Source of the DNA: a virus
Virus record (IMG/VR): IMGVR_UViG_3300027907_000044
Coordinates: 1-26,958 of that record
Direction: 5' to 3' (one strand)
Length of the DNA stretch: 26,958 nucleotides
Under the pieces are notes generated by a model. It did not search any database. It saw only the letters and a list, made by a program, of their open reading frames with translations, and was not told the DNA's origin. A program made the translations under genes and the position numbers. The first letter of the stretch is position 1. Each line of letters starts with the position of its first letter. Positions 1 to 26,958 of this stretch are shown here, piece by piece.

Positions 1-61
1 GCCAGCGTTAGCCCCTGTCAACCACAAAAATGACACTACCAAGCTCCCCAGCGTATCCAAT

Positions 62-91
62 TACTTCGACATACTTCGATATACTTAGACC
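62..91. repeat. Three tandem 10-bp repeats (iteron-like)
   Basis: Units TACTTCGACA, TACTTCGATA and TACTTAGACC follow each other without a gap. The 10-base period is close to one helical turn, so a protein reading all three would bind one DNA face. They could be iterons for an origin or packaging protein, but the copy number is low and no cognate protein is known. Confidence 0.6.
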
Positions 92-255
92 AAAACCCCC
101 ACTCACACCACACTTACCCTTCTAATCTAATCACACACTCATCCCACGAAATACTGTGGTGACCACGCCAGCCATGCACACGACCAACACAGCGCTCACG
201 CACACGCACACGACGTGCGGTTTGTAGCTCGAGATCGTCTATAGGACAAGTTGAA

Positions 256-287
256 GGGGGTGGGATGCCCCGGGGGAGGGGAGGGGG
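256..287 (+). other. G-run cluster, potential G-quadruplex
   Basis: Five runs of three to five G lie within 32 bases (256-260, 262-264, 272-276, 278-281, 283-287), joined by loops of 1, 7, 1 and 1 bases. This satisfies the usual G3+N1-7 quadruplex rule. It lies just inside the G-poor terminal stretch. Function is unknown. Confidence 0.6.
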
Positions 288-290
288 TGA

Positions 291-323
291 GGCGGATCCT
301 TCGGCTATCCGCCCAGTATTTTT
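291..323 (+). terminator. Hairpin with UUCG-type loop and T-tract
   Basis: Arms GGCGGAT (291-297) and ATCCGCC (307-313) flank a loop holding C(TTCG)G, followed by a T run at 319-323. This has the form of a rightward intrinsic terminator, yet no rightward gene precedes it in the window. A second diverged copy of the block (about 364-434) aligns with 294-363 over roughly 70 bases and keeps a weaker hairpin. The pair could instead be part of a terminal structure or a structured RNA. Confidence 0.45.
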
Positions 324-432
324 CCCACCCTTGGGCCGTGTCGCCCGGGAGAATGTGCTGTGAGCGATCCTTTCGCTATCCGCCCTGCGCTTTCCTCGCC
401 CGGGCGTGTCGCTCTCTCGCTCTGCGCTGGTC

Positions 433-542
433 TGTTCAGGTGATGATGAATGGCTCGCGTGCTGTTCGGTTACTGTACAAGCAACGCGCGCGTAGTATGA
501 ATGGTTTTAGTATGGTGTCAAGCGTGGTAGCCACAGTGTTAC
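433..542. repeat. Inverted repeat, left arm (110 bp, perfect)
   Basis: This 110-base stretch is the exact reverse complement of the last 110 bases of the window; compared base by base, no mismatch was found. Identity stops immediately inside position 542 on this side and immediately inside 26849 on the other, and the right arm runs to the window's last base. The simplest reading is a terminal inverted repeat that continues outward to base 1 here but is cut short on the right by the assembly. An inverted assembly chimera or an invertible segment are alternatives. Confidence 0.95.
494..521 (-). promoter_or_regulatory. Outward promoter inside the inverted repeat, left copy
   Basis: On the minus strand TTGACA (521-516), a 16-base spacer and CATACT (499-494) resemble a sigma70 promoter firing toward the left end. 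No gene lies downstream. The product would be a GC-rich structured RNA crossing the hairpins at 291-390. The same promoter occurs in the right arm. Confidence 0.4.
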
Positions 543-590
543 CTGTAATCAGCCGTGTACAGTCGTGCATTTCAGGTGTGCTAAATTGGT

Positions 591-911
591 TCAGTTCGGC
601 GGATCGAGCAACATCGGAATGGAACTCGTATTTCCCTGTCGAACGCCCCGTATCATCCAAATCTGACGGCGTTCAAGGCGATCGATTCTCTGCTCAAGTT
701 GATTGATTCGCTCTTTCATTTCCCTTGTGGCTTCCGTGTCGCGGTACGGATCCAAGTGGCGGGTCGTGTCGTTCATATGCTGACGGACCTCGGCCTGCGC
801 GGCGACAAGGGCGGCAAGCTGGAATCGCGCCACGGCTACGGTTGAAATGCAAATAACTCCGGTTCCCACGATCGAGAACAGAACAGCGTTATCTCGAATC
901 CAAGTAATCAT
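591..911 (-). CDS. Small membrane protein with coiled coil (spanin/holin-like)
   Basis: Protein of 106 residues with one clear transmembrane helix (about residues 9-28) and then a charged, predicted coiled-coil stretch (about 60-85, rich in E, R, Q and L). The start at 911 was chosen because GAGG sits 8 bases upstream; a start at 944 would add 11 residues without such a site. It lies beyond the late operon's terminator, so it probably has its own promoter, which I could not identify. A short palindrome with arms GCCAA/TTGGC precedes it. An N-terminal anchor plus periplasmic coiled coil fits an inner-membrane spanin or a holin, and its place after the structural genes suits lysis. No family match is certain. 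Confidence 0.65.
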   Translation of the reverse strand: MITWIRDNAVLFSIVGTGVICISTVAVARFQLAALVAAQAEVRQHMNDTTRHLDPYRDTEATREMKERINQLEQRIDRLERRQIWMIRGVRQGNTSSIPMLLDPPN

Positions 912-1004
912 GGTTACTACCTCATTCGCCAAAATAATTGGCATGCTTGGCGTGTGGGGTATTCTTCGGATGCAGTCTACTACCGGACTTCGAGAAATTT
1001 CATC

Positions 1005-1051
1005 GCAAAATAAAGAAACGCCATCCCCCAGTGTTTACAGGGAAATGGCGT
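1005..1051 (-). terminator. Terminator of the late operon
   Basis: On the minus strand a long stem pairs 1051-1040 with 1029-1018 (7 Watson-Crick pairs, then two G-T and three G-C pairs, with a 10-base loop). It is followed by the T-rich tract TTCTTTATTTT (1017-1007). It stands 44 bases after the stop codon of the 1121-aa gene, the last of the long operon. The plus-strand side has no T-tract, so the terminator is directional. Confidence 0.85.
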
Positions 1052-1094
1052 CTCTCTGAACCAGAACAAATGAACAGTATTGATCGGCGGCATT

Positions 1095-4000
1095 CTAAAG
1101 CGGCGCCCTGCGCGAAATCAACCGCTCGCGGATCGTTTTCTGTCGGGCGGACTTGCGAAGGGACGCGATCAGGGACGACGGGCTGAACTGGCCGGTCTTT
1201 CGATCGCGCGTGTTTACGGCGTCCAGAATCCGCGAATGCAAAATATCGAAGACGTCACGCTTCTCGGCGTCGGGTAAGAGCGCATAATCGCGATTGGCCA
1301 TCAAGCCGACGCCGAATCGCGTGTAAAGGTTGGCCACAGCTTGCTGACGGCCCTTGTATGCATCCTCCGACTCGTCGGGCTTCTTGCGCGGATCGCGGAC
1401 CCTGACCTGAAGGCGAACCAGCTCCGTCATTAGCTCCGGACGCGCCTCAATCGCCGCGTCGAGGGGCTTCTGTTCGTAGTACTGAGCGCCGAATCCTACG
1501 CCACCGGGCGCGATCATCAGCGGTCCGCCGAGGCCTTCACGCTGATACGCTTCGGCGAAATCCTGCCACATCATAGGCGTTAAACGCTCGACCGCCGCGT
1601 CGGTCAGGTCGAACGGCTTCCCCTCAAACGTCTTTCGGTCGAAGTAATCAATGAACGCCGAAGGAATCGGAGCGGCCTTTGAGCGCAGGAATCGGCTGCC
1701 GATGTCTAGCGCTGTCTTCCCTTCGACCGGCTTTTCGCCGCGAGCCGCCCTCGCCGCGTCTGCCGTCACGCCGTAGATAAGGCGCATTACAGGTTGCAGG
1801 CCTGCCAGGCCGTCATAATGGTAATTGCCAAGGCTAAGCCGCAGGAAATCGGGCTTTTCAGGATTCGATCCCACCTTGAAGCCGGCCGCCTTCGCGAGCA
1901 AGAGCGTCCCGCTGACCATAGCCGTCATCTGCGCCATCTCTGACATTTGCATTTTCAGGACCGCTCGGCCTTCGGGCGTACCGGCATTGCGGAGATACGT
2001 CAACGGGCTTAGCACTTGAAGCCGCGATGCGAAGAAGCGCGGCGAGAAGGCGAAGAAGCTCAGGGCGTCCAAGGCCTTGTCGAGCTTTTCGCCGAAGCTG
2101 CCACGGCCGGACGCGATATTGATCCAGCGCGCCGCCGCTTCATATCCACGTTTGACCTGATCGGCTGAAAATCCTTCCTTCGCGGCCGCCTTATCAATCA
2201 CTTGTTTGTAGAGCTTGAACGTGTTCAGTCGGGTGTAATCGGCCGCCATCGTGTAGGCCTGCTGGCTCTCTCTTACGACCGGAATCCTGTTCGCCACGTC
2301 CGACATAAACTCGCCGTCAGCTTTGCGGAACGGTCGCGCGTCCTGACTCGATAGCTTCAAGCCGTGATTTTGGCCGGTCTGCGCGTCGGGATCGCTCGCG
2401 ATCGCGTCAACCATTCTCTGAAAGCGTTCGGTCTTCGTCTGGAATTGCGCCTTGACGGCGCCCTTAACCGACGTCGGCCGATCCGGTACGAGCGCGCGGA
2501 ACATCTCGACGAGTGACTTTTTAGCCAGTCCCCAACGCGACGGCGGGACCATCAGGATTGCGCCCTGCCGGAACGGGAACGAAATATCACTGCTCGACAT
2601 GATGGATTTCGGTATCTGGTACAGGTCGGCCGCCAGATTGAGCGCCTTGCGGAGCGTGTTCTTTTGCTTGACGTCGAGTAGTGGGAGCTGTTCAGCGCCC
2701 TTCATCGATCCGACTTCAAGCGGGGCCATGTTCCGCTCGATTGGCGTCCCTGAAGCTTGCCGTAGCTGCCGGCCGATCTCGACCTCCATCGGAGCGATTT
2801 CGCCTGCTCTCGGCCCGACCGCGGCGCCGATCGAAGCCGTTTGAGCCGGCGTCTCAAAAGATTTCACCGGAATGTCGTCCGTGACGCCCTGTAGTTTCAG
2901 AAGGGCAACGCGATGGTTGCCGTCATCTTCGACGATAAACTTGCCGGGCCGCGCCGGATCTGGAACGACCGTCATCGGCTCAACTTGCTGGCGCAGCGGG
3001 ACGCCCTTTGTTTCGGGCTTCACGCCGCCCTTGAGAGATTCTTGAGCCGTGTGCATCCGGCCCTTCGAGAGAGTGTCGCGGCCGAGCGAAATATCATCGA
3101 CGGAGATCCGCCGCGCTACCGGAATGGCGTCAACCGGGCGGACTGGAACCGGGACCGTTTCAAGGCCTAGATCCGCGGTCGACACTATCGCGGGATCGGT
3201 CGCGTCACGGCCTACGGCGGCCGCGATTCTGGCCTCTTGGACGATGTCCCGCGAGCCGAAAAACGCCTTTAGTTCCCGCAAGTTAGCGTCAAGCTGCGCG
3301 TTCGGCTCATCGGCTGGAAAGTCGGAGACGTGGCGCGCCGTGGGGCTGCCCGCTCTGACCGGCGAAAATGTCCGCTCCGGTAGGACTTCCGCGAGGGCCG
3401 CGTTTTCCTCTTTCGTGAGCTGGCTAATTCGCGCGTAATCCTCCCGCATAGCTTCGCGCTCGATAGGCGTGATTTTCCTTTTCGGGACGCCGGGCGCCGA
3501 GACTGTTCGATTAAAGCGCCGGTTCCCGTTCGCTATCATCTCGGCGATCTCGTCAACGCTGTCGGTTCCAAGTTTTCGGATGGCCGAATTCAGCGCGGCG
3601 GCCTCTTGCTGCGCGGCTGTCAGCGGCCCAATGGTCGGCGCGGCCAAAGGCGCTTCGACGGCAGGAAGGGGCGCTTGGGGCGCAACGGCGGGCATCTCCG
3701 GAACGGCCCCGGCTTCGACAGGGGCAGCAACAGGCGAAACTTCAACCGCTCGAATCCTGCCGGCCTTAATCCTCCGGACGATCGGAGCGATCGCCTTGCC
3801 GAGTGGCAACGGCGTTGCGGCCATCGCGATATTCGGGACCAGCATTTCCGGCGCATTCATCGATTGGATTGCCGCCATCGCGGTCATTGCCGGGACGCTT
3901 CCACCTGTCGCGGCACCGGCGACAACTGACGGGATAGCCGTAATTATGCCCTCGGTCGCCCTGCGTGTGATTTTGCCCGCAAGTGAGGGGTCGCGTCCGG

Positions 4001-4460
4001 CCGCCGCGTCGAGTCTCGCCCTTTCGGCCCTCGCTTCGCGCGAGAAGGATTCCGGATCGGCGTCCATTCTGGCCTCGCGCGCCGCGGTAATCTCGCCGAC
4101 TCTTGGCGCCTGTGCGGTCTGTTCAGATAGGAAGGTTTGACCGGCTAGCTCCGGACGTCCGCCGAGCGCCGAAACAAGCGGAGCGGCGCCGCGTCCGGCC
4201 TGTTCTATCAGTTGACCGATCGGCCCGAAGTCCCCGCGCGTTGCGGCGCCTAAAGCATCCTCCATTACTCGGCCCGCGTCGGCGGCGCTTAACAGTGCGC
4301 GCTGTCCGCCGATCTTCAGGTTTTCGAGGAGTCCAGGGGCGGGAGGCGGCGTGACAGGCGCCGGGGCCGGGATCGGCGCTTTCAGGAAATCGTCAATCGA
4401 AGCGGTCTTCGGCTTAGGCGCCGGACGTTTAAGGAATTTTTCGATCGGGTCATCGGCCAT
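1095..4460 (-). CDS. Polyvalent-type internal (ejection) protein with ParB-like and LPD38-like regions
   Basis: Protein of 1121 residues, the largest in the window. The first 30 residues hold two similar short motifs (EKFLKRP and DDFLKAP); residues 30-45 and 240-285 are Pro/Ala-rich linkers. Residues about 450-535 resemble a ParB-like nuclease fold, including DGNHRVALLKLQG at 513-525. Residues about 600-990 resemble the large polyvalent-protein-associated domain LPD38, common at the C-terminus of very long phage proteins. From established knowledge, polyvalent proteins are packaged and injected with phage DNA, often to modify or protect it. Being the last gene of the virion module supports an ejected protein. 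No peptidoglycan hydrolase motif was seen. It starts 3 bases after the previous stop, without a good ribosome site, so reinitiation is likely. Confidence 0.75.
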   Translation of the reverse strand: MADDPIEKFLKRPAPKPKTASIDDFLKAPIPAPAPVTPPPAPGLLENLKIGGQRALLSAADAGRVMEDALGAATRGDFGPIGQLIEQAGRGAAPLVSALGGRPELAGQTFLSEQTAQAPRVGEITAAREARMDADPESFSREARAERARLDAAAGRDPSLAGKITRRATEGIITAIPSVVAGAATGGSVPAMTAMAAIQSMNAPEMLVPNIAMAATPLPLGKAIAPIVRRIKAGRIRAVEVSPVAAPVEAGAVPEMPAVAPQAPLPAVEAPLAAPTIGPLTAAQQEAAALNSAIRKLGTDSVDEIAEMIANGNRRFNRTVSAPGVPKRKITPIEREAMREDYARISQLTKEENAALAEVLPERTFSPVRAGSPTARHVSDFPADEPNAQLDANLRELKAFFGSRDIVQEARIAAAVGRDATDPAIVSTADLGLETVPVPVRPVDAIPVARRISVDDISLGRDTLSKGRMHTAQESLKGGVKPETKGVPLRQQVEPMTVVPDPARPGKFIVEDDGNHRVALLKLQGVTDDIPVKSFETPAQTASIGAAVGPRAGEIAPMEVEIGRQLRQASGTPIERNMAPLEVGSMKGAEQLPLLDVKQKNTLRKALNLAADLYQIPKSIMSSSDISFPFRQGAILMVPPSRWGLAKKSLVEMFRALVPDRPTSVKGAVKAQFQTKTERFQRMVDAIASDPDAQTGQNHGLKLSSQDARPFRKADGEFMSDVANRIPVVRESQQAYTMAADYTRLNTFKLYKQVIDKAAAKEGFSADQVKRGYEAAARWINIASGRGSFGEKLDKALDALSFFAFSPRFFASRLQVLSPLTYLRNAGTPEGRAVLKMQMSEMAQMTAMVSGTLLLAKAAGFKVGSNPEKPDFLRLSLGNYHYDGLAGLQPVMRLIYGVTADAARAARGEKPVEGKTALDIGSRFLRSKAAPIPSAFIDYFDRKTFEGKPFDLTDAAVERLTPMMWQDFAEAYQREGLGGPLMIAPGGVGFGAQYYEQKPLDAAIEARPELMTELVRLQVRVRDPRKKPDESEDAYKGRQQAVANLYTRFGVGLMANRDYALLPDAEKRDVFDILHSRILDAVNTRDRKTGQFSPSSLIASLRKSARQKTIRERLISRRAPL

Positions 4461-4462
4461 AG

Positions 4463-5653
4463 CTATTGCACAACGCCGCCGCGGGCGCGTATGTCAGCCT
4501 CGACAGAGCCAGGGTCGCGTTTAGTCTTGCGGGCGTAGGCCTCGACCTGTGCGCGCGTGAATACGGTTCCGGCTGGCGGACTTGGCGCGCCGGTCGATCC
4601 TTGAAGGCCGCCGCTGAATTCAGGAAAGCCCGTAGGGACCTGCGGCGTCGGCTTCGCCGGCGTCACGGTCCCGCCTTCGACGAATACGCCGCGCGGTCCC
4701 ATCTTTATCCCGCCCTCGACGTCCGCCTTGATTGCCGAATTCACTTGTTCTGTAAAAGGAATCACGGACGTCGAGCCGTCAGGATTAACCACTTCGACCA
4801 TGATCTTTCCGCCAGCGGTCGCGCCGCCAGATCCGCCCGACGATGGCCTGTATTTCTCGATTCTGCTATACCGCTTGGCGTCGGCCGCGCCGAGGGGCGT
4901 CCCTTCTATTTCGTGTTGGGCGAAGCGTAAGGCCAGATCGCGCGACACCTTGAAGTCGTCCGTAAAGGTGTTTGCCAGGGTCGTAATCGCGGCCCTCCGG
5001 TCCTTCGCGTCCTTGCGGGCCTGTTCGACCTGTTCGGCTTCGGCTTTTCTGGCCTGTAGTTCGAGATCGAACGCGCCGCGAATCTGCGCAATCGCCTGCG
5101 CGCTCTTAAAGCCCGCGCGCTTTATGACATCTTCGCGCTCGCGCTCATTCTGCCTATCCAGTAGTTCGCTTGTGCGCTGCGCTCGCTTTTCCTCGGCCGT
5201 CAGAATCGCTTGCTCTCCCATCAATTCCAGGTCTTGCCGCCGCTGGTCGAAGCGCTCTTTTCTCGCCCTGAACTCACGCTGCGGAGCTTCGCGCTCTTGG
5301 CGAAGGCCTTCGAGAAATTGCGGTCCTTGACCTTGAACGCCTGCGCCAAATCCTTGCAGCGCGCGAGCGATCCGCAGGACAAGGCTTGTCGGCTCGACGG
5401 TCGGCGCGACAGGTTCAGGTCCGGCCAGGCCGGCGAAGCGGGATCGAATAGCCTCAGCGTCCACAGGGGCCGGAAGTGGAGCGGGAACAGGTTGCGGCTG
5501 AAGCGCTGCGAGGGCCGCCGTTGTGTCCATATCGAGCGGCCCGACGCCGTTTGTCGGCGCGAGCGGGACAGGCGCCAAGGGGCTTGGGTTTTGGCCCTGT
5601 AAGAGCGCCAGTAAGGCCTGTTCAACGCCCGCCGTTGCTGGTCCAAATGCCAT
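4463..5653 (-). CDS. Predicted internal virion protein, coiled-coil rich
   Basis: Protein of 396 residues with no recognised family. The N-terminal third is Pro/Ala/Leu-rich and of low complexity. The middle (about 120-250) is highly charged and rich in Gln, Glu, Arg and Ala, so a long coiled coil is likely. The C-terminal part is Gly/Pro-rich. A strong ribosome site (AAGGGGG, 4 bases before ATG) supports the start. Position between the fibre genes and the polyvalent protein matches where podoviruses encode proteins stored in the capsid and ejected into the host, like T7 gp14-gp16. That role is inferred from context and composition. Confidence 0.65.
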   Translation of the reverse strand: MAFGPATAGVEQALLALLQGQNPSPLAPVPLAPTNGVGPLDMDTTAALAALQPQPVPAPLPAPVDAEAIRSRFAGLAGPEPVAPTVEPTSLVLRIARALQGFGAGVQGQGPQFLEGLRQEREAPQREFRARKERFDQRRQDLELMGEQAILTAEEKRAQRTSELLDRQNEREREDVIKRAGFKSAQAIAQIRGAFDLELQARKAEAEQVEQARKDAKDRRAAITTLANTFTDDFKVSRDLALRFAQHEIEGTPLGAADAKRYSRIEKYRPSSGGSGGATAGGKIMVEVVNPDGSTSVIPFTEQVNSAIKADVEGGIKMGPRGVFVEGGTVTPAKPTPQVPTGFPEFSGGLQGSTGAPSPPAGTVFTRAQVEAYARKTKRDPGSVEADIRARGGVVQ

Positions 5654-5662
5654 AAATCCCCC

Positions 5663-6631
5663 TTACGGTTTGGTCTTAAAGCCCGCAATTCCGGTTCCGA
5701 CTCCTTGGGCGGTCTGTCCAAGAGTTTGAATTGTCGCCAATATTTTAGGCAAGAGCGCCCTCGACTCCGCGAGCTTCCGATCCGCTTCTTGCTGGCCTAA
5801 CTCGAAATCAAGGCCGGTCGCCCTGGACCGTTCGGCCAGGTCGGCGAATCCTAGATTGAGATTTCCGCCCGCGATGTCGCGCTGCGTTTGCTGGCCGCTC
5901 AAGTTTTGAATCAGGCCGCTTTGCACGTCGGCCCCTGCGAGAAGGCCTTGCAGGGCCGTCGCCAGGTTGGCCCGCTGAGTGTCCGTAATGAACTGGCGAG
6001 CGCCAAGCTCGCGGCCTGCGCCTTCGGACAGGGCTTGCGATGTAACTCGGCCTTGGTTCTCTAAAAGCTGGCCTACGGCGTTTGTCGCAATCGAGCTTTG
6101 CTGGACGCGATTCCCAAATAGCGTTGCAAGCTGGCTGGCCGACTCTCGTTTGAATTGCTCGGTCAGTTGCGTGAGCGTGTTTTGCGTAATCTGGTCGAGC
6201 GCGGCCTTTGTCTGCGGGTCGAGCTGCGCCAGTACAGCCGGTTCCTGAAGGCGCGCCGCGAGATTGCGAACGGCTTCGATGTCGGATTGAATTCCGCCTG
6301 CGCCGGTCAGTTGGCCGAGCAGGCCTTGCTGGCCCTGTGCGGCCGGAAGGATCGGCGGGCGGTCGGTCTGGTCGCGCACTCGGCCGGCGTTCGGATCTCG
6401 GCCGTCAAGCGATCGCGTGGCGCTGTGCCGGTAGCCCTCGGCGTCGATCCATTCGGCGCGATCCGGTCCTTGGAAAATGATTTGCGAGCCGGGAGGGATC
6501 GGGAACGGGCCGAATACCGAATCGGCTACGCGGCCGAGAATTTCAGGCGTCAGATTCGCGCCGGCGCCCTTGCCCGATCCGACCACGCTTTGTAGCGCCT
6601 GTTGAAATGGTGAAAGATTCGAGACGGGCAT
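5663..6631 (-). CDS. Predicted internal virion protein, Gln/Ala-rich
   Basis: Protein of 322 residues, unusually rich in Gln, Ala, Leu and Gly, with long helical stretches (about 115-300) full of QQ, QT and AL pairs. No signal peptide or catalytic motif was seen. Such helical Gln-rich proteins next to a second coiled-coil protein are typical of podovirus ejection complexes that form a channel through the cell envelope; this is inference. The ribosome site AAGGAGAG lies 3 bases upstream of the start, inside the end of the 36-aa gene that it directly abuts, so the two are probably translationally coupled. Confidence 0.65.
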   Translation of the reverse strand: MPVSNLSPFQQALQSVVGSGKGAGANLTPEILGRVADSVFGPFPIPPGSQIIFQGPDRAEWIDAEGYRHSATRSLDGRDPNAGRVRDQTDRPPILPAAQGQQGLLGQLTGAGGIQSDIEAVRNLAARLQEPAVLAQLDPQTKAALDQITQNTLTQLTEQFKRESASQLATLFGNRVQQSSIATNAVGQLLENQGRVTSQALSEGAGRELGARQFITDTQRANLATALQGLLAGADVQSGLIQNLSGQQTQRDIAGGNLNLGFADLAERSRATGLDFELGQQEADRKLAESRALLPKILATIQTLGQTAQGVGTGIAGFKTKP

Positions 6632-6742
6632 TTACTCTCCTTTTCGGATTCGGATTAGTATCCAGCGCGCAGCGGCCGGAATCGCGCCGAGCGCCAGGCC
6701 GCCTATCGAGATTACCGCGAGCATTTGTAAAAGGTCTGCCAT
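6632..6742 (-). CDS. 36-residue membrane peptide
   Basis: A short gene that standard length cut-offs miss. The peptide starts MADLLQMLAVIS, has one hydrophobic helix (about residues 4-31, with a Gly/Pro kink at 19-22), and ends in a basic tail RIRKGE, so an N-out, C-in single-pass protein is likely. A strong site (AAAGGGG, 3 bases before ATG) follows the stop of the upstream gene, and its own stop TAA directly abuts the next ATG, a tight coupled arrangement. It may be a small holin or antiholin, or a virion membrane peptide that helps the ejection proteins. No family is recognised. Confidence 0.7.
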   Translation of the reverse strand: MADLLQMLAVISIGGLALGAIPAAARWILIRIRKGE

Positions 6743-6751
6743 TTGCCCCTT

Positions 6752-7387
6752 TCAGCGATCTTGTACGATCGATAGATAGTCGGCGTAGAGCGTCGGCTGT
6801 GAATAAAGGCCGCCGCCTAGCGGTCTATTCCACACCTGGAATTCGGCGCACAGTCCGTCCGGTATGAATTCGTGGCCTATGACGGCCCTCGGTTCGACCT
6901 CGCCATTGATAAAAACCTTGGCGATGTCGGGATCGGCTTCGATCCTGACCGTAAAGTACGCGCCAGGCTCATGCTTGAAGCCTATGGGGATGGTCAGGTT
7001 CGCGCCTTCGTTTATGCCCTGGAAAAACCATCCCTCTTGTGTGTGGGGATGGTCGTACACAAGGGCTAGAACATTGTGGGGATCGTTCAGGCCTGTAAGC
7101 CCGACCGTCGCCTGAATGTCGGTATTCCGATTCAGAAAGACGCGGGCTTGATAAACAAGATTCTTTCTCGCGCTGAAATTGAGCGCGTTGTGAAGACTGT
7201 TTCCCGGCTCCTCGCCGAGCCTGACGCGCGCCGTCCCGGTCGCCCCGCCTGTCGCATAGAGCGCGAGTACGCCGTTCGGCCCATCCGATATTTTTACATC
7301 GCCGGTTCCGGCCAGCGAGATCGCGTAAATCGGATTGATCCGAATCCCTAGAAAGTCATCAAACCACGTTACTTTCGGTTCGCTCAT
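6752..7387 (-). CDS. Jelly-roll (lectin/LamG-like) virion protein
   Basis: Protein of 211 residues, almost entirely short beta strands with many Gly, Asn and aromatic residues. The pattern (opening WFDDFLG, later GAYFTVRIEAD, then KVFINGE) resembles concanavalin-A-like or LamG beta sandwiches found in phage tail or appendage proteins that touch cell-surface sugars. The ATG at 7387 is preferred over a GTG three codons upstream because AAGGG lies 11 bases before ATG but only 2 before GTG. It follows two fibre genes by one base and may be a third component of the adsorption apparatus or a fibre chaperone. Function is inferred. Confidence 0.6.
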   Translation of the reverse strand: MSEPKVTWFDDFLGIRINPIYAISLAGTGDVKISDGPNGVLALYATGGATGTARVRLGEEPGNSLHNALNFSARKNLVYQARVFLNRNTDIQATVGLTGLNDPHNVLALVYDHPHTQEGWFFQGINEGANLTIPIGFKHEPGAYFTVRIEADPDIAKVFINGEVEPRAVIGHEFIPDGLCAEFQVWNRPLGGGLYSQPTLYADYLSIVQDR

Positions 7388-7388
7388 A

Positions 7389-8291
7389 TTAAACACTGCC
7401 CTTAACGACTATGAAGCCGCGTTGCTGTATGTCGTTCGCGCTTGCCGTCCCGTTCAGCCCCGTACTTTTCAGTATGTTGCTATTTGAGAACGTCGGCGCT
7501 GTCGCGCTCGTCGCCGCCGCCGCGAGCAAGGCGCTCGTTGACGTTACCATTATAAACGTGAGTAGCGACGTCGCGCCGGTTCGCATCAGGAAGAATAAGA
7601 CCATGTGATCGACGCCGTTCAGGCCGAGCGCGGTCGTGTCGTAAATCACGTTCCCGCCGAAATAGAGCCTATACCGCTTCGTGTTCGCGTTTGCCGCGTA
7701 GGCTATCTCAGCGAAGCCCATCATAAAATCGCCGTTCGCCGCAAACGTATTGGCCGCGACGGTCTTACTCGAAAGGTCCGTCTCGGTCGTGTTCGCTATT
7801 GTGGCGCGCGTTGTCGGATCGACGAAGTATGTCCCGAAATTGCTTATCTGGTCGGTCGAGGGCGTTGCGCCGATTCCCGCAGGAAGAAGAAATCGGCCGA
7901 GAGCCGACAGCGAAGCCCTCTCGGTTCCGTTGTTCTGCCAGCGCTCGATTAGTCCGGCGCCGATCTGATTCACGTTGAGCGCGGGATTCGTCCCGTCGTT
8001 GAAGCTCGTATTGATCTGTCCGGTCGAGGTCATACCGACCGAGGTTACAAGGCCGGCGTTCGTGATGTTCGCCTTTTCCGATCCATTTTGTAGCCAGCTT
8101 TGGATTTTGCCCGCGCCAAGCTGGTCCACGCGCAAAACGGGGTCCGTCGCGTGGCTATACTTAATCAGGGCGTCCTTATTCGTCGAAACGCCGCTCAGTA
8201 TATTCACAAGTTGGTTAAACTCATCGTCAACTTCTTGCGAGACGATAAGCGTACTGGGAATGAAATCGGTTATGCGCGTCAGTACAGCCAT
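7389..8291 (-). CDS. Tail fibre protein, paralogue B
   Basis: Protein of 300 residues. The N-terminal about 75 residues are clearly related to those of the next fibre gene (8300-9175): both have TDF(I/V)P(S/A)T, EV(D)DEFNQLVN-type and DP(V/P)L...QL.(A/T)G stretches, which probably form a shared tail-attachment domain. Inside this protein a segment of about 30 residues is repeated (about 50-80 and 103-133; QLGAGKIQSW and QIGAGLIERW). The C-terminal half is Ala/Thr/Asn-rich beta structure, likely the exposed tip. Start supported by AGG 7 bases upstream. Host-binding role is inferred from type and position. Confidence 0.7.
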   Translation of the reverse strand: MAVLTRITDFIPSTLIVSQEVDDEFNQLVNILSGVSTNKDALIKYSHATDPVLRVDQLGAGKIQSWLQNGSEKANITNAGLVTSVGMTSTGQINTSFNDGTNPALNVNQIGAGLIERWQNNGTERASLSALGRFLLPAGIGATPSTDQISNFGTYFVDPTTRATIANTTETDLSSKTVAANTFAANGDFMMGFAEIAYAANANTKRYRLYFGGNVIYDTTALGLNGVDHMVLFFLMRTGATSLLTFIMVTSTSALLAAAATSATAPTFSNSNILKSTGLNGTASANDIQQRGFIVVKGSV

Positions 8292-8299
8292 TTATTAGC

Positions 8300-9175
8300 C
8301 TATGGGGACTTGATGTTTTGATAGCCCTCGACGTTGATTGTAACGTTCCGTTCAGTGATGGTTCCGCTTCTTGCGCTGATTACGACGGTCATCGAGCTAC
8401 CATCCGATATAGCCTGATCGGTGAAATCCTCGGCGTAGAAAGTGAAAGCCGTGTTATTCGTGTCGGTAAAGGCTACGCCACTCCCGACGCCCGCGCCGTT
8501 TATAAAGACTCGAAAGGTCACGCTTCCGCCCGCCGTGTGCGAGCCTGACGCAAACAGGATATGGACGCGGGTGATAAAGCCGCTTGCTATATTCGGAATC
8601 CTGACGAACGCCAGGGCGCTCTGGTCAGTCAACGGGAACGTCGAAGGGTCATCAATCTTAAAAGAGGCGACAAAATACGCCCTCTTGTTGTCAACATAGA
8701 GCTTATTTGCGGCGTCTTCGTTGGCGACCGGGAGGCCGGATTGAATCTTCACAACGCCCGATCCGTTCGGGACCAGCTTCATCGAAGCGTTGGCGTCTCC
8801 CAGGACTTGCAGCTCAACCGGATTGCCGGTTGCGGCGTTTTTCATCACGAAGTAGTTGGCCGCCGAAGCCGTCAGAGTGAAAAGCAACTGCTCGTTATCG
8901 TTCGTGTCGTAGACGCCGGGCGTGCGAATCGAGCCGTCATTGCGAATTCGGAACTTTTCGACGCCAGCCTGGAAGCCCTTCAGGATCGGCCCGGTTGAAA
9001 GTTGGTTCAGCTCAAGCGGCGGATCGCCCGTATCGCTGACCTTCATCACGCCCTTGATAGCCGTGCTGGTCCCATTGAGCAGATTGACGAGCTGGTTAAA
9101 CTCGGCGTCTACCTCGGCCGACAGGATCGGGGTCGCGGGAACGAAATCCGTCACTCTTGCTAAAGGACTGGCCAT
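8300..9175 (-). CDS. Tail fibre protein, paralogue A
   Basis: Protein of 291 residues whose N-terminus matches that of the neighbouring fibre over about 75 residues, while the C-terminal parts differ. A middle repeat-like region (about 75-165) resembles fibre-shaft sequence, ending with NEDAANKLYVDNK, a motif common in phage fibres just before the distal domain. The last about 110 residues are beta-rich (FRVFINGAGVGSG). It abuts the nozzle gene with no intervening base. Two fibres with the same anchor and different tips suggest either a mixed-fibre tail or duplication followed by divergence in receptor use. Confidence 0.75.
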   Translation of the reverse strand: MASPLARVTDFVPATPILSAEVDAEFNQLVNLLNGTSTAIKGVMKVSDTGDPPLELNQLSTGPILKGFQAGVEKFRIRNDGSIRTPGVYDTNDNEQLLFTLTASAANYFVMKNAATGNPVELQVLGDANASMKLVPNGSGVVKIQSGLPVANEDAANKLYVDNKRAYFVASFKIDDPSTFPLTDQSALAFVRIPNIASGFITRVHILFASGSHTAGGSVTFRVFINGAGVGSGVAFTDTNNTAFTFYAEDFTDQAISDGSSMTVVISARSGTITERNVTINVEGYQNIKSP

Positions 9176-10813
9176 TTAGAGCGTTGTAACTCCCTTTTCG
9201 TTGAGCAGTGTATACATCAAGAGCATGTCCTTAATCACTATGGCCTCATCGGCCTGACCGTTCGAGATCCGGAACGTAATCGTCTCGCCGATCCGGCCGG
9301 ATGAGTTCGATAGAAGCCGTCTTACGACCTGTACCGGCCCCTGTACGGCCGTATCCCAACTGTCCACATCCCAAATTGCTTGATCCCACAAGGCGCCAAG
9401 TGTGGACGCCGCGAGCGGAAAAGATTGATTGCCGCCCTTGTTTAAATTGCCGTCGAGAAAGTATTGAATTGCGACCTGCGCGGCATTGCTCAAAAGGTCG
9501 AAGTTAAAGCCCCACTTGTGCCATTCCTTGCGTAGTAGAACAGATTCGTGCGAGAAGGCCTTGGTCTTCAATTCCTTTGCGTAAGGCTCGCCGTTGTCGC
9601 TGTAGACGCCGCCCGAATCCTTCGGCCTGTAGGCGAATAATTGATGCGTCCCGGCCGCGTTTTCAGCTCCAACCACGTAGACGGTCCCGGTCGCGCTTGG
9701 GAACGATGTTGCGGCCGTGAAGCCCGCCAGGCCTGTAAACCGCGTCCAGCGCGCAGCGTCAACGCCCGCTTGAATGTTCAGGTAATCAAGGACGTAGCTT
9801 TCGTTGATAGAGCGGGTCGATAGATTGCTTGGGAACGATAGCCAATATTGGTTCGCGTTCGGCAATAAGAGCGATGGTATTTCCTCGGTCGTCTTGTTGA
9901 TCTTGCCGATCTCGGCCACGTTCCGGCTGTAGAGCGCGGTCCTGAAGTCCTCGGCGACCTCTGACAGCCGCAGGGAGGCGAGGCCCTGCGGCGACAGATA
10001 GACCACATCGTCGAGTAGCGGTTGAATCGAATACGGCGAAACACAGCCGATCGTCTGCGAATGGATCGCGACTCGGATGTTGCTGGCCAGCGTGATCGCC
10101 TTCGCCGGATCTATCTTGACGAGTTTGTAAATCTTCTTCGTTTTCCAGACGTAGAGCGCGTCTTTTGTCGCGAAAAGGCCGGTAATCAGGTCGTTATCGT
10201 CAATTTCTATATCGAGCGAAACGCCTTGCACGTCGGTTCCGGTCGCCCAGTTTTCAGGATCGCCAAGGAATGAGCCTCGAAGCTGATTCGGTTCCGTCGC
10301 GGAAACGATCCACACTCGATTCTCCCACAGGGCGATATATTTTCCCTTTGGCGGCGATCCGCCGAGGGCGGCCGCAACGGCGCCAGTTGAAACCTTCACC
10401 GGATTGTCGCCCGATGTCGCCTTGTTCACGCCGATCGCCAGGTCTTTATAAGTAATCCACTGCCAAAACGTATCGTTGGGAAGCGTCAGGGCGCCGGTCA
10501 GATTCGTGTCGCCGGTTCCGTCCGTCTCGACGATTCGGAGCTGGCTGCCGGTTGTGAAAAGGATTCCGATCTCGCCCGATCCGGACGTGAAGTAGTAATC
10601 GGATGTTATGCGGCTGGCGTAGGTATTGGCGTTGAGCTGGACGAAACCGTTACGAGTCGAGAGATTGTCCGACTCGTCGAATTCCATGTTGTGAATGTCC
10701 TGCGCGGCGTCATCTGGAATTTCAGTTGATGGTTTGGACGTGATTATCCCTCGGCCCCATCCGGCGTAGGGAATCGTCTTTACGCCTGCATTGTCCGCGT
10801 TCGAGCTTGCGAT
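9176..10813 (-). CDS. Tail nozzle protein (T7 gp12-like), apparent AUC start
   Basis: Beta-rich protein that closes the tail tube, analogous to T7 gp12. From the first AUG (10687) it has 503 residues, but the frame is open and protein-like for another 42 codons upstream. These contain SKPSTEIPDDAAQDIHN leading into NLSTRNG, the normal N-terminal pattern of this family (a Pro-containing segment, an Asn, then an R-x-G turn). The added stretch has no AUG, GUG or UUG. A near-perfect site GGGAGG follows the stop of the upstream gene and ends 5 bases before an AUC codon at 10813 (another AUC is at 10816). I therefore call an AUC start, about 545 residues. A sequencing error or internal start at 10687 (weak AGGA 10 bases upstream) remain possible. 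Gene identity is firmer than its start. Confidence 0.75.
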   Translation of the reverse strand: MASSNADNAGVKTIPYAGWGRGIITSKPSTEIPDDAAQDIHNMEFDESDNLSTRNGFVQLNANTYASRITSDYYFTSGSGEIGILFTTGSQLRIVETDGTGDTNLTGALTLPNDTFWQWITYKDLAIGVNKATSGDNPVKVSTGAVAAALGGSPPKGKYIALWENRVWIVSATEPNQLRGSFLGDPENWATGTDVQGVSLDIEIDDNDLITGLFATKDALYVWKTKKIYKLVKIDPAKAITLASNIRVAIHSQTIGCVSPYSIQPLLDDVVYLSPQGLASLRLSEVAEDFRTALYSRNVAEIGKINKTTEEIPSLLLPNANQYWLSFPSNLSTRSINESYVLDYLNIQAGVDAARWTRFTGLAGFTAATSFPSATGTVYVVGAENAAGTHQLFAYRPKDSGGVYSDNGEPYAKELKTKAFSHESVLLRKEWHKWGFNFDLLSNAAQVAIQYFLDGNLNKGGNQSFPLAASTLGALWDQAIWDVDSWDTAVQGPVQVVRRLLSNSSGRIGETITFRISNGQADEAIVIKDMLLMYTLLNEKGVTTL

Positions 10814-10824
10814 GATTTCCTCCC

Positions 10825-11526
10825 TTACCAGTAGTCAGGATAGTTACCGGGAAGGCGCGGTCCTCTGCGCCTGCGGAGGTTGGATAGGTCTACTTCTTGC
10901 AAGACGGCCTTATCGGCGACTTTGTTATTTTCCCGGTCGGCGATTCTTTTCAGACTCTTTTCGTAGCGGCGGATCGCGAGCGCCGAGGCGTCATACTTGC
11001 CAAGGTTTTCGAGCAGGAAAGACCGGACGCGGTCAAGCGTCGGAACGATCCACGAAAGCGGGATCGGAATATTTGAAGCCGACGCGGTATCAGTCGGGTC
11101 GAAATAATGCTCCTCGGAAACGCTCTCGATGGCGGCCGGAACCGGGACAAGCCGGATTACGAGAAGCGTATCAGAGCCGACCACGACAACGCCGTCTTCG
11201 AGCCACCACTTCGGGCGGCCGGGATCCGTTAGCTTTATGCCCTTGTACGCAAGCTCTTGCGCCGTGGAGTAAACAATTGGAACTCCGTCTGTTACAAATT
11301 GAAGCTGAATCAGCTCGCGGGCGGTCGCGGGCATATTGTACGTCGGCGTAGCGACCGCCGTGGCGAACGTGGACCGGGCCTTGTACGGATTGAAGTTTGC
11401 GGCAAGGGCGATTTCCTGAACGGCTTCGTTCACACGCTTTTCGACGAGCGTAACGAAGTCGGTGTCGTCCGTTGACTCGCCGACTTCGGTTATCAGGCTT
11501 AAAGCTATGGAATTCGGAGTCGCCAT
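10825..11526 (-). CDS. Head-tail adaptor / tail tubular protein A-like (T7 gp11-like)
   Basis: Protein of 233 residues. The N-terminus (ALSLITEVGESTDDTDF, then VEKRVNEAVQEIA) and the later alternation of beta segments with a C-terminal helical part fit podovirus adaptor proteins, which bind below the portal ring and hold the nozzle. T7 gp11 is about 196 residues, so the size is near normal. It ends with a basic stretch (LRRRRGPR). It lies directly upstream of the nozzle gene, the usual order. The ribosome site is weak, and the start lies 5 bases after the previous stop, so coupling is likely. Confidence 0.7.
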   Translation of the reverse strand: MATPNSIALSLITEVGESTDDTDFVTLVEKRVNEAVQEIALAANFNPYKARSTFATAVATPTYNMPATARELIQLQFVTDGVPIVYSTAQELAYKGIKLTDPGRPKWWLEDGVVVVGSDTLLVIRLVPVPAAIESVSEEHYFDPTDTASASNIPIPLSWIVPTLDRVRSFLLENLGKYDASALAIRRYEKSLKRIADRENNKVADKAVLQEVDLSNLRRRRGPRLPGNYPDYW

Positions 11527-11531
11527 TTATT

Positions 11532-12125
11532 CTACTTTGCCCCTGTCAAATACTCGCCCTTGACGCTTTGGCCCACATTCCACTGCCGCTGATTCAGCTC
11601 GCCGGCCGTGATGATGTGATCGTTTAATTGCTGAACGGTATGGGCTGTCGCTTCGTGATACTCGCGCAGCGCGATAAGTCGATCGCCGAAAGTCTTTCCG
11701 TCGCTCATCGGCTGCTTGACCGGCGCATCTTCCCACGCTGTCGCGCCGGCTTCCTTCGCGGCGTCAAACGGGCAGTTGCGCGAACGGCACATCGAGGGCG
11801 TTAGGTCAACATAGCGGCGAAGGACATTGAAACTGTCAACCCTGATTTCCTGATGGACCATCATCCGGTTATCCGTCGAGATCGACGCTGCTTGAATCTT
11901 AGCCTCTGCGGCCTTCAGTTGAAGCTCTCGGCGCATTTCCTCGGCGTCTTCGGCCGTCAGTCCAGTTTTGACGCTCGGCGCTTGCGGCGCTTTTTGAGCC
12001 TGAAGGCGCTCGCGCGTGGCGAGATTCGAGGCGCGAATCTTTTCCTTTTGCGCTTCCGACATCGGCCCGCGCTTGCGCGTCTTTTTCTCGGCCACTGGTT
12101 CGGCGCTCAAAATGTCTTCAGCCAT
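11532..12125 (-). CDS. Hypothetical protein with basic N-terminal motif
   Basis: Protein of 197 residues, family not recognised. Residues about 14-45 are basic and helical (KKTRKRGPMSEAQKEKIRAS), like short nucleic-acid-binding segments found in phage and homing-endonuclease-associated proteins. The rest is mostly helical, with one CRSRNC cysteine pair. The start is well supported: GGGAGG lies 8 bases upstream, and the ATG overlaps the previous stop as TAATG. Placement between the decoration/modification genes and the adaptor suggests a head-completion or assembly role, but nothing in the sequence proves it. Confidence 0.55.
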   Translation of the reverse strand: MAEDILSAEPVAEKKTRKRGPMSEAQKEKIRASNLATRERLQAQKAPQAPSVKTGLTAEDAEEMRRELQLKAAEAKIQAASISTDNRMMVHQEIRVDSFNVLRRYVDLTPSMCRSRNCPFDAAKEAGATAWEDAPVKQPMSDGKTFGDRLIALREYHEATAHTVQQLNDHIITAGELNQRQWNVGQSVKGEYLTGAK

Positions 12126-12334
12126 TAGTACGACCTCCCGCCGCGACCCTTGGCGGTTCCCATCGCCTTGCCTGTGGCGTTAAGGCGTCCGGCGCCCATC
12201 GCCGGCTTTTGCGGGTTGCCCATCACGAAACCTCTTTGACCATTGGCCTTGCCCGCTGTTGGGTTTGTGGTGTTCGTGACAAACTGATTCTTTTTCCCGA
12301 TGGTCGTTTTCTTCATCTTTTTCATTGCAGGCAT
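12125..12334 (-). CDS. Small basic Gly/Lys/Asn-rich protein
   Basis: Protein of 69 residues, strongly basic, with five Met in the first third (MPAMKKMKKTTIGKK) and a Gly/Arg-rich end (GKGRGGRSY-like). It has no predicted membrane segment or folded-domain signature and may be disordered. The start at 12334 is chosen for AAGGA 10 bases upstream; a longer version to 12379 lacks such a site. Basic, disordered small proteins in phage head modules often bind DNA inside the capsid. This is only a suggestion. The gene follows the three-domain enzyme by 13 bases and overlaps the next gene by one base. Confidence 0.55.
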   Translation of the reverse strand: MPAMKKMKKTTIGKKNQFVTNTTNPTAGKANGQRGFVMGNPQKPAMGAGRLNATGKAMGTAKGRGGRSY

Positions 12335-12347
12335 AGTTTCACTTTCC

Positions 12348-14225
12348 TTAGAAGGGGCGGCCCTTCGAGTAATATTCAACCAAATCTTGTTTAATCAGGT
12401 TGAAATCGTCGTCCAGCCATAGGACATCTTCATGCAGGTGGCCTATGCGGACACGGTTCGCCATATAGAGAGTATTACCGGCCTCTCGGAATTTGGCCCA
12501 AAAATAGCTGTCGGCGTCGGTCTTGCCGTTCTCCCATTCGCCTTCGCTGTTCGGAGTGTCGAGAAACCACGGCTTTTTCAACTTCTGAATCGCGCTGACC
12601 TTGATAATGGTAAGGCCGTAGACGGTATTGTCCACCTTCGTCAAGTCTAGGCTTTTCATATCGTCCAGCGGCACGCCGCCGCCCCATTCGCCGTCCTGCT
12701 TTATGATTCCGGCGAGCGGAGGATGGTCTTTCCATCTCGACGCCTGCCATGCCGCTATGGCGTCGGCCTCCGGATAGCGGACAGCAAGCCGCAGTAATTC
12801 GTTTACGTCCCAATTCGTAAATATCGAGTCGTAATCGATCGTTATGAGATAGTCCGCGCCCGAACGTATGAGCGAGTTAAATCCGTTCTGCATGGCCGCG
12901 CCCCAATTGATCCCGGCGCCGCCCGTTCTCAGCACAAGCATTCGCGGATCGCTAAAGCCTCGCTCGATAACGCCCGCAACGGCTTGAAAGCCGAGCCTCG
13001 GAACGGACGTCACGCCCGCGACGTTATAGATCGCCTTCGCCCCTGTTTGCCTATCGTGAATATATATCGGCTTTATCTCAAGGGGCTTCTTTACCTCGGC
13101 CCTCCTCTGATACAGGGCCTCATAGATCCGTTCGACTTCGGGCTGTGGGCTGCGCTTGTAATGCCAGGTCGTCACGCGCTCGAAGCCGCGCGGTATCAGG
13201 TAATCGTCGAGGTCTTTGAGAAGACAGCCGCCCTTGTACAGCTCGAAATCGCAAGCCTCAGCGCGGATAAACTTGAAGTTATTCAGGATGCCTTCCGCGC
13301 CCTTCAGCACAAGTAATTCCGCGCCTTGCACGTCCATTATTAGCGTATCGTAGTCGGCCAGGTTTACGCTAAAGCGCTGCAAGGCCGTCTTCAGCGTAGT
13401 GCCTGTAGCCGGAAAAGAATAGTCATATTTTATATCCGGCCATATCTTCAGATGTTCTCCGAATTCAAAGACAGAAGAAGACTGGCCGCCGTTGCTGGCC
13501 ACGCAGAATTCATGCTGCCTGTCGTCTTCATCGCTAATCAGGCAATGGATCGCCCGCTGATTCGGGTAGCCGATGATGTTTGCCCCTAGCTGCGCGAACG
13601 CTTGCTGCCATGCTTCAATCCAAACGACCGGCAGGCCGTATCCGGCGTAAATGTCGCGGGCCTGCCCAGTGTTCGCCCCGACGTGGATCACGCCCTTCGA
13701 GTCCTTGATGAATTCGTAAGTCGGAGTCGGGGCATAGGTCAACTTCGGTTCCGGCTTGCGCGCTTCGAGGTTCAGCGATACTTGATAGCTCGAACAGTCC
13801 GGCGCGTCGGATTCCCATTTCTGGACGTCCACAAGCCCCGCGCCTTCGAGCAAGGCCTTTAGCTTTTCTTCGTTGAAGAAGGCCTTGTGATAATCCTCGC
13901 CGTCGCGCTGTCCGCCGAAAAGATAATGCTCAAGCCTACTGTCGCCCCTGTGTCCGTTTGAATAGGCCTTAACTATCCAATCGAAATCGGGAACGGCAAT
14001 CTTGAGCTTTCCGCCAGGCCTGAGAACGCGCGCCCATTCCCTGACCACATCGGCCACCTGACCATGTGGAAAATGTTCAAGGACGTGACTCGCGCGCACT
14101 TCATCTATCGCTCCGTCTGCGTAGTTGCGGAGCGGATAGATTTCGTGACAGGTCTTGATGTCAAGATTCTGGTAGCCCTCGATTGGAGAGCTACCAGAGC
14201 CTAGATTAAGTTTGTTTCCGATCAT
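12348..14225 (-). CDS. Three-domain enzyme: SAM methyltransferase - FkbM methyltransferase - glycosyltransferase
   Basis: Protein of 625 residues combining three catalytic modules. Residues about 5-155 are a class I methyltransferase (LNLGSGSSP at 6-14 as SAM motif I; ASHVLEHFP at 45-53; VLRPGGKLKIAVPDF near 67-81). Residues about 175-350 are FkbM-type (HVGANTG at 181-187, IEAW at 203-206, SSSVFEF at 249-255, MDVQGAELLVLKGAEGI at 297-313); FkbM enzymes O-methylate sugars. Residues about 385-620 resemble a GT-A glycosyltransferase, with a DxD-type IDYDS at 463-467 and a late HLHED at 596-600. It sits inside the virion operon, overlapping the decoration gene by 4 bases. The likely job is adding and methylating a sugar on a virion protein or on host surface glycan. 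The acceptor is unknown. Confidence 0.85.
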   Translation of the reverse strand: MIGNKLNLGSGSSPIEGYQNLDIKTCHEIYPLRNYADGAIDEVRASHVLEHFPHGQVADVVREWARVLRPGGKLKIAVPDFDWIVKAYSNGHRGDSRLEHYLFGGQRDGEDYHKAFFNEEKLKALLEGAGLVDVQKWESDAPDCSSYQVSLNLEARKPEPKLTYAPTPTYEFIKDSKGVIHVGANTGQARDIYAGYGLPVVWIEAWQQAFAQLGANIIGYPNQRAIHCLISDEDDRQHEFCVASNGGQSSSVFEFGEHLKIWPDIKYDYSFPATGTTLKTALQRFSVNLADYDTLIMDVQGAELLVLKGAEGILNNFKFIRAEACDFELYKGGCLLKDLDDYLIPRGFERVTTWHYKRSPQPEVERIYEALYQRRAEVKKPLEIKPIYIHDRQTGAKAIYNVAGVTSVPRLGFQAVAGVIERGFSDPRMLVLRTGGAGINWGAAMQNGFNSLIRSGADYLITIDYDSIFTNWDVNELLRLAVRYPEADAIAAWQASRWKDHPPLAGIIKQDGEWGGGVPLDDMKSLDLTKVDNTVYGLTIIKVSAIQKLKKPWFLDTPNSEGEWENGKTDADSYFWAKFREAGNTLYMANRVRIGHLHEDVLWLDDDFNLIKQDLVEYYSKGRPF

Positions 14226-14725
14226 CCTTGTCCTATGTAGACTTCGATGTTCGCGCCGTTCGAGTCGTTCGCGTCGAGCGCGATGATTGGCGACTGCGCG
14301 TAGGCCAGTAATTCAAAATAGTCGTTACTGGTAAAGTTGGAATCGGCCTGCGTGAGCGTGGTAAGCGTTCCCGCCGTCGCCGATGACCCCAAGCGCGCCG
14401 CCGCCGCAGTGGAAGCCGCCGCCTTCGCCGACGCAACGCGGCCGTGTCTCGTTATCCAACCAAACGAGCCTGACGCTATGGCGACGTGCGCAATTCCCAC
14501 GATCGGTTGCTGAATTGCAGACGACGGAATAAGCGCGTGAGGCTCTAGCGCCTCATCGGTCTTGAGTATCAGCGAGTCGCCAAGAGCGATTGCGGTCGCG
14601 GCCTTGACGTAGCGGAGCTTAGTCCCTGGAAAGTTGACCGTATCGGGATGGTCGCTTTCCGTGCCGGGAACAAACGCGGCGCTCGTATCGACTCTGGTCG
14701 GGTCGCATCCTAAAATAGCTGGCAT
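14222..14725 (-). CDS. Capsid decoration / cement protein
   Basis: Protein of 167 residues, small, beta-rich and Ala/Ser/Thr-rich, directly after the major capsid gene. The N-terminal pattern (LGCDPT..., FVPGT..., YVKAATAIALGDSLIL) is typical of DUF2190-like or cement proteins that bind the capsid outer surface. AAGGAG lies 5 bases before the ATG. Its 3' end overlaps the start of the three-domain enzyme (ATGA), so those two proteins are translated in a coupled manner, which makes this exposed protein one plausible target of that enzyme. Confidence 0.7.
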   Translation of the reverse strand: MPAILGCDPTRVDTSAAFVPGTESDHPDTVNFPGTKLRYVKAATAIALGDSLILKTDEALEPHALIPSSAIQQPIVGIAHVAIASGSFGWITRHGRVASAKAAASTAAAARLGSSATAGTLTTLTQADSNFTSNDYFELLAYAQSPIIALDANDSNGANIEVYIGQG

Positions 14726-14734
14726 GTAGTCTCC

Positions 14735-15748
14735 TTATGGTGTGTATTCAACATTCATGCGGCCCTGACGGCGCCGGTTGGACATTACAAGATTTGCGTG
14801 AAGGATCATCTGAATCGTGTCGGCCATCTGGTCGAACGGGCGGATTGGATCGCTCATCACGAAATCAAAATTTTCCATCATTACAAACTTGAGATATTTG
14901 AGATTGAGCGCGAGAAAGCCGTGTCCGGCCGTAGCGGAAGATGTGGCGTTCGTGTGCGGGAAAATATGGTCATCGAAGCAGACAACGCCACCTTTAAAGA
15001 TGTAGTTTTGAAAGCCCGACCGGACCATGTCCTCATCGAAGGCCTCGCGAATGTAGCGCTCATTCGAGACAAGCGTGCCTTCCCAGGCCTCATGTACCTC
15101 TTTCGACGTGATATACATCGTCGGCCATTCGTTCTGCGATGAGCAGGAATTCGCCAGGCGGCGCATCGCGGGCGGCAATGTGGTTGGCGCTGTGGCAATG
15201 TCGCCCGGTGAGGCCTCCGTCTGATTGCGCCAGTTCGTAAAGGCCGAGCTGTCGATGTTGCCGTAAGTGCTGTTCGTTCCGGCAAAGTCGAGGCCGATGG
15301 CGAGGCCGGTCAGGTCGGCGCCGCCGTTCCCGGTCCCGTCAAGGAACAGCTCCCGGTTCACTTCGATGCGCATCGAGAGCGCCAGGCGATTTATTACGGC
15401 GTCCCACAGGTCAACCGGCGCCGTTGCCGAATTGCTGTTCTTGCCCTGTTCGAGCAAGGAAAGCCCTTCCGTTCCCGCAATGATTTTCCAGAGATATGAC
15501 GCAACGTTCGGGTCCGACTGCAATGTGACATCAAGATTCTGGAATTCCGTATACGAATGGACGTTCGTGTTCGCGGTAAGGATCGTCGGCTCGACAATCT
15601 GTGTCCCGCCTGGGCGGGTTTCAACGGCGTCCATCATCGCCATTTTCCATAGCAGGGCGATTGCTCCCACTATAGATTCCGTCACTCTCGGCGCGTAGAG
15701 AGGCAATGTGGTTGCCACTACGCGATTGAAAGAGGTATCTAAGGCCAT
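14735..15748 (-). CDS. Major capsid protein (HK97-type)
   Basis: Protein of 337 residues. Its length, its place between scaffold and decoration protein, and its composition fit an HK97-fold capsid of the type found in small podoviruses. Features include an N-terminal hydrophobic helix (SIVGAIALLWKM), a central helix region (LWDAVINRLALSMRIEVNRE), the segment AWEGTLVSNERYIREAF, and a C-terminal strand with MILHANLVMSNRRRQGRM. The start is supported by AGGAG 7 bases upstream. No protease gene or obvious prohead cleavage site is seen, so the capsid may assemble on a separate scaffold, which the next gene upstream provides. Confidence 0.85.
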   Translation of the reverse strand: MALDTSFNRVVATTLPLYAPRVTESIVGAIALLWKMAMMDAVETRPGGTQIVEPTILTANTNVHSYTEFQNLDVTLQSDPNVASYLWKIIAGTEGLSLLEQGKNSNSATAPVDLWDAVINRLALSMRIEVNRELFLDGTGNGGADLTGLAIGLDFAGTNSTYGNIDSSAFTNWRNQTEASPGDIATAPTTLPPAMRRLANSCSSQNEWPTMYITSKEVHEAWEGTLVSNERYIREAFDEDMVRSGFQNYIFKGGVVCFDDHIFPHTNATSSATAGHGFLALNLKYLKFVMMENFDFVMSDPIRPFDQMADTIQMILHANLVMSNRRRQGRMNVEYTP

Positions 15749-15767
15749 CGTTTATCTCCTATCGGGC

Positions 15768-16769
15768 TTACTGTAGATTGCCCAAGGCTTGTTGTTGGGC
15801 CACCCAATGAGCCAACTTTCTAAAGCTTTTGGCTACTTCGGGTGGCGGTTCGGGCGGGCCTGTCGCCCGACCTCCGTTGTTCGATTGGTAGCGAGCGGCC
15901 TGCGCGGCCTTCTCGGCTTGCTGCGCGGGCGTAAGGATCGGACTGGTAGTCTGCCTAATTGCAGGGGACGGCGCGGGGCTGACCCCTAGGCCGGCCTGAA
16001 TCTGAGAAATCAGGTTGTAAGTCGCTTCAATGGAAACGTTTGGATTATTACCGGCCAGCTTTTGCGCGAGCGCCGACTTTTGCTGAAAGTCAGGCTCGGC
16101 GCCGTACTTGGCCTGAAGCGCAAAGGCCTCTCCGTGTTTGCGGGCGTCTTGGATCTGCGGCAAGTGGTTCCGCATTTCGGCTTGCATTTCCGCCTTCGCG
16201 GCCGCGATCGCGTCGGCCCTGACCGCTTGCGCGTAAGCCGCGCGCCCTTCTTCGTCTTCGAGGTCAAAGCGGCTGTAATCCGGTTCGGCGGGCTTCGCCG
16301 GCGCGCCGCTCAAGACCTCCATTAAAGGTCGGCCGGTCATCAAGGATTGAAGCATGGCGGTCTGCAATTGATTTTGCTGCGCAAGCTCGGCCCTTAACTG
16401 CGCGATCATTTCCGATTCGGTCGGCGCTGTAACGACTGGCGCGACTGGCGCGGCCGGGACTTCGGCGACCGGATCGGGAGGCGCTTCGATCGGTTTAAAT
16501 CGAATCTTCCCGCTCTTTTCGTTTAGGTCCATTTCGACCTTGGAGGGGTCAACGCCTGGGTAGAGCTTGTTAAAAGGCGTGCGCTGCGGGATCGGAGCTT
16601 CCGATTCGCGTTCAGCGATAAGTCTATCAACGGGCGTTGCGGCCTCGGCCGCCGCGACTTGTAGCGGCGTTTGAGCCGTACCGGCGAATTCAAGCCCGCC
16701 GCCCGGTCCTGACTTTATCGAAAACTTTTGCACCCCTAAGCCTTGTCCGGCTGGCGCTTGCACTTTCAT
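15768..16769 (-). CDS. Scaffolding protein
   Basis: Protein of 333 residues with the usual scaffold profile: Ala/Pro/Gln/Glu-rich, mostly helical, with probable coiled coil at about 120-155 and 180-230, and a small basic C-terminal region (KSFRKLAHWVAQQQ) suitable for capsid binding. The start at 16769 is preferred because GAGG lies 5 bases upstream. An extension to 16889 would overlap the upstream gene and has no ribosome site. It directly precedes the major capsid gene (19-base gap), the standard order. It has no recognisable protease domain. Confidence 0.8.
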   Translation of the reverse strand: MKVQAPAGQGLGVQKFSIKSGPGGGLEFAGTAQTPLQVAAAEAATPVDRLIAERESEAPIPQRTPFNKLYPGVDPSKVEMDLNEKSGKIRFKPIEAPPDPVAEVPAAPVAPVVTAPTESEMIAQLRAELAQQNQLQTAMLQSLMTGRPLMEVLSGAPAKPAEPDYSRFDLEDEEGRAAYAQAVRADAIAAAKAEMQAEMRNHLPQIQDARKHGEAFALQAKYGAEPDFQQKSALAQKLAGNNPNVSIEATYNLISQIQAGLGVSPAPSPAIRQTTSPILTPAQQAEKAAQAARYQSNNGGRATGPPEPPPEVAKSFRKLAHWVAQQQALGNLQ

Positions 16770-16854
16770 AGATACCTCAATGCGCGCTAAGCTGACGCGC
16801 GGATTATTGGCTCGTTTATCTTTGGTGTCAAATAGATACGCGGAAAACTTAAAG

Positions 16855-17310
16855 TTATGGTTTAAGTCTGTCGTCTTTACTTGAAACAAGCGGAGTGTCG
16901 GATAGCGGCGTCAAGGCCTCCGGTTTGAGATTCCCAAAGGCGTCAAGTAGGCCGCGCTCCGCAACGGCATTGCGCATAAACTGCTTCGACTCCTCGGCGA
17001 ATTTAGCGTCACGCGCCGCGGCGGCGGCATTCGCCATCGCCTTCATCCCATCGGCGTCCGTTCTGTCGCCGACGCGAGTCAGTTTTCTCTTTTTCATACT
17101 CTTATTAAGCTGTGATTCGGATGTGAAATATCCGTGGTTTTCAAGGACATGGCCGGCCCATAAGGAGTCAGGTCGCATTACGGGCTTCGACCATACGAAG
17201 GGCGCCGGGATGTCGCACGCTGGACAGGCGTGATGCTCATCATTCGGGAGACTATTGCGAAGTATCTCGAAGCGCCCATGGCTTTCGCACTCAAACTCGA
17301 ATAGCGGCAT
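16855..17310 (-). CDS. FmdB-like zinc-ribbon protein
   Basis: Protein of 151 residues. Residues 1-40 form a compact zinc ribbon: MPLFEFEC, with C8 and H11 as one ligand pair and C29-P-A-C32 as the other, as in FmdB-type regulatory proteins, here with His in place of one Cys. The rest is helical and charged (about 70-130). Start at 17310 gives the canonical MPxxEF N-terminus; the ribosome site is modest. It lies before the scaffold gene and after an intergenic nested hairpin. Similar small zinc-ribbon proteins are frequent in phage head modules, but their role is unknown. Confidence 0.65.
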   Translation of the reverse strand: MPLFEFECESHGRFEILRNSLPNDEHHACPACDIPAPFVWSKPVMRPDSLWAGHVLENHGYFTSESQLNKSMKKRKLTRVGDRTDADGMKAMANAAAAARDAKFAEESKQFMRNAVAERGLLDAFGNLKPEALTPLSDTPLVSSKDDRLKP

Positions 17311-17318
17311 AGATTCAC

Positions 17319-17391
17319 TTTCAGGGCCAGCGAAACGGCGGTCGGCTATTCTCAATCCGCCGACCAGGCCACACGATCGCCAGCCCTGAAA
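17319..17391 (-). promoter_or_regulatory. Intercistronic nested hairpin
   Basis: The gap before the zinc-ribbon gene holds a 9-base inverted repeat, TTTCAGGGC (17319-17327) against GCCCTGAAA (17383-17391), enclosing a second one, GGTCGG / CCGACC. On the minus-strand mRNA the 3' outer arm overlaps the weak purine-rich ribosome site of the zinc-ribbon gene. It has no T-tract, so it is more likely a translation or RNA-stability element than a terminator. Inferred from pairing by eye. Confidence 0.5.
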
Positions 17392-17393
17392 CC

Positions 17394-17537
17394 TTAGTCT
17401 TCGGGATAAAGCGTTTCGATCTGGTCGCGGACCTTGAGAAGCGCGCGTTTTAACTCTTCGGCCTTTTCGGGATTTTTCACCGCTTGTTTAATCGCGGTTA
17501 AAACGACCGACACGGCCATGCTGAAAAAGAAGTCCAT
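17394..17537 (-). CDS. Small 47-residue helical protein
   Basis: A short gene below usual length cut-offs. The protein starts MDFFFSMAVSVV, has a hydrophobic N-terminal helix (about 3-20) and then a charged amphipathic helix (KNPEKAEELKRALLKVRDQIE). GGGAGG lies 3 bases before the stop-adjacent ATG and inside the end of the Acb2-like gene, which its start directly abuts. It is thus cotranslated with that gene. Comparable short proteins occur between portal and scaffold genes of other phages, but no function is known. Confidence 0.65.
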   Translation of the reverse strand: MDFFFSMAVSVVLTAIKQAVKNPEKAEELKRALLKVRDQIETLYPED

Positions 17538-17753
17538 TTAAAACCTCCCTTCAAGCGCAACGCAGTGATTAGCCTGCATGCGCGCTTCGGACAGTTTGCG
17601 AATAGCAACCGTCTTGCCTGGTCCTTCAGGTAGTACGGCGTTAAGCATCTGCGCCGAGGCTAGAAACGCGGCATTGATCTGATCGTAGACCGCGGCCTGC
17701 TCGTTCGTCGCCGCGTGATAGCTGAAAATCTCTTTTAGTTGGTCGTCTGTCAT
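17538..17753 (-). CDS. Acb2/Tad1-hairpin-like protein (candidate anti-CBASS/anti-Thoeris sponge)
   Basis: Protein of 71 residues built of two helices. From Thr16-Asn17 onward it follows the family signature: TN, a long helix (18-40), VLPEG at 40-44 with K47, then VAIRKLSEARMQAN at 49-62. This resembles the conserved P-x-G...K...(A)L.KLEEA..WANAA motif of the Acb2/Tad1 hairpin family. Known Acb2 proteins form hexamers that bind cyclic di- and trinucleotides and so block CBASS; Tad1 binds the gcADPR signal of Thoeris. Here the usual Trp is Gln60 and one Glu is Ser55, so activity is not assured. AAGGA lies about 5 bases upstream. It is placed 7 bases after the portal gene, so it would be made late or as part of the whole operon. 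Confidence 0.65.
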   Translation of the reverse strand: MTDDQLKEIFSYHAATNEQAAVYDQINAAFLASAQMLNAVLPEGPGKTVAIRKLSEARMQANHCVALEGRF

Positions 17754-17760
17754 GGTTTCC

Positions 17761-19713
17761 TTACATTATTTGGTTTGCCCCGCCGAGGATCTGCATGAGC
17801 AGGTCTTGTTCGGAGAGGCCTTCTCCCGGCTGGCCGACTGACGGCTGACCGGGAACCTGTTGCGGCGCGAGCTGGCCAGCGAGCGCGGGCGGAAGGCCTG
17901 CTCCCGCGCCAGCGGGCGCCAGGGTTTGCTGTAGTTCAGGTTGAATCGAGAGCGCGGGCGTAAAGAAGCGCCCTACGTCTTGATAGTCGGGGAAGGATTT
18001 GAGAAGCCACGCGAAAAGCTCGACGAAGTTGATTCTGACAGGCGATCCCGATTGAGCCATAAGCGGGTCGAACTGGGCGGCGACTTGCGCAACTTGCGTC
18101 TTTTGCTGGCGCTCAACGTCTGGATTCGTCTTCGGGGCCGAAAAGTAGCTGACCGTGACGTCCGTTTCGGCCTGTATCTCAGCGTGGGAGTATTCCCGCC
18201 ATTCCGTACTGAGAAGCCCTACAATCTGCGCCACATCGCTCTGAACGCGATTGGCCTTTAAATGCTGAAGGACTTGGCGGGCGATCTCAGTTACGCCGGC
18301 CTCAACGTTCGAGATTTTATCGTCCGCCTTCAGGCGCATCACGTTGACTTGCGTGGTAACGACGCCGGCCGGCGTCCGGCTTGCGGGCGTTTCGCCCTGG
18401 AATATCGCGTCGGCGCCCGTCGCCTTCGCGCCGTCCTGCGCAACGGATTGCTCCAAAATTAAGTTATCGCGGTTGAGCTGCGGATTGTCGATCGCGAACA
18501 GGTCGCCGTTCCGCTCCATCCGTATCACGCTCAGATTCGGCAGGCTTGCGAAATCGTCTAGGGCTTCCTTTGCTACGCCCGCCGTCGCGCCGTACATGTT
18601 CTTTTGCGCTCGAACGTTTTGTATTTGCTGCGTGCGGATACGATTTGTCTGAAGCTGCGAATCCTTGAGCTGGCGCGCTACGCCGATTGGATAGAGCAGG
18701 CCTTCAGCGCGAAGAAACTGGATCATCACGAACGGAAGGCCGTCAAGATACGGGTAGCGCCACGGCTCGACGTCAAGCGGATACGGCAGGCCCTCGGCCA
18801 TTGTCATTACCTGACGATACCCCTTATCCCATATCTCCCATATGGCGATAGAGGATTCTTCAGGAATCCTGACCGCTAGGTCTTTGCCGAACATTCCGCC
18901 CGCGCTGAATCGCGCGTCATTTCTGAACGCTGACCGGCTTGTCAGGTTGTGGGATGCGGCGCCGGATTCGATGAGCCTCGTCACTTTTGGATCATAGCGC
19001 TTGTTGGCAACAACATTTGCGATTGGAATCCAAGTGCGGCGCGCCGCCCACCGGCCTGTTCGTGGTGTGCCGTCCCGGCCGGTCAGGTCGTGAAGGAAAT
19101 CATGCGGATCGACCCATTCCACAACGCAGGCGTCTCGCTTTACGTAGTCCCGATACTCGATATTGCCGTGGGACTTGCGGCGGGCTTCGTCTACTTCGAC
19201 CACGTAGGACGTTTCCGCTATTCCGTGGCCGAGTACCACAACGTCATCGACTACCTTTTTGACCTGTTCGGTCATCTCCCGTTCGGTCCACTCGTAGTTG
19301 AGTTGGGACGTGTGGATCTCGGCCGCGTTCACGTCGCCGGGCCGATTCGGCTTAGGCTTGACCTTGAATTCGATCTTGCCGTTGAGCAGGAACGGCATGT
19401 AGGCCGACGCGATGGTCTGAACGATGTTGTTCGTATAGACACTCGTAATCGTGTCGCTGTACAGATCCCATCCGTTTTTCCCGGTATCTTCAAACTGCCA
19501 CTGACGGCCATTAAACCAATTGCGATAGGCCGCCCAATGCCGATCTCCGTTGTCGGATTCCATTCGCATATGGAGCGTTTTCATCAGACGCGACATCCAA
19601 AGCGGGCCGTCTTTTTCGGCGTCCCCGGTTTCTTCTACAGTTGGCGCCGAAGCGCTATTGACGCGCATCCTATCGATGGTATTTCCGCTTGGCGGTCTGT
19701 ACTTACGTGGCAT
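17761..19713 (-). CDS. Portal protein
   Basis: Protein of 650 residues forming the ring at the capsid vertex through which DNA enters and leaves. Evidence is size, position directly after TerL, and sequence: an N-terminal mixed region with RNWFNGRQW and VYTNNIVQTIASAYMPFLL, a central segment with WVDPHDFLHDLTGRDG and GRWAARRTWIP, and a helical part with QLKDSQLQTNRIRTQQIQN (stem/clip type). The last about 50 residues are Pro/Gln/Gly-rich and probably disordered. GGAG lies 7 bases before the ATG. Three bases separate it from the TerL stop. Confidence 0.85.
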   Translation of the reverse strand: MPRKYRPPSGNTIDRMRVNSASAPTVEETGDAEKDGPLWMSRLMKTLHMRMESDNGDRHWAAYRNWFNGRQWQFEDTGKNGWDLYSDTITSVYTNNIVQTIASAYMPFLLNGKIEFKVKPKPNRPGDVNAAEIHTSQLNYEWTEREMTEQVKKVVDDVVVLGHGIAETSYVVEVDEARRKSHGNIEYRDYVKRDACVVEWVDPHDFLHDLTGRDGTPRTGRWAARRTWIPIANVVANKRYDPKVTRLIESGAASHNLTSRSAFRNDARFSAGGMFGKDLAVRIPEESSIAIWEIWDKGYRQVMTMAEGLPYPLDVEPWRYPYLDGLPFVMIQFLRAEGLLYPIGVARQLKDSQLQTNRIRTQQIQNVRAQKNMYGATAGVAKEALDDFASLPNLSVIRMERNGDLFAIDNPQLNRDNLILEQSVAQDGAKATGADAIFQGETPASRTPAGVVTTQVNVMRLKADDKISNVEAGVTEIARQVLQHLKANRVQSDVAQIVGLLSTEWREYSHAEIQAETDVTVSYFSAPKTNPDVERQQKTQVAQVAAQFDPLMAQSGSPVRINFVELFAWLLKSFPDYQDVGRFFTPALSIQPELQQTLAPAGAGAGLPPALAGQLAPQQVPGQPSVGQPGEGLSEQDLLMQILGGANQIM

Positions 19714-19716
19714 GAG

Positions 19717-21594
19717 CTATCTCCTTTTGAAAACTCCGCGCTTTTTCAGGTCGCCTATCGAGCCGGGCGGCGGCTGTGGTTTCGGTATGTAGTAGTGGAC
19801 TTTTAGCGATATGTTGACGCCGATCATTGCGCACATCGCTAGATCGTCGTTGTATCCAGGCTCAGCGCCAAGCTCGCCATCTTCCATTTCAACGAAATGC
19901 TCAAGCTGTTCAAGTAAAAGCGGCGTCCTAAGTAGGATCTCGCCCTCTCTAATGCGGTAATCCAGGCCGGCTACGATTGTCGCCTTGTTTGAATCGTTCG
20001 TGACAAATCCAGGCTCGTCAGCGGGCTTCTTGTCGTAAGCGTTAAACTTGAAATAAAGCCGTTCGTATTTCAGATCCTTGTGCAGTTTCAGGCAGATGAC
20101 GAAGCCGCCCCGCTCATTTCTTTCAGGGCCGAGCAGGGCCATGTTGTAGAAGGTCGCGACGTAATAGAGCAGTTCGGCGAATATATCCGGCTTTGTAATC
20201 TTGCTATAGGACGCGACCTCGCGCAGATACGGCGATTCTTCAGAGACGGCCAACACTAGAAACGCCGAGGGGTCGCTATTCGGATTGCCGAGGGCCGGAT
20301 CGGCCGCGACAACATATTGCACGCCGTCTTGGCGGCTCTCGTAAACCGCAATCGGCCCGTATTCGTCGGGCTTAAACTTCGAGGAAATGTCCTGATCGTC
20401 AGGATTGTGAATGTAGTTATAGCGGCGCGGCTGTAGGCCTTCTTCTTCGACGAGTCGGCGCATCAGGGCAATTGAGCGCAGATCGAAACAATTGCGGCCC
20501 GTTGCCTCGAAGCCTTGTTGCGGTGTTAATGGAAATTCCCTACGGAAAACCGCCTTGTCTCCACGGCAAGGGCCGTCGATATATTGCCTGCGCCAGTTCA
20601 GCCGCGCCACCAATTCCCGGTCGGCCCACTTGTCGCCCCATTTTTCGTAAAGCTCCGGATACCATTCAATGAGCTGTTTTCTGATTACCTTGGATTCGGC
20701 AAGCTCGTTGCCCCATCTGGTCGGCACGCCGGACGCTTCCTCGGCTTCGCACAGTTCCAGGGTCGCGCCTTCAGGCAGCGGCGCCCGGTACTCGTCAGAT
20801 CCGACAGCGGGGAAGAATACCGGCCGATAGCCGCCCTGTCCTTTAACCGACTCATCCCACATTTTCGCGATTTCGTTTAGGCCATTTGGAGTCGTCTCTA
20901 TAATGACAATCGAACCGGGCAGCATTGGAACGGCGTGCGCCAGCGAGCTAAGCAGGGTATTTACGCTGACCTTTGGCTTCTGGTCCATGTAGAAGGCGGC
21001 TTCGGACAAGTGAACATATTGAATCGTGTAGGACCGGCCGACGCTGACCTTTTTACAGGTAAAGAACATCATTCGGCTATCCTGACCCTTGCCAGGCTTG
21101 CGGTCCCTGCGCGTCCCGCCGCGCGCTGTCGGATTGCCGAAATTGACCAGATTTTTATTCTCGTTCTTGACGGCCGGCGTCAGAAGCGGGTCGGCTTCTT
21201 CCATTGCGGCCCGAATGCGGCTCGAAAAATTCGTGACCGATTCGAGATCCTGAGTGATTACAAGGGCGTTTCGATTCGGCCGCAGCGTTATTAGCCAGTA
21301 ATAGAAGAATAGAATTAGCGTCGAGACGCCGCCCTGTCGAATCTTATCGACCAGGATTCTGACCGGGACGCCTTTGGCCAATTCTTCGAGGATTATTTCA
21401 AGCAGCCGAAGCTGGATCCGATTGAGGATAAACGGGACCGATCGGCCATCTTTTGTAGTGATGGTGATGTTGCAGGCGCAGTAGACCGGGAAATCCCAGT
21501 CTCGCAGATCCGCGAAACGCCTATCAACATAGGCGTCTCCCTCGGCCTGGTAGGCCTGATACTCCCGCATGATCCTCGCCGGATCGACGATCAT
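19717..21594 (-). CDS. terL: Terminase large subunit
   Basis: Protein of 625 residues, the ATPase/nuclease motor that packages DNA. The ATPase half shows a Walker A of the terminase type, KIRQGGVST (84-92), and a Walker B region YVHLSEAA (193-200), followed by a coupling-like IIETTPNG (231-238). The nuclease half has the acidic residues expected of the RNase H fold: D432 in VAADPALG, E491 in GPERNE, and D583/D584 in YNDDLAM. Start supported by GGA 5 bases upstream. It follows the 86-aa DUF1737-like gene, not TerS directly. Confidence 0.9.
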   Translation of the reverse strand: MIVDPARIMREYQAYQAEGDAYVDRRFADLRDWDFPVYCACNITITTKDGRSVPFILNRIQLRLLEIILEELAKGVPVRILVDKIRQGGVSTLILFFYYWLITLRPNRNALVITQDLESVTNFSSRIRAAMEEADPLLTPAVKNENKNLVNFGNPTARGGTRRDRKPGKGQDSRMMFFTCKKVSVGRSYTIQYVHLSEAAFYMDQKPKVSVNTLLSSLAHAVPMLPGSIVIIETTPNGLNEIAKMWDESVKGQGGYRPVFFPAVGSDEYRAPLPEGATLELCEAEEASGVPTRWGNELAESKVIRKQLIEWYPELYEKWGDKWADRELVARLNWRRQYIDGPCRGDKAVFRREFPLTPQQGFEATGRNCFDLRSIALMRRLVEEEGLQPRRYNYIHNPDDQDISSKFKPDEYGPIAVYESRQDGVQYVVAADPALGNPNSDPSAFLVLAVSEESPYLREVASYSKITKPDIFAELLYYVATFYNMALLGPERNERGGFVICLKLHKDLKYERLYFKFNAYDKKPADEPGFVTNDSNKATIVAGLDYRIREGEILLRTPLLLEQLEHFVEMEDGELGAEPGYNDDLAMCAMIGVNISLKVHYYIPKPQPPPGSIGDLKKRGVFKRR

Positions 21595-21604
21595 CTTTAT
21601 CCGG

Positions 21605-21865
21605 TCAACGGGAACGAGTTGTGGGCTTGTCGCGTTCAGGTTTCTTTACCTCTTCTTTAGTTACAGATTCAGCCTTCTGTGGAAGCGGGGATTCCGGCTC
21701 ATAGAGCGCCATCGCTTGCGTGAAGGAAATGGGCTGATTGAGCGTTTCGGAGACTTGGAGGCTACCCCACGGCTGCCAGCCAAGGCCGATTCGCTCGTTT
21801 ACATCTTCGACCACGTTCATCCGCTTGGTGTGGCTGATAATCATGTACTGGATTACTTTTCTCAT
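21605..21865 (-). CDS. DUF1737-like small protein
   Basis: Protein of 86 residues. Residues about 1-52 fit DUF1737: two strands (VIQYMIISH), a helix (VVEDVNERIGLGWQPWGSLQV) with the characteristic GWQPxG, and a later QAMALY. The C-terminal third is a charged, probably disordered tail (KPERDKPTTRSR). It overlaps the small terminase gene by 4 bases (ATGA) and sits between the two terminase genes. DUF1737 proteins are small single-domain proteins of unknown function; a link to packaging is only suggested by position. Confidence 0.7.
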   Translation of the reverse strand: MRKVIQYMIISHTKRMNVVEDVNERIGLGWQPWGSLQVSETLNQPISFTQAMALYEPESPLPQKAESVTKEEVKKPERDKPTTRSR

Positions 21866-22302
21866 TCTTCGATCTCTCCCTCTATTACAGTTGACCGAAT
21901 ATCGAAAAGCCCGCCAAGCTCGCTTGCGCGCTCGCGGTCGCGCAAATCCTCGAACGTGTGGCGGACTTCGTGTTGATGGCGGTGTTTCAGGTCGCCGGTG
22001 ATCTGCGCCAATACGCGCCAGGCCGTCAGTCGTTCCCGGTCCTTGCCCTTCGTGGCTATTGCGACCAGATCGGTTATCCCGGCGCCGTGAATCGCAGCCG
22101 AGGCCTGCGCGAACGTGATCTGTCGGACTTGGGCTATAAAGGCCGGTTCGTTGATGAGCTGGACGGTATCAGAGACGGACAGGCCAGCCTCGGCGGCGAT
22201 CTCCCTGATACTGTTCGTTCTGGCCAGCGGAAAGGCGACGGCGAGCAGTAGTTTTTCGCGTGATTCTTGCGGGATCACGCGCTCAAGCGATTCACTCTTC
22301 AT
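21862..22302 (-). CDS. terS: Terminase small subunit
   Basis: Protein of 146 residues that would recognise the packaging site and form a ring. Residues about 30-50 (NSIREIAAEAGLSVSDTVQLI) are a helix-turn-helix; the middle is helical and would oligomerise, and the C-terminus is acidic (VIEGEIEE) as in TerS tails that contact TerL. The start at 22302 is used because GGA lies 9 bases upstream; the longer frame to 22359 lies inside the previous gene. It overlaps the end of that HTH gene by 11 bases. Identity rests on context and fold pattern rather than a strong family motif. Confidence 0.75.
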   Translation of the reverse strand: MKSESLERVIPQESREKLLLAVAFPLARTNSIREIAAEAGLSVSDTVQLINEPAFIAQVRQITFAQASAAIHGAGITDLVAIATKGKDRERLTAWRVLAQITGDLKHRHQHEVRHTFEDLRDRERASELGGLFDIRSTVIEGEIEE

Positions 22303-22609
22303 CGAATTCAATCCATTTTGAGCCAACGTCGTACATTTGATAGGACCGGACCACGCCAAGGCCTTCCAATAGCTTCGGGCCGAATCCCTTTTTGCCGCTC
22401 AATACCTCGCCGAGCATTTGCGCGCTGATGTCGAGCTTAGCGGCCAGGTCGGCGATGTATCTTTCGCCGCTCCGCAGTTTCATAAGGATGTCACGGAGGC
22501 CATTTTCGTCCACGGAAATAACGCGCTGCGGTGTATCAAGGGGAAGCTCCGGCGCGTATTGATCCACATCGACAGTTTTTTTAGGTTTTGGTGTCTTTTT
22601 TCGGGCCAT
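22292..22609 (-). CDS. HTH DNA-binding protein at the head of the late operon
   Basis: Protein of 105 residues. The N-terminus is basic (ARKKTPKPKK). Residues about 45-90 form an XRE-like helix-turn-helix (ERYIADLAAKLDISAQMLGE, then VLSGKKGFGPKLLEGLGV). It is the first gene of the late operon, starting 9 bases after the -10 box, with no Shine-Dalgarno site, so its mRNA is probably leaderless. It overlaps TerS by 11 bases. It could repress or activate its own promoter, or be a second packaging-site binding protein. The sequence does not decide between these. Confidence 0.7.
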   Translation of the reverse strand: MARKKTPKPKKTVDVDQYAPELPLDTPQRVISVDENGLRDILMKLRSGERYIADLAAKLDISAQMLGEVLSGKKGFGPKLLEGLGVVRSYQMYDVGSKWIEFDEE

Positions 22610-22618
22610 TTCGCGCCA

Positions 22619-22647
22619 ATAGTGGGGAAACTAATGCGCGTTGTCAA
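22619..22647 (-). promoter_or_regulatory. Late-operon promoter
   Basis: On the minus strand a perfect TTGACA (22647-22642), a 17-base spacer and CACTAT (22624-22619; 3 of 6 matches, at the conserved A, A and T) form a sigma70-like promoter. Transcription would start near 22612, only about three bases before the ATG of the 105-aa HTH gene, so the message is predicted to be leaderless. It stands directly after a terminator that isolates it from the upstream small genes. Confidence 0.65.
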
Positions 22648-22662
22648 GGAATGCTGAGATTA

Positions 22663-22691
22663 AAACAAAATGGCCGCCTTTACGGGCGGCC
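22663..22691 (-). terminator. Terminator of the leftward small-gene operon
   Basis: A perfect 7-base stem GGCCGCC (22672-22678) / GGCGGCC (22685-22691) with a 6-base loop is followed on the minus strand by ATTTTGTTTT. It lies about 35 bases after the stop of the 76-aa gene and just before the late promoter. Confidence 0.75.
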
Positions 22692-22725
22692 GAATCAGCA
22701 CTCTATTTAGCAGTTCTGAAGGATT

Positions 22726-22956
22726 CTATGCGGGATTCGATTTTGAATCAACGTTGGACCGGATGAACTGTATAGGGTCTTTTGACTCGAGCGATTCGGC
22801 CATCAATTCCGAAAGCCAAGCAAAGGCAGCATTCCAGCCGTTCATAAATACCAGTCGGACTTCATCGCCGTAGGCATTCCCGCACACCTTATACTTCTCC
22901 CATGCCTCTTGCGCCGGATGCTCAACGGGTAGGCTCTCGATGTCAATCTGTGCCAT
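22726..22956 (-). CDS. Hypothetical small protein
   Basis: Protein of 76 residues with no recognised family. It is acidic at the N-terminus (MAQIDIESLPVE), with a central amphipathic segment (VRLVFMNGWNAAFAWLSELMAESL) that could pack as a helical hairpin. The phrase FMNGWNAA resembles small phage proteins in which a GW(N/D)AA helix recurs, though these have no known function. AGAGG lies 5 bases upstream. It overlaps the preceding gene by 14 bases and is the last gene before a terminator. Confidence 0.6.
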   Translation of the reverse strand: MAQIDIESLPVEHPAQEAWEKYKVCGNAYGDEVRLVFMNGWNAAFAWLSELMAESLESKDPIQFIRSNVDSKSNPA

Positions 22957-23320
22957 TTTTACCTCTCATTCCTACGGCCTTCAGGCTGAGCGCCTTCGAG
23001 GCCTTCACGGCGCGCGGCCGCAAGGCGATCAATAGTTTTGTAATACGCTGAATCTGCTCGAAGTCTTCGTTTTCCTGCGAGACGAGCGCCCTAAGATACG
23101 TTCTCAGCGCCGCGTATGTTACTAGAAGCTCGTCGGCGTCGAAACCGAGCGAGTAGAGCAGATCCGGCGTGCGCTCTGGCTCGCCGTAAGGCTGGCCGGT
23201 TTTCGATTCCCAGTATTCTTTTACTTCGACAGTGGTGGCCGAGTCATCGCCGGACTTGCTGCGATTTATATTCTCGTAGGCTTTCTCAAGGTAGCCGATC
23301 GTGTTTTCTTCAATGCCCAT
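22943..23320 (-). CDS. Hypothetical helical protein
   Basis: Protein of 125 residues, family not recognised. It is predominantly helical, acidic in the first half and basic in the last 30 residues (ALRPRAVKASKALSLKAVGM). The start at 23320 is preferred, since AAGGA lies 8 bases upstream; the ATG at 23329 has the same site directly touching it. It overlaps the previous gene by 11 bases and the next by 14, so it belongs to a tightly packed leftward operon of small, probably early, genes. Confidence 0.6.
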   Translation of the reverse strand: MGIEENTIGYLEKAYENINRSKSGDDSATTVEVKEYWESKTGQPYGEPERTPDLLYSLGFDADELLVTYAALRTYLRALVSQENEDFEQIQRITKLLIALRPRAVKASKALSLKAVGMRGKNGTD

Positions 23321-23603
23321 TTGTTCCATCCTTTTGTGTGATTTCAGATACTTCGACCTCCCCGAACATCCGGTAGAGGTCTTTGACCAGTGCGGTCAGC
23401 GCTTCAGTCTCCGCGAGCATTACAGCCGGGACCAGCTTTACAGCTCGCTCAAGTAGGGCGCTGACCTTGATTTCGACGGCCGAGTATCGCGGATCGGCGC
23501 CAGGCTGAAAGGCCTCGCTGTGGGCGGCTGCCTTCAGCTGCTTTAGCTTTAGAATAAAAGACAATACCACGTCGGTCGTAAAGGTGTCCTTGCTGTAACT
23601 CAT
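23310..23603 (-). CDS. Hypothetical helical protein
   Basis: Protein of 97 residues, family not recognised. It looks all-helical (VVLSFILKLKQLKAAAHSE, then VSALLERAVKLVPAVMLAE), suggesting a bundle or dimer. The start at 23603 follows AAGGAG, though the gap of 3 bases is short. Longer frames upstream run through a hairpin and are rejected. It lies directly after a terminator-like hairpin (23616-23659), so its expression may depend on read-through or antitermination. Confidence 0.6.
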   Translation of the reverse strand: MSYSKDTFTTDVVLSFILKLKQLKAAAHSEAFQPGADPRYSAVEIKVSALLERAVKLVPAVMLAETEALTALVKDLYRMFGEVEVSEITQKDGTNGH

Positions 23604-23615
23604 AGTCTCCTTGAA

Positions 23616-23659
23616 ATAGAAAAACGCGGCGGCGCGGTCCCCCAACCGACAAAGCCGCC
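23616..23659 (-). terminator. Attenuator-like hairpin between early leftward genes
   Basis: On the minus strand GGCGGC (23659-23654) pairs with GCCGCC (23633-23628), enclosing a second short stem CGGT / ACCG, and is followed by GCG and TTTTT (23624-23620). The form is that of an intrinsic terminator placed between the 58-aa and 97-aa genes, only 11 bases before the ribosome site of the latter. It may attenuate the operon. Confidence 0.6.
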
Positions 23660-23720
23660 ACGTTATTCGCGACATGCACAGCCCTGACTGCCACGCCGCC
23701 GAATCGGGCTTACTCCCCGT

Positions 23721-23897
23721 TCAGCCCGATGTATCGTCAGATGCCTTATCGAAGCCCATAACTATCTCAATCACGTCAAGGCGGCCGTGAAGTGTCGCCA
23801 CTTCAGCGCGAAGGTTTTCGGCCTCCTCCCGCAGCTTGCGAAGCTCGGCCAGGTCGGCCGCCGCGCTTCGATTCAATCGTTGCTCTGATGTTCGCAT
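23721..23897 (-). CDS. Small coiled-coil protein
   Basis: Protein of 58 residues. Residues about 10-47 form a clear heptad-like coiled coil (ADLAELRKLREEAENLRAEV), so it should dimerise or bind a helical partner. The start at 23897 follows AGGGG at 4-5 bases; a longer frame to 24047 has no such site and crosses the palindromic region. It is the first leftward gene after the divergent promoter region, about 470 bases downstream of the predicted start site. It could be an early regulator or host-takeover peptide; no family is recognised. Confidence 0.6.
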   Translation of the reverse strand: MRTSEQRLNRSAAADLAELRKLREEAENLRAEVATLHGRLDVIEIVMGFDKASDDTSG

Positions 23898-24004
23898 AAA
23901 TCCCCTAAAGAGAAATTGAGTGGGCAGCTTTTCGGTATACCTGTCGGCGCGTCCGCCGTTGCATGCATCGCTGCCCATAACTTTTAGAATTGAATTGGCG
24001 GCGG

Positions 24005-24025
24005 GTAGACTCTCGCAGGGTCTAC
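24005..24025. promoter_or_regulatory. 21-bp operator-like palindrome
   Basis: Half-sites GTAGACTCT and AGGGTCTAC flank a CGC centre, with one mismatch between the arms. The 21-base span matches a dimeric HTH regulator footprint. It lies in the leader of the leftward early operon, so binding would block elongation rather than initiation; as RNA it would be a hairpin without a T-tract. Confidence 0.5.
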
Positions 24026-24371
24026 TTTTCGCCCGCGTCCCAGACATTCAGGAACATTCACGTGATGTCGTCTGAATGCGGCGAGTAGCGATCTACCCTC
24101 ACCCTCTGTTGTTTCGCCGCCAATTTTAATTGCTGCCGGCGTGTTCTCACGCGCGCGCCGATCGTACTGGATATTTGCGCTTGATATTGTGGCTCAAGCC
24201 TTTCGGGAGATTCACGCACAAGCAATCCGCGGCGGGATGAAATCCGCAGCAAGCTTAAAAGATCGAATAACCGAAGCGCGATGGTCGATCAACAAAGGAG
24301 AATACAAACCCGCCGCGCTCCGGCGCCGAACCCGATTGCACTTTCTCTTGCTTCTCCCTTTCGGCAAGCGT

Positions 24372-24400
24372 GTTATCTCACAGGCGAGAAAACTTGTCAA
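24372..24400 (-). promoter_or_regulatory. Leftward early promoter
   Basis: On the minus strand TTGACA (24400-24395), a 17-base spacer and GATAAC (24377-24372; 4 of 6 matches) form a good sigma70 promoter. Transcription would begin near 24365 and give a leader of about 470 bases before the 58-aa gene. Its -35 box is 5 bases from that of the rightward promoter. Confidence 0.65.
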
Positions 24401-24405
24401 TAGGG

Positions 24406-24434
24406 TTGCGCGGTTTTTATTTCGATGCTACATT
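24406..24434 (+). promoter_or_regulatory. Rightward early promoter, extended -10
   Basis: TTGCGC (24406-24411), a 17-base spacer and TGC-TACATT (extended -10; hexamer 24429-24434) point rightward. The start of transcription would fall near 24441, which is the ATG itself, so the HTH/AT-hook gene is predicted to have a leaderless mRNA. The -35 is weak; the extended -10 compensates. Confidence 0.55.
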
Positions 24435-24440
24435 GCGGCT

Positions 24441-24668
24441 ATGGCGACAGTGGAAAACAAAGTAATAACAACTGCCGAATTCGCCGGCTTGATGAGCGTG
24501 TCTTATCACTGCGCGATCCGATGGTTAAGGAAGGGAATAGTTCCCGGCGCCGTGAAGCGCAGTTTTGGCAAGGTCCATTACTGGGAGATTCCGATCGACG
24601 CGCTAAACATGAAACGACCGAAAGGCGGAAGGCCGCGAAAGGTAAGGCAAAATGGCAGAATCGACTAA
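24441..24668 (+). CDS. Excisionase/MerR-type HTH regulator with AT hook
   Basis: Protein of 75 residues. Residues about 8-57 are a winged helix-turn-helix of the excisionase/HTH_17 type (TTAEFAGLMSVSYHCAIRWLRKG, then the wing HYWEIPIDAL). Residues 59-69 (RPKGGRPRKVR) contain a GRP core like an AT hook, adding minor-groove binding. The start was chosen at the beginning of the HTH domain, 6 bases after a -10 box and without a ribosome site; a longer frame to 24141 is rejected. As the first rightward gene, facing the leftward promoter, it is a good candidate for the early switch regulator. No integrase is present, so a recombination role is unlikely. Confidence 0.75.
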   Translation: MATVENKVITTAEFAGLMSVSYHCAIRWLRKGIVPGAVKRSFGKVHYWEIPIDALNMKRPKGGRPRKVRQNGRID

Positions 24669-25347
24669 CACAAACGAACAATCCGACAGGGAATTCGACC
24701 TCACCATTAAGCTAGACGAACGCCCGCCAGGTGGTGTGAGCACCGTTGAGCTTATCGAGGGCGAGCCGACAGGCGGGGAGGAGAGCTACCACAACAGGAT
24801 ATGGAATATCCCATTCGGCTGTGACACTCGCCGCGCCGCAGCGGAGATTGCGAGCTATGCGGATAGACGAATCGCCGAGCTTGAGGCGCGCCTGGAACTG
24901 TTGCGAAAGTCAGAGGCGGGTACGTTGGCGCAGATGGCCGAAACGAATGAGAGGTTTGATGGCGCGCTATCGAAAATCACCGAACTAGAGGCGCAGTTGG
25001 CCGAGGCGAAAGCGCGGGCGGCGGATTTAGCGAAGGTGCTGGAACAGGTGGAGTGGGTATGGGTTGCCAGTCAAAACCAGAATGAACCCGCTGATTTAAT
25101 CTGTCCGTGGTGCAAACAGAGAAAAGGGCATCCGTGGCATAGGAACCAAGACGTTGACCACAAGCCCGACTGCGCACGCCAAGCCGCCCTCAATCCCGAC
25201 GCGCGGCAGGAAGGAGCGCGCGAATGGCCCGTGTGCCAATGTGGCCATTACGAGCTTAGTCGTTCAACTAGCGGCTGCGGCAGTGGCGATTGCAAATGCG
25301 TTGGATTCAATCCGCAATCGGCGCTGCGCCAAAGCGAGGGAGAATGA
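24652..25347 (+). CDS. Coiled-coil protein with two Cys/His clusters
   Basis: Protein of 231 residues, family not recognised. An acidic N-terminus is followed by a long coiled coil (about 60-133) and then two probable metal-binding clusters: C151, C154, H160, H163, H170, C174 and C195, C197, H199, C209, C214, C216. The combination suggests a dimeric zinc protein acting on nucleic acid or on a host protein. A ribosome site AAGG lies shortly before ATG, and the gene overlaps the regulator by 17 bases. This is probably an early host-interaction protein, by position only. Confidence 0.65.
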   Translation: MAESTNTNEQSDREFDLTIKLDERPPGGVSTVELIEGEPTGGEESYHNRIWNIPFGCDTRRAAAEIASYADRRIAELEARLELLRKSEAGTLAQMAETNERFDGALSKITELEAQLAEAKARAADLAKVLEQVEWVWVASQNQNEPADLICPWCKQRKGHPWHRNQDVDHKPDCARQAALNPDARQEGAREWPVCQCGHYELSRSTSGCGSGDCKCVGFNPQSALRQSEGE

Positions 25348-25571
25348 TACTTAAAGACCAGCAACACGACATGGGAACAAGCCCTATAACGCTGTGGACG
25401 TTTCGCATTGAGTGCGACGAGTGTAAGGCAGTCTTAGGCATCACAATGCACACGCGCGAGCAAACGCTGGCATTTGTCTACGAGGCGGGATGGAGGGTTA
25501 ATTCCAGGGCAAGGAAATACTTCCACCTTTGCTACAAGTGCGCTTATAGAGGTTGTCCGAGCGGTAGTTAA
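25344..25571 (+). CDS. Small zinc-ribbon-like protein
   Basis: Protein of 75 residues. C24-x2-C27 and C63-x2-C66, with a further C71, form a likely zinc ribbon around a central helix (MHTREQTLAFVYEAGWRV). It overlaps the upstream gene as ATGA with GAGGGAG just before it, so the two are coupled. A second Met at residue 10 is a possible internal start. Fold resembles small phage zinc-ribbon proteins of unknown role. Confidence 0.65.
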   Translation: MILKDQQHDMGTSPITLWTFRIECDECKAVLGITMHTREQTLAFVYEAGWRVNSRARKYFHLCYKCAYRGCPSGS

Positions 25572-25685
25572 GATAACTGGAATTACATGAGCGCAAATTC
25601 CCCACTCTTTACGTAACAACCATTATCGGACGCACTGGTAGTATGTCTACCCAAGCGCTTTACACTACTGAATTACAATTATCGG
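25572..25685. other. Intergenic region with a possible -10 box
   Basis: No gene is seen. TACAAT at 25674-25679 lies 6 bases before the next ATG, the same spacing as upstream of the HTH regulator, but no convincing -35 hexamer could be placed. Two short similar elements, ATTATCGGACGC (from 25623) and ATTATCGGATGCGG (from 25678), flank the region. Confidence 0.35.
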
Positions 25686-25916
25686 ATGCGGACGGTATAC
25701 CGAATGAACGAACAAGAACGACTCGAAGCCATAAGGACTATCGCGGCAGCGACAAGGATACTAGGGCAACTTGGCGACATGAAAAAACTAGACCGCTTTC
25801 TACAGACAATAGGATACTTGAGTCATCATAACGATTCCGTTCGCGCTGCTGCCGGCGGCCAGATTAGTCGAGATATATGGCAAGCGGAAGAAATCAACGC
25901 AATGGTGGGCAAGTAA
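25686..25916 (+). CDS. Small helical hypothetical protein
   Basis: Protein of 76 residues (70 if started at the internal Met7, 25704). It is all-helical and charged (NEQERLEAIRTIAAATRILG, then KKLDRFLQTIG), with no recognised family. No Shine-Dalgarno site precedes either start; TACAAT 6 bases before 25686 suggests leaderless expression. An overlapping frame at 25643-25831 is less protein-like. Coding status is likely but not secure. Confidence 0.5.
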   Translation: MRTVYRMNEQERLEAIRTIAAATRILGQLGDMKKLDRFLQTIGYLSHHNDSVRAAAGGQISRDIWQAEEINAMVGK

Positions 25917-25958
25917 CCACCCTCCCCGCCGCCGCGAGGCCGGGGAATAAAGGAGAAT

Positions 25959-26333
25959 ATGAAAGCAACTATGCTCTTTCTGACGTTCGCAATCCTGACC
26001 GCCGCAGCGCTGGCGCAGGGCGAAAAAGTCCGCGTATTGGCCCCTGTTCGCATAGCCGTGATAGCATCGGCTGGCGCTGACTGGGATTTGCGCGGCTTAG
26101 CGGTAAGAGAGCTGCAATCGCTCCGCAAGGTCGAGATAAGCGCCGATCGGCCGGACATCACGGTCCAGCTCGCCGCCGAGAGATTCAAGGGCGACTGTCG
26201 GGGCGTTGTGGCCGCCGTTTTCATAAGGTCGCGCGCTGGCAATGAGCTACACGTGATCGCTGGCGCCGACTGGCAGGAAATCGCCCGATCTCTCGCCGGC
26301 ACGGTCAAGGAAGTTATCGAAACCGGAAAATAG
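25959..26333 (+). CDS. Secreted (Sec signal peptide) protein
   Basis: Protein of 124 residues with a classic signal peptide: KAT, hydrophobic core MLFLTFAILTAA, and an ALA cleavage site after residue 19 leading to QGEK. The mature part of about 105 residues alternates beta and helix (VRIAVIASAG, ELHVIAGADWQEIARSLAGTV) and has one Cys. No lipobox is present, so it should be free in the periplasm or outside. AAGGAG lies 3 bases before ATG. Possible roles are superinfection exclusion, envelope-stress control or lysis timing. No family is recognised, and it lacks a peptidoglycan hydrolase motif. Confidence 0.7.
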   Translation: MKATMLFLTFAILTAAALAQGEKVRVLAPVRIAVIASAGADWDLRGLAVRELQSLRKVEISADRPDITVQLAAERFKGDCRGVVAAVFIRSRAGNELHVIAGADWQEIARSLAGTVKEVIETGK

Positions 26334-26336
26334 CCG

Positions 26337-26852
26337 ATGCCTACAACTACCGTAACTCCAACTTCGTTTACAACGCAAGATCCGGCGCAGGGCGGCCTAC
26401 CTGTGACCGGCGCGACGAACACAGGCCACGCAAACACAAGCGTCTCGGCGGCCGGTGATGACATTGGCGTATCGCAAGAGAAAAGCTGTCTATGGACCGG
26501 ATTCACCAATGTGAGCGGATCGCCTATCACTAAAACGCTGAAGATTACGCACACAAGCCAAGGGTCATTCAGTGGCGCGTCGGCTACCAATATCTTCACA
26601 TTGGAGTACAGCCTGAATGGCGGCGGCGCGTGGTCAACCGCTGTTTCCAGGGTTGCGATGACCACATCGCAAGGACCGACCGTCTTCAGCGTGGCGCTTC
26701 CTGCGAGTCAGGATCTCACACAGGTTCGCGTTCGCGATTTCATGCAAGCGATAGCCGTAAACATCGGCCACAGCGCGGCCGCAGACGCCACAATTTCAGA
26801 CATCAACATTGAGATAGCTACTCAGGACGTTCAGGTAGTTATCTTAATGTAA
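26337..26852 (+). CDS. Fibre-like beta-rich protein at the right end
   Basis: Protein of 171 residues, strongly beta and rich in Thr, Ser, Ala and Gly, starting with low-complexity PTTTVTPTSFTT. The core (FTNVSGSPITKTLKITHTSQ, then FTLEYSLNGGGAWS) resembles distal domains of phage fibres or other surface-exposed virion proteins. It starts 3 bases after the secreted-protein gene and ends 3 bases into the terminal inverted repeat (the stop lies at 26850-26852). It is on the opposite strand to the whole virion operon, which is odd for a structural gene. It could be an alternative receptor-binding protein or a surface-displayed factor working with the secreted protein. Confidence 0.6.
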   Translation: MPTTTVTPTSFTTQDPAQGGLPVTGATNTGHANTSVSAAGDDIGVSQEKSCLWTGFTNVSGSPITKTLKITHTSQGSFSGASATNIFTLEYSLNGGGAWSTAVSRVAMTTSQGPTVFSVALPASQDLTQVRVRDFMQAIAVNIGHSAAADATISDINIEIATQDVQVVILM

Positions 26853-26958
26853 CACTGTGGCTACCACGCTTGACACCATACTAAAACCATTCATACTACG
26901 CGCGCGTTGCTTGTACAGTAACCGAACAGCACGCGAGCCATTCATCATCACCTGAACA
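26849..26958. repeat. Inverted repeat, right arm (110 bp, perfect, reaches window end)
   Basis: This is the exact reverse complement of 433-542, and its outer end is the end of the window. If the left terminus (1-542) is a true terminal repeat, about 432 bases are missing here. It contains the outward promoter copy and no gene. Confidence 0.95.
26870..26897 (+). promoter_or_regulatory. Outward promoter inside the inverted repeat, right copy
   Basis: TTGACA (26870-26875), a 16-base spacer and CATACT (26892-26897) face the right end, mirroring the left copy. Only repeat sequence lies downstream in the window. Confidence 0.4.

Follow-up and report, generated by a model that had tools for sequence, protein, structure and literature searches.

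The gene described here encodes a further member of the known Acb2 family, from uncultured (by inference soil) phages. It lies on the minus strand of a 26,958-base virus record, the whole stretch of DNA that we analysed and call the window, and its product has 71 residues (MTDDQLKEIFSYHAATNEQAAVYDQINAAFLASAQMLNAVLPEGPGKTVAIRKLSEARMQANHCVALEGRF). The best reading, and one we consider likely to be right, is that of a compact Acb2-type nucleotide sponge, carried as cargo and made in the packaging operon. What is new here is that two aromatic positions are altered and that the gene neighbourhood, though unusual, recurs. The sponge reading draws on family membership, predicted protomer fold, purifying selection, exchange between phages and position in the terminase–portal region; by analogy with the family, the protein would also form a hexamer, bind a ligand and counter CBASS. 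This adds a lineage of uncultured phages, from soil by inference, to the range of a proven counter-defence family.

The features of the region are as follows.

17538–17753, minus strand: acb2-like gene, 71 aa, Acb2/Tad1 hairpin family (PF24729); from the ORF, Pfam, PHROG, dN/dS, AlphaFold2 and BFVD
17761–19713, minus strand: portal protein gene; PHROG portal phrog_156, E 5e-9
17394–17537, minus strand: 47-aa ORF directly after the acb2 stop; from sequence and comparison with contigs L042, L043 and L045
17311–17399, minus strand: conserved hairpin with covariation, immediately 5' of the zinc-ribbon gene; from covariation and a model search
16855–17310, minus strand: FmdB-like zinc-ribbon gene, bounding the variable slot on its downstream side; conserved in relatives, with Pfam Zn_ribbon_8 just under the cut-off (E 5e-8)
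16803–16831, minus strand: P2, sigma-70-like promoter TTGACA-17-AATAAT before scaffold and major capsid protein (MCP); conserved in close relatives
15768–16769, minus strand: putative scaffold gene; from synteny and because it lies between portal and MCP
14735–15748, minus strand: putative MCP gene; from synteny and conservation in relatives
19717–21594, minus strand: putative large terminase gene, upstream in the portal–acb2 unit; from synteny
22619–22647, minus strand: P1, promoter-like TTGACA-17-CACTAT heading the terminase–portal–acb2 unit; conserved, below the consensus cut-off
22672–22691, minus strand: terminator-like hairpin just upstream of P1; the total of such sites is not above chance

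Family and predicted fold

The 71-aa ORF is a real gene. Its span had been given exactly in the initial annotation, and its strand is minus. Translation starts at an ATG at 17753, 7 nt from the portal stop and with an AGGA ribosome-binding site 5 nt upstream; the stop codon abuts the ATG of the 47-aa ORF (TAA ATG). The gene evolves under purifying selection: across seven close homologues dN/dS is about 0.1 (range 0.04–0.15, where dS could be estimated).

The protein carries the hairpin signature (Y12, T16-N17, P42-E-G-P-G-K47, then K53-L-S-E-A...A61-N62) on which it had first been assigned to the Acb2/Tad1 family. This resemblance is above chance. Besides the low dN/dS, the Pfam profile PF24729 (Acb2_Tad1_hairpin) matches at 35.5 bits and E 1.1e-8, against a curated cut-off of 27 bits, and phrog_1454 matches at E 4.8e-14. 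On the same Pfam profile, the controls T4 Vs.4 (the T4 Acb2) and Acb2 homolog 43 (9PTQ) score 71.4 and 36.6 bits. The protein has low identity to every solved Acb2. When the 71-aa sequence alone was searched against solved structures, nothing matched; profile searches picked up Acb2 homolog 43, but at no better than E 0.4 and 0.013. Acb2 homologues occur and are annotated in many phages (PMC13348362). Our tblastn search of a phage collection found relatives at 32–41% identity, among them hairpin-family ORFs of Mycobacterium phages Phabba and Myrna, Lactococcus phage 1706 and cyanophage S-2L (35–41%). The Phabba and 1706 ORFs are listed in BFVD as hairpin-domain proteins and the S-2L ORF is above the Pfam cut-off. 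Some of these ORFs are longer than ours and they have other neighbourhoods, except that the S-2L ORF also sits among structural (tail) genes. In bacterial and archaeal genomes a scan turned up no relative, and PADLOC has no model covering the protein.

An AlphaFold2 model built from an alignment of 22 homologues (pLDDT 91, pTM 0.78) has helices at residues 3–9, 17–40 and 45–66. Known Acb2 protomers consist of one short N-terminal helix and two long antiparallel helices (PMC10419184), and the short helix plus two-helix hairpin, predicted with high confidence, corresponds to this fold. Most of the nearest viral models in BFVD carry the name Acb2/Tad1 hairpin protein (probability 1.0). VIA-align placed T4 Vs.4 with cGAMP second among solved structures (Z 6.3, 3.1 Å over 56 residues), behind a de novo design (Z 6.5); two-helix hairpins being common and the fold matches weak in absolute terms, we take this ranking as support rather than proof. 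Foldseek found no significant match in the PDB, as expected of a short hairpin, so family identity rests on Pfam, PHROGs and BFVD. According to the initial annotation, the family call would fall if there were no significant profile match and a predicted structure unlike Acb2; it withstands this, with a significant match and, at the level of the protomer, an Acb2-like prediction.

Tad1 shares the hairpin domain in Pfam, but the structural match to CbTad1 is weak (Z 4.6), and we reject Tad1 identity: the 71 residues are all helical, the portal stop lies directly upstream and there is no N-terminal β-sheet domain. In Tad1 this domain helps to form the gcADPR pocket (PMC12043709). Since it is absent from the predicted structure, Tad1-type binding of gcADPR is unlikely. 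The closer likeness is to Acb2 itself (T4 Vs.4, Pseudomonas PaMx33/PaP2 p26), with which the protein shares the Pfam hairpin family, the three-helix protomer, an equivalent of T4 Tyr8 and a small stand-alone phage gene; it differs in being shorter (71 versus 88–94 aa). Acb2 homolog 43 (76 aa) is similarly compact, shares the LPEG-x-x-K turn and has nearly the same Pfam score.

A variable slot and exchange between phage types

On the minus strand the genes run HTH-like, terS-like, small ORF, terL, portal, acb2, 47-aa ORF, hairpin, FmdB-like zinc ribbon, scaffold and MCP; the putative MCP and large terminase have no Pfam match. The gene had been described as lying between portal and scaffold. 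The portal is indeed its neighbour, but the scaffold is not adjacent: the 47-aa ORF and the FmdB-like gene intervene. No promoter-like site was seen at the portal–acb2 junction, so acb2 probably belongs to the terminase–portal unit rather than to the capsid unit. The T4 gene, by contrast, lies in the vs region.

The space between portal and FmdB-like gene is a variable slot. In a lineage of 13 contigs with portals at least 69% identical, the window included, acb2 is present in four. It is absent from the other nine, cleanly so from four whose portals are 87–94% identical. The slot holds acb2 and the 47-aa ORF in the window and L042; acb2 with 78-aa and 52-aa ORFs in L040 and L041; a different, 61-aa ORF with the 47-aa ORF in L043; the 52-aa type alone in L044, L048, L059, L060 and L061; and a secreted, β-barrel-like protein of 184–194 aa in L047 and L049. 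L045, with the 47-aa ORF alone, represents the empty form: this ORF follows the portal stop directly, in the place of acb2.

The gene has also moved between phage types. Two other types have homologues, 70–83% identical, in their head cassettes. L002 (L003 is identical) carries an 83% identical acb2 in the same place, yet its portal, MCP, terL and zinc ribbon are just 34–40% identical to those of the window. Correspondingly, dN between L002 and the window is 0.11 for acb2 and 0.61–0.68 for the neighbouring genes, and dS is 1.15 for acb2 against 2.5–3.1 (saturated) for the neighbours. The reverse is seen in L042, where portal (92%) and MCP (96%) are close to those of the window but acb2 is just 69% identical. 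In L006, L007 and L009 a 70% identical acb2 stands behind an unrelated MCP (phrog_283) and a head–tail adaptor (phrog_477). The acb2 gene tree joins L021 to L009 across phage types (82/88). A test of this tree against the backbone was borderline and suggestive only (AU p 0.066, 213 columns), so the case for exchange rests on the contrast in dN and dS and on presence and absence. Similar acb2 genes in divergent backbones, together with the variable slot, lead us to conclude that acb2 is accessory, horizontally exchanged cargo and not a structural part. As such it occupies a defined portal–FmdB-like slot, whose other small genes become counter-defence candidates.

Ligand site, timing and alternative readings

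Residue correspondences were mapped through the columns of the PF24729 profile. Tyr12, nearly invariant among the 22 homologues, shares a column with T4 Tyr8, mutation of which disrupts cyclic dinucleotide binding (PMC12657218). T4 Phe82 stacks on a nucleotide of the ligand (PMC12657218); its column holds Ala66 here, so the stacking Phe has no equivalent. The two deviations pointed out in the initial annotation are real: Ser55 stands at the position of T4 Lys71 and Gln60 at that of T4 Trp76, the family Trp. With Phe82 replaced by Ala66 and the family Trp by Gln60, binding of the known dinucleotides may be poor, and it is plausible that the ligand spectrum differs. PaMx33 Lys26 presumably aligns with Asn27 here, and PaMx33 Arg67 would have no Arg at the corresponding place. 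Small or polar residues are common to the close homologues (Ala or Ser at 66, Gln or Ala at 60), so the remark on altered positions holds for the whole group. With its two lost aromatics, the protein lends itself to testing which residues govern the choice of ligand in minimal sponges.

These replacements allow a reading, possible though short of an even chance, in which the Acb2 fold and oligomer are kept and the ligand has changed, for example to cyclic trinucleotides only or to an undescribed signal. It would agree with the shared residues at 60 and 66, with an almost invariant GPGKTVAIRKL block among the close homologues and with Arg52 and Thr48, invariant in 22 of 22. Yet most homologues keep Tyr12, and Acb2 homolog 43 also has Ala in the Phe82 column, so that this residue varies within the family; homolog 43 differs from our protein in retaining an aromatic, Phe, at position 60. 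A broader proposal we regard as unlikely: that these proteins form an Acb2 clade of their own, its ligand spectrum shifted, exchanged between unrelated phages and repeatedly installed in head-assembly or packaging operons, where the sponge would be produced along with the terminase RNA and capsid proteins that trigger CBASS or Thoeris.

Other readings start from the location of the gene. A head-assembly factor, such as a small scaffold or portal cofactor that merely resembles the hairpin family, would account for the recurrence in head cassettes. It is very improbable given the significant PF24729 match, a sequence history unlinked from that of portal and MCP, and clean absence despite closely related portals; absence from nine of 13 contigs of the lineage led us to reject a structural or assembly role. 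We assign a very small probability to a sponge packaged in the head or bound to the portal, ejected with the DNA and protective at entry. The only argument for it is location, between portal and scaffold (window, L002) or after MCP and adaptor (L006, L007, L009). Head packaging had been suggested in the initial annotation, and it is unsupported: no packaging motif is known or seen, most phages of the lineage lack acb2 and the same slot holds several unrelated small ORFs. A decaying or non-functional gene is scarcely credible. Nothing was found in its favour, and we rejected a pseudogene on account of purifying selection (dN/dS ∼0.1), ORFs intact in all homologues and a good ribosome-binding site.

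The location is understandable without packaging, because the phage products known to trigger CBASS and Thoeris belong to the head or the terminase. One CBASS sensor has the prohead protease as an interaction partner (PMC12409349), RNA from the terminase genes activates staphylococcal CdnE03 (PMC10686824), and the major capsid protein does the same for Thoeris (PMC11312562). Phages that lack acb2 evade CBASS through capsid mutation (PMC10419184). These triggers, and a terminase–portal unit behind a conserved promoter-like site, weaken the paradox of an unusual late location for a protein needed early. For the Acb2-type sponge that we favour, we envisage that the 71-aa hairpin protein would form the Acb2 oligomer and sequester the cyclic-oligonucleotide alarm signals of CBASS-like systems; effectors would then stay inactive and the cell would live long enough for the phage. 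T4 Vs.4 is such an anti-CBASS sponge (PMC12657218). Encoded beside terminase and head genes, the sponge would be present when terminase RNA or head proteins trigger the alarm, arriving together with the trigger from a shared transcript region. If it is made in this way, that would explain why a counter-defence gene lives in a head operon.

Other elements of the region

Several further elements deserve mention. P1 precedes the start of the HTH gene by just a few bases, a spacing that could reflect a leaderless transcript or an operator for the HTH protein. The 47-aa ORF is replaced in relatives by an unrelated ORF of 52–62 aa (MKLKLILSMLLP...), and both types are hydrophobic at the N-terminus and amphipathic in the tail. 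The secreted β-barrel-like slot protein of about 190 aa has a signal peptide and no Pfam match (L047:6171–6725 and L049:5916–6500; in L002:5414–5992 it stands beside acb2). It could be a superinfection-exclusion or surface-change factor.

The hairpin at 17311–17399 is long and conserved and ends directly at the FmdB-like start codon. Counterparts are found at L040:6570–6659, L042:6315–6400, L053:5329–5415, L058:3597–3686, L052:1926–2013 and L062:5330–5416. Two-sided compensatory changes occur at nine of 25 pairs (six sequences), a model search gave strong scores at this place only, and no Rfam family corresponds to it. Translational control or an RNase III site is possible.

In cyanophage S-2L (MW334946.1), the hairpin-family ORF at L012:4995–5192 is unannotated, lies between tail genes and scores 62.9 bits on the Acb2/Tad1 hairpin profile. 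The structural cassette of the window also encodes, at 12348–14225 on the minus strand, a 625-aa protein with two methyltransferase domains, Methyltransf_11 and FkbM, and a further C-terminal domain, which is conserved in several relatives and missing in others.
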